A stretch of DNA of 64,000 nucleotides, taken from Balneolaceae bacterium. GTDB taxonomy: Bacteria > Bacteroidota > Rhodothermia > Balneolales > Balneolaceae. Made by a program: the position numbers and the translations under genes. The DNA is taken from assembly GCA_034521445.1 (NCBI GenBank), contig JAXHMM010000006.1, positions 1-64,000 on the forward strand, in the 5' to 3' direction. Within the stretch, counting starts at the first letter, position 1; each line of letters starts with the position of its first letter. Under the pieces are notes generated by a model, which worked only from the letters and a program-made list of their open reading frames with translations, searched no databases and was not told the DNA's origin. Shown here piece by piece: positions 1 to 64,000 of the stretch.

Positions 1-123
1 GATGTTAAGAAGGGCGGCCGCAACGGCAGCCCGGAGAGTGAGTCTGACAAACAGTCTCCGTCCGGCGATTCGGCCGGTAAAGAAAAGGATTCCGGCGGGA
101 CCGATTCGTCTCCCGACAAGTAG
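1..123 (+). CDS. C-terminal tail of an unidentified protein (partial)
   Basis: Reading frame 1 is open from the window edge to a TAG at 121-123. It encodes 40 residues made almost only of Ser, Gly, Asp, Lys and Glu. This is a hydrophilic, probably disordered tail with no recognisable motif, so the function cannot be judged from this piece. The next gene starts 18 bases downstream on the same strand, so the two may be cotranscribed. Confidence 0.55.
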   Translation, partial: DVKKGGRNGSPESESDKQSPSGDSAGKEKDSGGTDSSPDK

Positions 124-141
124 CAACCCAACCCACGCGGC

Positions 142-762
142 GTGCCGCAACGATCCGAAGCGCATAGCGAAGCCCTTGACCAGTTCATCCTGCTCTGGGG
201 TGAAATGGCCTCGGCCTGGGGCATCAACCGCACCATGGCCCAGATCCACGCCCTCCTCTACGCCGAGTCGGAACCCCTGGATACCGACGCCATCATGGAG
301 AAGCTTGACATCAGCCGGGGCAACGCCAACATGAACCTGCGCAACCTGGTGCAGTGGCAGCTGATCCACAAGACACATTTCAAGGGCAGCCGTAAAGACT
401 ACTACACCGCTGAGAAGGAGGTGCTCTCCATCATCGCCACCATCGCCCGGGAGCGCCAGCAGCGGGAGGTGGCCCCCATACGGAAGAACCTGGAGGAGTG
501 CCTGGCCCATTTCGAGGCGGACGCCACTGAGACGGAGGAGGAAAAGGCCTTCCAGGAGCGCATCGAGAATTTCATCGAGTTTCTCGAGATGTTCGAGCGC
601 TTCACATCCGCACTGCTCCCCTATATAAACCGGCGAAACCTGAAATTCCTGAAGCAGCTGGTCAAGCTGGCTGAAATGAAGCAGTCGGTGTCCGACGCCA
701 TGCCCGGCGGCGGCAAGGGCGATCACGGAGACTCCGCGGACGGGGAAGACACCGGGTCATGA
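142..762 (+). CDS. GbsR/MarR-like winged-helix transcriptional regulator
   Basis: This 206-residue protein starts at GTG. Residues about 10-95 look like the GbsR branch of MarR-type winged-helix proteins: an N-terminal helix with a WGE motif, then a helix-turn-helix with 'ISRGNANMNLRNL' as likely recognition helix, then a wing around 'KGSRKDYY'. Residues 100-185 are long charged helices that would form the dimer interface, and the tail from 186 is Gly/Asp-rich. GbsR proteins repress glycine-betaine synthesis or uptake genes in Bacillus, but many homologues have unknown targets and no osmolyte gene is visible here. Its stop overlaps the start of yraN (ATGA), so the two are translationally coupled. 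Confidence 0.75.
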   Translation: MPQRSEAHSEALDQFILLWGEMASAWGINRTMAQIHALLYAESEPLDTDAIMEKLDISRGNANMNLRNLVQWQLIHKTHFKGSRKDYYTAEKEVLSIIATIARERQQREVAPIRKNLEECLAHFEADATETEEEKAFQERIENFIEFLEMFERFTSALLPYINRRNLKFLKQLVKLAEMKQSVSDAMPGGGKGDHGDSADGEDTGS

Positions 763-1130
763 GCGGGAGTACGCGCGACATCGGAAACCGCGGTGAAGAT
801 CTGGCCGCCGCCTACCTCGAATCAAAAGGATGGACCATTCTCGATCGCAACTACTTCTTCCAGCGATCGGAAGTGGACATCGTGGCCTACGACGGCACCC
901 TGATCGTGTTCGTGGAGGTTAAATACCGCAGCGGGACGCGCCGGGGATACCCGGAGGAGTCCATATCCAAAAAGAAGATCGCCCATATCTACAAGGCGGC
1001 CGAAGCGTGGATCTACGAGCGCAGGATGGACGGCTCGCCTGTGCGCCTGGACGTAGTCACCATTGTGCAGGAAGGCGGCAAGGCGCCCGACATACGCCAT
1101 TACGAGAATGCCATGCACCTGGATCTCTGA
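759..1130 (+). CDS. yraN: YraN family (UPF0102) endonuclease-like protein
   Basis: The 123-residue product matches the usual UPF0102 length. It carries the PD-(D/E)XK-type core of the family: 'GNRGEDLAAAYL' near the N-terminus, then 'SEVDIVAYDG' and 'FVEVKYR', supplying the acidic residues and Lys of the nuclease fold. The family is linked to DNA processing and resembles Holliday-junction resolvases, but its substrate is unsettled. The ATG overlaps the stop of the regulator gene by four bases. Confidence 0.88.
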   Translation: MSGSTRDIGNRGEDLAAAYLESKGWTILDRNYFFQRSEVDIVAYDGTLIVFVEVKYRSGTRRGYPEESISKKKIAHIYKAAEAWIYERRMDGSPVRLDVVTIVQEGGKAPDIRHYENAMHLDL

Positions 1131-1255
1131 TCCCGGCCCCTTCACAGCGGCTCCGCTTGAGAAAGGGTGCCCCGGCGGCGGAGGTTGTATCTTAGCAGTA
1201 AATTGCGCTATTTTGTGGCATTGAACGTCAACACTCACGCGGTCCCCTGCGCACG

Positions 1256-1558
1256 ATGAACTGGCAGCTTCTGAATCCCCTGCGATGGCGCAAATCTTTC
1301 CTGGCGCTGGTTCTCGGCGGCTTCGTCCTCATCTGGTTTACCTTCCTCGACACCTACAGCCTATGGACCCGCTACCAGCTCCACCAGCAAAAGCAGGAGC
1401 TCAGGGAGCGCACCCGGCAACTCGAGCGGGAATCGGCCGAACTCCGCACCAAAATCGAGAGATTGGAGACCGACTCCGCCCTGCTTGAGCGCATCGCCCG
1501 CGAGGAATACGGCATGAAAAAAGAGGGTGAAACGGTCTATAAAGTAAAAGACCGCTGA
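1256..1558 (+). CDS. Septum formation initiator, DivIC/FtsB family
   Basis: This 100-residue bitopic membrane protein has a short N-terminal cytoplasmic segment, one membrane helix at about residues 14-34, and a periplasmic coiled coil (about 37-78) rich in Gln, Glu and Arg. It ends with 'AREEYGMKKEGETVYKV', the typical end of FtsB/DivIC proteins. Such proteins join FtsL and FtsQ in the division complex and help activate septal peptidoglycan synthesis. A possible promoter lies upstream, with TTG near 1184 and TATTTTG near 1210, but it departs from the consensus. Confidence 0.88.
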   Translation: MNWQLLNPLRWRKSFLALVLGGFVLIWFTFLDTYSLWTRYQLHQQKQELRERTRQLERESAELRTKIERLETDSALLERIAREEYGMKKEGETVYKVKDR

Positions 1559-1659
1559 TCCCGCGCCCCCTTCTGCTGAAAATGGCCCGCATTTATACTT
1601 TATTGGGAACGTCTGCGGTTATTAAAACGCACCCTCCGCGCGGTCTGCAAATATCAGAG

Positions 1660-4476
1660 ATGGCCCCTCAATTCACATATCGTCGCCGCTCCCCATGGAA
1701 GCGGAAGACCCGATCCATCTTCCTGCACATCCCCGATGGATACTGGGGCGTATGCAGACGCTCGGCAACGGTGTTGGCGATGGTACTGCTGGCAATTGGC
1801 TGCGCGCTGCTCCCGGCCGGCTCCGTCGTAGCCCAGGTTACAGGGGCAGACTCCACCCTCACCGGCGACCTGCTGCGTGCCGGTACCGACTCCCTCGCCT
1901 CCGATACCCTGCAGACCCGCCGCCCGACAGAGCCCGCCGGCACGGGAGCGCCCGACCAGGCGGAGGTCACCTTCCAGGCCAGTGACTCCCTGATCTTCCA
2001 TTTTCGGGGAGATCGCAGAGGCACCCTGTTCGGTAACGCGCAAGTCAGCCACGAGTCGGGCGACCTCACGGCGGGACGCATCTCCATGAACCTCGACAGT
2101 TCCCTGGTCAGCGCCGCTGCTCTATCGCCCGGCGACACCCTCTCCCAGCCGGTGCTGCAGCGTGGGGAGGATCGCATCCGCAGCGAGCAGATATCGTTCA
2201 ATTACCAGACCGAAAAGGGGCGTTTTGAGGTGGCAAGGGTGCAAATACCGCAGGGGGCCATCACTGGCACCCGTGTGAAGAACACCAGTCCCGAGGTGTT
2301 CTTCCTGGAAGACGCCATCTACTCGACCTGCACGCTTGATCACCCGCACTATTATATAAAAATGGACCGGGGAAAGGTGGTGAACGAGGAGGAAATATTT
2401 TTCACCAATGCGCGGCTCTACCTGCTGGACATTCCCTATCCGCTGGTTTTCCCCTTCGGCTACCTCCCTGCGCAAATCGACCAGCGTCAGTCGGGGCTGC
2501 TGGAACCTACCTACGCCTACCAGAACCGGCAGGGCCGGGGCATCGGGCTGCAGAACCTGGGCTGGTTCCAGCACATCAACGAGCACCTGACGGCGCGGGC
2601 GTCGGTGGACATCTTTACTTCGGGCACCTTTTTCCTGAATACCCAGGCAAACTACGCCGACCGCGGCAACTTCAGCGGCTCGGTACAGGTGGGCTATTCG
2701 AGGGAGCGTGGGCTGGAGGCCACTGACCCCGACTTTTCTGTAAATACTCAGAAGCGCCTTAATATCCAGCACAACCAGGACTTCTCCCCCTACGCCAGCA
2801 TGACGGCCAACATCGACCTGCGTACGGCCGACTACCACCGGCGCAACTCCTACAACATTGATCAGCGGGCGGAGACCAGCACCAGTTCCGGCATCAGCTA
2901 CCGATACAACGATCCCGGCGACCTCTACAATTTCAACCTGTCTGCGCGCCACAACCGAAATTTCCAGACCAATGTTACACGCCTTTCGGGTCCCACCGCC
3001 CGCTTCAGTCTCAAGCGGCTCTCCCCCTTCGCCTCCGACGGGCAGCAGGGGGATCCAGGGCGGTCACCCTTCTACGAGCACATTTCGGTCAAGTATGACA
3101 ACACCCTAAGCTCGAATTTCAACTTTACTCCCCTCCGGGGCGACAGTGCGCGCATCGGCTGGTTCGATGCCCTAGCCGATCCCGCCAAGTACCGGGAGGC
3201 CACGGGCAACTTCAACCACTACCAGTTCGCTTTCCGGCAGAGCGGCGACCTCACCTTCGGACAGCTCATTCCCAGCCGCTTCGTTAACCTGACCGCCAAC
3301 GGCAGCTACAACGAATACTGGTATCCCTCTTCCATCCGCAAGGAGTGGGACCCCGACTCGGCGCGCGTGGTCAAACGCCAGGTACGCGGTTTCAGCACGG
3401 CCCGCGACTTCAGCCTGGGTGGAAACCTGTCGACCACTCTCTACGGCTTCTGGAACCAGAAGATCGGTAACCTGCAGAGCTTCCGCCACACCCTTCGCCC
3501 CTCCCTCTCGTTCACCTACCGGCCCGATTTCAGCCGGGAATTCTGGGGCTATTACCGCACCGTACAAACCGACAGCCTCGGATCCACTCAGCGCTACTCC
3601 ATTTACGAGAACGAGGTCTTCCAGGGCCCCCGTCCCGGGGAGCAGCAGTCCATCGGCATCAACATCGACAACACCTTTGAAGCGCGCAAGGTGCGGCGCG
3701 ACTCGACGGGGGAGGAGAGCACGGAGACGCTGCGCATTATCGACCGTTTCAATCTGTCCACCAGCTACAACCTGGCCGCCGACAGTCTCAAACTCAACAA
3801 CCTGAGCGCCAATTTCAGCTCCCGGGTGATCGAGGGACTCAACCTGAGCGCATCCGCCCAATTCAACTTTTACCAGCGTGACAGTACGGGGCGCAAGATG
3901 GACCGCTTCCTGCTGGCAGAGTCAGGGAAGGCGGCCGAGCTGGTCAATTTCAGTATCAACGCCAGCACCTCCTTCCGCGGGGGTTCCGGCGGCGGGGTGC
4001 AGGTGGACGGCACCCCCTATTACCCGGCCACCTACGATCCCCTCAACCAATCCCTATTCGGCTCCATGGATCCCCGCTTCAACAGCCGTCCCGTACAACC
4101 CATTCGTTCGCCCTGGTCGGTATCGTTAAATTTTCGGTACAACTGGACCCTCAACCCTGGTGGGGAGGCGCGCAAATCGGCCAGCCTTAATGCCCAGAAC
4201 ATCCAGTTCCAGCTCACGCCCAAATGGAGCTTCAGCACGCGCGCGGGCTACGACTTCATCCGCAAGGAGTTTACCCCCTCTGAATTCTCCCTTACGCGGC
4301 AGCTGCACTGCTGGAACCTCTCCTTCAATATGAATCCCTTCGGGGATTTCAAATACTACTTCTTCAAGCTGAGTGTAAACAGCAGCCAGATCCAGGGCAT
4401 CCTGCAGAAACTGCCGCTGCTCAACAACCTGGAGCGCAGCTCCAGTCCCACAGGCCGCTCCCCGCAGGGTTACTAG
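1660..4476 (+). CDS. lptD: LptD/OstA-like outer-membrane LPS assembly protein
   Basis: The product is 938 residues from the ATG chosen here. An upstream in-frame ATG at 1582 is possible, but the stretch it adds looks like leader DNA. A hydrophobic export segment sits about 35-60 residues in and ends in 'GSVVAQ'. It is followed by an OstA-like N-domain ('FGNAQVSHESGDLTAGRISM', 'RIRSEQISFNYQTEKGRFEVA') and a very long, Tyr/Asn/Ser-rich region of amphipathic strands that fits a large beta-barrel. LptD places lipopolysaccharide in the outer leaflet together with LptE. The unusually long positively charged segment before the signal core suggests a still later start is possible. It converges with ribE, 7 bases away. 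Confidence 0.8.
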   Translation: MAPQFTYRRRSPWKRKTRSIFLHIPDGYWGVCRRSATVLAMVLLAIGCALLPAGSVVAQVTGADSTLTGDLLRAGTDSLASDTLQTRRPTEPAGTGAPDQAEVTFQASDSLIFHFRGDRRGTLFGNAQVSHESGDLTAGRISMNLDSSLVSAAALSPGDTLSQPVLQRGEDRIRSEQISFNYQTEKGRFEVARVQIPQGAITGTRVKNTSPEVFFLEDAIYSTCTLDHPHYYIKMDRGKVVNEEEIFFTNARLYLLDIPYPLVFPFGYLPAQIDQRQSGLLEPTYAYQNRQGRGIGLQNLGWFQHINEHLTARASVDIFTSGTFFLNTQANYADRGNFSGSVQVGYSRERGLEATDPDFSVNTQKRLNIQHNQDFSPYASMTANIDLRTADYHRRNSYNIDQRAETSTSSGISYRYNDPGDLYNFNLSARHNRNFQTNVTRLSGPTARFSLKRLSPFASDGQQGDPGRSPFYEHISVKYDNTLSSNFNFTPLRGDSARIGWFDALADPAKYREATGNFNHYQFAFRQSGDLTFGQLIPSRFVNLTANGSYNEYWYPSSIRKEWDPDSARVVKRQVRGFSTARDFSLGGNLSTTLYGFWNQKIGNLQSFRHTLRPSLSFTYRPDFSREFWGYYRTVQTDSLGSTQRYSIYENEVFQGPRPGEQQSIGINIDNTFEARKVRRDSTGEESTETLRIIDRFNLSTSYNLAADSLKLNNLSANFSSRVIEGLNLSASAQFNFYQRDSTGRKMDRFLLAESGKAAELVNFSINASTSFRGGSGGGVQVDGTPYYPATYDPLNQSLFGSMDPRFNSRPVQPIRSPWSVSLNFRYNWTLNPGGEARKSASLNAQNIQFQLTPKWSFSTRAGYDFIRKEFTPSEFSLTRQLHCWNLSFNMNPFGDFKYYFFKLSVNSSQIQGILQKLPLLNNLERSSSPTGRSPQGY

Positions 4477-4483
4477 GGGGGGG

Positions 4484-5077
4484 CTACCCGCCGCGCAGCT
4501 CCAGCTGACGCGCCACATACTTGCCCAGGATATCGAATTCCAGATTGAGCTGGTCGCCCTCCGAACGGGTATGCAGGTTGGTGTGCTCCCAGGTGTAGGG
4601 TATGACGGCCACGGTAAAGCGCTCCTCTTCCAGGCGGGCCACCGTGAGGCTGATCCCGTCCACGCAGATGCTGCCCCGTCCCACCAGCAATCCCCGGTTC
4701 TCGCCCGGGTAGGAGATCGAAAGCAGACGGTCATTCCCGCGGCGGGAGATGTCCTTCAGCGTGCCGGTGGCATCGACGTGCCCCTGCACCATATGCCCGT
4801 CCAGCAGCTGTCCGGGACGCATGGCCGGCTCCAGGTTGACCGGGTGGCCCGCCTCCAGAGATCCGATGTTGGTCTTACGTAGCGTTTCGGGCACGCTCTG
4901 CACGCTAAATAGCTCGCCCTCGCCAGCGGTAACGGTGTGGCAGACCCCGTTGAGACAAACGCTCTGGTCTACCGACAGGGAGGCGGCCAGCTTGCAGCGG
5001 ACTGTGATTTCACGTCCCTCCCCCTGGGAGAGTACCTCCTCTACGATGCCTACTTCCTTGACAATTCCAGTAAACAT
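4484..5077 (-). CDS. ribE: Riboflavin synthase, alpha chain
   Basis: The protein is 197 residues, the normal length. It begins with the family-typical 'MFTGIVKEVG' and has two repeated lumazine-binding domains of about 95 residues. The second is recognisable by 'GHVDATG' and the 'ICVDGISLTV' segment. The enzyme dismutates two molecules of 6,7-dimethyl-8-ribityllumazine to riboflavin plus a pyrimidinedione that is recycled. It follows ribD by 47 bases on the same strand, and both probably belong to the transcript that starts with the foldase gene or with mlaE. Confidence 0.95.
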   Translation of the reverse strand: MFTGIVKEVGIVEEVLSQGEGREITVRCKLAASLSVDQSVCLNGVCHTVTAGEGELFSVQSVPETLRKTNIGSLEAGHPVNLEPAMRPGQLLDGHMVQGHVDATGTLKDISRRGNDRLLSISYPGENRGLLVGRGSICVDGISLTVARLEEERFTVAVIPYTWEHTNLHTRSEGDQLNLEFDILGKYVARQLELRGG

Positions 5078-5124
5078 GAGTGAGAGTCAAATTTCTTGTT
5101 GGCAAATGTGTCCCGGCTGCGCGA

Positions 5125-6255
5125 TCAGAGCCAGGCGGTCAGCAGCATGTCCTGATCTACCGGCTCCCAGGTGTGGCGGCGGAAGCGCCGGATCTCCGAC
5201 ATGCGATCGATGCCCAGTCCCAGAACCGATCGCGTACCGCCTCCCAGAATTTTGGGTGCGATAAAACAGCGAAGCTGATCCACCAGCCCGCGACGCAGCA
5301 GGGCTGAGGCCAGTCCGCTTCCGGCCTCCACCAGCACGGAGGTAATCTCCTCGCGTCCCAGCGCCCGGAATGCATCCTCCAGGTCGGTGTGCCCCTCCCT
5401 GCTATCCACCAGCAGGGTTTCCCCTCGGAAATAGTCGGAGGTGAGCATATTGAGCATGGGATCGGCCTCCTGCTCGTACTTCTTCCGGTTGTGGGTGACC
5501 CGTATGGTCTTCTCCTCGTACTGGTCAGAGAACAGGTTCAGCTCCTCCGGAAGCTCCAGGGGGCCGTCGATGACCACGCGGCGGGGCTGGCGGCCATCCA
5601 CATGGCGAACGGTGAGGCGCGGGTTGTCAAGCAGCGCGGTATTGCGTCCCACCATCACGGCGTCGTACCGGCTTCTCCAACGGTGCACCAGTCGCCTGGA
5701 CGCCTCCCCGGTAATCCACTCGGAGTCGCCATCCGGGGCCGCAATATAGCCGTCGGCCGTCTGTGCAATCTTCAGGGTAACAAAAGGGCGGTGGGTGGTC
5801 TGGTAGTGCAGCCACCACTCATTGAGGGCCTCCGCCTCCTCCTGCAGAAGTCCCACCTCCACGTCCATGCCCGCCTTGCGCAGCCGGGTCAGTCCCTTGC
5901 CCTGCACCTTGGGGGTGGGGTCCTCCATAGCCACCACCACACGGCGAAAGGGGCGCTCGGCCAGACGCTCTGCGCAGGGCGGGGTCTGCCCGTGATGGGC
6001 GCAGGGTTCGAGGGTTACGTAGAGAGTGGCGTCTTCCAGCAGGCCGGGTTCGGGTACCTTCTCCAAGGCGTTGATCTCGGCGTGGGCCTCCCCGTAACGC
6101 TCATGGTAGCCCTGGGCTATCTTGCGTCCGTCGGCAGAGACAATTACGCAGCCCACCATTGGATTGGGTGAGACGTAGCCCGCCCCGCGTTCGGCGATCT
6201 CAAGGGCGAGACCCATCCATTTGCGGTCAGCTTCTGAAAAACGGTCGTCGTTCAC
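5125..6255 (-). CDS. ribD: Bifunctional riboflavin deaminase/reductase
   Basis: A 376-residue two-domain enzyme with a GTG start. The N-terminal cytidine-deaminase-type zinc domain has His58-Ala-Glu60 and the Cys85/Cys94 pair in 'PCAHHGQTPPC'. The C-terminal reductase domain (about 150-376) has 'TLKIAQTADGYIA', 'SEWITGEASR' and 'LVEAGSGLASALL'. Together they deaminate the pyrimidine from GTP and reduce the ribosyl chain. All catalytic residues appear present. It is 21 bases downstream of the foldase gene and is followed by ribE. Confidence 0.95.
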   Translation of the reverse strand: MNDDRFSEADRKWMGLALEIAERGAGYVSPNPMVGCVIVSADGRKIAQGYHERYGEAHAEINALEKVPEPGLLEDATLYVTLEPCAHHGQTPPCAERLAERPFRRVVVAMEDPTPKVQGKGLTRLRKAGMDVEVGLLQEEAEALNEWWLHYQTTHRPFVTLKIAQTADGYIAAPDGDSEWITGEASRRLVHRWRSRYDAVMVGRNTALLDNPRLTVRHVDGRQPRRVVIDGPLELPEELNLFSDQYEEKTIRVTHNRKKYEQEADPMLNMLTSDYFRGETLLVDSREGHTDLEDAFRALGREEITSVLVEAGSGLASALLRRGLVDQLRCFIAPKILGGGTRSVLGLGIDRMSEIRRFRRHTWEPVDQDMLLTAWL

Positions 6256-6276
6256 CGCGGCTCCGGTTGGTGCGGA

Positions 6277-8055
6277 TCAGCTCTGCTGCAGGACCCGCGA
6301 GCGATTGTCCTGAATGTCAGCGTTCTCACGCAGCTGTTCCAGCCACACCTGCATGAAAGAGGCGCTCTTCTGCTGGCGAAGCTGTTGGCGAATTTGCTCG
6401 CGCATTGCGTCAGTCAAGCTGGCCGGGTCGGCCTGGTTTCGAGTGTCCACCCGCAACACAAAGACGGCATTGTTGCCGCGAACCACCCCGGACAGGGAGC
6501 CTTCCTCCATACCTATGGCCGCACCCACCACGCCGGGCTCGCGCCCCGCGCCGGGGATGGTGACGCTGTTCATGGTCAGGCCCTCCGCGGTGGAAATTTC
6601 GCGCCCGGCGCTTTCGGCCAGGCCTTCCAGGGAGCCGCCGAGCATGCCGCTGACCCTTTCGGCCATCATGTCACGGCGTTTCTGGTTGACCACAGCAGTG
6701 CGGATCTGCTCACGCACCTCCTCAAAGGGACGCGGGCCGGCGGGAATGATCTCCTCCACCTGTATGACGACAAATTGGTTGCTCAGCTCCAGGGGCTCGG
6801 AAATCTGTCCTTCGCTGGCGCCCTCCAGAAAGCTCAGTATCTGCTGGCTCTGCCCGATGCCTGCCACAAAGGTGTTACCGCTGGTAGCTGTGGCCTGGCG
6901 CAGATTAAGCTCCCTGCGCTCGGCTTCGGCCTGAAAGCCGTCTTCCTGGGCGAAGAAACTGAAGTCATCGGCCTGCTCGGCACGCTCGTCGATGGTATTA
7001 ATGGGATCAGCGGTAATGTCGAAGGAGAGGACCACGAACTGAACCTCTTCAGCCGTCTCGTCCAGTTTCTTGATGAGGTGCGCGCGCCCGTCGTCACGGA
7101 TTACCTCGCTGACTTCGCCGTTCTCCATCTCAGTTACCCGCTGGAAAATCTCGCGTACGTCTCCCTTGGCCACGTACTCGTTGTTGTAGGGCGTGGTAGA
7201 CTGGTAGCGGTTCAGAAAGAGAGAGTCGTCTTCGGCCTGGGCGAAGTCCTCGCGCAGGTTGGAAAGTTCGCGGTAGGTTCGTGCGGTGTCCTGGGCCGTG
7301 GGCGTCTTGTCAAAACTGGCGTAACGAAATTCGTAGGATTCGTTTCGGTGGTAGGCATCCTGGTTGTCCTGGTAGTAATCCCTCAGCTCCTGCTCTGACA
7401 CGCCGATCTCCTCTTCGGAGATATCGGCGTAGGGGAATCGCACATAGGAGATATCGGCGCTGCTGTTGTTACGCACGTACCGGCGCTCCACTTCGTGGGA
7501 GCTGACCACCATGCCCGACTGCATAAAGCTGGTCATCTTCTGCTGGCGGCGTTTCTGGCGCAACTGCTGCTCGATGGCGATCCAAACCTCCGAGTTTTCG
7601 GGGGAGTTGATGGCATTCTGAAGGGCGGTGCGGTCGATGGTGCCATCCTCGCCGCCGAACTGCTGGCGGATAAAGGGATCAGGATTCTCGCCCGTAATCA
7701 TGTTCACCACCTCCTGGTCGGTGACGGTAATGCCCAACTGGTCCATTTTCTGCTCGAGAAGCTTGCGCGTCACGAGGTCGTCCCAGGCCTGTTCTTCGTA
7801 GCTGGCACGCTGTTCGGCGTTCATGGAGTTGCCGGTCTGCTGCGAATACTGCCGTGAGTAGCTGTTGATCAGATTGTTGTACTCCTCGTAGCTGACAGCC
7901 TCGCCGTTAACCGACCCAAGAGAACGGGGACCGGCCTGAATGGCGTCGAAAAACTGGGTGTCGGCCAGTACCCATAGAATGCCGAAGGAAAAAATAAGCA
8001 CCCAGAGAATAACCCCCGTGCTCTCCCTCATCTTTGCCATGACTCCCAAAAACAT
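6277..8055 (-). CDS. PpiD/SurA-like membrane-anchored peptidyl-prolyl isomerase
   Basis: The 592-residue protein has a short cytoplasmic N-terminus, one membrane helix (about 14-32) and a large periplasmic part. A SurA_N-type helical chaperone domain starts at about residue 45 ('VNGEAVSYEEYNNLINSY', 'ITVTDQEV'). At least one parvulin-like region lies at about 255-360, and a second related segment is near 390-470. This is the PpiD layout: a folding helper at the exit of the Sec translocon for envelope proteins. The parvulin motifs are weak, so isomerase activity is uncertain. A promoter-like TTG-N19-TATGTTGT lies about 60 bases upstream. Confidence 0.82.
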   Translation of the reverse strand: MFLGVMAKMRESTGVILWVLIFSFGILWVLADTQFFDAIQAGPRSLGSVNGEAVSYEEYNNLINSYSRQYSQQTGNSMNAEQRASYEEQAWDDLVTRKLLEQKMDQLGITVTDQEVVNMITGENPDPFIRQQFGGEDGTIDRTALQNAINSPENSEVWIAIEQQLRQKRRQQKMTSFMQSGMVVSSHEVERRYVRNNSSADISYVRFPYADISEEEIGVSEQELRDYYQDNQDAYHRNESYEFRYASFDKTPTAQDTARTYRELSNLREDFAQAEDDSLFLNRYQSTTPYNNEYVAKGDVREIFQRVTEMENGEVSEVIRDDGRAHLIKKLDETAEEVQFVVLSFDITADPINTIDERAEQADDFSFFAQEDGFQAEAERRELNLRQATATSGNTFVAGIGQSQQILSFLEGASEGQISEPLELSNQFVVIQVEEIIPAGPRPFEEVREQIRTAVVNQKRRDMMAERVSGMLGGSLEGLAESAGREISTAEGLTMNSVTIPGAGREPGVVGAAIGMEEGSLSGVVRGNNAVFVLRVDTRNQADPASLTDAMREQIRQQLRQQKSASFMQVWLEQLRENADIQDNRSRVLQQS

Positions 8056-8116
8056 AAAAAACCTCGTGTAGCGCGTTTACGGTTAGGTGTAAAGAGTTAA
8101 CGGGCGCGCGGCACCC

Positions 8117-8146
8117 ACAACATATCACAAGCCTGTAAATATACAA
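8117..8146 (-). promoter_or_regulatory. Candidate -33/-7 promoter for the foldase-rib genes
   Basis: On the minus strand TTG (8146-8144) is separated by 19 bases from TATGTTGT (8124-8117). This is one base off the Bacteroidota -7 consensus TAnnTTTG and has the right spacing. It lies in the 149-base gap after mlaD, so the foldase, ribD and ribE could be expressed separately from the mla genes. Confidence 0.4.
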
Positions 8147-8204
8147 GAAGCCTCCGCTAAGAGCAATGCGTGCGAGGGTCGGGAAGCTCCGGCTGATGGG
8201 CTGC

Positions 8205-9137
8205 CTAGAAGACCTCGATCAGGCGCATGTGCTTGAGATAGCGTCCGGGATCCTCGTTGATGTTGCGGACCAGGGTGCGGAGTTCGGCCGAGAGCTGTTC
8301 CAGGTTGTCGTAAAGGGTGGGATCGTTGACCAGCCTGCCCAGGGTGCCCTCGCCGCTGTTAATGCGCCCGAGCAGGGTGTTGAGCTGACGGTTGGTCTCG
8401 CCCAGGTCGCTGCTGAGTGCCTCCAGTTCGCGCACCGAACGGTTCATGCCACGCAGCAGGCTGTCTATTTCGGTGCTGTTGTCCGCAGCTATGGTATCCA
8501 TGGATGCCATGAAGCGGCTTGCACTCTCCACCGTACGTTCCAGGTCGCTGCGCTTATTTTCGATGAGCCCTGAGAGCTCGTGCAGGGCGGTCTCCACATG
8601 GGACAGGGAGGCGCGCAGTCGGCCGCGGTTGGTACTGTCAACCGCGCTGTTGGCCTGTTCCAGAAAAAGGTTAAGCTTCTCGAAGGATTGCGAGACATCC
8701 GCGCTCAGCTTTTCCCCCTCATTGGCCAGAGTCTCCATCATCCCGCCCCGGTAAACCCCTTGTATGCGCCCCCCGTTGGGTATGCTATTCCCTCTGTCAC
8801 CCCGCTCGATGAGAATGACCTTTTCGTCAAGCAGTCCCGAGGACTCCAGGTAGGCCACCGAACCTTCGGGGATTTCAATTCCCGTATTGAAATTCATGGA
8901 TACACGGACGCTGTCGTCCGGATCCAGCTCGATCTTTTTCACCGAGCCCACCTTCACCCCGTTAATGTAGACGTAGTTTCCACTTGAGAGCCCGTCCACC
9001 TTCTGAAAATGTGAATAGAGCACCATGGAGTTTCGGAATACGGGCAGGTCGCTCATCATCCGGAAACCGACGAAGGCGACGGCGACGGAAAGAAGGATGG
9101 TAAGGGCTACCTTGAGTTCGTTGCTTAGGTTTTTCAA
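8205..9137 (-). CDS. mlaD: MlaD family lipid-transport protein (MCE domain)
   Basis: The 310-residue protein has a TTG start, an N-terminal membrane helix at about 8-26, and an MCE domain at about 38-115 ('LPVFRNSMVLYSHFQKVDGL', 'VYINGVKVGSVKKIEL', 'SSGLLDEKVILIE'). A long helical tail with many heptad-like Leu and Asp positions follows. MlaD hexamers form the periplasmic ring that passes phospholipids between the MlaFE permease and the outer membrane. It is the last of three contiguous genes (mlaE, mlaF, mlaD), 18 bases after mlaF. No mlaC or mlaB follows. Confidence 0.9.
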   Translation of the reverse strand: MKNLSNELKVALTILLSVAVAFVGFRMMSDLPVFRNSMVLYSHFQKVDGLSSGNYVYINGVKVGSVKKIELDPDDSVRVSMNFNTGIEIPEGSVAYLESSGLLDEKVILIERGDRGNSIPNGGRIQGVYRGGMMETLANEGEKLSADVSQSFEKLNLFLEQANSAVDSTNRGRLRASLSHVETALHELSGLIENKRSDLERTVESASRFMASMDTIAADNSTEIDSLLRGMNRSVRELEALSSDLGETNRQLNTLLGRINSGEGTLGRLVNDPTLYDNLEQLSAELRTLVRNINEDPGRYLKHMRLIEVF

Positions 9138-9155
9138 ATCGTTGGTCTCTAGGAT

Positions 9156-9890
9156 TCAGATGGTATATTCGCTGGCCGTAATGAACTCCATCAACTCACG
9201 GTTGTCGCTGCGGCGCATCTCCTCCAGCCTGCCGTGCCAGGCCAGCCGCTGGTCGTTGAGGAAAGCCACCCGGTCGGCAATGTTCAATACGCTGTGAATA
9301 TCGTGGGTCACTACTATGGAGGTGATATTCAGATCGTCCGCCAGGGAGATGATAAGCTGGTTGATCTCCTCGGAAGTTTGCGGATCGAGCCCGGAAGTGG
9401 GTTCGTCATAGATCAGGTAGTCGGGCTGCTGGATGGTGGCCCGTGCCAGGGCCACCCGGCGCTTCATGCCACCGGACAGCTCGGAGAGCGATTTGGACCC
9501 GGCGTCGGCCAGGTTAACGCGCTCCAGTGCGTAGTTGACCTTTTCGGCGATCTCCCCCTCTCCCAGGTCAGTGAAGTAGCGCAGGGGAAAGGCGATGTTT
9601 TCGAAAGTATTGATGGAGTCGAAGAGGGCCGAGCCCTGGAACAGCACTCCGAATCGCTGGCGTATCTTTCGCAGTGGAATATACCCCAGCTCAAAGACGT
9701 TTTCCCCGTCTATGATCACCTCCCCCGCATCGGGATAGATCAGGGCGTTAAAGTGCTTGACGAGCACCGATTTGCCGCAGCCCGAACGGCCGATGATGGC
9801 CACAGTCTCCCCATCCTCAATCTCGAAACTTACGTCTCTCCAGACGAGGTTGCTGCCGAAGCTTTTGGTAAGGTTGCGTATTTCGATCAT
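9156..9890 (-). CDS. mlaF: MlaF, ABC transporter ATPase for phospholipid transport
   Basis: The 244-residue ATPase is read from the ATG giving 'MIEIRNLTKSFG'; the frame is open upstream, but that start would overlap mlaE. Walker A is at residues 34-41 (GRSGCGKS), the signature is 'LSELSGGMKRRVALARA', Walker B with the D-loop is 'LIYDEPTSGLDP', and the switch His is in 'VVTHD'. The 'SGGMKRR' form is characteristic of Mla/MCE-linked ATPases. It powers lipid movement through the MlaE permease at the inner membrane and lies 10 bases after mlaE. Confidence 0.93.
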   Translation of the reverse strand: MIEIRNLTKSFGSNLVWRDVSFEIEDGETVAIIGRSGCGKSVLVKHFNALIYPDAGEVIIDGENVFELGYIPLRKIRQRFGVLFQGSALFDSINTFENIAFPLRYFTDLGEGEIAEKVNYALERVNLADAGSKSLSELSGGMKRRVALARATIQQPDYLIYDEPTSGLDPQTSEEINQLIISLADDLNITSIVVTHDIHSVLNIADRVAFLNDQRLAWHGRLEEMRRSDNRELMEFITASEYTI

Positions 9891-9900
9891 GGGATTTCGA

Positions 9901-10638
9901 TTACAATACGATGGCGGCCAACGCAAAATCAGCCAGCAGTACGTAGATGCAGCTCAGCACCGTGGCCTGGGTGGTTCCCGTCCCTACGCCCTCGGCGCCG
10001 CCGCCGGCATAGTAGCCCTTGAAGCAGGAGACGGAGGTGATGACAAAGCCGAAAACGAATGCTTTCAGCAATCCGAAGGATACGTCCCACGGGTAGAAGA
10101 ATTCCCGGGCGCCCTGCATAAACTCCGCCGCCGGCAGCGCTCCCGAAACCATGCCCGCGATCAGTCCCCCGAGCACCCCGGACACGGAGGCCACGATATA
10201 GAGTATGGGAAACATGACAAGGCCTGCCGTCACGCGGGGCAGCACCAGGAAGGAGACGGAGTTAAATCCCATGGATTCCAGGGCGTCGATCTGTTCGCTC
10301 ACCCTCATGGTGCCCAGCTCGGTGGCAATACGCGCACCCACCTTCCCGGCCAGTACGAGGCTGGTGATCACCGCCGCAAGCTCGATAAGTATGGACTCGG
10401 AGGTAATGGCCCCGATCACCGAACGCGGGATAAAGGCGATCTCAAGCTGGTAGGCTGTCTGAAGCGTCATTACGGCCCCGGTGAAGACCCCGGTGAGCAA
10501 GACGATGGGCACCGATTCGTAGCCTATCTTGATCAGCTCGCTAAGCAGATTACTTTTGTAGGATCTGACCTCGAGGAGGGATCGGAAAGCTTTGTAAAGA
10601 AGCAAGCCGTATTTACCGACTTGGTTGAGCGCATCCAT
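9901..10638 (-). CDS. mlaE: MlaE, MCE-type ABC permease
   Basis: The 245-residue integral membrane protein has about five or six hydrophobic segments and the family motifs 'VPIVLLTGVFTGAVMTLQ', 'LVLAGKVGARIATELGTMRVSEQIDAL' and 'CFKGYYAGGGAEGVG'. It forms the inner-membrane channel of the Mla phospholipid transporter with MlaF. It is the first gene of mlaE-F-D. A weak candidate promoter (TTG near 10700, TAGTTTCC near 10672-10665) lies just upstream. Confidence 0.93.
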   Translation of the reverse strand: MDALNQVGKYGLLLYKAFRSLLEVRSYKSNLLSELIKIGYESVPIVLLTGVFTGAVMTLQTAYQLEIAFIPRSVIGAITSESILIELAAVITSLVLAGKVGARIATELGTMRVSEQIDALESMGFNSVSFLVLPRVTAGLVMFPILYIVASVSGVLGGLIAGMVSGALPAAEFMQGAREFFYPWDVSFGLLKAFVFGFVITSVSCFKGYYAGGGAEGVGTGTTQATVLSCIYVLLADFALAAIVL

Positions 10639-10954
10639 AATGATCGGGCGGTTACTTTATAAGTGGAAACTATTAAATTTCAGGGTGGATGTCATTTCAA
10701 GAGGTATTTTTTTCGCCTATATTAATGGTTGCGATCCAAAATACGTCGACCGGCCCATGCTAGGATTCAACCGCGTTACGTTCTGCAGCACGATGACGTT
10801 TCGTACCGGCATGGCCTCCGCCGTCCTGATCGCCAATTTCCTGCCGGGTTCCACAGGCTTCCCCTTCGCGGATAGCCTCGCCGCCCACCCGACTGCTCGT
10901 TGAAAGCCAACGGTTCAGGAACCGTGGCATGCAAAACGACCGAAACGCGCACCC
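10639..10954. other. Intergenic region between divergent mlaE and aroC
   Basis: This 316-base gap separates two genes transcribed away from each other, so it should hold both promoters. The mlaE side (10640-10740) is AT-rich and holds a weak -33/-7 pair for the minus strand. The aroC side (10750-10950) is GC-rich with no clear promoter. A small open frame (10625-10903) crosses it but has no protein-like features. No RNA gene or repeat was seen. Confidence 0.5.
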
Positions 10955-12145
10955 ATGATACGATATCTCACCGCCGGCGAATCACACGGCCCCTCCATCA
11001 CCGGTATCGTGGAGGGCCTGCCCTCCGGACTTCCCATCAGCGAAGACGAACTCGCACAGCACTTGGCACGACGTCAGAAGGGCTACGGGCGGGGGGGACG
11101 CATGGCATTCGAGAAGGACCGTGCGGAGATATCTTCCGGTGTACGCTTCGGCAAGACCACCGGTGCGCCGGTGGCCATGAGCCTGCCCAACCGGGCCTAT
11201 GAGAAGGACGATTCCGACTGGCCCACCGTGCTCAGTAAGGAGGGCGACGGGGAGGATGTAGAGCCCGTCACCGTGCCGCGGCCGGGCCATGCCGACCTGA
11301 TCGGGGTACAGAAGTACCGCTATAACGACATCCGACCCGCCATTGAGCGTTCCAGCGCGCGGGAGACCGCCATGCGGGTGGCCTGTTGCACCACCGCACG
11401 CCTGCTGCTCCGGCATTTCGGCATCGAGATAGGGGGACACGTGATCCGCATTGGCGGCAACGGCTACGAAAAACCATGGGAGGACGTGCGAGCGCGCACC
11501 GAAGAACTCATCGGGCAGGGCGCTGAGGCGCTTTTCCGCGCCGCAGACGAGTCGCCGGTCCGCTGTCTGGACGAGGAGCTGACCCAAAAAATGCGCGACG
11601 AAATCATTAAACGCCGCAAGGAGGGCAGCTCTCTCGGGGGACACTGGGAGGTGGTAGTCACCGGCCTGCCTGCCGGACTTGGAAGCTTCATGCACTGGGA
11701 CCGCAAGCTGGAGGGACAGATCGCCCAGGCCGTCATGGGCACGCAGGCCATGAAAGGCGTGGAGATCGGGCTCGGCTTCGAGGCCGGCCGCCGTCACGGG
11801 CAGGTGGTGCACGACGAAATTACCCATGAGAAGGGTGAGTTCCGGCGCAGGACCAATCGCCTGGGCGGTTTCGAAGGCGGCGTGACCACCGGCATGCCGC
11901 TGATCATCCGCGGTGTGATGAAACCTATACCCACCATGCTCACGCCCATCCGGACCGTGGACATTGAATCCAGGCAGGAGACCGACACGCGCTACGAACG
12001 TTCGGACGTCTGTGCCCTGCCGCGTGCCGTCGTGGTGGTGGAGAGTGTCATCGCCCCCGCCATCGCCAATGCATTCCTGGAAAAGTACGGGGGCGACTCG
12101 GTGGATGAGATAGCCGGACGCTACCCCCCGGCCGGGCGCGGATGA
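10955..12145 (+). CDS. aroC: Chorismate synthase
   Basis: A 396-residue enzyme of normal length. The start 'MIRYLTAGESHGPSITGIVEG' is the family signature. Further motifs are 'RRQKGYGRGGRMAFEKD', 'RPGHADLIGVQKY' and 'ERSSARETAMRVA', and the C-terminal 'RSDVCALPRAVVVVES' holds the FMN-site region. It makes chorismate from EPSP using reduced FMN, the last shikimate step before the aromatic amino acids. The C-terminus is complete. The small TPR gene follows in the same direction. Confidence 0.96.
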   Translation: MIRYLTAGESHGPSITGIVEGLPSGLPISEDELAQHLARRQKGYGRGGRMAFEKDRAEISSGVRFGKTTGAPVAMSLPNRAYEKDDSDWPTVLSKEGDGEDVEPVTVPRPGHADLIGVQKYRYNDIRPAIERSSARETAMRVACCTTARLLLRHFGIEIGGHVIRIGGNGYEKPWEDVRARTEELIGQGAEALFRAADESPVRCLDEELTQKMRDEIIKRRKEGSSLGGHWEVVVTGLPAGLGSFMHWDRKLEGQIAQAVMGTQAMKGVEIGLGFEAGRRHGQVVHDEITHEKGEFRRRTNRLGGFEGGVTTGMPLIIRGVMKPIPTMLTPIRTVDIESRQETDTRYERSDVCALPRAVVVVESVIAPAIANAFLEKYGGDSVDEIAGRYPPAGRG

Positions 12146-12193
12146 CCGTTCTTGCCGCCCGGACGAAACAGAACCGGCCGTAACCACGTTGAC

Positions 12194-12550
12194 ATGATGA
12201 ATATGAGCAGCGAGAGCGACACAAACCGCATACGGCAGCTGGCACGCAGTGTGAAGGAGAACCCTGAGGACTCCTTCTCCAAATTTGCCCTGGCGCTGGA
12301 ATGCCGCAAGCGGGGCCGATACGAAAAGGCGCGCGTGCTATTTGAGGACATCCGACGCCGCGACCCCGGGTACGTGGGCGTCTACTACCATCTCGGCGGA
12401 CTCTACGTTTCGCTGGGACGGACCGGCGACGCACGGACGTGCTACCGCGAGGGCATCGAGGTGGCGCAGCGCATGAAGCGCACACGCACCCTCACCGAGC
12501 TCAGGGAGGCCCTTCAACAACTGGAATACGAGATCGAGACCCGTCCATGA
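12194..12550 (+). CDS. Small TPR-repeat protein
   Basis: The protein is 118 residues from the first of two adjacent ATG codons; an earlier in-frame start at 12152 gives an Arg/Gly-rich extension that is unlikely to be native. It holds about two tetratricopeptide repeats: one around 'ALALECRKRGRYEKARVLFEDIRRRDP' and one around 'YVGVYYHLGGLYVSLGRTGDARTCYREGI'. It has no signal peptide, so it is probably a cytosolic adaptor. It sits between aroC and the LysM gene, and its stop overlaps the LysM start (ATGA). The partner is unknown. Confidence 0.75.
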   Translation: MMNMSSESDTNRIRQLARSVKENPEDSFSKFALALECRKRGRYEKARVLFEDIRRRDPGYVGVYYHLGGLYVSLGRTGDARTCYREGIEVAQRMKRTRTLTELREALQQLEYEIETRP

Positions 12551-13527
12551 ATATGAAAGACCATATTTTCCCGCTCCTGGCGCTGGTCCTGTTTGCGGTC
12601 CATCCCGCGACGTCTGTGGCCCAGGACAGCACCCAAACCGTTAGAGAGGGCGAAGGCCTGACACACACCGTACAGGCTCAGGAAACCCTTTTCTCCATCT
12701 CCAAACAGTACGGAGTCAGTATTGCCGAAATCAAGCGCTGGAACAGCCTGGATAGCAACAGCTTGGATATAGGCCAGCAGCTCACCCTCTATCGCGGTGA
12801 TACGGCCGGCACGCAGGAAGAAGGCGACTTGGTAGTCAGCGGCAGCACCCAGCAGAACACCTACTACACGGTCAGGAGCGGCGACTCGCTCTACAAGATT
12901 GCGCGCGAGCACAACATGACTGTGGAGGAGCTGCAGACGCTCAACGATCTGCAGGGCAGCACCATCCGGGTGGGACAGCAGCTTACCGTGCGTGAAACCG
13001 ATGCCCCTCCTTCGGTTCGAAGCGGTTCGGAGGACTCCTCCCCCCAGGGCGCCTTCCTCACCTACCGCCCCGAAGAGGACACCTCCCTGGATGCGCTGCT
13101 CGAACGCTTCCGTATGGATGAGAAAGAGTTCCACCTGCTTAATCCCGACCTGTCGGGCAACCGCCTGCTGGCCGGGCAGCGTCTCACCGTGCTGGCACCC
13201 CCCACCCGCAACTACCGCAATCCCTACCTGGTTAACGCCAACATGAGGAGCCTGGGCACCACCTCCGTCACCCGTTACAGCGATTCCGAGCGAGGCGCCA
13301 CCACCACCAGCGGAGAGCTTTACACCCCAGGAGAGCTGACCGGCGGCCATCCCAACATCACGCTGGGTTCGGTGATCTACGTGGAAAACCCCGACAGCGG
13401 CCGCAGCGTGCTCATCCGCGTCAATGACCGTGTGAACGGGGAGGAGCTGAAACTATCCCGGGCTGCATGGGAGGCTCTTGAGATCCGCGCGGCCAACCCC
13501 AGCGTCACCATCTACCAGGATCAATGA
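12547..13527 (+). CDS. Secreted LysM protein with C-terminal RlpA-like domain
   Basis: The 326-residue exported protein has a signal peptide at residues 1-26, ending 'ATSVAQ'. It has LysM domains at about 39-81 and 107-149, and a weaker one at about 171-215. The C-terminal double-psi beta-barrel domain (about 235-326) resembles RlpA, with 'RYSDSERGATTTSGELY', 'LGSVIYVENPDSGRSVLIRVND' and a final 'LSRAAWEAL'. The LysM parts bind glycan strands. RlpA domains act on or bind denuded septal peptidoglycan, but catalytic activity here is unproven. Its ATG overlaps the TPR stop and its stop overlaps the start of the CPBP protease, so the three genes are coupled. Confidence 0.87.
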   Translation: MNMKDHIFPLLALVLFAVHPATSVAQDSTQTVREGEGLTHTVQAQETLFSISKQYGVSIAEIKRWNSLDSNSLDIGQQLTLYRGDTAGTQEEGDLVVSGSTQQNTYYTVRSGDSLYKIAREHNMTVEELQTLNDLQGSTIRVGQQLTVRETDAPPSVRSGSEDSSPQGAFLTYRPEEDTSLDALLERFRMDEKEFHLLNPDLSGNRLLAGQRLTVLAPPTRNYRNPYLVNANMRSLGTTSVTRYSDSERGATTTSGELYTPGELTGGHPNITLGSVIYVENPDSGRSVLIRVNDRVNGEELKLSRAAWEALEIRAANPSVTIYQDQ

Positions 13528-14258
13528 AAGGACAAACCGACGCCCTCAGCCGCTACTTCAGGGATACCCATACCCTGCTCTACAGCTACCTGATCGCACT
13601 TCCCCTGCTGCTGCTCTACGAAATCCTGATCGTCATCTCACAGCCCAACGCCGCCGGCGCGGTGCGCATATCAGTGGACGTCTGGATACGCACCCTCTTC
13701 ACCTGGCTGGGCACCGGCGTGCTTTCCATCACCCTCATCCTGGCCGCCCTGGCGGGGATCGTCATCGTCTGGCGGGAACGCGACAAGCTCTCCACCCTGC
13801 GCGGCGGTTATTTTGCAGGCATGCTGCTTGAATCGACCGTCTATGCCCTGGCACTGGCCATGCTCATCTCCTCGCTGGTTGGCGGCGTCGTTCAACTACT
13901 GCAGGATACTGCGGGTGTGGAGGCTCTCACCACCCTGCAGCAGGTGGCTCTCTCACTGGGCGCCGGACTTTACGAGGAACTCTTTTTCCGGGTGGTACTG
14001 GTGGGAGGGCTCTACTTCGTGGCTCGTCGCCTTCTGGATAAACGCTGGCTGGCCTTCGCACTCTCGGTGGTGACAGCCGCGCTGATCTTCAGCGGTGTGC
14101 ACTACGTGGGCGCGCTGGGCGACACCTTCACGCTGGGCTCTTTCCTCTTCCGCTTCCTGTTCGGCCTGGCGCTGAACGCCATCTACCTTTGGCGCGGTTT
14201 CGGCGTGGCCGCCTGGACCCACGCCATCTACGACATCATGGTCGTCGCCTTCCTATGA
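13524..14258 (+). CDS. CPBP family intramembrane metalloprotease
   Basis: The 244-residue protein has about seven hydrophobic segments. The three conserved elements of the CAAX-protease/bacteriocin-processing (ABI) family are visible: Glu151-Glu152 in 'YEELFFRV', His193 in 'SGVHYVG', and His233 in 'THAIYD'. These line an intramembrane metal site. Substrates of bacterial members are mostly unknown and range from prenylated-protein-like processing to immunity functions. The start overlaps the stop of the LysM/RlpA gene, so a link to envelope maintenance is plausible but not shown. Confidence 0.88.
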   Translation: MKGQTDALSRYFRDTHTLLYSYLIALPLLLLYEILIVISQPNAAGAVRISVDVWIRTLFTWLGTGVLSITLILAALAGIVIVWRERDKLSTLRGGYFAGMLLESTVYALALAMLISSLVGGVVQLLQDTAGVEALTTLQQVALSLGAGLYEELFFRVVLVGGLYFVARRLLDKRWLAFALSVVTAALIFSGVHYVGALGDTFTLGSFLFRFLFGLALNAIYLWRGFGVAAWTHAIYDIMVVAFL

Positions 14259-14571
14259 GCTGCGGCCATAGCTCAAGTGGTGCACCGGCGGGCTGACCTG
14301 CCTGCCCCTGCCTTCTCTTTACCATCTGTTCACATTCCTTTTGTAAGTTGCCGAACCACCGGCGTGGGAAGTCGGTGCTAAGATTCACATCGTCAATAAT
14401 GAACTGATCCATCAACACAATCTATTTATAATTTAAACGTAGTTTTAATATACTGTTAAAGACGAGCCACATGGGCGTGCCGGCGGTTTCACAAGCAGGT
14501 ATTGGCAAACCGCAGGAAGCCCGATTGAACCATTTGTCGCATTATTCCGCAATTATTTACCGACGCACGGG
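14259..14571. other. Intergenic region upstream of the ECF sigma factor gene
   Basis: A 313-base gap. The middle (14370-14460) is strongly AT-rich and likely carries the sigma-gene promoter, but no exact TAnnTTTG box with a partner was found. A possible hairpin, GCGGTTT (14483-14489) paired with AAACCGC (14507-14513) over a 17-base loop, lies in the presumed 5' leader. No coding sequence was recognised. Confidence 0.45.
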
Positions 14572-15147
14572 ATGGCCGAACTGACCAAAGAGGAAGTTCA
14601 GAAGCAGGAAGATTTCGAGGATGAAATCATACCTCATCTGGACGCGATGTACAACTTCGCCCTTCGCCTGACCTCCGATCCCAACGATGCAGAGGACCTG
14701 GTGCAGGATACTATTGTGAAGGCCTTTCGTTTCTTCAGCAGCTATGAGAAAGGAACCAACGCCAAGGCGTGGCTCTTCCGCATTCTGAAGAACTCCTACA
14801 TCAACAACTACCGTAAGAAGTCCAAGCAGCCCAACCAGGTGGACTACGACGAGGTCTCCACCTTCTACGAGACCATACGGGCCGAACGCACCGACACGTC
14901 CGATCTTGAGGACCGCATGTTCCGGGAGCTCATCGACGACGACATTTCCAACGCCCTTGAGGAGCTGCCCGAGGATTTCCGCACTGTTGTACTGCTTTGC
15001 GATGTGGAGGGGTTCACCTACGAGGAGATTGCCAACATGCTTGATGTGCCCATCGGTACCATCCGCTCGCGCCTGCACAGGGGACGCAACCTGCTGAAAG
15101 CGCAGCTCATGGAATACGCCGAGAAGCGCGGCTACAAACCGGACTAA
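14572..15147 (+). CDS. ECF-type RNA polymerase sigma factor
   Basis: The 191-residue protein has region 2 at about 20-90 ('MYNFALRLTSDPNDAEDLVQDTIVKAF', 'NAKAWLFRILKNSYINNYRKK') and region 4 at about 125-180 ('LEELPEDFRTVVLLCDVEGFTYEEIANML', 'PIGTIRSRLHRGR'). The text resembles the SigR/SigH-RpoE group, which answers thiol or envelope stress and is usually held by a zinc-binding anti-sigma encoded just downstream. None is present here. The next gene is a convergent histidine kinase, across an inverted repeat. Confidence 0.92.
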   Translation: MAELTKEEVQKQEDFEDEIIPHLDAMYNFALRLTSDPNDAEDLVQDTIVKAFRFFSSYEKGTNAKAWLFRILKNSYINNYRKKSKQPNQVDYDEVSTFYETIRAERTDTSDLEDRMFRELIDDDISNALEELPEDFRTVVLLCDVEGFTYEEIANMLDVPIGTIRSRLHRGRNLLKAQLMEYAEKRGYKPD

Positions 15148-15149
15148 AC

Positions 15150-15239
15150 AAGTCTTTAAAGCCTTAAAGTCCATAAAGTCTTGAAGTCGGTGGACCTACG
15201 GACTTTCTGACTTTAGGACTTGTCAGACTTTATAGACTT
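15150..15239. repeat. Imperfect 39-base inverted repeat built of AAGTC iterations
   Basis: Bases 15150-15188 and 15201-15239 are imperfect reverse complements, separated by a 12-base loop. Each arm also repeats AAGTC/AAAGTC three or four times at roughly 8-10-base steps. It lies between the convergent sigma and kinase genes and would fold into a long hairpin in either transcript, so it may serve as a bidirectional terminator. The right arm runs into the kinase gene and encodes its last residues (SKSIKSDKS). Confidence 0.65.
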
Positions 15240-16517
15240 GGAGATCGACAATACGATCCGCATCGCCGTGCCCTTGCCCGGCTCGGAGCGCAGGATAAAG
15301 ATGCTGCCGTTGTGGTACTCCTCGACAATGCGCCGGGTCAGGCTCAATCCCAGTCCCCATCCCCGCTTCTTGGTAGAATAGCCCGGCTTGAAAATTTCGC
15401 TGTGGTATTTCTTTTCGATGCCGGGACCGGTATCCTCCACATCCACAATCAGATCGCCTTCGATGCGGTGCACCCGCACCGTAACCGTGCCTCCCTCCTC
15501 CGAAGCCCCTATGGCGTCCATGGAGTTCTTCATCAGGTTTTCCACCGCCCATTTGAAGAGCTCGGGATTCACCCGGACGATGGCGTCCTCTTCAATTAGC
15601 TTGCGCACCGTGACGTTGCGGCTGCGCTGCGGAAGGCGGCGCTCCATGTAAGAAACCATCTCGCTGATGATCGGGGCGATTTTCTGCGGTCTGAGCTCAG
15701 GTTCCGACCCTATCTTGTTGAAGCGGTCGGCCACATCGCGAAGGCGCGTAATGTCGTTCTCCAGCTCCTCGGCGATGTTCATCGTAAATTCATCGCCGGA
15801 CTTCTCCTCGCGCAGCAGCTCAACCCACCCGTAAAGGCTTGAGAGCGGGGTCCCGAGCTGATGGGCCGCCTCCTTGGTCATACCCACCCATAGGTTGGAC
15901 TGTTCGGACCGGCTCATGGTGCGGTAGCTGACAAAAGCGGTTCCCAGAAGCAGCGCCAGCAGGCTGAGCTGGATATACGGAAACCACCGCAGGTACTGCA
16001 CCGTGGCGCTCTCCCCGTAGTAGACGTACTGGGTAATGGGAAAATTGGAGCTGCCGAAGGTGATCTCAATGGGATCGTTCATGGAGGCCAGCTCGCGTAT
16101 GAACGCGTCTCCCACCTGTTCGCCATCAACGTTTCGCTGGAAAAGGATCTCACCTCGCGCATCGGTGATCACGGCAGGCACCTGGAAACGGGTGGAGTCC
16201 AGGAAAATCTCATTGGCGATAAAGTTCTGGGTGGAGCGGTCGTTTTCGGCGTCCAGAATCATCTCGACAATGGAATCGGGGGCGGCCTCGTTCTCGCGCA
16301 GCCAGCGGGCCGCACCCAGCAGGTTGCGGCTGTTTTCGCTGAAGGAGGGGTTGTTTGCGTATTCCAGGGCCTGGGCCCAGAGTTCCACGCTGGAGCGCTC
16401 CTGCCTGAGGATCTGATCGATCAGGTACTGATTGTAGGCGAAGGAGCCTATGCCGATAAACACCAGCAGCCCAATGAGGACCATATTGAGGCGGCTGGAA
16501 GTCACATAGTATTTCAT
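15213..16517 (-). CDS. Membrane sensor histidine kinase
   Basis: The 434-residue kinase has a membrane helix at about 12-32, an extracytoplasmic sensor region (33-178) and a second helix at about 180-198. The HisKA-like segment has the phospho-acceptor His219 in 'KEAAHQLGTPLSSLYGW'. The HATPase domain has the N-box around Asn331 ('ENLMKNSMDAI'), the G1 box 'DTGPGIEKKY' and the G2 box 'GWGLGLSLTRRI'. No partner regulator gene is adjacent. Its last nine residues are encoded by the inverted repeat at 15201-15239, so the natural end may once have been different. Confidence 0.92.
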   Translation of the reverse strand: MKYYVTSSRLNMVLIGLLVFIGIGSFAYNQYLIDQILRQERSSVELWAQALEYANNPSFSENSRNLLGAARWLRENEAAPDSIVEMILDAENDRSTQNFIANEIFLDSTRFQVPAVITDARGEILFQRNVDGEQVGDAFIRELASMNDPIEITFGSSNFPITQYVYYGESATVQYLRWFPYIQLSLLALLLGTAFVSYRTMSRSEQSNLWVGMTKEAAHQLGTPLSSLYGWVELLREEKSGDEFTMNIAEELENDITRLRDVADRFNKIGSEPELRPQKIAPIISEMVSYMERRLPQRSRNVTVRKLIEEDAIVRVNPELFKWAVENLMKNSMDAIGASEEGGTVTVRVHRIEGDLIVDVEDTGPGIEKKYHSEIFKPGYSTKKRGWGLGLSLTRRIVEEYHNGSIFILRSEPGKGTAMRIVLSISKSIKSDKS

Positions 16518-16623
16518 GACAGGGGAGCTGTACTGTCCATTGCCTGCTTAAGGTATAAAATTCCTGGCATATGCGTGCCTTCGGGTAGGCGGATAGCACA
16601 CATGGGGAAGCCGGGATAGCGTG

Positions 16624-17901
16624 TCAGGCCGACGCCTTGCGCTTTTCGTAGACGGGCGGGGCATTGTCCTCAATGGTCTCGCGCGTGATCACACAACGCT
16701 CGATATTCTTCATGGAGGGCAGGGTGAACATGATGTCAAGCATGGAGGCTTCCATGATGGAACGCAGTCCTCGTGCGCCGGTCTTACGCTTAAGGGCCTT
16801 CTCGACGATGATTTCCAGAGAATCCTCCTCGAAGATCAACTCTACGCCCTCCATCTGGAACAGCTTCTTGTATTGCTTGGTCAGGGCGTTGCGGGGCTTC
16901 ACAAGGATCTCCACCATGGCGCTCTTCGATAGCTCGTGCAGACCGGACAGGACGGGCAGACGCCCGATGAGCTCGGGTATGAGACCGTACTTCTGCAAGT
17001 CCTCCGGCTCCACATGGGTGAAGATGTCGGGGTTGTCCTTGTCGTACTTGACCTGCTCCTGGGAGTGAAAACCCATGGAGCTGACCGACAGGCGCCTGGC
17101 GATAATCTCTTCCAGCCCGCTGAAGGCGCCGCCGCAGATAAAAAGAATATTGGAGGTGTCCACCTGGATAAAGCTCTGCTCGGGGTGCTTGCGCCCCCCC
17201 TTCGGCGGTATGTTCGCCACGGTACCTTCCAGGATCTTCAGCAGGGCCTGCTGCACACCCTCCCCGGAGACGTCCCGGGTTATGGAGGGGTTGTCGCTCT
17301 TACGGGCCACTTTGTCCACCTCGTCGATATAGACAATGCCACGCTTGGCCTGCTCCACGTCGTAGTCGGCCGACTGCAGCAGGCTGGAGAGGATGCTCTC
17401 CACGTCTTCGCCCACGTAGCCGGCTTCGGTGAGCACGGTGGCGTCGGCAATGGTGAAAGGCACGTCGATGATGTTGGCCAGGGTACGGGCCAGCAGGGTC
17501 TTTCCGCATCCGGTGGGACCCAGCAGTATGATGTTGCTCTTCTCAATTTCGGTGTCGTCGAACTCCTCCTGAAGGTCCGCGCCAATGCGCTTGTAATGGT
17601 TGTATACGGCGACCGAAAGGGTCTTCTTGGCCTCCTCCTGGCCGATCACGTACTCGTCAAGCCTGGACTTGATCTCGGCGGGCTTCAGCAGGGGACGGTA
17701 CTTCTTCTCCCGCTTCTTGGCCATGGAAGCCAAGTCGCTTTTAACGATGCCGGAGGCGTCGGAAACGCAGCGGTCGCAGATATAGACGTCGTTGGGGCCG
17801 GCCACCATGGAATTAACCTCGTGGCTGGACCGCCCGCAGAACGAACAGTGTATGGTACTGTCGCCGCCGCCGTTTCCGTTATTTTGCTCCTTGTCACTCA
17901 T
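16624..17901 (-). CDS. clpX: ClpX, ATPase subunit of the ClpXP protease
   Basis: The 425-residue protein starts at the ATG giving 'MSDKEQNN'; a start 27 bases earlier would overlap clpP. The N-terminal zinc-binding domain has CxxC...CxxC ('CSFCGRSS' and 'ICDRC'). The AAA+ domain has Walker A '[13 protein letters not shown]', Walker B '[10 protein letters not shown]', and 'PELIGRLPV' with its arginine. ClpX unfolds tagged substrates and feeds them to ClpP. It lies 19 bases after clpP in the order tig-clpP-clpX. Confidence 0.97.
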
Positions 17902-17920
17902 GGGATTGGCCCGGGGCCCT

Positions 17921-18580
17921 TTATCCATCCTTTTTGCCGTTATCGCGCGTCATAATGTTGTCCACCAGGCCGTAGTCCTTGGCCTCCGAAGCGCTCATCC
18001 ATTTGTTACGGTCCGAATCCTCCATCACCTTTTCGGCCGAATGGTTACTGTGATCCGCAAGAATTTTGCCGAGGACTTTTTTGATGCGGAGAATTTCCTG
18101 GGCCTCGATCTCAATATCGCTGGCCTGGCCCTGCACCCCGCCAAGCGGCTGGTGAATCATCACACGGGCATGGGGAAGCAGGTTGCGCTTGCCCTTGGCG
18201 CCCGCCGCCAGGATGACAGCGCCCATGGAGGCCGCCATGCCTACGCAGGTGGTGGCCACATCGCACTTAACATACTGCATGGTGTCGTAAATAGCCAAAC
18301 CCGAGGAAACCACGCCTCCCGGGCTGTTGATATAGAGGTTGATGTCCTTTTCAGGGTCTTCAGACTCCAAAAAGAGCATTTGGGCCACGATGGAGCTGGC
18401 TACGGCGTCCGTAACAGGCGTGCCCAGAATAATAATTCGGTCCTTGAGCAGCCTCGAATAGATGTCGTAGGCGCGTTCGCCACGGTTGGTGGTCTCCACC
18501 ACCATGGGCACCAGGTTGTTCTGGACCCGGTCTCCCAGGCTTTCCATCGACGGCATTTCGTAAATCGGTTGTTTCTGCAT
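17921..18580 (-). CDS. clpP: ClpP, ATP-dependent protease proteolytic subunit
   Basis: The 219-residue serine protease has catalytic Ser118 in 'GMAASMGAV', His143 in '[10 protein letters not shown]', and Asp at about 188 in the '[11 protein letters not shown]' segment. It has about 20 more N-terminal residues than E. coli ClpP. It forms the tetradecameric chamber that works with ClpX. The gene lies 36 bases downstream of tig and just upstream of clpX, a classic arrangement. Confidence 0.97.
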
Positions 18581-18616
18581 GGCAATTATTGGTCCTGCTA
18601 TCTGTTTTCGACCCGT

Positions 18617-19912
18617 TCAGCCACGGGCTTTAATTTTTTCGTCATTTCGCTGCTGGTAGGTGTCGCGGTCGATCTCCTCGATCTCGACCGATTCCATCAG
18701 TCTGTCGAACACCTTGTTCTCGCGGATGCTATTCCGCAAGCCTTCCAACTGCTGAGGATTCTGGGCGAAGAGATTGCGCATCTGGTCGACGCTCACGCCA
18801 TAACGTGCCGCTTCGGCCTCCAGATGCCGATCTATATCTTCGGGTTTTATCTCGATATCATCAAATTTTTCTTGGAGGCGCTCATGGATGAAAAACCACT
18901 TTGCATCGCGCAGGGCGCGATCCCGGTTCTCCTCCTTAAATCCCTCCTCGTCAAAGTCCTCAGGCAGCTCTCCTTCCTGCTGCTGGGCCAGGCGCTGTAC
19001 ATACTGATTTTGTACCTGCTCCAGGAATACCTCAGGTACTTCAAAATCGTGAACTGAGGTAAGGGCTTCCATAACGTCGTTCTTAAACAGATCTTCCGAA
19101 GCGTTGTCATAGTACTCCTGGATGCGACTCTTCAGCAGGCTGCGGTACTCGTCCACGTTGCTGGCCTCCCCGTTGGTCTGCTGTTTGGCAAACTCGTCGG
19201 TCAGTTTGGCCTTGTGGAGGGTCTGCACCCCTTTGATGACCAGCCGGAAGCCGTCCCGGTCGTCTTCCTCCCCGACCTCTACGTCCACCTCGTCCCCAGG
19301 CTTTTTGCCCACGAGATCGTCGCGGAAGCGTTCAAACTCCTCTTTGCGGAGATCAATGACCTGGTCCTCGTCGGTCTCCTCTTCGATGGGCTCGCCCTCC
19401 TCGTCCAGGTGAACGGCGTCCACGGTCACCTTGCTATCCTCACCGGCGGGCTCGTCGACGGTCTCCCAGTTGCCTTGCTGTTCCAGGGCATGGTCAATTT
19501 CCTTCTGCACCTCTTCGGCCGTCACATCATGGACCATACGGTCGATGGAGATGGTGGAGAGATCGGCCAACTCGAAGTCGGGCCGGGCGCCGATCTTGAA
19601 GCGCGCCTCAAGGCGGTCGTCCTCCCAGTTCAGTTCGGTCATCTGGGTCTCGCCCACAGGATTGTGTTCCGGCACCACCTCCTTCTCGTAGATCTCCTGG
19701 ACATACTTGCCGACCTCCTCCTGCTCAATTTCGTCGCCGAAGCGCTTACGGACCAGCTTGAGGGGCACCTTGCCGGGCCGGAATCCAGGCATGTTGATCT
19801 GGCCCTGGTATTTCTTATAGGCTTCGTTGAACTTAGGCTCCAGGTCGTCCCGGCCGGCCGTAATGACCACTTCCTTGTCAACCGGACTGATGTTTTCTAC
19901 AGAAATTTCCAC
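18617..19912 (-). CDS. tig: Trigger factor, ribosome-associated chaperone
   Basis: A 431-residue protein of normal length. The ribosome-binding signature 'GFRPGKVP' is at residues 43-50. A divergent FKBP-like domain lies at about 150-245 and is very acidic here ('EEGEPIEEETDEDQ'). The C-terminal helical chaperone arms follow. The acidity fits a salt-adapted lifestyle but does not prove it. It lies downstream of tRNA-Leu on the same strand with no visible terminator between them, and leads the tig-clpP-clpX cluster. Confidence 0.94.
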   Translation of the reverse strand: MEISVENISPVDKEVVITAGRDDLEPKFNEAYKKYQGQINMPGFRPGKVPLKLVRKRFGDEIEQEEVGKYVQEIYEKEVVPEHNPVGETQMTELNWEDDRLEARFKIGARPDFELADLSTISIDRMVHDVTAEEVQKEIDHALEQQGNWETVDEPAGEDSKVTVDAVHLDEEGEPIEEETDEDQVIDLRKEEFERFRDDLVGKKPGDEVDVEVGEEDDRDGFRLVIKGVQTLHKAKLTDEFAKQQTNGEASNVDEYRSLLKSRIQEYYDNASEDLFKNDVMEALTSVHDFEVPEVFLEQVQNQYVQRLAQQQEGELPEDFDEEGFKEENRDRALRDAKWFFIHERLQEKFDDIEIKPEDIDRHLEAEAARYGVSVDQMRNLFAQNPQQLEGLRNSIRENKVFDRLMESVEIEEIDRDTYQQRNDEKIKARG

Positions 19913-19983
19913 GAGGGTACTCCAGCAGGATTTGGTTAAGGGATGGTTGGGATGACGGGCGGCAAGCGGAGTGGGCTATCCTG

Positions 19984-20067
19984 TACGAGAGGGGGGACTC
20001 GAACCCCCACGCCGTGAAAGGCACCAGGTCCTAAACCTGACGCGTCTACCAATTCCGCCACTCTCGC
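19984..20067 (-). tRNA. tRNA-Leu (anticodon TAG)
   Basis: The reverse strand folds into an 84-base type II tRNA. The acceptor stem pairs GCGAGAG with CTCTCGT (one G-T pair), the D-arm holds 'GGTAGACGC', and the anticodon arm CAGGT-TTAGGACC gives TAG, which reads CUA and related leucine codons. A long variable arm and the T-arm 'GGGGGTTCGAGTCCCCC' follow. The discriminator is A at 19984. The next bases are CAG, so CCA is not encoded. Confidence 0.95.
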
Positions 20068-20101
20068 ATGTGCACGCAGTCCGTCGGCAATTCAAAGTCA
20101 A

Positions 20102-20132
20102 CAAAATTACGGCTTTTTCCGCCTGTTATCAA
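20102..20132 (-). promoter_or_regulatory. Bacteroidota-type -33/-7 promoter for tRNA-Leu (and probably tig-clpPX)
   Basis: On the minus strand TTG (20132-20130) is followed after 20 bases by TAATTTTG (20109-20102), an exact match to TAnnTTTG. The tRNA 5' end is 35 bases downstream. Spacing and position fit the Bacteroidota primary sigma factor. With no terminator seen after the tRNA, this may also drive tig, clpP and clpX. Confidence 0.65.
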
Positions 20133-20187
20133 CAGAAATAAACGCCGCAGGATTCGCTCAGAGACTGTTATTGAGCCGCTAAATTCC

Positions 20188-20195
20188 TATGTTTG
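20188..20195 (+). promoter_or_regulatory. Candidate -7 element upstream of cutA
   Basis: TATGTTTG matches TAnnTTTG exactly, but no TTG lies at the expected 19-21 base spacing, so the call is weak. If real, transcription would start near 20202. It overlaps the ATG at 20189, which argues that this ATG is not the cutA start. Confidence 0.35.
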
Positions 20196-20269
20196 GACTA
20201 CCCTGGGGCAAATCCCATGATCTGTCCCCCGATACCGGCGTCATCCCTCATATATCCAAGCCCAACATC

Positions 20270-20626
20270 ATGTTCTACAATCTCCGGCTCGTATACATCA
20301 CCACCTCCGACCGGGAGGAGGCCAGATCCATCGGCAAAGCCCTCGTTAAGGAGCGGCTGGCCGCCTGCGTCAACATCCTGGACGGCATGGAATCCATCTA
20401 CTGGTGGGAAGGGGAGCTCCAGGAAGACTCCGAGTGTGTGCTCATTGCCAAAACGCCCTATCACAACATGAAGCTGCTTACCGACCGGGTGAAGGAGCTC
20501 CACAGCTACGACTGTCCCTGCATCATCTCCCTGCAGCTCACCGAACAGGAGGGTAACGAGGAGTACCAGCGCTGGCTGCTGAACGAGGCGCGTAAACAGA
20601 CCATCGACTACGAAATAGAGGACTAA
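20270..20626 (+). CDS. cutA: CutA1 family divalent-ion tolerance protein
   Basis: The product is 118 residues from the ATG giving 'MFYNLRLVYITTSDREEA', which matches the usual CutA start and length. An in-frame ATG at 20189 would add 27 atypical residues and overlaps a -7 box. Family landmarks are 'LVKERLAACVNIL', 'SIYWWEGELQED', and the ferredoxin-like continuation 'LIAKT' and 'ELHSYDCPCIISL'. CutA forms very stable trimers. It was linked to copper tolerance in E. coli, but its biochemical role is unsettled. It lies 18 bases before the hydratase gene. Confidence 0.93.
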   Translation: MFYNLRLVYITTSDREEARSIGKALVKERLAACVNILDGMESIYWWEGELQEDSECVLIAKTPYHNMKLLTDRVKELHSYDCPCIISLQLTEQEGNEEYQRWLLNEARKQTIDYEIED

Positions 20627-20644
20627 GCCCTTATTCCCCGCGCC

Positions 20645-21406
20645 GTGCCGCTCATCCGTACCGAAATCCACGACCGGGTGCTCCGCGCCACCCTCGACCG
20701 CCCCGGCTCCCGCAACGCCGTCAGCTTCGCCGTCATGGATGAGCTGGAAGCCCTGCTGGATCGCCTGGAGGAGGACGAGGACCTGCGCGCCTTCGTACTG
20801 GAGGGGACCGGCGAGGCCTTCATATCGGGAGGCGACCTGAAGGAGTTTCACGGGCTTAGGACGGCCGAGGAGGGGCGCGCTATGGCACGGCGCATGCAGC
20901 GCCTGCTCCTGCGACTGGAGGATCTTCCGTGCTGGACCCTGGCGGCGGTCAGTGGACCGGCTTACGGCGGGGGCTGCGAGATCGCGCTGGCCTTCGACTT
21001 CCGCATGGCAGCCGAGGGAGCCACCTTTGGATTCACCCAGGGCAAATTCTACCTCCCCCCGGGCTGGGGCGGACTTACCCGCCTGGTGGAACGGGTGGGA
21101 CGCCCCACCGCGCTGCGCTGGCTTGCAGGGGCCGAAGTGGTGAAAGCGTCCGAAGCGCTCAGGTGCGGGCTTATCGACCGCCTCGAACCGCAAGAGGCCT
21201 TTCGGGAGACCGCCCTTGCGTGGGCACATTCGCTTACCCATAACGACAGGGACTATATAGGCACCCTCAAGCAGGGGGCGCTTCGGTGCCTGCCCAATCG
21301 GCGGGAAAGCCTGGAACAGGAGCTGGAAGCCTTCGGCGCCTTTTGGGAAGACGATCGCCACCGCGAGAGGGTGCAAAAATTCCTGGATCGGCGGGAGATG
21401 CCGTAG
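20645..21406 (+). CDS. Enoyl-CoA hydratase/isomerase family protein
   Basis: The 253-residue crotonase-fold protein has a GTG start. The oxyanion-hole segments are 'FISGGDLKEFHG' and 'GPAYGGGCEIALAFD', followed by 'FGFTQGKFYLPPGWGG' where hydratases usually carry the catalytic Glu pair. Here the second region has Gly-Trp-Gly-Gly in place of the usual Gly-Gly-Thr context, so hydratase versus isomerase or other CoA chemistry cannot be assigned. It probably shares a transcript with cutA. It converges with the HtrA gene with no gap. Confidence 0.83.
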   Translation: MPLIRTEIHDRVLRATLDRPGSRNAVSFAVMDELEALLDRLEEDEDLRAFVLEGTGEAFISGGDLKEFHGLRTAEEGRAMARRMQRLLLRLEDLPCWTLAAVSGPAYGGGCEIALAFDFRMAAEGATFGFTQGKFYLPPGWGGLTRLVERVGRPTALRWLAGAEVVKASEALRCGLIDRLEPQEAFRETALAWAHSLTHNDRDYIGTLKQGALRCLPNRRESLEQELEAFGAFWEDDRHRERVQKFLDRREMP

Positions 21407-22717
21407 TCAGTTACCCGATCCTTCGATAACCTTCTTGCGCAGCACCATTTTTGCCTCATAGAGCCGGCTGTTGCGAAGCAGCTCCACGCGCATGGTATCC
21501 CCCTCGGCGTACCGGCGGTAGAGGGCCCGGGCGTGGCGCTCCTGCTTGACGCGCTCCTCGCCTATGCGTACGATGATGTCCCCGGGCATGATTCCGCCCT
21601 CAAAGGCCGGTCCATCCCGGTTCACGCTGGTCACCAGCAAGCCGCTGACGGCAGGCAGGTTGTTCTCCACGGCCAGCTCCATAGTCATTTCCGACATCTC
21701 GAAACCGGGGTCGAAGGGCATCTCCACCTCGCCCTGGGTCAGCAGCTGGTCGATGGTGGCGATGACCTGGTTGCTGGGGATGGCGAAACCCAGTCCCACG
21801 TTGCCCCCGCCGGGTCCCTCGGTGTAGATGAGGGTGTTCACCCCGATGACGTCGCCCTCGCTGTCGACCAGGGGTCCGCCCGAGTTGCCGCGGTTGATGG
21901 CAGCATCGGTCTGGATCATGTCCATGTAGACACGCGGATCCTGGGGATTGGGACGGAAGTCGCGGTTCAGCGCGCTGATCACGCCCACCGTAACCGAGGG
22001 CTGGGCCGACTTGAAGAGCCCGAAGGGATTGCCCATGGCTACGGCCCACTGCCCCACCATCAGCTCGTCGGAGTCGCCGAACTGGATGTAGGGGAAACCG
22101 CGGTCGGCCCTGATCTGCAGCAGGGCCAGGTCGGAGAGCTCGTCGGTGCCGATCACTTCGGCTTCAAACTGCGAGCCGTCGGGCAGGGAGACAGTGATCT
22201 CGCTGTTCGGCTCGCCTACCACATGATCGTTGGTGACGACCATGCCGTCCTCGCTGATGATAAAGCCGGATCCCATGCTGCTGTAATCCTGCGGCTGGGA
22301 GAAAAAGAAAGGTGTGAAGAACTCATCGCCCGGGAGCCGGCGCTGCACCTGTGAGGTGGCCGTAATGCTTACGATGGCAGGGCTCGCCTCCCTCACCGCC
22401 CGGGTAATGGCGTTGTCGCGACTGGCGTAGACGGTCGAATCGACCTGAAATTGGCTGTATTTTTGACTGTACTGCTTTTTCCAGGTGTCAAGGGTATCGC
22501 CGGAGCCCTCACGGCTGCGGGTATCGGCCGCCCGGTCTGGTTCCGCGCCGGGGTCGGCAGGTTGGGTGCCGGGAGTGTCGACCTGCCCGGCCGACGGCTC
22601 CCCGGCCTGATCACGGCCGTTGCCTGGGGATGACCCGCCGCTGCGTTCGCAGGAGGATCCCGCCGCCAGCAGGAGGGCTGTAAACAGGATGGGGATTAGG
22701 CGATAGCTCCGGTACAT
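21407..22717 (-). CDS. HtrA/DegP-family periplasmic serine protease
   Basis: The 436-residue protein has an export signal (about 1-22) ending 'AAGSSC', possibly a lipoprotein signal although -3 is Gly rather than Leu. A Gly/Pro/Asp-rich linker runs to about residue 95. The trypsin-like domain has His165 ('TNDHVVG'), Asp196 ('LSDLALLQI') and Ser279 ('NRGNSGGPL'). One PDZ domain lies at about 330-425 ('GIMPGDIIVRIGEERV'). A single PDZ makes it DegS-like in layout, but DegS-type sensing is not implied. It removes or manages misfolded envelope proteins. Confidence 0.93.
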   Translation of the reverse strand: MYRSYRLIPILFTALLLAAGSSCERSGGSSPGNGRDQAGEPSAGQVDTPGTQPADPGAEPDRAADTRSREGSGDTLDTWKKQYSQKYSQFQVDSTVYASRDNAITRAVREASPAIVSITATSQVQRRLPGDEFFTPFFFSQPQDYSSMGSGFIISEDGMVVTNDHVVGEPNSEITVSLPDGSQFEAEVIGTDELSDLALLQIRADRGFPYIQFGDSDELMVGQWAVAMGNPFGLFKSAQPSVTVGVISALNRDFRPNPQDPRVYMDMIQTDAAINRGNSGGPLVDSEGDVIGVNTLIYTEGPGGGNVGLGFAIPSNQVIATIDQLLTQGEVEMPFDPGFEMSEMTMELAVENNLPAVSGLLVTSVNRDGPAFEGGIMPGDIIVRIGEERVKQERHARALYRRYAEGDTMRVELLRNSRLYEAKMVLRKKVIEGSGN

Positions 22718-22746
22718 GGACCTGTTCCTATGCTAAAAGCGGTTGC

Positions 22747-23730
22747 TCAGTGCTTGTCGATGCCGGAAAGCTGCCTGGCGCCGATGTCGACCACCTCCTC
22801 GATGGCTTCGTCGAGCGGACCCGGGTGCCAGGCGCCGGAGGCCTTCTTGTGTCCTCCACCGCCGATTTCACGGGCCCAGATGTTGACGTCTACGTCGTTG
22901 CTCTTGGAACGCAGGCTCATCTTGATGCCCTCCCCCAGGTCCTTGAACAGGATGGCGGCCTTGATACCGGTCACGCTCAGGGGGTAGGCTACGAAGCCTT
23001 CGCAGTCGTCGTTGGTGGTGCCGGTTTCTTCCAGCATCCCGCTGGTAACGTACATGATGGCGATCTGATTGTCCTCATACAGCTCGATGGTGCTCATGGC
23101 CCTGCTGAGCAGGTGAAGCTGGTTGAGGGACTTGTTGGAGAAGACCCTTTCAGCCACCTCGTTGGGACGGAAGTCTCCCAGCCGGAGCAGCTCGGAGACG
23201 ATGCTCATGGTCTCGGGCGTCACGCTGTCGTACTGCAGGGACCCGGTATCGGTGAGGATGCCCGTGTAGAGGGCCTTGGCCGCATCTTCGTCCAGCTGCC
23301 CCACGTCGTTTTGCAGGAAAAGATGGAAGACCAGTTCGCAGGTGGAGGAGGCCTCCTCCACGGAAATACTCAGCTTGAAGCCGTCCTGCGGATCGGGATG
23401 GTGATCGATCATGTAGGTGGGCTTGGGATCGTCCTGCATGTATTCGGAATAGCTTCCGAACCGCGCCGGAGAATTCCCGTCCACCAGGACGAAGGCCTCG
23501 CATTTTTCCAGCCTGGACTCCTCGGGCCGGCGGATCTCGTGGTAATCGGTCAGCCACTGCAGGTTGAGGGGCACCGAGTCGTCGTTGAAGGCGTAGGCGG
23601 TAATGCCGTTGCGCTCCAGCCACAGGCATACGGCGACCTGAGCCCCTATGCAGTCACCGTCGGGACGGATGTGAGAATAGACCCCGACGGTGCGGTACTG
23701 CTTAAGTTCTGATATGAGTTCTTCAAACAT
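22747..23730 (-). CDS. DHH/DHHA1 phosphoesterase, NrnA-like (oligoribonuclease/pAp phosphatase)
   Basis: The 327-residue protein has the DHH-family motifs in order: 'SHIRPDGDCIGAQ' (His20, Asp24, Asp26), 'VLVDGNSPARFG', 'YMIDHHPDPQ', and a DHHA1 domain ending in 'GGGHKKASG'. NrnA enzymes degrade 2-5 nucleotide RNAs and dephosphorylate pAp to AMP, and some act on cyclic-dinucleotide breakdown products. Length and motifs fit NrnA rather than RecJ, which is encoded elsewhere in the window. It diverges from thiN. Confidence 0.9.
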   Translation of the reverse strand: MFEELISELKQYRTVGVYSHIRPDGDCIGAQVAVCLWLERNGITAYAFNDDSVPLNLQWLTDYHEIRRPEESRLEKCEAFVLVDGNSPARFGSYSEYMQDDPKPTYMIDHHPDPQDGFKLSISVEEASSTCELVFHLFLQNDVGQLDEDAAKALYTGILTDTGSLQYDSVTPETMSIVSELLRLGDFRPNEVAERVFSNKSLNQLHLLSRAMSTIELYEDNQIAIMYVTSGMLEETGTTNDDCEGFVAYPLSVTGIKAAILFKDLGEGIKMSLRSKSNDVDVNIWAREIGGGGHKKASGAWHPGPLDEAIEEVVDIGARQLSGIDKH

Positions 23731-23877
23731 GGTTTACAGGCGGCTGAATCTCGAAAATAAGCTTATTAAAATGTGAGTTAGCTGTGAAGAAAGCAATAAT
23801 TTTTTCCGGGCTCTTTCTTCTCCCATTTTCCGTATGTTACGCCCAAACCAAGCCAAAAGACGCGTTTTCACTACACC

Positions 23878-24516
23878 ATGCACGCACTGGTTCTCTGCCA
23901 TGGCACCCCACCCTCGCAACAGCTGCTGGACAGCTGTCTGCAGGAGGCCGACTACTTCGTTGCCGCCGACGGCGGCGCGCTGACAGCCCGCACGTACGAC
24001 CGGCAGCCCGACGTGGTCATCGGCGACCTCGACAGTTTCGGGCCGGGCGACGACGAGCCCTTCCCCGTGATCTTTGACGGCGACCAGGAGACCAACGACC
24101 TGCAGAAGGCCCTGGCCCACGCCCTCGGGGAGGGGGCACGGCAGGGCACCGTCCTGGGCGCCACCGGCCGGCGGCTCGACCAGACCCTGAAAAACCTCTC
24201 CGTACTGAAACGGTTCGACGGGCGGTTTGAACGTCTGCGGCTGCGAGACAATCACGGCGACACCTTCCTGCTGGCGCGCCACGCCACCCTGCGGGTGCCC
24301 GAGGAGACCCTCATCTCCCTTTTTCCCCTCTCCGGCCGGGTGACCGGCGTCACCACCGAGGGACTGGCATGGTCCCTGGACGACGAAACCCTTGAGAACG
24401 GCGTGCGCGACGGCTCCTCCAACCGGGCCGTCGCTGAGAAGGTGGTCATCCGCCACGAGAGCGGCGACCTGCTCGCCTTCGTCGCCGGCGACTACCTTTA
24501 CCAGCCCGCATCGTGA
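23878..24516 (+). CDS. thiN: Thiamine pyrophosphokinase
   Basis: The 212-residue enzyme has the motifs 'VAADGGA', 'VIGDLDSFG', 'DQETNDLQKAL' (the TxDxxKA-like magnesium/ATP site) and 'GATGRRLDQTLKNL', with a C-terminal beta-sandwich ending 'VEK..I'-type strands. It transfers pyrophosphate from ATP to thiamine. No TPP riboswitch is visible upstream. The frame just before it (23784-23877) reads like an isolated signal peptide. Its stop overlaps the GTG of the downstream symporter, which suggests thiamine import and activation are coupled. Confidence 0.92.
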   Translation: MHALVLCHGTPPSQQLLDSCLQEADYFVAADGGALTARTYDRQPDVVIGDLDSFGPGDDEPFPVIFDGDQETNDLQKALAHALGEGARQGTVLGATGRRLDQTLKNLSVLKRFDGRFERLRLRDNHGDTFLLARHATLRVPEETLISLFPLSGRVTGVTTEGLAWSLDDETLENGVRDGSSNRAVAEKVVIRHESGDLLAFVAGDYLYQPAS

Positions 24517-25946
24517 GTTCCCTGCAGTTCGGCATCTTCGACTGGGTCCTCGTCGCCCTCTATTTCGCCCTGCTGGTGGGACTGACCTGGCGGCGGGAAT
24601 GGGGGGAAGAGGACGAGGAGACCTTCCTGCTGTCGGGTCGCAAGATGAGCCTGGCGGCCTTCGTAGCCACCCTGGTCTCCACCTGGTACGGGGGCATCCT
24701 GGGCGTGGGCGAATACAGCTACCAGTTCGGCATCTCCCAGTGGCTGCTCTTCGGTTTGCCCTTCTACATCTTTTCGGCGCTCTTCGCCTGGCTGCTGGCC
24801 GGGCGCATACGCATGAACAAGGCCCTCTCCCTGCCCGAGGCCGTGGGCAACTTCTACGGGGAGCGCGCCGGCAGGGTCTCCGCCGTGCCCATCTTCGTGC
24901 TGGTCAGCCCCGCCCCCTATATTCTCATGCTGGGACTCATCTTCCAGTACCTGACCGGGGGCGCCGGGCACTTCCTCTGGTACGCCTCGGCCGTGGCCCT
25001 CTTCTCGGTGGCCTACGTCACCTTCGGCGGTTTCAACGCCGTGGTGCGAACCGACGCCCTGCAGATCGCCCTTATGTTTGGCGGTTTTGTGATGGTTATC
25101 GCCTACGCATGGGGGGATTTCGGCTCGCCGCTTCGCCTCTGGGAGGCCGTGCCCGACACCTACCGCGATTTGACCGGGGGACAGGACCTGCAGTACATCC
25201 TGGTCTGGTTTTTCATTGCGCTGTGGACCTTCGTGGATCCCTCCTTCCACCAGCGGGCTGCGGCGGCCAAATCGCCGGCCACCGCGCGCAAGGGCATCTT
25301 CATCTCCATCCTGCTCTGGTCGGTCTTCGATCTGCTTACCTTGACGGCCGGCATGTACGCCTGGGCCATTCTCGGACCCGACCTCTCCGAGCCGGTCATG
25401 GCCTATCCCTACCTGGCCAACGAGATCCTGCCCGCCGGCGCGCTGGGCGTCTTTTTCGTGGCCCTGCTGGCCACCATCATGTCCACCCTCGACAGCTACC
25501 TGTTTCTCAGCGGACAGACGCTGGGACGCGACCTGCTGGTCAAGATCTTCCCGGGCATCCCCAACAACCGCCTCACCCGCATCGGCACCCTGGCGGCCGC
25601 CCTGCTGGGCATCGCACTGATCATAGTCTATCCCAGTGTCATCGACCTCTGGTACGTCATAGGCTCGGTGATGATACCCGGACTTCTGCTGCCCGTACTG
25701 GGGGTCTACCTCCCCTTCTTCGCCATGAAAAAAGGCTGGGTGCTGCCCCTCATGCTGGGCAGCATCGGCATCTCGCTGGGCTGGCTGGTCCTGGGAACCC
25801 TGGCCAACACCGGGGCCTACGACTACACCTTCCTGGGCGTGGAGCCCTTCTACCCCGGCCTGGCGGCCAGCGTGCTGTTCTGGCTGGGAGGTCGCAGCAA
25901 GGGCGGGGGACTGGAGGTGAGGGAGAGCCTGCGGGAGGAGGGCTGA
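24513..25946 (+). CDS. Sodium:solute symporter family transporter (possibly for thiamine or a precursor)
   Basis: The 477-residue membrane protein has about 13 hydrophobic helices. SSS-family features include 'SGRKMSLAAFVATLVSTWYGG' in the first repeat, 'TFGGFNAVVRTDALQ' (the family signature region), 'SFHQRAAAAKSPATARKG' and 'LATIMSTLDSYLFL' with the Ser/Asp sodium-site helix. The GTG start overlaps the thiN stop by four bases. Because SSS-type transporters (ThiV) have been proposed for thiamine in other genomes, the coupling suggests this one imports thiamine or its pyrimidine precursor. The substrate cannot be read from sequence. Confidence 0.88.
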   Translation: MSSLQFGIFDWVLVALYFALLVGLTWRREWGEEDEETFLLSGRKMSLAAFVATLVSTWYGGILGVGEYSYQFGISQWLLFGLPFYIFSALFAWLLAGRIRMNKALSLPEAVGNFYGERAGRVSAVPIFVLVSPAPYILMLGLIFQYLTGGAGHFLWYASAVALFSVAYVTFGGFNAVVRTDALQIALMFGGFVMVIAYAWGDFGSPLRLWEAVPDTYRDLTGGQDLQYILVWFFIALWTFVDPSFHQRAAAAKSPATARKGIFISILLWSVFDLLTLTAGMYAWAILGPDLSEPVMAYPYLANEILPAGALGVFFVALLATIMSTLDSYLFLSGQTLGRDLLVKIFPGIPNNRLTRIGTLAAALLGIALIIVYPSVIDLWYVIGSVMIPGLLLPVLGVYLPFFAMKKGWVLPLMLGSIGISLGWLVLGTLANTGAYDYTFLGVEPFYPGLAASVLFWLGGRSKGGGLEVRESLREEG

Positions 25947-26228
25947 TCAGGTACTCTTCAGGATGTGGCCCAGGTTGAGCTTGTGGATGGGGATAAGGTA
26001 CTTCAGGGCCATGGCGTCTTTCTGGATCTCCAGGGCGCCGGTTCCGCGGAAGTCGACGATGCAGAAGCCGTCCAGCAGTCGCACCACCTCGCCGATACCA
26101 TAGAACTCGGGACAGGGGCCATAGTAGACCAGGTCACCCGGCTGTATGTTGTTCTGCGCCCTGCGGTGAAACGGGAGGATCACCGGCAGCCGGTCAAGTC
26201 GGTATGCAAGACGTTTTTCGGTCGACAT
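25947..26228 (-). CDS. Small conserved protein with SH3/Tudor-like fold (DUF3553-like)
   Basis: The product is 93 residues from 'MSTEKRLAYRL'; the open frame runs 39 bases further upstream and would overlap tsaE. The core 'PGDLVYYGPCPEFYGIGEVVRLLDGFCIVDFRGTG' resembles the small beta-barrel of DUF3553-type proteins, where a 'pathway-width' strand pair senses or binds a partner. Function is not known. It follows tsaE by 19 bases in the comEA-porX-tsaE run and converges with the symporter gene. Confidence 0.6.
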   Translation of the reverse strand: MSTEKRLAYRLDRLPVILPFHRRAQNNIQPGDLVYYGPCPEFYGIGEVVRLLDGFCIVDFRGTGALEIQKDAMALKYLIPIHKLNLGHILKST

Positions 26229-26247
26229 GAGCCCCCAATATACAGGA

Positions 26248-26679
26248 TTATACGGGTTTGGTTCCAATGCGAAACGAACGCAGCGAGGGACTCTCCTTCA
26301 CGATTTCGATCCAGATCGCATCCTCCGGAATGATCCCGCGGATCTTCTCAGGCCACTCGATTACGCAAACGCCGGACCCGTAGAAATATTCTTCCGCGCC
26401 GATCTCCAGGGCCTCCTCGATGCGCTCCAGGCGGTAGCAGTCGAAATGAAAGAAGTCGGTCTCCCCTCCCCGGTGCTCGCGGATCAGTGTAAAGGTGGGC
26501 GAGTGCACCTCCTCCTCGGACACGCCCAGGGCCGATCCGACGCCTTTGGCAAAATGGGTCTTGCCGGAGCCCAGCTCCCCCTTCAGGCAGACCACGTCGC
26601 CCGGCTCCAGCCTGGCCGCAAAGCGCCGTCCCAGTTCGATGGTCTCCTGCTCGGAGGCGGTCATTACCTCATCTTCCAT
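26248..26679 (-). CDS. tsaE: TsaE, ATPase for tRNA t6A modification
   Basis: The 143-residue P-loop protein has Walker A at residues 34-41 ('GELGSGKT'), '[10 protein letters not shown]', '[10 protein letters not shown]', and '[10 protein letters not shown]' near the C-terminal half. TsaE works with TsaB and TsaD to place threonylcarbamoyl on A37 of ANN-reading tRNAs. The start taken overlaps the end of porX by 11 bases; an ATG at 26664 would avoid this. Confidence 0.95.
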
Positions 26680-28228
26680 AGCCGCGGGGTCGCAGGGTGG
26701 CCACCGGCAAGATCATCTCCTCCATGCTCGCCCCCCCGTGCAGGAAGGTGTCGCGGTAGCGGTTCTGGTAGCGGTGGTAGTTGGTGGGGTAGACAAAGTA
26801 GTAGTCCTCGCGGGCAACCAGGTAGCTGTTGGCCTTGCCCGGAGTCGGAAGTTTCCACGCAGCGGGATCATCCACGACCTTGGTGGCGTCTTCAGACTCC
26901 ACCGACAGGTTGCGCCCGTACTTGTAGCGCAGGCTGGTGGAGGTGTCGCGGTCGCCGTAGACCTTGGTGTCGCGCAGGGCACGCACCGCCCCGTGGTCGC
27001 TGGTCACAACGATGCGCACATTCTCTTCGGCCAGAGTCTTGAAGATTTCCAGCAGCGACGAATGCTGGAACCAGGTACGTGTGAGCGAGCGGAAAGCGGG
27101 CACGTCGGGGGCAATCTCCCTGAGCACCTCCGAGTCGGAACGGGAGTGCACCAGGGTGTCCACAAAGTTGTACACAAAGGTACTGAGCGGAGACTGCAGG
27201 TAGTTGAGAATTCGGTCGGCCGCCTTCCGTCCCTCCTCGGCGTTCAGAATCTTTTCGTACTGGAAGGCGTAGTCCAGGTCCAGGCGCCTGAGCTGCCGGT
27301 CCAACAGCTCCGGCTCAAACTGGTTCAGGGAGTGCTCGTCCTCCCCCTGGTGCCACAACTTCGGGTAGGTCTGACGGATTTCCAGCGGAAAGAGCCCGGC
27401 AAAGATGGCATTGCGCGAGTAGGGCGTGGCCGTAGGCAGGATGGAGTAATAGAAATCGGTCTCGATGACGTAGAAGTCATTGAGCAGCTGTTCAAAAACC
27501 ATCCACTGGTCGTAGCGCAGGCAGTCGATGACGATAAAGAGGGTCGGGCGATCCGGGTCCAGCTGCGGCTTGACGTATTCCCGGAAAATGTCTGGAGAGA
27601 GCGGCGGGCGGGCGGAACGTTCAGCCTCCACCCAATCTTCGTAGTGGTCCATCACGAATCGCCCGAACATCTTGTTGGCCTCGGCGTACTGGTCGGCCAG
27701 CACCTGCCTGAGGGACTCCTCGCCCCCCTCCAGGTCAATGTCCCAGCGTGTGAGCTGCTGGTAGATGTCGATCCACTCATCCCATCCGGTGTCCTCGCGA
27801 ATGTCACGGGAGAGTTCATTGAAGCTTTTCAGGTAGGACTGCGCGAACTTCTCGCTGCGGATGCGGCGGCGCTCCAGAATGCGCTTGACCGTCAGCAGGA
27901 TCTGGTTCGGGTTCACCGGCTTGATGAGGTAGTCGGAGATCTTGGCCCCGATGGCGTCTTCCATGATCGACTCCTCCTCGCTCTTGGTGATCATCACCAC
28001 GGGGAGGGAGGGCTGCGCCGACTTGATTTCGCCTAGGGTGGTCAGTCCGTCCATGCCGGGCATCTGTTCGTCCAGGAAGACGATGTCGAAGACCTGCTCC
28101 TTTATAAGGCTCACCGCGTCCCCGCCGTTGGTGACGGGGGTTATCTCGAAGCCCTTGTTTTCCAGGAAAAGTATGTGAGGCTTGAGCTGATCGATCTCGT
28201 CGTCAGCCCAGAGTATGCGGTTGGCCAT
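26669..28228 (-). CDS. porX: PorX-type response regulator with PglZ domain
   Basis: The 519-residue protein starts at '[19 protein letters not shown]'. The receiver domain (1-120) has the Asp9-Asp10 pair, phospho-acceptor Asp53, Thr81 and Lys103. A helical linker follows, then a PglZ/alkaline-phosphatase-superfamily domain (about 205-515) with '[13 protein letters not shown]', '[15 protein letters not shown]' and '[10 protein letters not shown]', which supply the metal-binding Asp, Thr and His. PorX regulates type IX secretion in Porphyromonas and Flavobacterium, where its PglZ domain cleaves oligonucleotides. It also occurs where T9SS is absent. No porY or T9SS gene is in this window. Confidence 0.92.
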
Positions 28229-28232
28229 GGGA

Positions 28233-28766
28233 TCAGTGCGCCTGTTGGGTGCTGTCCACCGTAAGTTTGATAAATGGTTTGATCTTTTCCAGTCGTATTT
28301 CCCCGATGCCTCGGATATGCAGCAGCTCGTCAACGTCCTGGAAGAGCCCGAATTGCTCCCGCCAGGCGACGATGCGGGCTGCGTAGACGGGTCCAATACC
28401 GGGAAGGGCCTGCAGGGCAAGCGCGTCGGCCGAGTTGATGTTGATGCGCGGGACTTCAGGCGAGGTGAGCAGGGAGGTGCTGTCGGCGGGATGCCGGAGG
28501 GTGTCGCCTTCCACCGTATCGGCGGACGGAAAAGCGGCGGGTTCCGTCCCGGGCAGCGGAGAGGCGGGGGAGAAGGCCCTGGACAGCGAGTCGAAACGCG
28601 CATCGGTTTCACGGTAGAAGTCCTCATCGTAGGGGGAGGCCGGGTTCACCATCAGGCGCGCGGCCGACAGCAAAAGAAGCGCCGCCAGCAGCACGGCCAT
28701 GGTACGCCGCTCGGCGGGGGTGATCTTGAGTTTCTCGAACAGGAAAAAGAGACGTCTTCGCAGCAT
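28233..28766 (-). CDS. ComEA-like helix-hairpin-helix DNA-binding protein
   Basis: The 177-residue protein has one membrane helix at about 23-42, a Ser/Pro/Asp-rich stalk (43-108) and two helix-hairpin-helix motifs at about 112-170 ('[29 protein letters not shown]' and '[23 protein letters not shown]'). ComEA-type proteins bind incoming DNA at the cell surface or in the periplasm during natural transformation. No other competence gene is adjacent. It lies 4 bases before porX on the same strand. Confidence 0.88.
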
Positions 28767-28890
28767 GGCTTTCAGTCAGGTGGCCGGGACAGGCCGGGGG
28801 CTTTCAGGTTAGACCTTCCCGCCTCCCCCGCCTTACGCTGCAATGGGTCTTGTATGCCAGCAATATATGTTCGAAGTTTGCCGGCAGACC

Positions 28891-29682
28891 ATGGAAGAGC
28901 GGCACGCATATACCTACCGGGACCGCGAGGTGGCCTGGTACCGCACCGGCGAGGGGAAGCCCCTGGTGGTGCTCCACGGCTGGGGCAGCTCCAGCGAGGT
29001 GATGATGCCCCTGGCGCGCAGCCTGGACGGGCTGCGCTCCTGCTGGCTGCTGGATTTTCCGGGTTTCGGGAACTCCCCCGAACCTGCAGAGGCCTGGTCG
29101 CTGGACGACTACGCCGCGCTGGTTCGGCGCTTCATGGAGGACCAGGACCTGCAGCCGGCCGACCTGCTGGTGCACTCCTTCGGGGGACGCATTGCCCTCA
29201 AGCTCATGGCCTCCGACTTCGGCCGCCGCCACATCGACAAGGTGCTCATCACCGGCGGGGCGGGCATGAAGCCCCGCCGCAGTCTCGACTGGTACCTGAA
29301 GACCATCGCAGCCAAGGCCCTTAAAGCCCCTTTCCAACTGCTGCCCGCGGGGCCGCGTTCAACAGCCCTGGAACGGCTGCGCGGGACGCGCGTCTGGAAG
29401 GCGCTGGGCTCGGGCGACTACCGGAAGACAAGCGGGGTGATGCGGGAGACCTTCGTGCGGACCGTGACCGAATACCAGGACGGACTGCTGGCGGAAATTC
29501 CCCACGAGGTGCTGCTGCTCTGGGGCACCGAAGACGGGATGACCCCCCTCTACCAGGCCGAACGGATGGAGCAGGGACTGGAGGGCGCCGCGCTGGTCAC
29601 CCTCGAGGGGGCTGGACACTACGCCTTCCTGGACCGCCCCGATCGTTTTGCACGTATCGCCCGGGCTTTTTTCGAAGGGTAG
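28891..29682 (+). CDS. Alpha/beta-fold hydrolase
   Basis: The product is 263 residues from 'MEERHAYTYRD'; the frame is open for 16 more residues upstream. The oxyanion region is 'VVLHGWGSSSE', the nucleophile is Ser96 in 'LLVHSFGGRIAL', the acid is in 'LLLWGTEDGMTP', and His is in 'LEGAGHYAFLDRPDRF'. The layout is that of carboxylesterases and MhpC/BioH-type hydrolases, but the substrate cannot be told. It stands alone between the divergent comEA gene and the convergent VCBS gene. Confidence 0.87.
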   Translation: MEERHAYTYRDREVAWYRTGEGKPLVVLHGWGSSSEVMMPLARSLDGLRSCWLLDFPGFGNSPEPAEAWSLDDYAALVRRFMEDQDLQPADLLVHSFGGRIALKLMASDFGRRHIDKVLITGGAGMKPRRSLDWYLKTIAAKALKAPFQLLPAGPRSTALERLRGTRVWKALGSGDYRKTSGVMRETFVRTVTEYQDGLLAEIPHEVLLLWGTEDGMTPLYQAERMEQGLEGAALVTLEGAGHYAFLDRPDRFARIARAFFEG

Positions 29683-29742
29683 AAGCAAGGCGTGTCATCG
29701 GATAAACTCCTGTTTCCTGCGCCTGGATGCAGCCGGGAGAGG

Positions 29743-31602
29743 CTACTGCGAGGGGCGGTAGTAGAGGAGTCCTCCTCCCGCGCCACCCGAAAGGAATTCG
29801 GCCCTGCCGTCGCCGTCCAGGTCACCGAATCTTGGCGTGGCGAGGGCAGGCGCTTCAACGTCGAAAGGCATGGCTTCGGGACTGAAGGCCGGGCTTCCGG
29901 CCGAACCGGTGTTGCGGTAGAAGAGAAGTCCCTGGGACTCGGTGCCCATGATCAGATCGAGGTCTCCGTCGCCGTCCACATCCAATAGCTCCGGCGCGCT
30001 GCGGCGGTCGGCTTTCACGTCGGGAAAGGCGTCGGGTTGAAGTACAAACTCCGGCTCACCTGCACTTCCCTCGTTGCGGAAGTAGCGCACGCCGCCGCCC
30101 GATTCGCCCACCAGCAGGTCCAGGTCGCCGTCGCCGTCCAGGTCGCCCAGCACGGGCGCGGCGTTGCTGCCTCGCCGCAGCTCCACGAAGGACTCATTTA
30201 CCGCTTCAAATCCGTCGCCGGTGTTGCGATAGTAGGCGATGCGTCCCCGCCAGGTGCCCAGCAGCAGGTCGTCCAGCCCGTCGCCGTCCAGGTCGCCCAG
30301 GGCCGGCGCATAGTGGTAGGCTTCGGGAAGCTGCAGGGTGTCGGCGCGGTGTAGGGCGGGTCCCCCGTCCCCGCTCCGGTTCTCATAGCGTACGACGATG
30401 GAGGAGTTGCGATTGCCTGGATCGATACGGTTGGCCATGAGAAGATCGCCGTCGCCGTCGCCGTCAAGGTCGCCCGTGGCGGCCATGCTCTCGCTTCCGG
30501 CGTCGATCATATCCAGGAAGCGGCGGCTGCGCAGGCTGAAGGAACCATCGTCTCCCTGCTCGTAAAAATGGAAGTTATTCGCCAGCGTGGTATTGGCGTT
30601 GTAGGCCCCGCCCAGCACGCCCACAAAGAGGTCCACGTCGCCGTCTCCTCCCCAGTCGGCGAAGGCGGGGGCGTTGTAGCCGCTTGTCTCCAGGGGGTTG
30701 GAGAGAGGGAACGGCTGCGGTTCGGTCCGAAGGTCGGGATTGCCGCAGGAGCCGCGGTTTTCAATAAGCAGAAGACCCGGTTCGAAGAAGTCGCCCCAGA
30801 AGAGATCCTGGTCCCCGTCCCCGTCGATGTCGTGAAAGGCGAGGGTGTTGGCGCCGTGCAGGGTGCCCATCAGCTGGTTGACGATCTCGATGCCCTCGAA
30901 ACGCTCGCTTACCAGCTCGAACTGCGGCACGCCGCGATCGTCGCGGCCGGTGGACTCGTAGCGGCGTACGGTACCGTCAAGGCGCCCGATAAAGAGGTCC
31001 AGCCGCCCGTCGCAGTCGATGTCGACCACGTTGGGGATGTTCTGGCGGTCGGAAAAGATGGGCGTGCCGTCCACGTCCTTCAGCGAGTCGGTCACCAGCG
31101 TAAAGTCGGGCTGTTGGGAGGTGCCGTCGTTGCGGTAGTAGCGGATGTAGCTGTAGGGCTGCTCGGCCAGCAGATCGTAGTCGCCGTCCTGGTCCATGTC
31201 CGCAAAACGGTACCACTCGCCGATGGAGAGGTCGCGCCAGTTGTCGCTTTGCCAGGTCAGCGGGCTGTCGGAGCCCGGATCGGTGTTTTCGAAATGGATC
31301 AGCTGGTCGGAACGCTCCTGGACAAAGAGGTCCGGATCGCCGTCCCCGTCGATGTCCACGAATTGGGGGCGGGGGACGTTGTAGCCGCCCAGGAAGGGAT
31401 GATCTACCCGCTTGCCGCCCTCCCCGTAAACGGGAAAGGGATTGATGGCGCGCTCCCAGTCGGATTCCCCTGCTGAGCTGCCCTCCTGCGCAACCTGCGG
31501 TGAAGCCGGGTCTCCCTCTCCGGTCATGGTGCGGCTGCCGCTGCAGCCGGCAGCCAGCAAAGCGGCAAGGAGCAGGGAAACAAGGAGAATGCGATGCTGC
31601 AT
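29743..31602 (-). CDS. Lipoprotein with ten calcium-binding FG-GAP/VCBS repeats
   Basis: The 619-residue protein has a lipoprotein signal with lipobox 'LAAGC' (Cys20). About ten Asp-rich loops of the form DxDGDGxxDLxx recur every 45-65 residues, for example 'DIDGDGDPDLFV', 'DMDQDGDYDLLA', 'DWGGDGDVDLFV', 'DLDGDGDLDLLV' and 'DVDGDGDLDLIM', each in a blade-like context. The fold is expected to be one or two seven-bladed propellers binding calcium on the cell surface. Partner or ligand is unknown. It is the third gene of a cluster with two other exported propeller proteins. The repeats also produce obvious gtcgcc-rich periodicity in the DNA. Confidence 0.88.
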   Translation of the reverse strand: MQHRILLVSLLLAALLAAGCSGSRTMTGEGDPASPQVAQEGSSAGESDWERAINPFPVYGEGGKRVDHPFLGGYNVPRPQFVDIDGDGDPDLFVQERSDQLIHFENTDPGSDSPLTWQSDNWRDLSIGEWYRFADMDQDGDYDLLAEQPYSYIRYYRNDGTSQQPDFTLVTDSLKDVDGTPIFSDRQNIPNVVDIDCDGRLDLFIGRLDGTVRRYESTGRDDRGVPQFELVSERFEGIEIVNQLMGTLHGANTLAFHDIDGDGDQDLFWGDFFEPGLLLIENRGSCGNPDLRTEPQPFPLSNPLETSGYNAPAFADWGGDGDVDLFVGVLGGAYNANTTLANNFHFYEQGDDGSFSLRSRRFLDMIDAGSESMAATGDLDGDGDGDLLMANRIDPGNRNSSIVVRYENRSGDGGPALHRADTLQLPEAYHYAPALGDLDGDGLDDLLLGTWRGRIAYYRNTGDGFEAVNESFVELRRGSNAAPVLGDLDGDGDLDLLVGESGGGVRYFRNEGSAGEPEFVLQPDAFPDVKADRRSAPELLDVDGDGDLDLIMGTESQGLLFYRNTGSAGSPAFSPEAMPFDVEAPALATPRFGDLDGDGRAEFLSGGAGGGLLYYRPSQ

Positions 31603-31620
31603 GAAGACGGGGGGTTCGGC

Positions 31621-32724
31621 TTAACGGCGGGCGCGCGTGCCTATGCCGGTGGTGTAGGCCTCGACCTCGATAATTTTGGCGATGGTGTTGGTCTGCGTGT
31701 CTATAACCGTAACGGTGCCGGGAGGATCGCCCTCTCCGTCCGCACCGGAGGCCTGGTAGGTGCCCTGGCGGTTGTTGTTGGAAATGTATAGCCAGCGTCC
31801 GTCGGCCGACATGGCGCTGCCGTGGGGCTGGGCCAGTCCCTCTCCCTCAATCACGGCGGACACGCTGCGCGACTGCATGTCGAGTACGGTGACCGTATGG
31901 GCCCCCTTGTTGCCGAAGTAGACGTAGCGGCCATCCGGGGAAAACACAGGATGCCAGGGCTGGGCGTTGACGTCGATGGAGTCCGTGACCCTGGGACCGG
32001 CGGGATCGCTGAGGTCCAGGACCAGCACCTTCCCGGATACCTGTCCGGTGACCACCATGGTGCTCCCGTCGGGAGAGATGGCGAAATCCACGAACACGTG
32101 GGTGTCGCCGGGCAGGGTGACCAGCTCGGACTCCTCGGTCTCATGATTATAGGCCAGAATCTGGTTCTCCGCCAGGCTGGCGATGTAGGTCCACTGCCCG
32201 TCGGGCGAGGTGTCCAAGGCGTGGGGGCGGCGGAAGAAAGTGGGGATGTCGCCCTCCACCGTCATGTCGGAACGCCGGACAAGCACGATGCTCTGGGGCG
32301 GGTTGACCGCGCTCATGGAGCGTCCCACGATCAGCAGGTCGCGCGTGGGATGCAGCGACAGCAGACCCGGCACCTCCATTTCGGCCTGGCCCACCAGCTC
32401 GTTCTGGCGGTTGAACTTGAGCACCCGGTTCTCGCCGATAAGCGTCACATACCAGTGGGAGCCGTCGGGCTCGGCCACGGTGTGGTGCGGCTTGGCATTG
32501 GCTGAGAAGCCGAGCTCCTGCAGGTCGATGCGGTCGACGACCTCGTTGGTGCCGGCGTCAACCACCGAAAGGGTGGCCGCCCCCTGGTTGCAGACGTAGA
32601 TCATCTGTCCCTGGCCGGCGGTCTCCGCCCCGCCTTCCGTCTGGGCCTGCACGGCCCGCGGAATGGCGGCGATGAGGAGCAGTGCAATTGCCAGTGACAG
32701 TGTGCGCGCGATGGTACGTTTCAT
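31621..32724 (-). CDS. Exported YncE-like beta-propeller protein
   Basis: The 367-residue protein has a cleavable signal peptide (about 1-28, ending 'AVQAQ'). The rest is made of about seven repeated units typified by 'YVCNQGAATLSVVDAGTNEVVDRIDL' and 'SPDGRYVYFGNKGAHTVTVLDM'. These are YVTN/YncE-type blades, often seen in surface or periplasmic binding proteins. No enzyme motif was seen and function is unknown. It lies 6 bases after the choice-of-anchor B gene and 18 bases before the VCBS lipoprotein gene. Confidence 0.86.
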   Translation of the reverse strand: MKRTIARTLSLAIALLLIAAIPRAVQAQTEGGAETAGQGQMIYVCNQGAATLSVVDAGTNEVVDRIDLQELGFSANAKPHHTVAEPDGSHWYVTLIGENRVLKFNRQNELVGQAEMEVPGLLSLHPTRDLLIVGRSMSAVNPPQSIVLVRRSDMTVEGDIPTFFRRPHALDTSPDGQWTYIASLAENQILAYNHETEESELVTLPGDTHVFVDFAISPDGSTMVVTGQVSGKVLVLDLSDPAGPRVTDSIDVNAQPWHPVFSPDGRYVYFGNKGAHTVTVLDMQSRSVSAVIEGEGLAQPHGSAMSADGRWLYISNNNRQGTYQASGADGEGDPPGTVTVIDTQTNTIAKIIEVEAYTTGIGTRARR

Positions 32725-32730
32725 AGGTGC

Positions 32731-35118
32731 CTAGAGGTCCTGCTGTTGACGCTTCAGAATGAAGATGCCCTCCCGTCCGCTGGTCATCACCACGATGCCG
32801 CTCTGGAAGTAGGGATAGTTGCTCCAGGAACCTGAGAATCCGGGTGTGTCCTCACCCCAGGGTACTGTGTCGAACTCACCCACCTTGACGGGATTGGCGG
32901 GATCGCTGACGTCAAGCACCTGCAGCCCGCTCACGTAGTTGGACTGGTACATGATGTTGTCCTTGATGTAGAGGTTGTGATCGGAGGAGCTGTTGTCCAG
33001 GAAGTACTCACGCACAAACTGCGGGTCGTCCAGATCCGACAGGTCCCAGATGAGGGTGCGCGTGTTCTCTACGTTTCCGCTCAATTCGTCCAGCTCGTCG
33101 TTCTGGAAGAAATAGCGGTGGTCTTCCGTCAACCAGCCCTGGTGGACGTAACCGTAATCGGGATAGGAGGCAGTGGCGATGGCCTCGGGATTCTCCTTGT
33201 CGGTCACGTCGGCGATGCTGATGGCCGTTTCGTTGGCGCCGATGCAGATTTCGCGTCCCTGGTAGTCCTCGTCGGGACCCTCGTAGTTGACGCACTGGGC
33301 GTCATGAGAGTAACCGGTGCCGCTGCGTCCCGTGGAGGGATCGGAGAAACAGCCGGCGAAGGTGGGGTTGGTGGGATCCTGGATGTTCACCATGTGCAGA
33401 CCGCCGCCGCAGGTGTTTCCACCGCCGCTGCTGCCCACCACGTAGGCGAAGCCGGAATCCTCGTTGATGACCACGTTGTGGGCGCTGTGAATGCCGTCGT
33501 AGTGCGCCACCTGCTCCAGGTGCAGGGGCTCACCGTCGAAGTTACGAAGCTCGGTGAGGTCTACCACCTGCATGCCGTGATGGCCGGCGTTGTCGGCCAC
33601 GATGAAGGCGTGGTTGTCGTAAACCTTGATATCTCTCCAGACGGCGGACTGCGCGTCATCCGGCATGGGGATGGTGGCCACGAAGACCGGATTCATCGGG
33701 TCGCTCACATTCACGAAGGAGGTGCCCTCGTTGCGGCCGATGATGGCGTACTCATTGCCGGTCTGCGGGTCGGTCCAGCCCCACATGTCGTTGACGCGGA
33801 CGCCGCGGTCGGCGCCGATGGCGTCAAGGGGAAGGAAGGAGAGCATGTTCATGTTGCTGCATTCGAACATGTCGGCCTCGCCCTCGGTGCATTCCACCTC
33901 GCTGCCCGTGATGGGCTGCAACACGGAACCACCTTCGGGAATGATTTTCTTGGCTACCATCCAGTTGCCGCTGGCGTCGCGCTCCATGATGGCCGCGGAG
34001 CCCGCGCCGTAGTCGGAGCCCGGGAGGCCGGCCACGGCCACGTCGCCGTCCACGGCGAAAGTGCCCGCGAAGGAGTCATCTTCCCCGCGGTCCGGTCCGC
34101 CAAGTTTGCCGGCGCCGGTCCAGTTGCCGCTCATGTCGCGTGAATACCGGTAGAGGGCGCCCCGTCCGTCCTCGGCGTTCGGCGCGCCTATCCAGGCGTC
34201 TGATCCAACAAAGGCGAGGGAGGAACCAAACTGTACAAAGGGTCCACCGTCAAATGCTGCCAGGCGACTGTCGTAGCTCCAGGAACCGCTGTCGTCGCTG
34301 CGGTAGAGGAATACGGCGCCGGAAGCCGCGTCGTGTCCGGGTGCGCCGATGAGCAGCTCGTTGCCGTTGAGGCTGAGCGTGGCACCGAAGCCGGCCCGTT
34401 CGTCCACACGCTGGTTGGCGAGGGTGGTCTGCATGGACCAGCTGCCCATGCCGTCATTGGAAAAAACGTACACTGCGCCGCCCTGCTCTCCGGGCGCGCC
34501 GACCATGAGCCGGGAACCGTCAGAAGCCAGGGCCGAGCCGAAGCCCGTTCCGCGTGCGGTGTCGGGATTGGCAAGGCGCGCCTGCTGCGTCCAGCTGCCC
34601 GCGTCGTCGCGGCTAAATACGTAGACGGCGCCGAGGCCGTCTTCCTCATCCGGTGCGCCCACAAAGGCGTGGTCGCCGTTCATCGTCACGCTGGCGCCCA
34701 GCTCACCCTCGGTGGAATCGGTGAGGGCCATCATGGCAGACTGGCTCCATGAGCCGTCAGACGCCCGTTCAAAGAGGTAAGCTGCGCCCATGCCGTCGGC
34801 CCGGTCCGGGGCGCCGATAAGCACCCGGTTTCCGTCGGCGAAAATAGACGATCCGAAACCGTTCCCGATTTCGCCGTCCGAAGGCTTCAGCATGGCCTGC
34901 TGCGTCCAGTCCATGTCCGACTGGCCGTAGACGTAGACGATACCCGTCTGGTGGATGTTGCCGGTTTCACCGACAAATACCTGGCCGTCGGAGACCGCCA
35001 CGGCGTTGCCGTAGCCCATCATGGCCTGGGAAGAGCCGTCGGGCGTGGTCTGGGCGTGCGCGTTTATAAAGGTGAGGGAAAAGAGAAGGGTTAGACAGGG
35101 AATCAACAATCGTTTCAT
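32731..35118 (-). CDS. Exported choice-of-anchor B family protein with FG-GAP repeats
   Basis: The product is 795 residues from 'MKRLLIPCLTLLFSL'; a GTG two codons earlier is also possible. A signal peptide ends 'NAHAQ'. Residues about 25-390 hold seven repeats of about 53 residues with the theme 'GFGSxxxxxGxxLxIGAPxxxxxxGAxYxFxR' (FG-GAP_2). Residues about 410-795 are the choice-of-anchor B region with LVIVD-like blades ('VNVSDPMNPVFVATIPMP', 'AHNVVINEDSGFAYVVG', 'LQVLDVSDPANPVKVGEF'). These are extracellular, often tethered proteins, yet no C-terminal T9SS or other anchor is seen here. First gene of the three-gene exported-propeller cluster. Confidence 0.88.
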   Translation of the reverse strand: MKRLLIPCLTLLFSLTFINAHAQTTPDGSSQAMMGYGNAVAVSDGQVFVGETGNIHQTGIVYVYGQSDMDWTQQAMLKPSDGEIGNGFGSSIFADGNRVLIGAPDRADGMGAAYLFERASDGSWSQSAMMALTDSTEGELGASVTMNGDHAFVGAPDEEDGLGAVYVFSRDDAGSWTQQARLANPDTARGTGFGSALASDGSRLMVGAPGEQGGAVYVFSNDGMGSWSMQTTLANQRVDERAGFGATLSLNGNELLIGAPGHDAASGAVFLYRSDDSGSWSYDSRLAAFDGGPFVQFGSSLAFVGSDAWIGAPNAEDGRGALYRYSRDMSGNWTGAGKLGGPDRGEDDSFAGTFAVDGDVAVAGLPGSDYGAGSAAIMERDASGNWMVAKKIIPEGGSVLQPITGSEVECTEGEADMFECSNMNMLSFLPLDAIGADRGVRVNDMWGWTDPQTGNEYAIIGRNEGTSFVNVSDPMNPVFVATIPMPDDAQSAVWRDIKVYDNHAFIVADNAGHHGMQVVDLTELRNFDGEPLHLEQVAHYDGIHSAHNVVINEDSGFAYVVGSSGGGNTCGGGLHMVNIQDPTNPTFAGCFSDPSTGRSGTGYSHDAQCVNYEGPDEDYQGREICIGANETAISIADVTDKENPEAIATASYPDYGYVHQGWLTEDHRYFFQNDELDELSGNVENTRTLIWDLSDLDDPQFVREYFLDNSSSDHNLYIKDNIMYQSNYVSGLQVLDVSDPANPVKVGEFDTVPWGEDTPGFSGSWSNYPYFQSGIVVMTSGREGIFILKRQQQDL

Positions 35119-35232
35119 GGACACAGGTTTTGGCTATGCGGCTTTCGTTGAGAACCCTTAAAATCACATAATCCTACGGGATAAGCAAGAAGTGACGGAC
35201 CAAGCCTGCTGCCGTACCTTGCCGCCGGTCCG

Positions 35233-35412
35233 TCAGTCAGGCTCACCGTCGAAGTAGTGGTACCAGCGGCGGTAGGGTCGGAAGGCGTTTTTGGGATCGA
35301 AGGGGCGCCGGTGGTCGCTCTGCAGGCACTCTTCGCTGCAGCAGCCCTCCATCTGCCGGGCCCCCTCCTCCGAGCAGACAAAGAGCTTGTTGCAGCGCAT
35401 ATTGGCGCAGTT
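35233..35412 (-). pseudogene. Frame-shifted C-terminal cysteine-rich segment of TrhO
   Basis: Downstream of the trhO stop, another frame reads 'LNCANMRCNKLFVCSEE' and then 'MEGCCSEEC', the normal continuation of the TrhO C-terminal (rhodanese_C) domain, for about 59 residues to a TGA at 35233. The upstream frame ends '...ADTYI' at exactly the point where family members read '...DTYLNC'. A loss of one base, or a gain of two, near 35412-35417 would explain it. It may be a real mutation, a programmed shift or a sequencing error. Confidence 0.8.
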
Positions 35413-36167
35413 TAGATGTAGGTGTCGGCCGGCTTGCCGGTGATCTCGCACCGTGCGATGGGCTCTCCCTCCTCCTTGCCCACAGGTACCACCAGGCGGT
35501 CGTCGAAGACAAAGCATTTACCTTTGAAATGGGCCCCTCCCTCCTGCTCGCCGTAGCGCAGGATGCCGCCGTGCAGCTGGTTCACGTCGCGGAAACCCTT
35601 CTTTCTCATGAGCACGGAGAACTTCTCGCAGCGAATGCCGCCCGTGCAATACATGAGCACCTTGCGGTCGCGATTGGCCTCCAGCCCTTCCAGCCACTCT
35701 GGGAAGTCGTAAAAATTTTCCACCTGCGGGGTGAGGGCGCCCTCGAAGTGCCCGATGCGCGACTCGTAGTCGTTGCGCACGTCGATGAGCAGGTAGTCCT
35801 CCTCCGATTCCAGCACCTCGCGCCACTCGGCAGGCTCGAGGTAGGCGCCTCCCGCCGCCGGATCAGCCTCCTCGTGCAGGGAGACGATCTCATCGCGCGT
35901 CTTGACGGTAAGCCGCGGGAAGGGGATAAAATCGGCCTCGTCGGTCTTCCAGTCCATGTCATCGAAACCCTCGATGGACTCCAGGTGCTCCCGGTAGCGG
36001 CGCACCTGCTCCGGGGTGCCAGCCAGGGTGCCGTTGATGCCTTCTCGGCCGATGTAGATTCGCCCCTTCACCCCCAGCTCCTCGCAGAATGCGTGGTGCT
36101 CGGCACAGAAGGCCTCCGGGTCCTCGATCTCCCGGAAGCGGTAGTAGAGGATGACGTCGTAGCTCAT
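35412..36167 (-). CDS. trhO: tRNA uridine(34) hydroxylase TrhO, truncated by frameshift
   Basis: The 251-residue protein has the UPF0176 N-terminal domain (about 1-95, 'GREGINGTLAG') and a rhodanese domain (about 112-215) with active-site Cys in 'MYCTGGIRCEKFS'. It forms 5-hydroxyuridine at tRNA position 34 from prephenate-independent O2 chemistry in E. coli. Full-length homologues are about 310-350 residues. Here the frame stops early (TAA at 35412-35414), and the missing cysteine-rich end is present in another frame. Seven bases downstream of fahA. Confidence 0.88.
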   Translation of the reverse strand: MSYDVILYYRFREIEDPEAFCAEHHAFCEELGVKGRIYIGREGINGTLAGTPEQVRRYREHLESIEGFDDMDWKTDEADFIPFPRLTVKTRDEIVSLHEEADPAAGGAYLEPAEWREVLESEEDYLLIDVRNDYESRIGHFEGALTPQVENFYDFPEWLEGLEANRDRKVLMYCTGGIRCEKFSVLMRKKGFRDVNQLHGGILRYGEQEGGAHFKGKCFVFDDRLVVPVGKEEGEPIARCEITGKPADTYI

Positions 36168-36174
36168 GGAACCC

Positions 36175-37482
36175 TCAGTGTCCCAGGTCTTTGGCTGGCA
36201 GGACGGTGCCGGTCACCTCGCCGAAGCCCACGCGGTAACCGGCGCCCTCTCCCCAGCCGGTCATGGTGACCGTATCGCCGTCTTCCAGGAAGGTGCGCTC
36301 CTCCCCGTTGGGAAATTTCAGGGGGCGTTCACCCTTCCAGCTCAGCTCCAGCATGCTCCCGTAGGCGTCCTCCGATGGTCCGCTGATGGTACCCGAGGCG
36401 TAGAGATCGCCGGGGCGCACGTTGCAGCCGGTGACGGTCTGGTGGGCCAGTTGCTGGTCGATGCTCCAGTAGAGGTACTTGTTGTTTGATTGGGAAATCC
36501 GGTGCGGCTCCTCCATCTCCTCTCCCTGCAGCCAGATTTCCAGGGAGAGGTCAAAGTGGCTTTTATCGGCGCCCTTGAGGTAGGGCAGCGGCTCCGGATC
36601 CTGGGCGGGTCCCTCGATGCGGAAGGGCTCCAGGGCGTCCAGCGTCACTATCCAGGGTGAGATGCTGGTGGCCCAGTTCTTGGCCAGGAACGGTCCCAGC
36701 GGTACGTATTCCCATTTTTGGATGTCGCGGGCGCTCCAGTCGTTGACCAGCACGAGGCCGAAGATATGCTCGCGGGCCCGCTCCACCGGGATGGGTTCGC
36801 CCAGCAGGTTGCCCCCTCCGGTAAGAAAGCCCACCTCCAGCTCGAAGTCGGCCAGCTTGCTGGGACCAAAGACGGGCTGCTCGCTGTCGGGCGGGATGGT
36901 CTGCCCGTTGGGACGGTGCAGCCCGGTGCCGCTGACCACCACCGAGCTGGCGCGTCCATGATAGCCCACGGGCAGGTGCTTCCAGTTGGGCTTGAGGGCG
37001 TTTTCGGGTCCCCGGAACATGGTGCCCACGTTGAAGGCGTGCTGCTCGGAGGAGTAGAAATCGGTATAGTCACCTATGTTCACCGGCAGCTCCATCTCCA
37101 CCTCCCGGCGCGGAATAAGCACCCGTTTGCGCAGACCCTCGTTGTCGCGCAGGACCGGCTCGCCGGCGCTCAGCAGCTTGCTGAGGGTGACGCGCGCCTC
37201 CCGCCAGGCCGGGCGTCCCAGGCTCATGAACCTGTTGAGGGTGGAGCTGTGAAAAACCTTCGTGCCCTCCAGCTCGGGTCCGTCGAAGTGGCCGGCGGCT
37301 TCCAGCTCCGCCAGGTTGACCACGAAGTCACCAATGGCCGTGCAGATAAAGGGTTCCCCGGGCGGTTCGGTCTCGCCCGATTTCGGCCGGGCCACCCCGT
37401 AGGGCAGGTTCTGAATGGAAAAGTGTGACTGGGGATCGACGTCGACAAAGGATTCAAGCTCGGGATCGTTGGTAGCGTGCAT
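36175..37482 (-). CDS. fahA: Fumarylacetoacetase
   Basis: The 435-residue enzyme is of the length of the eukaryote-like class. It has the N-terminal SH3-like part (about 1-118) and the catalytic domain with 'FYSSEQHAFNVGTMFRG', 'LPVGYHGRASSVV', 'DFELEVGFL' and 'NDWSARDIQKWEYVPLGPF', close to mammalian FAH. It cleaves fumarylacetoacetate to fumarate and acetoacetate, the last step of tyrosine catabolism. Other tyrosine-degradation genes are not in the window. It is 79 bases downstream of the unknown 328-residue gene and followed by trhO. Confidence 0.96.
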   Translation of the reverse strand: MHATNDPELESFVDVDPQSHFSIQNLPYGVARPKSGETEPPGEPFICTAIGDFVVNLAELEAAGHFDGPELEGTKVFHSSTLNRFMSLGRPAWREARVTLSKLLSAGEPVLRDNEGLRKRVLIPRREVEMELPVNIGDYTDFYSSEQHAFNVGTMFRGPENALKPNWKHLPVGYHGRASSVVVSGTGLHRPNGQTIPPDSEQPVFGPSKLADFELEVGFLTGGGNLLGEPIPVERAREHIFGLVLVNDWSARDIQKWEYVPLGPFLAKNWATSISPWIVTLDALEPFRIEGPAQDPEPLPYLKGADKSHFDLSLEIWLQGEEMEEPHRISQSNNKYLYWSIDQQLAHQTVTGCNVRPGDLYASGTISGPSEDAYGSMLELSWKGERPLKFPNGEERTFLEDGDTVTMTGWGEGAGYRVGFGEVTGTVLPAKDLGH

Positions 37483-37561
37483 AAAAAGGTTCTTCGTGCG
37501 GATTACTGTGAATGGATGGAGATGGTGACGGCGGCGCGTCCCGCGGGCAGGGCGCTAACGC

Positions 37562-38548
37562 TCAGAGCAGGTCCAGTCCGCGCAGGTCCTCCCTCGGCTC
37601 GTCAAAGCTGCAGCTCCCGAAGGATACCAGGGAGACCTCACGGAGCTCGGCGATTTCGCCGGTGAAGACGCTGTGCTCGCGCCAGGTCAGGGCCTCCTCC
37701 CCAAAGTGGAACTGCTCGGGGTCCTCCTCCCGCACAATGGCATCCAGCTCCTCGTCGTTCAGATCGTGCGCCCAGGCGATCATAGCCCCGCCGAAGACAT
37801 TTAAGAAGCCGTGCATGCGCGTGCCGACACTATCGGCGTAATGTCGCACCGGGTGGTGCAGCCCGGCCGTGCACTTGACCGCCAGGCTGTGCTCACGGGC
37901 CCGGTTGAGAGCCCAGGCCACCTGCTCCGTGGAGGGAAAGTCCTCCGCCTCCGTGCCCCCACAGCGCAGCTTGAATCCGGCATAGCGGTAGCGCTCCAGC
38001 CCGGCGGCCGTATCGTTATTGTGGGCCTGCAGGGCTTCCATAACGGTCAGAAGGTCCTTTTTCCAGCTCTCCTCCAGCGGGGCTTCGAAAAAAACGTACT
38101 CCGGCAACCGGGGGTCGCCGGCAAGGGTCTCCGCCAGCCTGTCCATCACCTTTTTGAGCCGCCCGTGGTCACTGGCAAGCACCGCCTCGCGCGGCAGCCT
38201 TATTTCGAGCATGCGCGTGGTAGCCAGTCCCTCGTGGGATTCGTGGAAGCGGTTCACAGTGCCCGTGAGCTTCTCCGCCATCTCCCCAAATTCTGCTACC
38301 GTGTCGGCGGAGCCCCCCAGCACGGAGAGGTCCACCGCCCGTCCCGTCTCCCGGATCTCCCCGTCCCAGGCCTCCAGGCGTTCCAGCATGGTGTAGGGCA
38401 GGATAAAACGGGAGAGCATCCAGGCATCCTCCCCCTCCCGGTAGCGCAGATAGTTGCGCAGGGCGGGCTCCAACTCGAGGCCGGCCGGAGGAAAAAGTCC
38501 GGCGTAGTCCACGATGCCGTTCATAAAAGTCCGGAGGCTCTGCTTCAT
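37562..38548 (-). CDS. Unknown cytoplasmic protein upstream of fahA
   Basis: The 328-residue protein has no signal peptide or membrane helix. Not recognised. Several segments look like beta-strand ends of an enzyme fold: 'YAGFKLRCGGTEAEDF', 'AVKCTAGLHHPVRHY' and 'MHGFLNVFGGAMIAWAH'. They are rich in His, Lys, Arg and Gly, the pattern of a TIM-barrel-like active site. It could be a hydrolase, lyase or aldolase. Its position between hemW and fahA on the same strand makes a link to aromatic amino-acid breakdown possible but untested. Confidence 0.6.
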   Translation of the reverse strand: MKQSLRTFMNGIVDYAGLFPPAGLELEPALRNYLRYREGEDAWMLSRFILPYTMLERLEAWDGEIRETGRAVDLSVLGGSADTVAEFGEMAEKLTGTVNRFHESHEGLATTRMLEIRLPREAVLASDHGRLKKVMDRLAETLAGDPRLPEYVFFEAPLEESWKKDLLTVMEALQAHNNDTAAGLERYRYAGFKLRCGGTEAEDFPSTEQVAWALNRAREHSLAVKCTAGLHHPVRHYADSVGTRMHGFLNVFGGAMIAWAHDLNDEELDAIVREEDPEQFHFGEEALTWREHSVFTGEIAELREVSLVSFGSCSFDEPREDLRGLDLL

Positions 38549-38609
38549 AAGTGGTATTTGTGGGTTTTGATAAGCCCTGAAAATTGTTCCCTTTTTCCCA
38601 CAAAAGCAA

Positions 38610-39755
38610 TCAGTGCGCGGTAATCAGGTCAAGGATCACAGCGTCGGCCAGGCGGCGTCCCTCGGCCGTCAGCCGGAGCTCAGGGGTGTGTCCGGCCACC
38701 AGTCCCCGTCCCCTGCGCTCCTCGAGCAGCTCCTCCTGCTTCTCCGAGAGGGTATAGCCGTAGCGGTCGGCCAGCTCCTCACGGGAAACTCCCACGCGGG
38801 TTCGCAGGCCCATCATAATGCGCTCCTCGGCCAGCTGCAGGGGCGAAAGCGACTCGGTGAGCTGCGGGTCGGGCTCGCCGGTAAATCGGCGCTCCAGGTA
38901 GCTGCCCAGATTGGCCTCCCACTCCCAGCGGCGCGCCCCGTCCCCGTCCCACCAGAAGGAATGGGCGGCCGGTCCCATGCCCAGGTAGTTGGCGTGCTCC
39001 CAGTAGCGGCTGTTGTGCACGGCCTCACGGCCCGGGCGACTGTAGTTGCTCACCTCGTACTGGTGCAGGCCCGCCTTTTCCAGGCGTTCGCGCACCCGTT
39101 CGTAGTGTTCGGCCACCGTCTCGTTTTCAGGCTCGGCCACCCTCCCCAGATCCACCGCCTTGCCCAGGCGCGTGCCGGGCTCCACCGTGAGGGCGTAGGC
39201 CGAAACGTGCGGGGGTTCAAAGTCCAGCAGCAGGTCGAGGTCCGCCGCCAGCTCCCTGAGGGTCTGCCCCGGATTCCCGTAGATGAGGTCCACCGTAAAC
39301 GATCCGAAGCCGGTGTCGCGCAGGGCCTCCAGGGCCTCCAGGGCCTCGTCGCGGCTGTGGGCGCGGTTCATAAATTCGAGCAGAGCGGGCTGGAAGGACT
39401 GCACCCCCATGCTGGCGCGGGTGACGCCCAGGTCGCGGAGCGCGCGGAGGTAGGGTCGGGTGACGTCGTCGGGGTTGAGCTCCATGGTGCACTCCTCCAG
39501 GCGCAGCTCGAAGGTCTCCCGAAGGGCCCCGAAGACGCGCGCCAGCCACTCGGGACGCATCAGCGAGGGGGTGCCGCCCCCCAGGTAGAGGGTGCGTACG
39601 GGCGGTTCGGCGAAGGGGGTGCCGCGGTAGGAGCGTATCTCCCGCAGCAGCGCCTCCACGTAGTCTTCGCGCGCCCCCTTGCGCGTGACAAAATAGAAGT
39701 CGCAGTAGGAGCAGGCCTGTTTGCAGAAGGGAATATGCAGGTAGATGCCGCTCAT
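38610..39755 (-). CDS. hemW: HemW-like radical SAM protein
   Basis: The 381-residue protein begins 'MSGIYLHIPFCKQACSYCDF', with the radical-SAM cysteines Cys11, Cys15 and Cys18. It has 'YLGGGTPSLM', 'RASMGVQSFQPALLEFMNR' and a HemN_C-type domain at the end. The lack of the extra N-terminal residues of HemN identifies it as HemW, a heme chaperone rather than coproporphyrinogen oxidase. It lies 34 bases after the gamma-carbonic anhydrase gene. A short tandem repeat (Glu-Ala-Leu) at about residues 136-143 is visible in protein and DNA. Confidence 0.92.
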   Translation of the reverse strand: MSGIYLHIPFCKQACSYCDFYFVTRKGAREDYVEALLREIRSYRGTPFAEPPVRTLYLGGGTPSLMRPEWLARVFGALRETFELRLEECTMELNPDDVTRPYLRALRDLGVTRASMGVQSFQPALLEFMNRAHSRDEALEALEALRDTGFGSFTVDLIYGNPGQTLRELAADLDLLLDFEPPHVSAYALTVEPGTRLGKAVDLGRVAEPENETVAEHYERVRERLEKAGLHQYEVSNYSRPGREAVHNSRYWEHANYLGMGPAAHSFWWDGDGARRWEWEANLGSYLERRFTGEPDPQLTESLSPLQLAEERIMMGLRTRVGVSREELADRYGYTLSEKQEELLEERRGRGLVAGHTPELRLTAEGRRLADAVILDLITAH

Positions 39756-39789
39756 GGCGGAGGCCGTGGACTTCAGTGCATTCGGGCGA

Positions 39790-40338
39790 TCAGTCGCGCG
39801 GCTTGTAGAAGGGATTCTCCTCGTAGGTGTCCTTCTGCATGTAGGCGCGGCTGTATTTCACGTAGTTGGAGGCGTGTCTGCCGATGGAGGCGAGCTCCTT
39901 GTCGGTCAGTTCGCGCTCGCGCCGCACCGGGCTGCCCATGTAGAGGTAGCCGGACTCCAGGTGCTTGCCCGGAGGTACCAGGCTGCCCGCAGCCACGATC
40001 ACGTCGGAGTCGATGACGGCCTCGTCAAGTACGGTGGCATGAATGCCGATGAGCACGCGGTCGCGGATGGTGCAGCCATGGATCATGGCGCTGTGCCCGA
40101 CGGTCACCTCGTCGCCTATGCGGGTGGGACCGGTCTGGTTCATCACGTGGATGCAGGTGTTGTCCTGCACGTTGGACCGGCTCCCGACCTCAATCCAGTT
40201 GACGTCGCCGCGGATGGTCACGTTGAACCAGACGCTGCTTTCGGATCCCAGCGTCACGTCGCCAATGAGGTCCGCGCTGGGGGCGACGAAGACGCTCTCG
40301 TCGTAGCCCGGTTCGCGGTTCAAAAACTGGTAGATCAT
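39790..40338 (-). CDS. Gamma-carbonic anhydrase-like (YrdA/PaaY type) protein
   Basis: The 182-residue left-handed beta-helix protein has hexapeptide repeats ('LIGDVTLGSESSVWFNVTIRGDVNWIEVGSRS'). The three expected zinc-binding His are in 'NTCIHVMN' and 'VGHSAMIHGC'. Trimeric family members are either carbonic anhydrases or metal-dependent thioesterases. Activity cannot be settled from sequence. Its start overlaps the stop of the DsbA-like gene by four bases. Confidence 0.9.
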   Translation of the reverse strand: MIYQFLNREPGYDESVFVAPSADLIGDVTLGSESSVWFNVTIRGDVNWIEVGSRSNVQDNTCIHVMNQTGPTRIGDEVTVGHSAMIHGCTIRDRVLIGIHATVLDEAVIDSDVIVAAGSLVPPGKHLESGYLYMGSPVRRERELTDKELASIGRHASNYVKYSRAYMQKDTYEENPFYKPRD

Positions 40339-40946
40339 TGCGACTGCACCTCGTCGAGGTAGCCCTGGATCACCTTGCGGAATTCCTCGAAGGTGGAGGG
40401 GGGCGTCTCCAGCATGGTGCCGTTGATGATGAAGGTGGGAGTGGCGTTCACGCCCATGTTCTGTCCCTCGCGTTTCTCCTCCATGACGATGCGCTGCGTC
40501 TCGGCGGCGTTCAGGTCGTTGCGGAACTGTGCCATGTCCAGCCCGATCTCACGGGCGTAGCTCATAAATATGGGCTGGGGATTGGGGGAGGAGGACCAGC
40601 GCTGCTGTCCCTCGAAGAGCTTGTTGTGCATCTCCATGAACTTGTCCTGGTTGCGGGCCGCCTGGGCGGCGCGGGCCGACAGGGCCGCATACTGGTGGCT
40701 GTTCAGGGGGAAGTACTTGTAGTTGATGTGCAGCTGCTCGCCGAACTCCTCCTTGAGTTTCTGGACAATGGGATGGAAGTAGGCGCAGGCCGGACACTGG
40801 TAGTCGCTGTATTCGGTCATGACCACCGGAGCCTCCGACTCGTCTTCCTCCTGGGCCTGGACCGACGCAGGCGCGAGCATCAGCCCGAGAAAGATGGCCA
40901 TCAGGCCGGTGAGCAACCCTTTTCTAACGCATTGAGTAGTCTTCAT
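40335..40946 (-). CDS. Periplasmic DsbA-like thiol oxidoreductase
   Basis: The 203-residue protein has a signal peptide (about 1-32, ending 'ASVQAQ') and a thioredoxin fold with Cys51-Pro-Ala-Cys54 in 'SDYQCPACAYF' and the cis-Pro loop 'GVNATPTFIING'. This is the Thioredoxin_4 type used as exported disulfide oxidase or isomerase. It is encoded between the cysteine desulfurase gene and the carbonic-anhydrase-like gene, the latter start-stop overlapped. Confidence 0.9.
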   Translation of the reverse strand: MKTTQCVRKGLLTGLMAIFLGLMLAPASVQAQEEDESEAPVVMTEYSDYQCPACAYFHPIVQKLKEEFGEQLHINYKYFPLNSHQYAALSARAAQAARNQDKFMEMHNKLFEGQQRWSSSPNPQPIFMSYAREIGLDMAQFRNDLNAAETQRIVMEEKREGQNMGVNATPTFIINGTMLETPPSTFEEFRKVIQGYLDEVQSQ

Positions 40947-41018
40947 GGAATCTCCTGTTTGTGGGCATTGGCATTCGGCAGAGGTGGAACATACAAGTTT
41001 CCCGGCTGGGATGCAGTA

Positions 41019-42176
41019 TCAGGCGCCCGTCATTTCGTAGTGGGCGCGCACCACTCCGGCGAGCACCTCCAGGGCGCGGTCGAGCTGCCCCTCGCCGGTT
41101 TCCTTTCCAAAGGACAAACGGATAAACTCCCGCGCTTCTTGTGCCTCGTATCCGAGGCGGGTCATCGTGTGGGGAGGCTTGCCGGTACCCACCGTACAGG
41201 CGCTTCCGGTGGAGATGGCCACGCCCTTGCGGTTGCACTCCAGCATCAGGTACTGTCCCTCCATGCCCGGCACCCGCAGCCCCACCAGTCCCGGGAGCCC
41301 CTCTTCCGGCTCCCCTTCCAGGCTCACCTCGAAGGGCAGCGCCCGCAGCCCCTTCAGCATTCGCTCATGGAGCGCGCGCAGGCGGCGGTCACGTTCATCG
41401 CGCTCCTCTTCGGCTTCCCGGAGGGCCGCCAGGAAAGCCGCGACGGCCGGCGCGTCGAGGGTGCCCTGCCGAAATCCGTTCTGCTGTGTGGCTCCAGGCA
41501 TCACGCCTTTCCAGTTTACCGAGGGATCCATCCACACCGCCCCCAGTCCTTTGGGACCGTAAAGCTTATGCGCCGAAACCGATACGGCCGACAGTCCCAT
41601 GCGTGCCGCCTCCACCGGAATCTTCCCGAATGACTGCACCGCGTCGGAGTGCAGGGGCACGCCGGCCTCCCGCGCCGCCTCGCCCAGCTCCTCCAGGGGC
41701 TGCACCACCCCCAGTTCGGGGTGGGCGTGGTGCACGGTCACCAGGCCGGTCTCCGGCTGCAACATCCCCCGCAGGTCCTCGGGGTCCACATAGCCCCTGC
41801 GGTCCACCGGCAGGTAGTCGACCGCGCAGCCCTCCTCCTCCAACAGACGCAGGGTGTTGCGCACACAGGAATGCTCAATGGGGGAGGCGACCACGTGCCG
41901 GCGATCGGGCGTGCCTTTCAGCAGGGAGCGCAGGGCAAGCTCGTTGGCCTCGCTCCCGCTGCCCGTAAAGAAAACGCCCCGTGCCCGGTCGGGCACCCCG
42001 AGCATGCCGGCCAGGGCCTCCCGCGCTTTCTCAACCACCCGGGCAGCCGTGGAGCCCGGGTCGTGGATGCTGGAGGGATTGCCGTAGTAACGTTTGGCCA
42101 CTTTGCGGTAGGCCTGCAGGGCGCCCTCGGACATGGGGGTCGTGGCGGCGTAGTCGAGGTAGATCATCTTTTCCAT
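41019..42176 (-). CDS. Cysteine desulfurase, NifS/IscS family, with altered PLP site
   Basis: The product is 385 residues from 'MEKMIYLDYAATTP'. PLP-site residues correspond to E. coli IscS: His102 (H104), Asp178 (D180), Gln181 (Q183) and Lys204 (K206, 'SAHKLYGPKG'). The catalytic Cys327 is in 'STGSACTVGTG'. The usual 'HxNNE' segment reads 'HAHPE', so Asn155 of IscS is Pro153 here. In known enzymes that Asn contacts the PLP ring, so activity may differ. The gene diverges from nadC-nadA, as the nifS gene does from nadBCA in Bacillus, suggesting it supplies sulfur for the NadA cluster. Confidence 0.93.
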   Translation of the reverse strand: MEKMIYLDYAATTPMSEGALQAYRKVAKRYYGNPSSIHDPGSTAARVVEKAREALAGMLGVPDRARGVFFTGSGSEANELALRSLLKGTPDRRHVVASPIEHSCVRNTLRLLEEEGCAVDYLPVDRRGYVDPEDLRGMLQPETGLVTVHHAHPELGVVQPLEELGEAAREAGVPLHSDAVQSFGKIPVEAARMGLSAVSVSAHKLYGPKGLGAVWMDPSVNWKGVMPGATQQNGFRQGTLDAPAVAAFLAALREAEEERDERDRRLRALHERMLKGLRALPFEVSLEGEPEEGLPGLVGLRVPGMEGQYLMLECNRKGVAISTGSACTVGTGKPPHTMTRLGYEAQEAREFIRLSFGKETGEGQLDRALEVLAGVVRAHYEMTGA

Positions 42177-42264
42177 TCGCTTGCGAAAATGCCTATTTTG
42201 GAGGCCTTTAATATAACCAAATCCCGCGACCGTACGCATCGCGGCCCGCCGGCCGCCCCGGATC

Positions 42265-43107
42265 ATGAACCGCATTTCCCTCATTCAACTTATTGACCGC
42301 GCCCTGGAGGAGGATCTCGGTTTCGGTGACGCCAGCAGCAACGGCGTATTTCCCCCATCCCACCGCTCAGCCGTACGCTTTACGGCCCGCGATGCGGGTA
42401 CGGCCGCCGGCATTCCCCTCATAGGCGAAGTCTACGGCCGCATGGACAAAGACATCCGCATCGAGACGGCGGCGGCCGACGGCGACCGTCTGGAGGAGGG
42501 CGGGCTCATCGCCCGGGCCGAGGGACCCACCGCAACCCTGCTGCAGGGCGAGCGGGTGATTCTGAATTTCCTGCAGCATCTGTGCGGGGTAGCCACCGCC
42601 ACCCGCCGCGCCGTGGACGTGCTGGACGATCCCTCCATACGGGTGTGCGACACGCGGAAAACCCTTCCCGGCCTGCGCATGCTGCAGAAGTACGCGGTGC
42701 GCTGCGGCGGGGGTTTCAACCACCGCTACCGCCTGGATGGCGGCGTGATGATCAAGGACAACCATATTGCGGCCTGCGGAAGCATCGCCGAGGCGGTGCG
42801 CCGCGCCCGAGGGCGGGTGGGTCCCATGACCCCCGTCGAGGTGGAGACGGAGTCCCGCGAGCAGGTGCTTGAGGCGGTTGAGGCGAAGGCCGACATTATC
42901 ATGTTTGACAACCGCTCCCCGGAGGAGGTGCGCGCGTGGATACCGCTGGTACCCGAACACATCGCCACCGAGGTATCCGGTGGCATCACCCCGGAGTCCA
43001 TCGGCCGCTACCGCGGCTGCGGGGCCGATTACATCTCACTCGGCTGTCTCACCCATTCAGTGAAGGCCCTGGACATCCACCTTAACCTCTTGGATTCCAA
43101 TACCTGA
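42265..43107 (+). CDS. nadC: Quinolinate phosphoribosyltransferase
   Basis: A 280-residue enzyme of normal length: 'ALEEDLGFGDASS', 'RVILNFLQHLCGVAT', 'VCDTRKTLPGLRMLQKYAVRCGG', 'NHRYRLDGGVMIKDNHIA' and 'EVSGGITPESI'. It makes nicotinate mononucleotide from quinolinate and PRPP. nadA follows within 40 bases. nadB is not seen, so the iminoaspartate source lies elsewhere or is an aspartate dehydrogenase. Confidence 0.96.
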   Translation: MNRISLIQLIDRALEEDLGFGDASSNGVFPPSHRSAVRFTARDAGTAAGIPLIGEVYGRMDKDIRIETAAADGDRLEEGGLIARAEGPTATLLQGERVILNFLQHLCGVATATRRAVDVLDDPSIRVCDTRKTLPGLRMLQKYAVRCGGGFNHRYRLDGGVMIKDNHIAACGSIAEAVRRARGRVGPMTPVEVETESREQVLEAVEAKADIIMFDNRSPEEVRAWIPLVPEHIATEVSGGITPESIGRYRGCGADYISLGCLTHSVKALDIHLNLLDSNT

Positions 43108-43146
43108 TTGGCGCTGCTTTCACTACCGTATCGGCCGGAGGACGAC

Positions 43147-44259
43147 ATGGACGCGGCGCTCGATTTTCTGGAACAGGATGCCGAAGTCGCCCTTCCCGAC
43201 CGCTACCGCGAAATGGACGAGGAGGAACTGGGCGGACGCGTACACGAGATCAAGAAGGCCTTCGGAGAGCGGCTTTTCATCCCCGGCCACCACTACCAGA
43301 AGGAGGAGGTGATCCGCTACGCCGACGCCCGGGGCGACTCCCTGAAACTGGCACAGATCTCCGCCGGCAACAAAGAGGCGGAGTTCATCGTCTTCTGCGG
43401 GGTGCACTTCATGGCGGAGACGGCGGACATGCTGACAGGCGAGAGCCAGAAGGTAATCCTGCCGGACCTGCGCGCCGGCTGCTCCATGGCCGACATGGCC
43501 ACCATCGACCAGACCGAAAAGGGCTGGAGGATCCTGCAGGAGACCTACGGCGACACCATCCTACCGCTCACCTACGTCAATTCCACGGCGGCCATCAAGG
43601 CCTTCGTGGGCAGCCGCGGCGGCGCCACAACCACCTCCTCCAACTGCGCGGATATCATCGAATGGGCCTTGGGCAAGAAGGAGCGCATCCTCTTCCTGCC
43701 CGATCAGCACCTGGGACGCAACACCGCCTGGGAGCTGGGCATCCCGCTGGAGGAGATGGCCGTATGGGATCCCATCGAGGAGCGCCTGTCCTGCGAGGGC
43801 GACCCGCAGAAAGCGCGGGTGATCCTCTGGAAGGGGCACTGCTCGGTACACGAGAAGTTCAGCGTCAAGCACATCGAAAACCTGCGGGAGCGTCACGACG
43901 ACGTCAACATCCTGGTGCATCCCGAGTGCACCTGGGAGGTGGTACAGGCCTCCGACTACGCCGGCTCCACCAGCTTCATCATCGAGACCATCGAGGAAGC
44001 TGAGTCCGGCTCGCGCTGGGCCATCGGCACCGAAATGAACCTGGTGAACCGCATTATACAGGAGCACCCCGACAAGGAGATCGTCTCCCTCAACCCCTTC
44101 ATGTGTCCCTGCCTGACCATGAACCGCATCGACCTCCCCCACCTGCTCTGGTCCCTCGAAAAGCTGGAGCAGGGCGAGGTGGTGAACCGCATAACGGTGG
44201 ACCCGGAGACGACCGAACAGGCGCTGCTGGCGCTGAACCGCATGCTGGAGCTCTCCTGA
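43147..44259 (+). CDS. nadA: Quinolinate synthase, iron-sulfur enzyme
   Basis: The product is 370 residues from the ATG at 43147, chosen because a clear GGAGG (43137-43141) lies 5 bases before it; the frame also opens at a TTG right after the nadC stop (43108). Cluster cysteines are in '[15 protein letters not shown]', '[13 protein letters not shown]' and '[11 protein letters not shown]'. Substrate motifs are '[20 protein letters not shown]' and 'HPECTWEVV'. It condenses iminoaspartate with dihydroxyacetone phosphate and needs a [4Fe-4S] cluster, which fits the divergent cysteine desulfurase gene. Confidence 0.96.
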
Positions 44260-44290
44260 TCCCGCTCTATCCGTCGCCGAAAATCTCCGC

Positions 44291-45976
44291 TCAGGTATCC
44301 GCGCGCCAGCGGGTCTGCCAGAAATAACCGATAAGCAGAAAGACCGACCCGGTGCCCATGAATAGCAGAATGCGCCAGACGGCCGGCAGCTGCGCCAGGT
44401 CCAGCAGCAGCATCTTGGCCACCAGCAGCAGGACGGCGGACATGCCTCCCAGCCTCAGCCAGCTTCGTCCGCCGGCAAAACCGCCTATCAACAGCACGGC
44501 GGCGTAGGCGCCCCAGGCCAGAGAGGCCCAGGCTTGTCCATCGGCCAGTGCGTTGCATTCGTGGTAGAGCCAGCCCAGGGCCAGCAGGTGGGCGGCCAGC
44601 CGGTACAGATTGCGCTGTGAGACCCGGGACATGGCCGGCGGAGCAAGAAGACCGGCGCCCAGCACCACGCCCGCTCGCGCCAGCGCATCCGGTCCCACGA
44701 AGGGAACGGTGCCGGACACCTGCGCGGTGAGACCCGCGGCCGTCCAGAGCATCGCCACAAAGAAAAGCAGATGTCCGCCGATCTTCATCGCACGGTCTTC
44801 CAGTCGCGCACCCAGGTGCCAGAGCAGCACGGCCTCGGCCGCCAGGGCGAGTAAGCTCCACGGCGCATCCAGCAGGGCCAGGGCGGCAAAGGCCAGCAAC
44901 AGCAGTCCCGTCATGCTGTGGAAGATGGCCGGATAGCGGTGTCCCCGCTTACGCAGCTCATAATACAGCAGTGCGACGGCGGCCGATGCAGCCAGGGCCA
45001 TATAGCCCATCTGTACCTCGCCCGCCTCCCACAGAACCGTCGAATAGAAGTAGACCAGCAGCGGAACCACCACCGCATAGGCCAGGGTGTAGAAGCGGAC
45101 CAGCGCGGAGTCCTCGTAATGCCCGTGCCGGACCGTCCCGCTCACGCTGCCGTAGAGGGGAAGAAGCCAGTGGCTGCCCAGCGCCGCCAGGGCACCCGCC
45201 TGCAGCCACAGGCGCGGGTCCGTCTCCCCGCCAGACATAAGCACGCCGGTATCGGCAAAGCCCATCACGAGCAGGGAGGCCATGCCGGCCGCCGGTATCC
45301 AGTACATGGTCCGCCACTGCTTGTACCAGTAGATGACAGAGGAGGCGGCCAGCAGCATGACCCCGTAGAGTACCAGTCCTGCCAGGCTCCCCTCCGGCGA
45401 ATAGAGCATGAAGGGCGTACCGAATCCCCCTATCATACCGGCCAGCGAGAGCACCACCACGTCCTGCCTGAGCGACAGCATCAGGGCCAGGGCGGTGACG
45501 CCCATCATGAAAACCCAGAGCCAGACGCCGGGAATGAAATCGTAGAACTGGTAGGTGGCGAAGCCGGTGATGTAGAGTGCGGCGATACCCCCTCCCATCA
45601 GCAACTGGCTGAGGGTGGAGTCGTCGTTCATGCGCAGGCCGGTGACCAGCAGCAGTCCCCCCGCCGCGGTCCCGATGGCCGAACGCACCGGCGGCACCAG
45701 CCAGCCCTGGTCGATGGAATACTTGAAAAGAAAGGCCAGCCCCAGCAGGAGGAGTCCAAGTCCGATGCGGTTGAGCCACTGCTCTCCGGTGAAACGCGAA
45801 AGGGCCTCGCCCAAGCCTTCGGTCCACGTCGTCTTCGCGCGCGAGGTTGACTGTCCGCGCGGTTCACGTCGGGAGGCGGCTCCTCCATCCTCCAATTGCT
45901 GCTCCAATTCGCGCACGCGAGACTCCAGTTCCTCCATCCTGCGCTCCATCCCACGGCTCTTATCCGATGTGCCCAT
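44291..45976 (-). CDS. DUF2339 multi-pass membrane protein
   Basis: The 561-residue protein has an N-terminal coiled coil (about 10-32, heptads of Glu, Leu and Arg), a charged linker, and then at least 14 hydrophobic segments. The DUF2339 entry motif 'EQWLNRIGLGLLLLGLAFLFKYSIDQGWLVPPVRSAIG' sits at about 69-106. Function of the family is unknown. It stands between convergent nadA and the divergent oxidoreductase gene. Confidence 0.8.
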   Translation of the reverse strand: MGTSDKSRGMERRMEELESRVRELEQQLEDGGAASRREPRGQSTSRAKTTWTEGLGEALSRFTGEQWLNRIGLGLLLLGLAFLFKYSIDQGWLVPPVRSAIGTAAGGLLLVTGLRMNDDSTLSQLLMGGGIAALYITGFATYQFYDFIPGVWLWVFMMGVTALALMLSLRQDVVVLSLAGMIGGFGTPFMLYSPEGSLAGLVLYGVMLLAASSVIYWYKQWRTMYWIPAAGMASLLVMGFADTGVLMSGGETDPRLWLQAGALAALGSHWLLPLYGSVSGTVRHGHYEDSALVRFYTLAYAVVVPLLVYFYSTVLWEAGEVQMGYMALAASAAVALLYYELRKRGHRYPAIFHSMTGLLLLAFAALALLDAPWSLLALAAEAVLLWHLGARLEDRAMKIGGHLLFFVAMLWTAAGLTAQVSGTVPFVGPDALARAGVVLGAGLLAPPAMSRVSQRNLYRLAAHLLALGWLYHECNALADGQAWASLAWGAYAAVLLIGGFAGGRSWLRLGGMSAVLLLVAKMLLLDLAQLPAVWRILLFMGTGSVFLLIGYFWQTRWRADT

Positions 45977-46091
45977 AGTCCCCGTATTCCTGGTTTTCCG
46001 TCTGGTGTACGTCAGCCAGAAGGCAATCTACAGGCATTCGGGTAAAATCCAAAGTCTGCCTTCCTCCGCCTGATTTGTACCATGGGTTTTG

Positions 46092-46097
46092 TATAAT
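46092..46097 (+). promoter_or_regulatory. Candidate -10 (TATAAT) for the YhdH-type oxidoreductase gene
   Basis: TATAAT lies 30 bases before the ATG at 46128, with TTTTG directly upstream. A good -35 at 17 bases is not seen, and the sequence also does not match TAnnTTTG, so the call rests on the core hexamer and the position only. Confidence 0.35.
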
Positions 46098-46127
46098 GGG
46101 GCCAAAGACGAATCACAATTTCACCGT

Positions 46128-47138
46128 ATGAGCAAGCAAGAGGCATCCTTCCACGCCCTGGTGGTCCGTGAACAAAACGACGGCACCTTCACGCGCTCAG
46201 TCGAGGAGCGCAGCCTGGGCGACCTCCCCGACCACGACGTGCTGGTCCGCGTGCATTACTCGGGCCTGAATTACAAAGACGGCCTCTCCGCCTCCGGCGA
46301 CAAGGGGGTCACGCAGGTCTTTCCCAATACGCCTGGCGTGGACGCCGCGGGGGTGGTGGAGGCGAGCCGCGACGAGCGGTTTTCGGAGGGCGACAGGGTG
46401 ATCGTGACCAGCTACGACCTGGGGCAGAATACACCGGGCGGCTTCGGTCAGTACATCCGTGTGCCCGGCGACTGGATCGTACCGCTGCCTGAGGGACTCA
46501 CCCTCAAGGAGAGTATGATCTACGGTTCGGCGGGATTCACCGCCGCCTACGGGGTGCACAAGATCAGGCACAACGGCACGCTTCCCGAGGACGGACCCGT
46601 GCTGGTTACCGGCGCTACCGGGGGTGTGGGCAGCTTTGCCGTAGCCTTGCTTTCCCTGGAGGGCTACCGCGTCACCGCCGTCACCGGCAAGAGCGGCCAG
46701 GGCGGGTTTCTAGAGATGCTTGGCGCAGAAGAGGTAGCCGGGCGCGAACTTGTTCAAGACACTTCCGGCAAGCCGCTGCTGTCCAGTACCTGGGCGGGAG
46801 TGGTGGATACCGTCGGGGGAGAAATGCTCGATACAGCCATCCGCCAGGCCCGGCACAACGCCACCGTAACCTGCTGCGGGAATATACTGGGAGGCGACCT
46901 CAACACCAGCATCTATCCCTTTATTCTGCGAGGAGTGAGCCTGTTGGGCATCGATTCGGGCATCTGTCTGATGCCCATGCGCAGGACCCTCTGGAACCTG
47001 ATGTCGGATAAGTGGAAGCTGCCGCAGCTGGAGGAAATGTACCGCGAGGTAGGCCTGGACGGGCTGAATGTGCAGATCGACCGCATCCTGGAAGGCGGTC
47101 AGGTGGGAAAAGTGCTGCTCAACCTGAAGGACGGCTAG
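46128..47138 (+). CDS. YhdH/YhfP family NADPH quinone/acrylyl-CoA reductase
   Basis: The product is 336 residues from 'MSKQEASFHALVVRE'; the frame opens 39 bases earlier at 46089, before the TATAAT box. It has a GroES-like N-domain ('HYSGLNYKDGLSASG', 'PGVDAAGVV') and an NADPH Rossmann domain ('VLVTGATGGVGSFAV', then 'GYRVTAVTGK'). No zinc-site residues are visible, as in the YhdH/AcuI group. E. coli AcuI reduces acryloyl-CoA, but the natural substrate here is unknown. The stop overlaps the convergent response regulator gene by four bases. Confidence 0.9.
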   Translation: MSKQEASFHALVVREQNDGTFTRSVEERSLGDLPDHDVLVRVHYSGLNYKDGLSASGDKGVTQVFPNTPGVDAAGVVEASRDERFSEGDRVIVTSYDLGQNTPGGFGQYIRVPGDWIVPLPEGLTLKESMIYGSAGFTAAYGVHKIRHNGTLPEDGPVLVTGATGGVGSFAVALLSLEGYRVTAVTGKSGQGGFLEMLGAEEVAGRELVQDTSGKPLLSSTWAGVVDTVGGEMLDTAIRQARHNATVTCCGNILGGDLNTSIYPFILRGVSLLGIDSGICLMPMRRTLWNLMSDKWKLPQLEEMYREVGLDGLNVQIDRILEGGQVGKVLLNLKDG

Positions 47139-47566
47139 GCGGTTTTGCCAAGCTGTATGCTCTCGGTACCGTTCTCGGCGCCGTAGATTTCGGTGCTGAG
47201 CGCCTTCTCAAAAGGTACGCGGAGATCGTGCAGGGTGATGGGCTTGACCAGGTAGTCGGAAAAGCCGGTCTTCTTGGCCCGCTCGTAGTTGAAGCGGTCG
47301 GAGTTCCCCGAAAGGTAGATGACAGGCACATCGGACTGCGTGCGGATCTGCTCCATGGTCTCGATGCCGTCGAGTTCACCCTTCAGCACAATGTCCATGA
47401 GTATGACGTCGGGGCTTTGCTCATGCATATGACGGATGGCGTCCTCGCCGTTGGTTGCCTTGGCCACAACCTCGTAGCCCAGTTTCTTGACCAGACGTTC
47501 CTCAACCATGGACAACAGCATGTCGTCTTCGACAATAAGTACCTTCTTTTCGCTTGCGTTCTTCAT
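47135..47566 (-). CDS. Single-domain response regulator (CheY-like)
   Basis: The 143-residue receiver has the acidic pocket Glu13-Asp14-Asp15, phospho-acceptor Asp58 ('VILMDIVLKGELDG'), Ser86 and Lys108 ('DYLVKPI'). It has no output domain; the last 20 residues are a short extension. The Asp-x-x-Leu-Lys-Gly-x-Leu-Asp-Gly pattern is typical of stress-type regulators paired with PAS kinases. No kinase gene adjoins it. A near-perfect palindrome lies about 65 bases upstream. Confidence 0.9.
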   Translation of the reverse strand: MKNASEKKVLIVEDDMLLSMVEERLVKKLGYEVVAKATNGEDAIRHMHEQSPDVILMDIVLKGELDGIETMEQIRTQSDVPVIYLSGNSDRFNYERAKKTGFSDYLVKPITLHDLRVPFEKALSTEIYGAENGTESIQLGKTA

Positions 47567-47872
47567 GGAAATCCTGCCTTTAAAAACTCTGCCGCCCCCT
47601 CTTTACGAAGGGTAGAAAATATTTGCCTGAAAGTATTAAGAATTCTTAATCTTTCATAGCGGTTTTTGACCAATCTCGACGGGCCGCTTGGCGACCTGAA
47701 GACAGCCATAACCGTATTGGCGGTTTGGTTGCTACGTATGCTATGTATCGGCAGGAGTTAGGATATCTTAACTTTATTTCTGGAAAATCTTGTCGAGACA
47801 GGCAAATATACCGAGGTGGTTTTTGCGGCAGTCATGTGATGTCACCCGCAGGCCGAACCGGGTCAGGGACTT
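47567..47872. other. Intergenic region between the CheY-like and hipT genes
   Basis: A 306-base gap upstream of the response regulator (minus strand) and downstream of hipT. It contains the palindrome at 47629-47655 and an AT-rich block (47600-47670) that should hold the regulator promoter; a weak -7-like TATTTTCT is on the minus strand. From 47690 to 47872 I see no gene, no clear terminator for hipT and no copy of the tRNA-Phe end. Confidence 0.5.
47629..47655. promoter_or_regulatory. Palindromic operator-like site upstream of the response regulator gene
   Basis: The core ATTAAGAATTCTTAAT (47635-47650) is a perfect 16-base palindrome. It is flanked by GAAAG and CTTTC, which pair with one unpaired base, giving a 27-base dyad. 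It is centred about 75 bases upstream of the start codon, suited to an activator or repressor binding site. No binding protein can be named. Confidence 0.6.
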
Positions 47873-48895
47873 TCAGATCCTGCCTGCCATGGAATAGGCC
47901 AGCGCCTTGTGTTTCTCACGATAAGCCTCCAGGTAGGCCTTCTTCATGTCATCGGAAAGAAAGCTGTGCCGTGTCATCGACCGCACCTCCTCCTCATGGG
48001 ACAGCATGTGCCGCAACTGATTTTCCACACGGCTCTCCAGCAGTCCAATCCGCAGGCCGAAAGCGTGAAAGTCGTCGTAGGCGTAAAAACCGTTGGCCTC
48101 ATAACTCTCCGTGTAATAGTCACCCTTGAACAGCCCGTCCCTCAGGGCCAGGGGGGAATCGTCCACATGGAGCCGGGTATTGACCAGATCGTAGGCCGGA
48201 CTCAGCTTATGATCCCCCTGCCCGGTTTCTATGACCGAATAGTTCTTCAAGTGGGCATCCCCGTTGGAGAAGAGGTAGTTGAACAAAACCAGAGAAAAAA
48301 ACTTCTCCTTTTCCACCATGGCCGCCGGGAGATAAGTATCGATGAGTCCGGCCATCTCCTCATAGCTCCCCTTGTACTTGAAATCCGGACCCTCCGTTTC
48401 GGCCGTCTTGCCAGCAAGAGTTGCGAAATCTTCCGTACCGATCTTGACGCTATCTTCGCCAACGTCAAATCGCCGGGTGAGGTAGGCAGGATCCCCGTTC
48501 CTGAAAAAGATCAAGGCGCACTCGGCCGTTTCGATGCCGTATAGCTGCCGTGCGATCTGCATGGTCAGGTGTTCGTTCGCCGGAACCTGGTCTGCTTTCT
48601 GGAGATCCCTGGGTATGGGCTTCAGAATATATGTGCCCTGCTCCCCCTCCTCGGTCAGTCGAAGCCCGTCTTTATCCAGCAGCAGCGAGACCTTTTCCTG
48701 GACTCCGGAGATGGAAAGACGTTTCCTATTTTGCTGGAACTTCTCGGCATCCTCCTCGCTCACCTCGGGCGGATGGTAGGGCAGGATATGGCTCACTTTC
48801 TTTCCGCCAAACATCCTTTTCAGACAGGTGGGGCTGTAGGTGTCGAAGCCTTTCGACAGCGTGCCCGGACAATATAGAATTTCAGGAAGGCTCAT
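47873..48895 (-). CDS. hipT: HipT-like toxin, HipA-family serine/threonine kinase
   Basis: The 340-residue kinase lacks the usual HipA N-terminal subdomain, which is encoded separately just upstream. The Gly-rich loop reads 'RLSISGVQEKVSLLL' with Ser61-Ile-Ser63, matching the Ser57/Ser59 autophosphorylation pair of E. coli HipT. Lys92 ('YILKP') fits the ATP lysine. The catalytic Asp213 in 'FSNGDAHLKNYSV' and metal-binding Asp236 in 'PAYDLVN' correspond to HipT D210 and D233. HipT of E. coli phosphorylates tryptophanyl-tRNA synthetase; the target here is inferred at most. The start overlaps the hipS stop (ATGA). Confidence 0.9.
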   Translation of the reverse strand: MSLPEILYCPGTLSKGFDTYSPTCLKRMFGGKKVSHILPYHPPEVSEEDAEKFQQNRKRLSISGVQEKVSLLLDKDGLRLTEEGEQGTYILKPIPRDLQKADQVPANEHLTMQIARQLYGIETAECALIFFRNGDPAYLTRRFDVGEDSVKIGTEDFATLAGKTAETEGPDFKYKGSYEEMAGLIDTYLPAAMVEKEKFFSLVLFNYLFSNGDAHLKNYSVIETGQGDHKLSPAYDLVNTRLHVDDSPLALRDGLFKGDYYTESYEANGFYAYDDFHAFGLRIGLLESRVENQLRHMLSHEEEVRSMTRHSFLSDDMKKAYLEAYREKHKALAYSMAGRI

Positions 48896-49227
48896 GAGGC
48901 GTTGTCGCCTGCAGGTTTCACGGTCACCGCGCCTATGGTATCGAAGTGGGCCGTCGCCAGGAGAAGGTCAAAATAGTTGCGCTCGTCGATCTTCAGCTGC
49001 CTGGCCTGGAACTTCCTGTTGGCCCCCTCGGCCAGCATGTTGTAGAAAAACGGAAAGAGATGATCGGACTTGTGGATCTTCCTTGTCTTCGGCAGGGTCA
49101 GGCTAACGGGCGGCTTGCCGGGATCGCGGTACCACCGGTCGTCGTATTCAAATTCATAGGTTCCCCTGTCGTACTGCCTGAGCATACCTACCCGCGCGCC
49201 ATTGCGATATACCACGGCCATTTTCAT
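48892..49227 (-). CDS. hipS: HipS-like small protein (free HipA N-terminal subdomain)
   Basis: The 111-residue protein matches the N-terminal subdomain-1 of HipA: 'VVYRNGARVGMLRQYDRGTYEFEYDDRWY', 'PVSLTLPKTRKIHKSDHLFPFFYNMLAEG', and a helical end. In HipBST systems this free domain, HipS, is the antitoxin that neutralises HipT, while HipB boosts and represses. It is start-stop overlapped with both neighbours. Confidence 0.88.
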   Translation of the reverse strand: MKMAVVYRNGARVGMLRQYDRGTYEFEYDDRWYRDPGKPPVSLTLPKTRKIHKSDHLFPFFYNMLAEGANRKFQARQLKIDERNYFDLLLATAHFDTIGAVTVKPAGDNAS

Positions 49228-49442
49228 GAGGGCCGCCCGGGACTCTTGACACGAAGAATAAGCTCCATGCCCAGGATGTCCGCAATTTTATGGAGCACCC
49301 TGAGTGTTGGATTTGCCTGCCCCGTCTCAATTTTATAAAGCGTATTTACGCTGATGTCCGCCATCTCCGCCAGATCGGACTGCGTGATATCCAGGGTATC
49401 CCTGCGCTTTTTGATGCTATTTCCGATTTCAGAGAATGACAT
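49224..49442 (-). CDS. hipB: HipB-like XRE-family antitoxin/repressor
   Basis: The product is 72 residues from the ATG giving 'MSFSEIGNSIKKRRDTL'; longer frames cross the promoter. A Cro/C1-type helix-turn-helix is clear: 'ITQSDLAEMADISVNTLYKIETGQANPTLRVLHKIADILGMEL'. It is the first gene of hipB-hipS-hipT and should repress its own promoter through the two palindromes upstream (49494-49517 and 49559-49576). Confidence 0.92.
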   Translation of the reverse strand: MSFSEIGNSIKKRRDTLDITQSDLAEMADISVNTLYKIETGQANPTLRVLHKIADILGMELILRVKSPGRPS

Positions 49443-49484
49443 TATAGTGTGATTTTTGGCTTTCACCCAGGTCTCCGATGCCGT

Positions 49485-49490
49485 AATATA
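49485..49490 (-). promoter_or_regulatory. Candidate -10 of the hipBST promoter
   Basis: TATATT on the minus strand lies directly beside operator 1 and 42 bases before the hipB ATG. Operator 1 would cover the spacer and -35 region, as expected for an autorepressed toxin-antitoxin promoter. A TATAAT also overlaps the hipB start codon, which would make a leaderless transcript; this is less likely. Confidence 0.4.
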
Positions 49491-49493
49491 CGA

Positions 49494-49517
49494 AATTTCA
49501 CATTTTATTGTGAAATT
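49494..49517. promoter_or_regulatory. hipB operator 1, perfect inverted repeat
   Basis: AATTTCACA (49494-49502) and TGTGAAATT (49509-49517) are perfect 9-base reverse complements around a 6-base spacer. The site lies 52 bases upstream of hipB beside a -10-like box. Size and place fit a dimeric HipB-type repressor. Confidence 0.7.
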
Positions 49518-49558
49518 GCTTGAATTAAATAGGTCAGATGGGTTGAATTGCCAATTAA

Positions 49559-49576
49559 TCACATTTTAATGGGAAA
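49559..49576. promoter_or_regulatory. hipB operator 2, imperfect copy of operator 1
   Basis: TCACATTTTAATGGGAAA agrees with TCACATTTTATTGTGAAA of operator 1 at 16 of 18 positions. It starts 61 bases further from hipB. Paired operators 60-odd bases apart would allow cooperative or looped binding, as reported for hipBA in E. coli. Confidence 0.6.
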
Positions 49577-49584
49577 ACCATTAA

Positions 49585-49621
49585 AAAACCCCTGCACGAC
49601 ACGGAGCCGGGCAGGGGTTTT
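49585..49621 (-). terminator. Intrinsic terminator of tRNA-Phe
   Basis: On the minus strand the stem AAAACCCCTGC/GCAGGGGTTTT closes a 15-base loop and is followed by a run of six T. It lies 8 bases past the 3' end of tRNA-Phe. Confidence 0.8.
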
Positions 49622-49628
49622 ACAAGCG

Positions 49629-49701
49629 TGGGACCGGGCGGAATCGAACCGCCGACACCATGATTTTCAGTCATGTGCTCTACCGACTGAGCTACAGTCC
49701 C
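49629..49701 (-). tRNA. tRNA-Phe (anticodon GAA)
   Basis: The 73-base reverse strand folds as a standard tRNA: acceptor GGGACTG/CGGTCCC (one T-G pair), D-arm 'GCTCAGTCGGTAGAGC', anticodon arm with loop CTGAAAA (GAA), and T-arm 'GGCGGTTCGATTCCGCC'. The discriminator is A; CCA is not encoded. A matching -33/-7 promoter and a terminator frame it. The hip unit lies just beyond. Confidence 0.96.
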
Positions 49702-49717
49702 GTGCTTTAAGAGTTGC

Positions 49718-49748
49718 CAAATATAAGGGCTTTTGCCCTTTATACAAA
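49718..49748 (-). promoter_or_regulatory. Bacteroidota-type -33/-7 promoter of tRNA-Phe, with hairpin in the spacer
   Basis: TTTG (49748-49745) and TATATTTG (49725-49718) are 19 bases apart, both exact matches to the consensus. The tRNA 5' end is 17 bases downstream of the -7 box. The spacer contains AAGGGC-AAAA-GCCCTT, which would fold in any transcript reading through from recJ and may serve as its terminator. Confidence 0.7.
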
Positions 49749-49761
49749 GAGATTGCCACCT

Positions 49762-51492
49762 TCAGGCGAGCTGATTTTCCTCCACCTGCACGTCCTTGAG
49801 GTGGATCTGCAGACTTCGTTTGCCCCTCCAGTAGTTCTCCTCCAGCGAGTAGGCGATGTGGAGCGATTGCTGCTCCGGGGACGAATCGCGGATGACCGGC
49901 AGGTATTCGTGCAGGTTGAAGCCGATCACGTCAAACACGCCCGAACCGTTCTGGGCCACCTTCATCTTCAGGTGACCCTGTCCCACGATGGTGGGTATGC
50001 CGACCACCCGCACGTCGCGGCTCACAAAAGTGGGCTGCCGGTTGCCGGGTCCGAAGGGCTCGAATTGGCTGAGCAGTTTCCAGAAGCGCAGGTCCACGTC
50101 GCTCAGGTCGAGCTCGCTGTCAACCTCCAGCTCCGGCTTGAAATCCTCCTCACTGAGGTTGCCGGATGCGATTTCGTCGATGCGCCGGCGGAACTCATCC
50201 AGGTTTCCCTCGCGGATGGTCATACCCGCCGCGTACTCGTGTCCCCCGTACTGCTCCAGCAGGTCCTCGCACTGCTTGAGCGCCTCATAGATGTTGAACC
50301 CCTTAATGCTGCGTGCCGAGCCCTTGATCTTGCCGTCCACCGAACTGAGCATGATGGCCGGCCGGCCGTAGGCGTCCACCAGCCGGGAAGCCACAATACC
50401 GATCACCCCCAGGTGCCAGTCGGGGTCGTGCAGCACCATGGAGGATATTTTCTCGAGGTTGTACTCGCGCTCCACCTTTTCGACGGCCTCCTCCATAGTC
50501 CGGGTGTCGGTATCGCGGCGCTTCACATTAATGCTCTCCAGCTCGCGGGCCCGCTCCCGGGCCTCCACCGGGGTGTCTGAGATAAGCAATTTGACCGCCT
50601 TGGCGGCGTCGCCCATGCGACCGGCTGCGTTGATGCGCGGACCGATGGAGAAGATGATATTGGAGGTGCTCACCGATCCCGGCTTCATGTCGATCAGGTC
50701 TAGGAGCGCACGGATGCCGATGCGCGGCTCTTCGTTGATCTGCCGCAGACCCTCGTGCATCATCACCCGGTTCTCGTCCTGTATGGGCACGATGTCGGAG
50801 GCGATGGAGATGGCGACCAGGTCCAGGAACTGGTAGGCCACCTTCTCCCCCAGACCCAGTGTCTTGAGGGTGCCCTGCACCAGCTTGAAGCCCACGCCGG
50901 CACCGGATAGTGCCTTGAAAGGATAGCTGCAGTCCCTGCGTTTGGGGTCCAGCACCGCGGCGGCCTCGGGCAGCTCATCGCCCACATTATGGTGGTCGCA
51001 GATGATTAGGTCAATGCCGTGCTCGCCGGCAATGCGCGTCTCCTCCACGGCGGTGATGCCGCAGTCCACCGATACAATCAGGTCGAAGCCGTTATCGATG
51101 GCATACTGCACGCCCTCGATGTTGATGCCGTAGCCCTCCTTGTAGCGTTGCGGAATGTAGTAGTCCACGTCCACCCCAAAATCATCCAGGAAAATGTAGA
51201 GGATGGAAGTGGCGGTGGTACCGTCCACGTCGTAGTCCCCGTAAACAAGAATCTTCTCTCCCGAGCGGATGGCCCTGGCGAGGCGTTCGGTGCCGCGATC
51301 CATATCCTTCATCAGGAAGGGATCGTGCATCATCCCCAGATCGGGCCTGAAAAAGGTTTTGGCTTCTTCATAGCTGTGGATGCCCCTGAGGGCAAGCAGG
51401 CGGGCGATGGTCTGGGGTACGCCCAGATTCTCCCGGAGCTCGGAAACGGACTCCTCCCGTTCCGGCTCTTCGTAGACCCAGCGAAATGGCAT
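49762..51492 (-). CDS. recJ: Single-stranded-DNA exonuclease RecJ
   Basis: The 576-residue enzyme has DHH-domain motifs in order: 'ILVYGDYDVDGTTAT', 'YIPQRYKEGYG', 'VSVDCGI', 'IICDHHNVG' and 'GPRINAAGRMGD'. DHHA1 'YGGHEYAAGMTI' and an OB-fold end follow, with a length typical of RecJ. It degrades 5'-ended single strands during recombination and mismatch or base excision repair. It is transcribed toward tRNA-Phe. Confidence 0.95.
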   Translation of the reverse strand: MPFRWVYEEPEREESVSELRENLGVPQTIARLLALRGIHSYEEAKTFFRPDLGMMHDPFLMKDMDRGTERLARAIRSGEKILVYGDYDVDGTTATSILYIFLDDFGVDVDYYIPQRYKEGYGINIEGVQYAIDNGFDLIVSVDCGITAVEETRIAGEHGIDLIICDHHNVGDELPEAAAVLDPKRRDCSYPFKALSGAGVGFKLVQGTLKTLGLGEKVAYQFLDLVAISIASDIVPIQDENRVMMHEGLRQINEEPRIGIRALLDLIDMKPGSVSTSNIIFSIGPRINAAGRMGDAAKAVKLLISDTPVEARERARELESINVKRRDTDTRTMEEAVEKVEREYNLEKISSMVLHDPDWHLGVIGIVASRLVDAYGRPAIMLSSVDGKIKGSARSIKGFNIYEALKQCEDLLEQYGGHEYAAGMTIREGNLDEFRRRIDEIASGNLSEEDFKPELEVDSELDLSDVDLRFWKLLSQFEPFGPGNRQPTFVSRDVRVVGIPTIVGQGHLKMKVAQNGSGVFDVIGFNLHEYLPVIRDSSPEQQSLHIAYSLEENYWRGKRSLQIHLKDVQVEENQLA

Positions 51493-51803
51493 AGTTGGCT
51501 GTTTGGTTGTTTTTTATCACGAAGAGACCGCCGGCGGTCAGGCCGTCCGATCAGCGCGGCTGCGCAGTTTTGCAGCCGGAATTTGCTAACTGTAAGTAAT
51601 CAATAAAGCGCGAAAAAATACAGCCTAATTAGGATTATCTAAGGCTTATCAGCACCCTGCGGCAGCCACCATAAAGGCCTCCTGCGCCCGTTCCAGCGGG
51701 GAAATATCCGGAGCCCCCAACTACTAAAAGTGCCTTTTTTTCGTTAAATTTGTCGGGCTTTGCCCTTTGTAATACAGCTCTAACGATTTTAATCACCGAT
51801 GTA
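51493..51803. other. Intergenic region between divergent recJ and leucine dehydrogenase genes
   Basis: A 311-base gap. The only clear signal is TAAATTTG at 51745-51752 on the plus strand. Two AT-rich blocks (51500-51520, 51595-51650) may hold the recJ promoter. A short GGGC-TTT-GCCC dyad lies at 51755-51765 in the presumed leader of the dehydrogenase. No RNA gene was recognised. Confidence 0.45.
51745..51752 (+). promoter_or_regulatory. Candidate -7 element for the leucine dehydrogenase gene
   Basis: TAAATTTG matches TAnnTTTG and lies 52 bases before the ATG. No TTG is found at the proper distance, so the partner box is missing or degenerate. Confidence 0.4.
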
Positions 51804-52973
51804 ATGGAATCAACCACCGTGAACTCCGCAACGGCCGAAGAACTTGAAGAGCATTTTCCCATATTCGGCAAACTGCAGTCCTACGAACACGAACAGATCG
51901 TCGTCTGCTCCGACCCCGAAACCGGGCTGAAAGCCATCATCGCCATTCACGACACTACGCTGGGACCGTCCCTGGGCGGCACCCGCATGTGGCCCTACAA
52001 CAACGAGGAGGAAGCGCTGCGCGACGTGCTTCGCCTCTCGCGCGGCATGACTTACAAGGCCGCCATCTCCGGGCTGAACCTGGGCGGCGGCAAGGCGGTG
52101 ATCATCGGCGATCCGCGGACCGACAAGAACGAGGAGCTGTTCCGCGCCTTCGGCCGCTACGTGGACACCCTCGGGGGACGCTATATTACCGCCGAGGATG
52201 TGGGCATTGACGTGCAGGACATGGAGTGGGTCAACATGGAGACCAAGTACGTCACCGGCATTCCCAAATCCATCGGCGGAAGCGGCGATCCCTCGCCCGT
52301 CACCGCCTACGGGGTCTACATGGGCATGAAAGCCTGCGCTAACAAAGCCTACGGCAGCGACTCCCTGGAGGGCAAGCGCATTGCCGTGCAGGGCGCCGGA
52401 CACGTGAGCTCCTACCTGGTTGAGTTCCTCGCCAAAGAGAATGCCGAGATCTTTATCAGCGACATCTACGAGGACAAGGTAGCCGACCTGGCCGAAAAGG
52501 TGGGCGCCACGGTGGTCGACCCCGACGGGATTTACGGCCTGGACGTGGACATCTTCAGTCCCTGTGCGCTGGGCGGCGTGGTAAACGACGACACCATGGA
52601 CACCTTCAACTGCGATATCATCGCCGGCGGCGCCAACAACGTGCTGGACGAGGAGGACAAGCACGGGCAAATGCTGATGGACCGCGACATTATTTATGCC
52701 CCCGACTACGTGATCAACGCGGGGGGACTGATCAACGTGGCTTCCGAGCTTGAGGGCTACAACGAGCAGCGGGCCCACGACAAGGCCTCGCGCATCTACC
52801 AGGTGATCCTGGACATCCTCAACTACTCCGAGGAGAATGATATGCCCACCTACGTCGCCTCCAACATCCTGGCCGAGAAGCGCATCGAAAAGGTGGGCCG
52901 CATCCACCGCGTCTACTCCTCCAAGAGCAGTTTTTCGGGACACATCGGAGACATGTACCGGGCCAAGGGATAG
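51804..52973 (+). CDS. Leucine (branched-chain amino acid) dehydrogenase
   Basis: The product is 389 residues from the ATG giving 'MESTTVNSATAEELEE'. The Glu/Leu/Phe/Val dehydrogenase family is shown by 'GPSLGGTRMWPYNNEEEAL', the catalytic Lys in 'ISGLNLGGGKAVIIG', 'RYITAEDVGI', 'AVQGAGHVSSYLVEFL' for NAD, and 'IIAGGANNVLDEE'. Length and motifs favour leucine dehydrogenase, which deaminates branched-chain amino acids to 2-oxo acids for catabolism or branched fatty-acid starters. hslO follows after 14 bases. Confidence 0.9.
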   Translation: MESTTVNSATAEELEEHFPIFGKLQSYEHEQIVVCSDPETGLKAIIAIHDTTLGPSLGGTRMWPYNNEEEALRDVLRLSRGMTYKAAISGLNLGGGKAVIIGDPRTDKNEELFRAFGRYVDTLGGRYITAEDVGIDVQDMEWVNMETKYVTGIPKSIGGSGDPSPVTAYGVYMGMKACANKAYGSDSLEGKRIAVQGAGHVSSYLVEFLAKENAEIFISDIYEDKVADLAEKVGATVVDPDGIYGLDVDIFSPCALGGVVNDDTMDTFNCDIIAGGANNVLDEEDKHGQMLMDRDIIYAPDYVINAGGLINVASELEGYNEQRAHDKASRIYQVILDILNYSEENDMPTYVASNILAEKRIEKVGRIHRVYSSKSSFSGHIGDMYRAKG

Positions 52974-52987
52974 CTGCCAGACCTGCC

Positions 52988-53893
52988 ATGCTTACCAGAG
53001 AAGAGTTTGAACATCGCGACCGCCTGATCAAGGGCTTGACCGAAGACGGCCATTTCAAAGTTTCCGTGGTCAAGACCAGCGACGCCGTGGAGACTGCGCG
53101 TCAAAAGCACGAGTTATCATTGCTGAACACGGTGCTGCTGGGACGCGCCCTGACCGGCACCATGCTGATGGCCTCCGAGCTGAAGGGCGAGGAGCGCGTG
53201 CAGCTCCGTGCCGAGGGCGACGGTCCCGTAGGCATGGTGGTGGCCGAGGCCAACCGCGTGGGCGAGATACGCGGCTACGTGCAGCACCCGCAGGTGGAGC
53301 TCGACTACACCCGCGATGAGGCGCACCTGGGCGAGGGACTGGGCCTGGGACTTCTGACCTTTTCAAAGACGCTCTACAACGAGTCGGAGCCGCGCCGGAG
53401 CACCATCGAGCTGGTTCGCGGCAACATCACCGACGACATCGCCTTCTACATGGTGCAGTCGGAGCAGGTGCCTTCGGCGGTGATCCTGGACGTGGGACTT
53501 AATGACGACGGCTCGGTGTCGGAGGCGGGCGGCATCCTCATCCAGCGCTTGCCCGACGCGCCGGAGGGACACATCGACCAGCTGCAGGAGCGTCTGCGCG
53601 ATTTCGGTCCGTTGAATGAGATGTTCCGCAAGGGTCTCTACATCGACGATATTATGGAGAAGGCCATGGAGCCCATGATGGTCAAGGAACTGGACCGCCA
53701 GCCCCTCGATTTCTTCTGCCGATGCACCCGCAAGCGCTTCATCGGGGCCCTCAGCATGCTCAGCTACGAGGAGCTCAAAGAAATCGACGACGGGGGACAG
53801 GAGCTGGTATGCCATTTCTGCAACGAGCACTACCAGGTCTCCCCGGGCGAGATCGAAGACATCCTCGTGCAGGCCAAAGCCAGGATGAACTGA
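52988..53893 (+). CDS. hslO: Hsp33, redox-regulated chaperone
   Basis: The 301-residue protein has the Hsp33 start region and, near the end, the redox switch: Cys244-x-Cys246 ('FFCRC') and Cys275-x-x-Cys278 ('CHFC'), spaced by about 27 residues. Zinc is held in the reduced form. Oxidation releases it and activates holdase function. It is 1 base before the NDH-2 gene. Confidence 0.95.
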   Translation: MLTREEFEHRDRLIKGLTEDGHFKVSVVKTSDAVETARQKHELSLLNTVLLGRALTGTMLMASELKGEERVQLRAEGDGPVGMVVAEANRVGEIRGYVQHPQVELDYTRDEAHLGEGLGLGLLTFSKTLYNESEPRRSTIELVRGNITDDIAFYMVQSEQVPSAVILDVGLNDDGSVSEAGGILIQRLPDAPEGHIDQLQERLRDFGPLNEMFRKGLYIDDIMEKAMEPMMVKELDRQPLDFFCRCTRKRFIGALSMLSYEELKEIDDGGQELVCHFCNEHYQVSPGEIEDILVQAKARMN

Positions 53894-53894
53894 C

Positions 53895-55199
53895 ATGGCA
53901 CAGGCGTCCCGACATGTGGTGATCGTGGGCGGTGGATTCGCCGGGATCATGGCCGCCAAAAAACTGCGGGGACGAGACTGCCGGGTGACGCTGGTCGACA
54001 AGACCAATCACCACCTCTTCCAGCCCCTCCTCTACCAGGTGGCCACCGCCGCCCTCTCGCCCGGCGACATCGCCATGCCCATCCGCGCCATCCTGGGCAG
54101 TGATTCGGGCGTGCGCGTGCTTCTGGGAGAGGTGAGCTCGGTGGACCCTGAAGCCGGGACCGTGCAACTGGCCGACGGAAGTTCCCTGGCCTACGACCAG
54201 CTGCTGCTGGCGCCGGGCGCGCAATACGACTATTTCGGCAACGAGTCCTGGGAGGAACACGCCCCGGGCCTGAAAACGGTCTCCGACGCCCTGCAGGTGC
54301 GCGAGCGCATCCTGCTCTCCCTTGAGGAGGCCGAGCAGCTGGACGACCCCAAGCTGCGCGAGCCCTTCCTCACCTACGTGATCATCGGCGGGGGACCCAC
54401 GGGCGTGGAGATGGCGGGGGCCATTGCCGAAATTGCCAAGCGCAACATGATGCGCGACTACACCACCTTCTCGGCCAACGAGACCCGCATTTTCCTGGTG
54501 GAGGCAGGCCCGCGCATCCTGAATGGCTACCCCGAGCATCTTTCGGAGAAAGCGCGGCAGACCCTGGAGGAGATGGGCGTTCGAGTCCTGCTCGACACCC
54601 CCGTCACCGAAATCGGCGAGAACCGGGTGGGCTTCGGCAAAGGGGAGATCGAGACCCCCAACATCATCTGGGCCGCCGGAGTGGCGGCCTCCCCGGTACT
54701 GGATTCCCTCGGAGCCGAACAGGACCGCACCGGCCGTGTACACGTGAATTCCGACCTGAGCCTGCCCGGACACCCGGAGATCTTCGTGGCCGGTGATGCG
54801 GCCTGCGTGGAGGACGAAGACGGACAACCCCTGCCCGCCCTGGCCCCCGTGGCCATGCAGCAGGGCCGGTACGTGGGAAACATCCTGGCCCAACAAATTC
54901 CCTCGGAAGAACGTACGCCCTTTCGGTACAAGGATAAGGGCACCATGGCCACCATCGGCCGGGCCAAGGCTGTGGCCGATATCCGCGGCTTTACCTTCAG
55001 CGGTTTTGCGGCCTGGATGCTCTGGTCTTTCATCCACATATTCTTCCTGATCGGCTTCCGCAACCGCTTCAGGGTCTTCGTGGAGTGGATCTGGTTCTAC
55101 TTCACCTTCAAGCGGGGGGTTCGGCTTATCACCAACCGCTTTTCGGAGGAGGCAGACGACCGAAGGAACCAGGGCACCCCGGAGGCCGGGAAGGCCTGA
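53895..55199 (+). CDS. Type II NADH:quinone dehydrogenase (NDH-2)
   Basis: The 434-residue flavoprotein has two dinucleotide folds: FAD 'VVIVGGGFAGIMAA' at about 8-20 and NAD 'VIIGGGPTGVEMAGAI' at about 160. It also has 'HHLFQPLLYQVATAALSP', 'FVAGDAACVED', 'PVAMQQGRYVGNIL' for the quinone-site region, and a C-terminal membrane-binding segment ('AWMLWSFIHIFFLIGF'). It passes electrons from NADH to quinone without pumping ions. Confidence 0.92.
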   Translation: MAQASRHVVIVGGGFAGIMAAKKLRGRDCRVTLVDKTNHHLFQPLLYQVATAALSPGDIAMPIRAILGSDSGVRVLLGEVSSVDPEAGTVQLADGSSLAYDQLLLAPGAQYDYFGNESWEEHAPGLKTVSDALQVRERILLSLEEAEQLDDPKLREPFLTYVIIGGGPTGVEMAGAIAEIAKRNMMRDYTTFSANETRIFLVEAGPRILNGYPEHLSEKARQTLEEMGVRVLLDTPVTEIGENRVGFGKGEIETPNIIWAAGVAASPVLDSLGAEQDRTGRVHVNSDLSLPGHPEIFVAGDAACVEDEDGQPLPALAPVAMQQGRYVGNILAQQIPSEERTPFRYKDKGTMATIGRAKAVADIRGFTFSGFAAWMLWSFIHIFFLIGFRNRFRVFVEWIWFYFTFKRGVRLITNRFSEEADDRRNQGTPEAGKA

Positions 55200-55280
55200 T
55201 ACACGCCGGCCCTGCACTCCCTTTTCGTAAGGCGCTCCGTTATCCTATATTAAAGCCCTAATACCAACCAATCCGCCGCC

Positions 55281-56249
55281 ATGGGCAGCTACGACGAACA
55301 GGACCTCAAGCGCATCATCAAACGCGCCGCCGAACTGCAGAAGCGCTCCGGAGGACCCGACAGTCTTTCGCGTCCTCATACGGAGCTCTCGCTGGACGAA
55401 ATCCAGGATATCGCCCGCGAAATGGGCGTATCACCCGACTTCGTACGCGAAGCAGCCCTGGAATACGAGGGCATACCCGTAGAGGAGCCCCTGGCCCTGG
55501 ACACCGGCGACAAATACAGGAAAGAGATGATCTCCTTTGTGAAGGGGGAGTTGGACCAGAAGACCTGGGCGGAGATGCGCTCCATCATCGAATACCACTT
55601 CGACGCGCCCGGCAAGGTGATCCGCCGGCCCAAAGGCATTAAATGGAAGGCTCAGCCCAAGGGTATCTCCAAATGGCTGGCCACCCGCAAATCGCCCGAA
55701 GTGGAGGTGAAGAGCTCCGGAGGACAGACCTCCATACGCATCCGCAAAAGCCTGAAGACCTACCAGAAGCTTACATGGCCGGCCTGGTTTTTCGTCGGCG
55801 TGGCCTTTATGGTGTTCTCCATCATGCTCACCGAAGGTCCCGGCGGGGACGATGTGATCGGTATCATGATGGGTATCGCCGCCTCGCTGGGCGCGGCCCA
55901 GCTGTTCAGGAAATGGGCCCAGCGCAAGGTGCGCAAGGCGGGTGAGGAGCTCCGCGAGGCGATGGAGCAGCTTCAGACCATCGTGGCACGCCGTTTCCGG
56001 GCGGGAAGTCCTTCCCGGGAGCAGGGACGCCGGCCCGCAACCGAACTTCCGGATCAGGCCGAAGGTACACACGACATCGAGTCAGGTACAGAGGATTCCT
56101 CCGCCGGGCGATCTCCCGAGGAGGAGCCGCGGGGGGGCGACTCACGCCTGCAGAACGTACTCAGAGAGACCCCGAAGGACGAGGAAGAAGAGGATGCAGG
56201 AAGCGGCTCCGGTTCGGTGAAAAGCGGGAAAGAGAAGAGCCGAAGTTAA
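55281..56249 (+). CDS. Unknown membrane protein with N-terminal helical domain
   Basis: The 322-residue protein was not recognised. Residues about 5-70 are a helical unit with 'ELSLDEIQDIAREMGVSPDFV', a theme seen in uncharacterised proteins of several phyla. Residues 75-165 are basic and mixed. Two hydrophobic helices at about 172-186 and 195-213 form a hairpin ('WPAWFFVGVAFMVFSI', 'IGIMMGIAASLGAAQLF'). A coiled coil follows, and the last 85 residues are Glu/Ser/Gly-rich and disordered. It lies 81 bases after NDH-2. Confidence 0.6.
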   Translation: MGSYDEQDLKRIIKRAAELQKRSGGPDSLSRPHTELSLDEIQDIAREMGVSPDFVREAALEYEGIPVEEPLALDTGDKYRKEMISFVKGELDQKTWAEMRSIIEYHFDAPGKVIRRPKGIKWKAQPKGISKWLATRKSPEVEVKSSGGQTSIRIRKSLKTYQKLTWPAWFFVGVAFMVFSIMLTEGPGGDDVIGIMMGIAASLGAAQLFRKWAQRKVRKAGEELREAMEQLQTIVARRFRAGSPSREQGRRPATELPDQAEGTHDIESGTEDSSAGRSPEEEPRGGDSRLQNVLRETPKDEEEEDAGSGSGSVKSGKEKSRS

Positions 56250-56259
56250 CGTCGGGACA

Positions 56260-56730
56260 CTAGGTCGCAAAAGAGGTGCCGCAGCCACAGGTCTCGTTGG
56301 CGTTGGGATTGTCAAAGGTGAAGCCGCGGGAGTCCAGGCCGTCGGGATAGTCAATTGAAATGCCTTCCAGGTACATCATGTGCTTGGGATCCACCACAAT
56401 CTGCACACCCTCGCTTTCCAGGATGCGGTCCTCCTCGCTTTTGTGGTCGAAGCCCAGCTTGTAGCTCAGTCCCGAACAGCCTCCTCCCTCCACAGCCACG
56501 CGCAAATAGAGCCCCTCGTCCAGATCTTCCTTTTCGCGGATGCGCCGGACCTGTGAGGCGGCGCGTGATGTAAGCCGTACGGGAGGCCCCTCCAGGTCGC
56601 CACCGCCTGAGGTGTCAATGCCCTCAAAGGGGGAGGCGGTCTGCTGTGCGGCGTCCTGCTCCTCTCCGTCCTCGTCGATCAGGTCGGCGATGACGTCGTC
56701 CAGTTGTTCGTCTCCGTCTTGAACGGCCAT
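56260..56730 (-). CDS. IscA/ErpA/SufA-type iron-sulfur carrier with acidic N-terminal extension
   Basis: The 156-residue protein has an A-type carrier domain at about 50-156: 'VRLTSRAASQVRRI', Cys in 'EGGGCSGLSYKLGF', and the Cys-Gly-Cys pair in 'NETCGCGTSF'. These three cysteines bind a [2Fe-2S] or [4Fe-4S] cluster for delivery. The first 48 residues are acidic, rich in Asp and Glu, and not part of the usual domain; an internal start cannot be excluded. It may serve LipA, NadA or HemW clusters, but no operon link is seen. Confidence 0.9.
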   Translation of the reverse strand: MAVQDGDEQLDDVIADLIDEDGEEQDAAQQTASPFEGIDTSGGGDLEGPPVRLTSRAASQVRRIREKEDLDEGLYLRVAVEGGGCSGLSYKLGFDHKSEEDRILESEGVQIVVDPKHMMYLEGISIDYPDGLDSRGFTFDNPNANETCGCGTSFAT

Positions 56731-56753
56731 ATCAGTTGCTTCTGCGATTTTGG

Positions 56754-57434
56754 CTATTCACATTTCCGTGAAAAGCTATAATAATCAATATCGTCCTTTG
56801 AAAACAGATTCAGGATGCCGGCGCTCACCAGGTTCACCAGGATGCCGGAGGCCTTTTCGTCAGACACATCGGTCAGATGTGCGAATTTCTCAACGGTAAT
56901 TTCGCCGTATTCATTCAGGTAGCGGAAGAGTTTCTGCTCATTGGGACCGTATTCAAAGGTGACCCCCTCCCCTGAATGCTTCTTTTCGAGTACCTCGATA
57001 CGCTCGCGGCTGGCCACCTTGTTGCGGTCCCCGTCACGAATATAGGCCACCCGGCCCCGCTCCTCCTTGACGAAGACCGGCTTGTTCCCAGCCTCAGGCA
57101 CACGGATCACCAGCAGATCACGCTCTCCGAACTGCACCACCTCCATGCCGATCTCCAGGGCAGGGTCGCACACCTCGCGGGCGGCCTTCTGCAAAAGGAA
57201 CTCCTCTTCCTGATAGCCATCCACGCCGATCAGCGAACAGTCGTCGTCCACGCCCACCAGAAGAGTGCCGCCACCCGAGTTGGAAAACGCGGCAAGCTCG
57301 CGGGCGATCTTTACTGCGGAAGGTACGGAGCGCTTGAACTCCAGGAAGTGACCCTCGCCCCGCTGCGCGAGATTCTGGACATCCAGGTAGTCCATCTGGG
57401 AGATTGCAGCCGTGGAATGGGAGTCTGAATACAT
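56754..57434 (-). CDS. AlbA_2 (Schlafen-like) domain ATP-binding/regulatory protein
   Basis: The product is 226 residues from the second start (ATG, 57434); a GTG lies 9 bases earlier. An AlbA_2-type domain at about 18-140 has 'GHFLEFKRSVP', 'FSNSGGGTLLVGVDDD' and 'GERDLLVIRVPEAGNKPV'. A winged-helix-like end follows ('ITVEKFAHLTDVSDEKASGILVNLVSAGIL'). Such proteins are predicted regulators or nucleic-acid-binding factors. Function is unknown. Confidence 0.78.
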   Translation of the reverse strand: MYSDSHSTAAISQMDYLDVQNLAQRGEGHFLEFKRSVPSAVKIARELAAFSNSGGGTLLVGVDDDCSLIGVDGYQEEEFLLQKAAREVCDPALEIGMEVVQFGERDLLVIRVPEAGNKPVFVKEERGRVAYIRDGDRNKVASRERIEVLEKKHSGEGVTFEYGPNEQKLFRYLNEYGEITVEKFAHLTDVSDEKASGILVNLVSAGILNLFSKDDIDYYSFSRKCE

Positions 57435-57517
57435 GGGTGTCACCTTGGCTGAATGGTTCGAATTCCTAAACTACGCCGCTCTCCTCTCCACAACGAATAA
57501 ACCTGCGGTATGGTCTC

Positions 57518-58546
57518 CTAAATGAGAATTTCCTCTTTGGGATTGCGTGTCATCAGGTCGTAGAGCAAGTCCTTCGGATCGGCCTCGTCAAAGAGCACCC
57601 GGTAAACTGCGGCGGTGATGGGCATCTCCACGCCCAGCTCGTTACTCCACTCGTACACCGACCGCGTAGTCCTGACGCCCTCGGCCACCATGTTCATGCC
57701 GGAAGTAATCTCGTCGAGGGTCTTGCCCTGGCCGATGTGATAGCCGACGAACCGGTTACGGCTGTGACGGCTGGTGCAGGTCACCACCAGGTCGCCAATG
57801 CCGGTGAGCCCGGAAAAGGTATCCTGGGAGGCGCCCAGCTTCATCCCCAGACGCTTCATTTCATGGAGTCCCCGGGTAATGAGTGCGGCAATGGCGTTGT
57901 CGCCCATATCAGCCCCGTCGGTGATGCCTGCCGCGATAGCCATGATATTCTTGACCGAGGATCCAATTTCCACACCCATGATGTCGTAGTTCAGGTAGAT
58001 CCGGAACATGGGTGTCATGAAGGTCTGCTGTATGATGCGGGCTGTACGCTTGGAATAAGAGGTGGATACCACGGTGGTGGGACGAAAGGTGCCGATCTCC
58101 TCGGCGTGACCCGGTCCCGAAATCACCCCGATATGGTCCTCCACGATCACCCCGTCCAGCACCTCGCAGAGCACCTGCGACATGGTCATGTAGGTGGCGT
58201 TCTCAATGCCCTTGGCTACGTTGACGATAAACTCATCGCCCTTCAGGTGGGGACGCACCCGTTCGGATACCTCGCGTATGGCGTGCGAGGGTGTGGCAAA
58301 AACAACCATGCCCGCTTCCGAGAGGCACTCGGCCAGGTCGGTGTAGCAGACCACCGAGTCGGGGAGGGTGACCTCCTCCAGGTACCAGGGGTTTCGGTGG
58401 CGGTTGTTGATGCCGTAGGCCACCTCCGACTCGCGTGCCCACATGCGCACGCGATTGCCTGCGCGCGACAGCACCACCGCCAGGGCGGTGCCGAAGCTGC
58501 CGGCGCCTATGATGGCCACCTTTCGGGCTTCGCGTTCTTCGTTCAC
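57518..58546 (-). CDS. gpsA: NAD(P)-dependent glycerol-3-phosphate dehydrogenase
   Basis: The 342-residue enzyme has the nucleotide motif 'AIIGAGSFGTALAVVL', then 'VFATPSHAIREV', 'VNVAKGIE', 'VISGPGHAEEI', 'EIGSSVKNIMAIAAGITDG' with catalytic Lys, and 'GLTGIGDLVVTCTSRHSRNR'. It makes glycerol-3-phosphate for phospholipid synthesis. Its start overlaps the plsY stop by four bases, so production and first acylation of glycerol-3-phosphate are coupled. Confidence 0.96.
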   Translation of the reverse strand: MNEEREARKVAIIGAGSFGTALAVVLSRAGNRVRMWARESEVAYGINNRHRNPWYLEEVTLPDSVVCYTDLAECLSEAGMVVFATPSHAIREVSERVRPHLKGDEFIVNVAKGIENATYMTMSQVLCEVLDGVIVEDHIGVISGPGHAEEIGTFRPTTVVSTSYSKRTARIIQQTFMTPMFRIYLNYDIMGVEIGSSVKNIMAIAAGITDGADMGDNAIAALITRGLHEMKRLGMKLGASQDTFSGLTGIGDLVVTCTSRHSRNRFVGYHIGQGKTLDEITSGMNMVAEGVRTTRSVYEWSNELGVEMPITAAVYRVLFDEADPKDLLYDLMTRNPKEEILI

Positions 58547-59247
58547 GTCTGGGAGGTTTTTTCTTTCTCCTTGTTAAGCCAGCCCTTCGCCGGCTTAAAC
58601 GAAGAGACCCTGTTTTCCGTGCCCCGGGCCAGGCGACGGATGTTGCCGTAATGCTTGACGATAATGCTCAGTCCGATGAATCCCCCGAATATGAGCACGC
58701 TCCCGTCTATGGGCCAGCCGGCCCCATAGCGCAGGCCCAGCAGGAGCAGGGGATAGATGAAGGCGGCCACCAGCGAGGCCAGGGAGACGTAGCGGCTGGA
58801 AAGCAACACCACGCAGAAGACGGCGAAGGTGATGGCCACTGAAACCGGCTCGATGCCGGTGAGCATGCCGGCGGCCGTGGCCATGCCCTTGCCCCCGTCA
58901 AAATTTGCGAAGAGGGGAAACATATGACCCACCACGGCCACCACCCCGCAAAGAATACTCAGAAAGGGGTCTACGTCCCAGTAGGGAATAATGGAAATGG
59001 GTCCGCCGGCAATCTGGTAGGCCAGCTGGCTTACCCAGAAGGAGGCGGCGTAACCCTTGCCGAAATCGATAAGCAGCACCGCCACCCCGGGCTTCCATCC
59101 CAGCAGGCGGAAGGTATTGGTAGCCCCGGCGTTGCCGCTGCCGTGGCTGCGGATGTCCACGCCCTTGAACACCTTTCCCACCCAGATGGAGGATGGGATG
59201 GAGCCCAGCAGATAGCTGATAACGATGACGACGGCAAGTGCGAGCAT
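58543..59247 (-). CDS. plsY: Glycerol-3-phosphate acyltransferase PlsY
   Basis: The 234-residue membrane protein has about seven hydrophobic segments and the PlsY motifs 'LLGSIPSSIWVGKVFKGVDIR', 'HGSGNAGATNTFR' and 'NFDGGKGMATAAG'. It moves acyl groups from acyl-phosphate to glycerol-3-phosphate. It partners gpsA downstream, a common arrangement. Confidence 0.95.
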   Translation of the reverse strand: MLALAVVIVISYLLGSIPSSIWVGKVFKGVDIRSHGSGNAGATNTFRLLGWKPGVAVLLIDFGKGYAASFWVSQLAYQIAGGPISIIPYWDVDPFLSILCGVVAVVGHMFPLFANFDGGKGMATAAGMLTGIEPVSVAITFAVFCVVLLSSRYVSLASLVAAFIYPLLLLGLRYGAGWPIDGSVLIFGGFIGLSIIVKHYGNIRRLARGTENRVSSFKPAKGWLNKEKEKTSQT

Positions 59248-59347
59248 GTCTTAGGGAAACTGGTCTGTGTGATGCCCTGTGTACGGTGCATGCAATATAA
59301 GGGATTGAGCCGGAACCCGTAGGCACTTTTCATAAATAGGGAATTCC

Positions 59348-60226
59348 TCAGACGTGCTTCTCGGCGTGGTAGGAGGAGCGCACCAGCGGGCCGCTTTCGA
59401 CGTGCTCCAGTCCGAGTTCCTCACCTACCTCCTTGTACTCGGCAAACTGGTCGGGATGCACCCACTCCTCGACAGGGTGGTGCATCTTGGTGGGCTGCAT
59501 GTACTGGCCGATGGTCAGCACGTCCACCTCGTGGTCCACGCAGTCCTTCATCAGCTCAACCACCTCATCGGGGCGTTCGCCCAGTCCCACCATAATGCCG
59601 GTCTTGGTGCGCAGGCCCTGGTCCTTGCAGCGCTGCAGCAGTTCCAGGGATCGCCCGTACTTGGCCTGGGGACGCACCGTGCGGTAGAGCCGGGGCACGG
59701 TCTCCAGATTATGGGAAAGCACGTCGGGGGGCGTATCAATGACAATCTGCAGGGCGTCCCAGACGCCGCGGAAGTCGGGGATGAGCGATTCGATGGTGAC
59801 CCCCTCGATCTCCTCGCGCAGCACGCGGTGGCACTCGGCATAGATGGGAGCGCCGCCGTCGTCACGCTCGTCGCGATTCACGGAGGTCAGCACCACGTGT
59901 TTGAGTCCCATTTTACTGGCTGCGTCGGCCACGCGCCGGGGCTCGTCCCAGTCCAGCCCTTCCTCCGGACGGCCTGTCTTGACCGCGCAGAAGGAGCAGG
60001 AGCGCGTACAGACGTCGCCCAGGATCATGAAAGTGGCGGTGCCGTTGCCCCAGCACTCGCCGATGTTGGGGCAACGCGCCTCCGAACAGACGGTGTTGAG
60101 GGAGTGATTCCGGATCGTTTCCGATACCTCCTTGAATTTCTCTCCGGAGGGAAGCTTCACGCGCAGCCAGTCGGGCCGACGCTCGTCGGTACCGCTGCGG
60201 TCAATGACCTTGAGTTCTTTAATCAT
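59348..60226 (-). CDS. lipA: Lipoyl synthase
   Basis: The 292-residue radical SAM enzyme has the auxiliary-cluster cysteines in '[16 protein letters not shown]' and the SAM-cluster motif 'CTRSCSFC', followed by '[14 protein letters not shown]' and the C-terminal '[13 protein letters not shown]' with the conserved Ser. It inserts sulfur at C6 and C8 of octanoyl groups. Last gene of lpd-lipB-lipA, 18 bases after lipB. Confidence 0.97.
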
Positions 60227-60244
60227 AAAACGGTTCTCAGAATA

Positions 60245-60994
60245 TTAGGAATGCTGCGTGTGCGCGGCCCCTGCAGGTGCCTTCTTAAGATAGGAAAATT
60301 GCGCCTCCAGTTCAGGCAGCGTGCGTACCCTTTCGGTGCGCACCTCGAAGACCTCGGCGAAGTGGACCAGCAGACGCTCCTTCACCTCGGCGGGATCCAC
60401 CTCCCGTCCAAGCAGCGCCTGCAGGCTGGTGACCTCCTTGTCGGTGATTCCGCAGGGCACGATATGGCCGAAGTAGTCCAGGTCGGTGTTCACGTTGAGG
60501 GCGAAGCCGTGCATGGTCACCCAGCGCGAGCAGCGTATGCCCATGGCGCATATCTTGCGCTCGCCCGTCCAGACGCCGGTAAGTCCCTCGATACGGCCGG
60601 CCTCGATGCCGTAGTCGCCGCAGGTGCGGATAATTACCTCTTCCAGCAGGCGCAGGTACTTGTGGATGTCGGTGAAATGCCGGTCGAGGTCCAGGATGGG
60701 ATAGCCCACGATCTGTCCCGGCCCGTGGTAGGTGATGTCGCCGCCCCGGTCGATCTCCACAAACTCGGCGTCGATCTCGGCCAGCTCCGCCATGCCTTTC
60801 AGCAGGTGGGCCTGGTCGCCGCTCTTGCCCAGTGTATAGACGTGGGGATGCTCCACAAAGAGCAGCACGTCGTTGCCGGAACCCTCGCGCCGCCCCTTTT
60901 TCTGGTCGATAAGCCGCTGCTGCACCGCCGCCTGGAAATCCCATACCGGGCGGTAGGGGGCGTGTCCCAGGTCGTATACCTCGACGGTCTTCAT
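60245..60994 (-). CDS. lipB: Octanoyl transferase LipB
   Basis: The 249-residue protein has '[15 protein letters not shown]', '[14 protein letters not shown]', '[19 protein letters not shown]', the Lys motif '[27 protein letters not shown]', and catalytic Cys in '[13 protein letters not shown]'. It moves octanoyl from acyl carrier protein to the lipoyl domains of dehydrogenase complexes. 12 bases after lpd. Confidence 0.96.
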
Positions 60995-61006
60995 GCCGGT
61001 CGGGCC

Positions 61007-62434
61007 TTACTTCTTCTTGGGCTTGCTGCCCAGGTGCACGCCCTCGCCGTAGGCCTCGGCCACAGCCTCCATGACGGCCTCCGACATGGTGGGGTGCGGG
61101 TGCTGGGCGGCAATAATTTCGTGGCCCGTGGTTTCCAGGTCGCGGGCCACCACGGCCTCGGCGATGAGTTCGGTGACGTGGGCGCCGATCATGTGACAGC
61201 CCAGCCACTCGCCGTACTTGTCGTCGAAAATGACCTTTACAAAGCCCTCCTCATGTCCCAGTCCCGCCGCCTTGCCGCTGGCCGAAAAGGGGAACTTGCC
61301 CACCTTGATATCGTAGCCCTCCTCTTTGGCCTGCTCTTCGGTGTAGCCGACGGAGGCGATCTGAGGCTCACAGTAGGTACAGCCGGGAATGTTGTTGTAG
61401 TCGATGGGGAGGGGATCCTCGCCGGCCATCTTCTCCACGCAGTGAATGCCTTCGTGGGAGGCCTTGTGGGCCAGCCAGGGTGCGCCAGCCACGTCCCCGA
61501 TGGCGTAGATGTTCTCCACGCTGGTCTGGTAGGTGCTCTTGTCCACCTCGATGGTGCCCTTCTCATACTTGACGCCGATCTCGTCGAGGCCGATGCCCTC
61601 CACATTGCCGGTGACGCCCACAGCGGAGAGAACCACGTCGGCGTCCACGGTTTCGGTAGAATCGTCCCCCGCGTCCTTGATGGTCACCTTCACGCCGCCC
61701 TTCTTCTTCTCCACCTTGTCCACCGTGCAGCCGGTGCGGATGTCCATGCCCTTCTTCTTGTAGATCTTGCCCAGCTCCTTGCCGATATCCTTGTCCTCTA
61801 CGGGTACCAGGCTGTCCTGGAGCTCCACAAGCGTGACCTCGGTGCCGATGGAGTGGTAAAAGTAGGCGAACTCCACCCCGATGGCACCGGCGCCGATGAT
61901 GACCATTTTCTTGGGCTGCTTCTCCATCTTCATGGCTTTCTCGTAACCGATGATGGCCTCATTGTCGATCTCCAGGCCGGGCAGCTCGCGGGGGCGCGCG
62001 CCGGTGGCAATGATAAACTTGTCGGCCTTGATCTGCTCAAGGGTCTTGCCGTCCTCGTCCTCTACCTTAATCTGGCCGGCGGATTCAAAGACGCCCTTGC
62101 CTTCAAAAACCTCAATCTTGTTGGCCTTCATCAGAAACTGCACGCCTTTGCTCATCTTGTCGGCTACGTTCCGGGAGCGCTTGACCATGCCCTCGAAATC
62201 GGCGGAGTATCCCTCCACCTTCACGCCGTAATCAGAAGCGTTGGCAATGCTTTCGTACACCTCGGCCGAGCGGAGCAGCGCCTTGGTGGGTATACAGCCG
62301 ATGTTCAGGCAGACCCCGCCCAGGTGACGTTTCTCGACAATTGCCGTTTTAAATCCCAGTTGCGAAGCGCGGATGGCCGCCACATAGCCGCCAGGTCCCG
62401 ATCCGATTACACAGAGGTCAAATTCTTTAGCCAT
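61007..62434 (-). CDS. lpd: Dihydrolipoyl dehydrogenase
   Basis: The 475-residue FAD enzyme has 'VIGSGPGGYVAAIRASQLG', the redox pair in 'GGVCLNIGCIPTK', NAD site 'VIIGAGAIGVEFAYFY', 'YAIGDVAGAPWLAHKASHEG', and the active-site base in 'HPHPTMSEA'. It is the E3 of 2-oxo-acid dehydrogenase complexes, and here it leads the lipoylation genes lipB and lipA. E1/E2 genes are not in the window. Confidence 0.97.
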   Translation of the reverse strand: MAKEFDLCVIGSGPGGYVAAIRASQLGFKTAIVEKRHLGGVCLNIGCIPTKALLRSAEVYESIANASDYGVKVEGYSADFEGMVKRSRNVADKMSKGVQFLMKANKIEVFEGKGVFESAGQIKVEDEDGKTLEQIKADKFIIATGARPRELPGLEIDNEAIIGYEKAMKMEKQPKKMVIIGAGAIGVEFAYFYHSIGTEVTLVELQDSLVPVEDKDIGKELGKIYKKKGMDIRTGCTVDKVEKKKGGVKVTIKDAGDDSTETVDADVVLSAVGVTGNVEGIGLDEIGVKYEKGTIEVDKSTYQTSVENIYAIGDVAGAPWLAHKASHEGIHCVEKMAGEDPLPIDYNNIPGCTYCEPQIASVGYTEEQAKEEGYDIKVGKFPFSASGKAAGLGHEEGFVKVIFDDKYGEWLGCHMIGAHVTELIAEAVVARDLETTGHEIIAAQHPHPTMSEAVMEAVAEAYGEGVHLGSKPKKK

Positions 62435-62600
62435 GAGTCCGTTTTTTCCAGTTTATTAGGGAAGTTCTGCGCTGTTAAAAAGGCGCTCTAAGTTAAGCAT
62501 AATAGGTGGAAGGTGAAACGGACATCGGGGCGGAACAATTCCTCCCGCCTGCCATTCAAAGGCTTTGAACGCCAATACCAACAAAGCACCACAGCACAAG

Positions 62601-63374
62601 ATGAACATCATTTTGAAGAAACTCACAGCACCCGTAGTACTGCTCTGCATGAGCCTGGCCCTGGCCTCCTGCCTGGACAGCACCTCTTCCTCCGACGACG
62701 ACGGGGAGGCCTTCAACCACCAGCGCAATCCCGGCACCTCGGCCGAGGCTCTGCTGAGAGACAGCACCTATACCTCCCTGGCTGTGGAAGTGGACTACAT
62801 GCCGGGACACGAACCGACCTCGGAAGCCCTAGACAGCCTGAAATCTTTCCTTGAGCAGCGTCTCAACAAGAGCAATATCACCGTCCGCACGCCCACAGAA
62901 ATCCCTACCGGCGGGCAGCAGGCCTACTCCGCCTCCGACGTGCGCGACCTGGAGGCCGAGCACCGCAACAACACGACCAGCGCGAGCAGCAGCACGCTTG
63001 AGGCCTATATCATTATCGTGGACGGCGAGTACACCGAATCCAACGTCCTGGGCATCGCCTACTACAACACTTCCACGGCCTTCTTCGGACCCACCATTCA
63101 GTCGGCCAGCTCGGGCGTGGGAGCACCCTCACAGCAGAAAATCGAGGGTACGGTTTTCCGACACGAGTTCGGGCACATCATGGGACTGGTGGGCGTGGGC
63201 ACGCCCGTGCAGGCCTCCCACCAGACGGGCGACGGTCAGCACTGCAACCGGGACGGCTGCCTGATGGAGCCCTCCGTGGAGACCACCGATTACTTTGCGA
63301 ACCTGTTCGACGGAGACATTCCCAACCTGGGTTCCTACTGCATCAATGACCTGCAGGCCAACGGCGGGAAGTAG
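62601..63374 (+). CDS. Lipoprotein metalloprotease, metzincin-like
   Basis: The product is 257 residues from 'MNIILKKLTAPVV'; a start 36 bases earlier is possible. A lipoprotein signal has lipobox 'LALASC' (Cys24). The zinc motif His188-Glu189-Phe-Gly-His192-Ile-Met-Gly is followed by 'VGTPVQASHQ', giving a possible third ligand at His207. A Cys pair surrounds a Met-turn-like 'CLMEP' (Cys215, Cys220, Met222). The layout matches an uncharacterised Bacteroidota surface-protease family. It diverges from lpd. Confidence 0.8.
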   Translation: MNIILKKLTAPVVLLCMSLALASCLDSTSSSDDDGEAFNHQRNPGTSAEALLRDSTYTSLAVEVDYMPGHEPTSEALDSLKSFLEQRLNKSNITVRTPTEIPTGGQQAYSASDVRDLEAEHRNNTTSASSSTLEAYIIIVDGEYTESNVLGIAYYNTSTAFFGPTIQSASSGVGAPSQQKIEGTVFRHEFGHIMGLVGVGTPVQASHQTGDGQHCNRDGCLMEPSVETTDYFANLFDGDIPNLGSYCINDLQANGGK

Positions 63375-63391
63375 GGCCTGAGTGTTGGGAC

Positions 63392-64000
63392 CTACTGCTT
63401 GAACTTGAAGAGGTTCTCCGCACCCACCTTCTCCTCAGCCTGGTTGAGCGCGTAGGCGCTGTCGAATAGCACGATGGGGTTCTCCTCCATGTCTTTGGTA
63501 ACGTGGGTGGAGTAGCTGCTCTCCAGCTTGTCGATGAGCTTCTCGTCTTCTGGCAGCCAGCGGGCGGCGTGGTAGGAGACGCTGGACATGTTCAGCTCGC
63601 AGTTGTACTCGGTAGCCATGCGGTGCTTGACCACGTCGAACTGCAGGGCCCCGACCGTGCCCAGGAGCAGTTCGTTGCCCACCCCGTGGGGCACCTCGAA
63701 GACGTGCACCACGCCCTCCTCGGCCAGCTGCTTCAGTCCCTCGCGCAGCTGCTTCCGCTGGAAGGGGTCCTTGGTCGAACATTTCATAAAATGCTCGGGG
63801 GTAAAGAGAGGAATGACGTTGAAGCGCACCGGCTTGTCCTTGTAGATAGTGGTGCCGATGCGGAAGGAGCCGGGATTAAAGAGGGAAACCACGTCGCCGG
63901 GCCAGGCTTCCTCCAGAATGTGGCGCTCATCGCCCATCAGGGTGTGCGGGGTGGACATTTTCACCTGCTTGCCGTTGTCGGCCTGGGTGACCTCCAGTCC
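63392..64000 (-). CDS. prfC: Peptide chain release factor 3, C-terminal part (partial)
   Basis: The frame is open from the window edge, with about 203 residues visible. The start of the gene lies beyond 64000; an internal GTG at 63964 is not its start. The text 'GDVVSLFNPGSFRIGTTIYK', 'VIPLFTPEHFMKCSTKDPFQRKQL', 'QLAEEGVVHVFEVP' and 'LGTVGALQFDVVKHRM' is the C-terminal half of RF3, the GTPase that releases RF1/RF2 after peptide release. Confidence 0.93.
   Translation of the reverse strand, partial: GLEVTQADNGKQVKMSTPHTLMGDERHILEEAWPGDVVSLFNPGSFRIGTTIYKDKPVRFNVIPLFTPEHFMKCSTKDPFQRKQLREGLKQLAEEGVVHVFEVPHGVGNELLLGTVGALQFDVVKHRMATEYNCELNMSSVSYHAARWLPEDEKLIDKLESSYSTHVTKDMEENPIVLFDSAYALNQAEEKVGAENLFKFKQ

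What the first reader, a model, noticed from the sequence alone, without database searches (positions are those of the whole stretch)
47873..49442. Three-gene HipBST-type toxin-antitoxin unit beside tRNA-Phe
Seen: three genes joined by ATGA overlaps encode an XRE repressor, a free HipA N-terminal subdomain and a kinase lacking that subdomain. The kinase loop carries Ser61-Ile-Ser63 and catalytic Asp213/Asp236. Known: in E. coli HipBST, HipS (the free subdomain) is the antitoxin, and HipT has Ser57/Ser59, D210 and D233. Inference: this is a HipBST member in a distant phylum. The hip genes also look lower in GC than their neighbours, and the adjacent tRNA gene is a common landing site. The split is ancient rather than a recent break, because both overlaps are exact.
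Basis: partly seen in the sequence, partly recalled or inferred. Interest (0 to 1): 0.72.

Follow-up and report, generated by a model that had tools for sequence, protein, structure and literature searches.

The report
Split-kinase toxin module, evenly spaced operators
This is a three-gene bacterial toxin-and-antidote module (HipBST) from a lineage distinct from the two studied in the laboratory; its repressor's three DNA sites sit exactly 61 base pairs apart, a distance kept across several phyla even where the site sequence has changed.

Summary
HipB (49224-49442), HipS (48892-49227) and HipT (47873-48895), minus strand, are joined by ATGA overlaps; S61-I-S63, D213 and D236 are present. It is a HipBST-type toxin-antitoxin module in a Balneolaceae genome. 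HipBST was already reported in the FCB superphylum (PMC10653801), so its presence there is not new. The kinase lies in a supported clade (100/98), mostly Bacteroidota, apart from both characterised HipTs. That clade keeps SxS (80/81 representatives), lacks the second Arg of RxDR (81/81), and its HipS lacks the Trp65 wedge (81/81).

In clade relatives 61 bp dominates (83 of 116 adjacent-site distances; 105 at 60-62); the Legionella-like clade keeps about 71, a third clade 40-41. Operator sequence switches with the HipB recognition helix (54:0 versus 0:17) but spacing does not.

The site is empty (RecJ, tRNA-Phe, response regulator) in four relatives, so the module is a local insertion, without att repeat or integrase. 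Toxicity, neutralisation and target are inferred.

The parts
49224..49442 (-). hipB: 72-aa XRE/Cro-type repressor, recognition helix VNTLYKIE; ATG at 49442
   Evidence: HTH_3 3.7e-15; TIGR03070 couple_hipB 1.2e-15, below its cut-off; helix-operator covariation
48892..49227 (-). hipS: 111-aa free HipA N-subdomain 1, predicted antitoxin
   Evidence: Couple_hipA 1.2e-21; best solved relative HipS_Lp 3.3e-14
47873..48895 (-). hipT: 340-aa HipA-like Ser/Thr kinase lacking N-subdomain 1, predicted toxin
   Evidence: HipA_C 1e-39; HipT_Lp 2e-28, HipT_Ec 2.7e-17; Foldseek top 11 PDB hits all HipT
49224..49227 (-). 4-nt ATGA overlap hipB/hipS
   Evidence: sequence
48892..48895 (-). 4-nt ATGA overlap hipS/hipT
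   Evidence: sequence
48707..48715 (-). codons of Ser61-Ile-Ser63, Gly-rich loop, candidate autophosphorylation sites
   Evidence: SxS in 80 of 81 clade representatives, partly because SISGVQEK was one of two search patterns
48461..48463 (-). codon of Val145, in place of the second Arg of the RxDR motif that holds the phosphoserine in HipT_Lp
   Evidence: Arg absent in 81 of 81 clade D representatives, present in 16/16 of clade B and 31/34 of clade C
48257..48259 (-). codon of catalytic Asp213
48188..48190 (-). codon of metal-binding Asp236
49018..49023 (-). codons of HipS Ala69-Asn70, at the place of the HipS_Ec Trp65 wedge
   Evidence: Asn at the second position in 81/81 clade D representatives; Trp at the first in 34/34 of clade C
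49437..49452 (-). operator O1 TCACACTATAATGTCA, overlapping the hipB start codon
   Evidence: direct-repeat family D2
49498..49513 (-). operator O2 TCACAATAAAATGTGA, 61 bp from O1
49559..49574 (-). operator O3 TCCCATTAAAATGTGA, 61 bp from O2
49585..49621 (-). terminator-like hairpin after tRNA-Phe; the module begins just beyond it
   Evidence: inverted repeat I4; hairpin-plus-T sequences also follow the tRNA in empty sites L139, L141, L148
49628..49701 (-). tRNA-Phe(GAA), one flank of the insertion site (context)
49762..51492 (-). recJ, conserved neighbour upstream of tRNA-Phe (context)
   Evidence: tRNA-Phe lies beside recJ in 28 of 30 loci, the window's own included
47135..47566 (-). response regulator, other flank of the insertion site (context)
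   Evidence: next to tRNA-Phe with 168-320 bp between in L139, L141, L143, L148

Best explanation
A HipBST toxin-antitoxin module of a distinct clade (here 'clade D'). [quoted passage not shown] target unknown). HipS, the detached N-subdomain 1, is the antitoxin: it caps HipT and holds its Gly-rich loop out of the ATP site (inferred from the HipST_Lp and HipBST_Ec structures), but with a small Ala/Val-Asn motif instead of the Trp65 wedge. HipB binds three palindromic operators at about -132, -71 and -10 from its start codon, the nearest covering the start codon, and represses the operon (binding inferred from covariation). That the 61-bp spacing is conserved while operator sequence changes is shown; that it reflects contact between HipB-HipT(-HipS) complexes on neighbouring sites is inferred. 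The module entered between tRNA-Phe and a response-regulator gene in this lineage.
For: Gene order, domains and catalytic residues. Clade support 100/98 with no fused member; 80 of 80 species-genome relatives split. Foldseek: top 11 PDB hits all HipT (from a weak model). Operators: the window's three-site score is 39 against at most 29 in 8 shuffles; 40 of 93 clade loci are significant against 100 dinucleotide shuffles each, 38 of them at exactly 61 bp; a motif scan that assumes no spacing gives 61 (83), 62 (15), 60 (7), all other distances together 11. HipB helix versus operator class 54:0 / 0:17, Fisher 1e-16, at least 10 helix changes on the HipT tree. O1 never has TGA after the ATG in 52 loci, though a perfect palindrome would put that stop there. 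Empty site in four relatives. Legionella HipB binds three evenly spaced operators with 53-bp gaps, i.e. 71 bp start to start (PMC10653801), which is the spacing found here for Legionella-like loci.
Against: No experiment on any clade D member was found. Trp65 and the second Arg of RxDR are missing, so details of neutralisation and autophosphorylation in E. coli or Legionella may not carry over. About half of the clade loci do not reach significance for three sites; many show only two. The Fisher value ignores relatedness; only 2 independent helix switches rest on well-supported branches. The monomer model is weak (pLDDT 65.6) and the HipS-HipT complex could not be modelled.
Confidence: 0.87

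Rival explanations
1. HipB, not HipS, is the main antitoxin: HipS is only a lid or constitutive subunit, so HipS-HipT together act like HipA and are held by HipB.
For: HipST_Lp superposes on HipA (PMC10653801); the Trp65 wedge that makes HipS_Ec an antitoxin is absent here; HipB is always linked.
Against: Both characterised HipBST systems, including Legionella HipS that also lacks Trp65, use HipS as antitoxin while HipB does not neutralise on its own (PMC10653801, PMC9325769, PMC6581861). An intact clade D hipS without its own hipB or hipT exists in L133, as expected of a free antidote.
Confidence: 0.1
2. A recently split (frameshifted) copy of a canonical HipBA module.
For: HipS plus HipT together equal HipA in length; the genome also holds two unsplit hipBA loci.
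Against: All 80 species-genome relatives are split; the clade lies away from every fused HipA sampled; the kinase is closer to HipT than to HipA.
Confidence: 0.02
3. A decayed or repurposed regulator locus without toxin activity.
For: No functional data for this clade; the P-loop partner Arg is lost.
Against: Intact frames, complete catalytic residues and an intact operator array; clade-wide conservation (22 invariant HipT columns in 61 sequences); carriage on conjugative and other plasmids.
Confidence: 0.04
4. The evenly spaced palindromes are inherited rather than selected, or serve another regulator.
For: Spacer identity is above the composition expectation (0.41 against 0.325), so some common descent or shared promoter elements remain.
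Against: Spacing stays at 61 while operator sequence changes in step with the HipB recognition helix; other HipBST clades have other constant spacings (40-41, 71-72) with other motifs.
Confidence: 0.08

Closest known systems
HipBST of Legionella pneumophila (lpg2368-2370; PMC10653801, PMC9325769)
   Same: Three genes with 4-nt overlaps, HipS free; best sequence match to HipT and HipS; HipS without the Trp wedge; three evenly spaced operators upstream of hipB.
   Different: Gly-rich loop SIS here, SVQ there; RFDV here, RxDR there; operator spacing 61 here, 71 there; different operator sequence; separate clade. O1 overlaps the start codon here, lies 24 nt upstream there.
HipBST of E. coli O127:H6 (PMC6581861, PMC10627512)
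   Same: Gene order, split HipA, SIS loop with two serines, catalytic Asp pair.
   Different: Trp65 of HipS absent, second Arg of RxDR absent, about 23% identity to HipT_Ec in the Foldseek alignment; separate clade. Lin et al. report that the Legionella operator motifs are absent upstream of hipBST_Ec.
HipBST of a third clade (TxP/AxT loop; L002 in the same genome, widespread in Bacteroidota)
   Same: Same three-gene order; three evenly spaced operators.
   Different: HipS carries Trp at the wedge place in 34/34; RxDR kept in 31/34; spacing 40-41; operator TATACCC...GGTATA.
HipBA of E. coli K-12
   Same: Kinase core and HipB-type repressor; several operators.
   Different: HipA is one chain; four TATCC(N8)GGATA operators at uneven 28, 39 and 28 bp.

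Membership tests
HipBST (tripartite split-HipA toxin-antitoxin) | hipB-hipS-hipT order in one apparent operon | tested here: met
HipBST (tripartite split-HipA toxin-antitoxin) | HipT lacks N-subdomain 1 but keeps Gly-rich loop, catalytic and Mg-binding motifs | tested here: met
HipBST (tripartite split-HipA toxin-antitoxin) | HipS is the free N-subdomain 1 | tested here: met
HipBST (tripartite split-HipA toxin-antitoxin) | kinase groups with HipT rather than HipA | tested here: inconclusive
   Clade D is supported and holds no fused protein, but the deep order among HipT_Ec, HipT_Lp, clade D and HipA_Ec is unresolved and long branches meet
HipBST (tripartite split-HipA toxin-antitoxin) | HipS neutralises HipT; HipB does not on its own | not testable with these tools
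   needs expression assays
HipBST_Ec subgroup | SxS Gly-rich loop | tested here: met
   S61-I-S63
HipBST_Ec subgroup | Trp65 wedge in HipS | tested here: not met
   Ala69-Asn70 at that place
HipBST_Ec subgroup | HipT phosphorylates tryptophanyl-tRNA synthetase | not testable with these tools
   needs a kinase or phosphoproteome assay
HipBST_Lp subgroup | SxQ loop and RxDR phosphoserine pocket | tested here: not met
   SIS and RFDV
HipBST_Lp subgroup | three evenly spaced operators, 71 bp start to start | tested here: not met
   three evenly spaced sites, but 61 bp
HipBA (canonical) | single-chain HipA of about 400-450 aa | tested here: not met
   two separate frames here and in 80/80 species-genome relatives
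tRNA-integrated genomic island | duplicated tRNA 3' end (att) and integrase | tested here: not met
   no second copy, best other match 6 of 20 mismatched; no integrase among the flanking genes examined

The most novel reading that the evidence does not exclude
HipBST modules carry a geometric ruler: the spacing of three HipB operators is a constant of each HipT clade (40-41, 60-62, 71-72 bp), all at nearly the same helical phase (about 0.7-0.9 of a turn at 10.5 bp per turn), and is kept while the operator sequence changes with the HipB recognition helix, because repressor complexes loaded with HipT (and HipS) touch along one face of the DNA. The toxin-to-antidote ratio would then be read out as array assembly.
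Probability: 0.45. Interest if true: 0.68.

Novelty: new variant of a known kind. Interest (0 to 1): 0.52.

Why it matters
Only HipBST systems of Gammaproteobacteria (E. coli and close kin, Legionella) were found characterised in the papers read here. The constant operator spacing gives a quantitative prediction about how a toxin-loaded repressor assembles on DNA, and the helix-to-operator switch is a natural series for HipB recognition. One genome holds three HipBST clades and two HipBA loci, a useful case for how such modules stay insulated from one another.

Tried and rejected
tRNA-Phe as integration site: no att duplication, no integrase, other copies examined not at tRNA-Phe. Phage carriage: no match in 50,697 phage records and only 3 relatives in IMG/VR, so not a typical phage gene. 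Search for a fused ancestor: two 403-aa single-chain HipAs with an SLSGVQPK loop (L124, L125) looked promising but fall with other fused HipAs, on long branches, not with clade D. The count 'split 81/81' is not used as evidence, because the modules in that set had been filtered for short kinases; one search has no such filter. A plasmid record of Legionella adelaidensis annotated as a Dot/Icm effector was left unfetched; the Legionella reference used in the tree is the stretch printed by the PDB search. Papers: no description of 61- or 40-bp HipB operator arrays was found in the open library, but the supplementary tables of PMC10653801 and PMC8262856 could not be read, so clade D sequences may already be listed there.

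Full report
OBSERVATION. The three genes lie as described, all on the minus strand: hipB 49224-49442, hipS 48892-49227, hipT 47873-48895, with two ATGA overlaps. Pfam gives HTH_3, Couple_hipA and HipA_C. S61-I-S63, D213 and D236 are present and align with the known kinases. By sequence the kinase is closest to HipT of Legionella (2e-28), then HipT of E. coli O127 (2.7e-17), and only weakly to HipA (best 1.6e-7 for Shewanella, 2e-5 for E. coli); HipS is likewise closest to HipS_Lp (3.3e-14). A weak AlphaFold model (pLDDT 65.6) still finds HipT structures as its 11 best PDB matches.

WHERE IT IS. The closest named relatives are Balneolaceae MAGs; two of their contigs have the length and match of contigs in genomes G058 and G028, which the whole-genome tool calls 'same family'. 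The window is therefore from a Balneolaceae genome (inference). That genome holds three split hip modules (the window; C3:35556; C5:556140) and two unsplit hipBA loci (C3:564599; C6:608368).

RELATIVES. Relatives also sit on plasmids, including a conjugative plasmid of Runella and a plasmid of Bacteroides thetaiotaomicron, where the annotation reads 'HipA domain-containing' and 'HipA N-terminal domain-containing' proteins. In all 80, hipS and a short hipT are separate genes. The 4-nt overlaps are common but not universal, so it is the phylogeny and not the overlaps that shows the split to be old.

TREE. A 59-kinase tree separates the window's clade ('D', 100/98) from a clade with HipT_Lp ('B', 100/100), a clade with a TxP-type loop ('C') and HipT_Ec with an Aliivibrio protein (100/100). 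Deep order is unresolved and several fused HipA branches are long. In a later fast tree with more B and C members some memberships of B and C had low support; grouping there was completed by the HipS motif.

SIGNATURES (representatives after removing near-copies). D: SxS 80/81; second Arg of RxDR absent 81/81; HipS has Asn two residues after Glu-Gly in 81/81 and no Trp. B: SxQ or SxA mostly, RxDR 16/16. C: Trp in HipS 34/34, RxDR 31/34. In HipT_Lp the RxDR arginines hold the phosphoserine, and in HipS_Ec Trp65 is the inhibitory wedge (PMC10627512). SxS in D is partly a search effect, because SISGVQEK was one of two scan patterns, but members found without it share it.

OPERATORS. A repeat search showed three palindrome-like sites upstream of hipB at exact 61-bp steps. 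A search for any three equally spaced similar 16-mers, judged against dinucleotide shuffles, was significant in 40 of 93 D loci, 38 of them at exactly 61 (frequency of 61 in shuffles 0.011). With near-copies removed: D 41 significant of 79, 36 at 61 and 39 at 60-62; C 19 of 33, all 40 or 41; B 9 of 16, eight at 71-73 and one at 61. A motif scan of D with no spacing assumed gave 61 (83), 62 (15), 60 (7), and 11 others in all. The 71 of clade B equals the published Legionella array (18-nt sites, 53-bp gaps; PMC10653801). Within D the operator is TCACA...TGTGA when the HipB recognition helix is NTLY-like and GTGC...GCAC when it is LRTL-like (54:0 and 0:17), with at least 10 helix changes on the HipT tree (only 2 independent pairs rest on strongly supported branches). 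Spacing is 61 in both classes. O1 covers the start codon; a perfect palindrome would create ATG-TGA, and in 52 such loci codon 2 is never TGA but mostly TTA, TTG or TCA; in the other class it is CAC in 12 of 14, giving Met-His. Together these make it likely that the sites are HipB operators, and show that spacing is conserved more tightly than sequence. Spacers are still somewhat alike (0.41 against 0.325 expected), so shared ancestry contributes. At 10.5 bp per turn, 40-41, 61 and 71-72 fall at phases 0.76-0.90, which suggests but does not prove contact between neighbouring complexes. E. coli K-12 hipBA, by contrast, has four sites at 28, 39 and 28 bp.

INSERTION SITE. tRNA-Phe lies beside recJ in 28 of 30 loci examined, the window's own included. 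In four relatives (L139, L141, L143, L148) tRNA-Phe is followed directly by the same response regulator with 168-320 bp between, against 2,061 bp in the window: an empty site. No repeat of the tRNA end is present (best other match 6 of 20 mismatched), and other clade D copies examined are not at tRNA-Phe. The module thus arrived in this lineage between tRNA and response regulator by an unknown route.

MECHANISM. Shown here: gene order, conserved catalytic residues, operator array, helix-operator covariation, empty site. Inferred from E. [quoted passage not shown] Unknown: the target (TrpS in E. coli; not identified in Legionella), and what replaces the Trp wedge and the phosphoserine clamp.

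KNOWN OR NEW. HipBST, its presence in the FCB superphylum, and three evenly spaced operators in Legionella are published. I found no report of the D-clade signatures or of clade-constant spacings of 61 and 40-41 bp, within an open-access library and without supplementary tables. I rate it a new variant of a known kind.

Noticed in passing
L133:5903-6241 (G067:C28): An intact clade D hipS (112 aa) with no hipB or hipT of its clade beside it, lying just upstream of a clade C hipBST; a candidate orphan antidote.
   Followed up: partly
L121:2432-4539 (Aliivibrio fischeri plasmid pCG103-32): hipB-hipS followed by two successive HipT-like kinases; the second has a different Gly-rich loop (KISPTGQQHK).
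   Followed up: no
L132 (G019:C10:122000-140000): A clade D and a clade C hipBST lie within about 3 kb of each other on one contig; G019 carries two modules of each kind.
   Followed up: partly
L124, L125 (G139, G144): Single-chain 403-aa HipAs with a two-serine loop (SLSGVQPK), otherwise a HipT feature.
   Followed up: partly
L228 (G184:C11): A clade B module whose operators are spaced 61 instead of 71 bp: one helical turn shorter, possibly a natural spacing switch.
   Followed up: no
L046:5144-5550 and L016:661-746: In Belliella alkalica the clade D module lies about 120 bp from the tmRNA gene; in L016 hipB lies about 145 bp from a tRNA-Leu. Proximity to tRNA-like genes recurs now and then but is not general.
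   Followed up: partly
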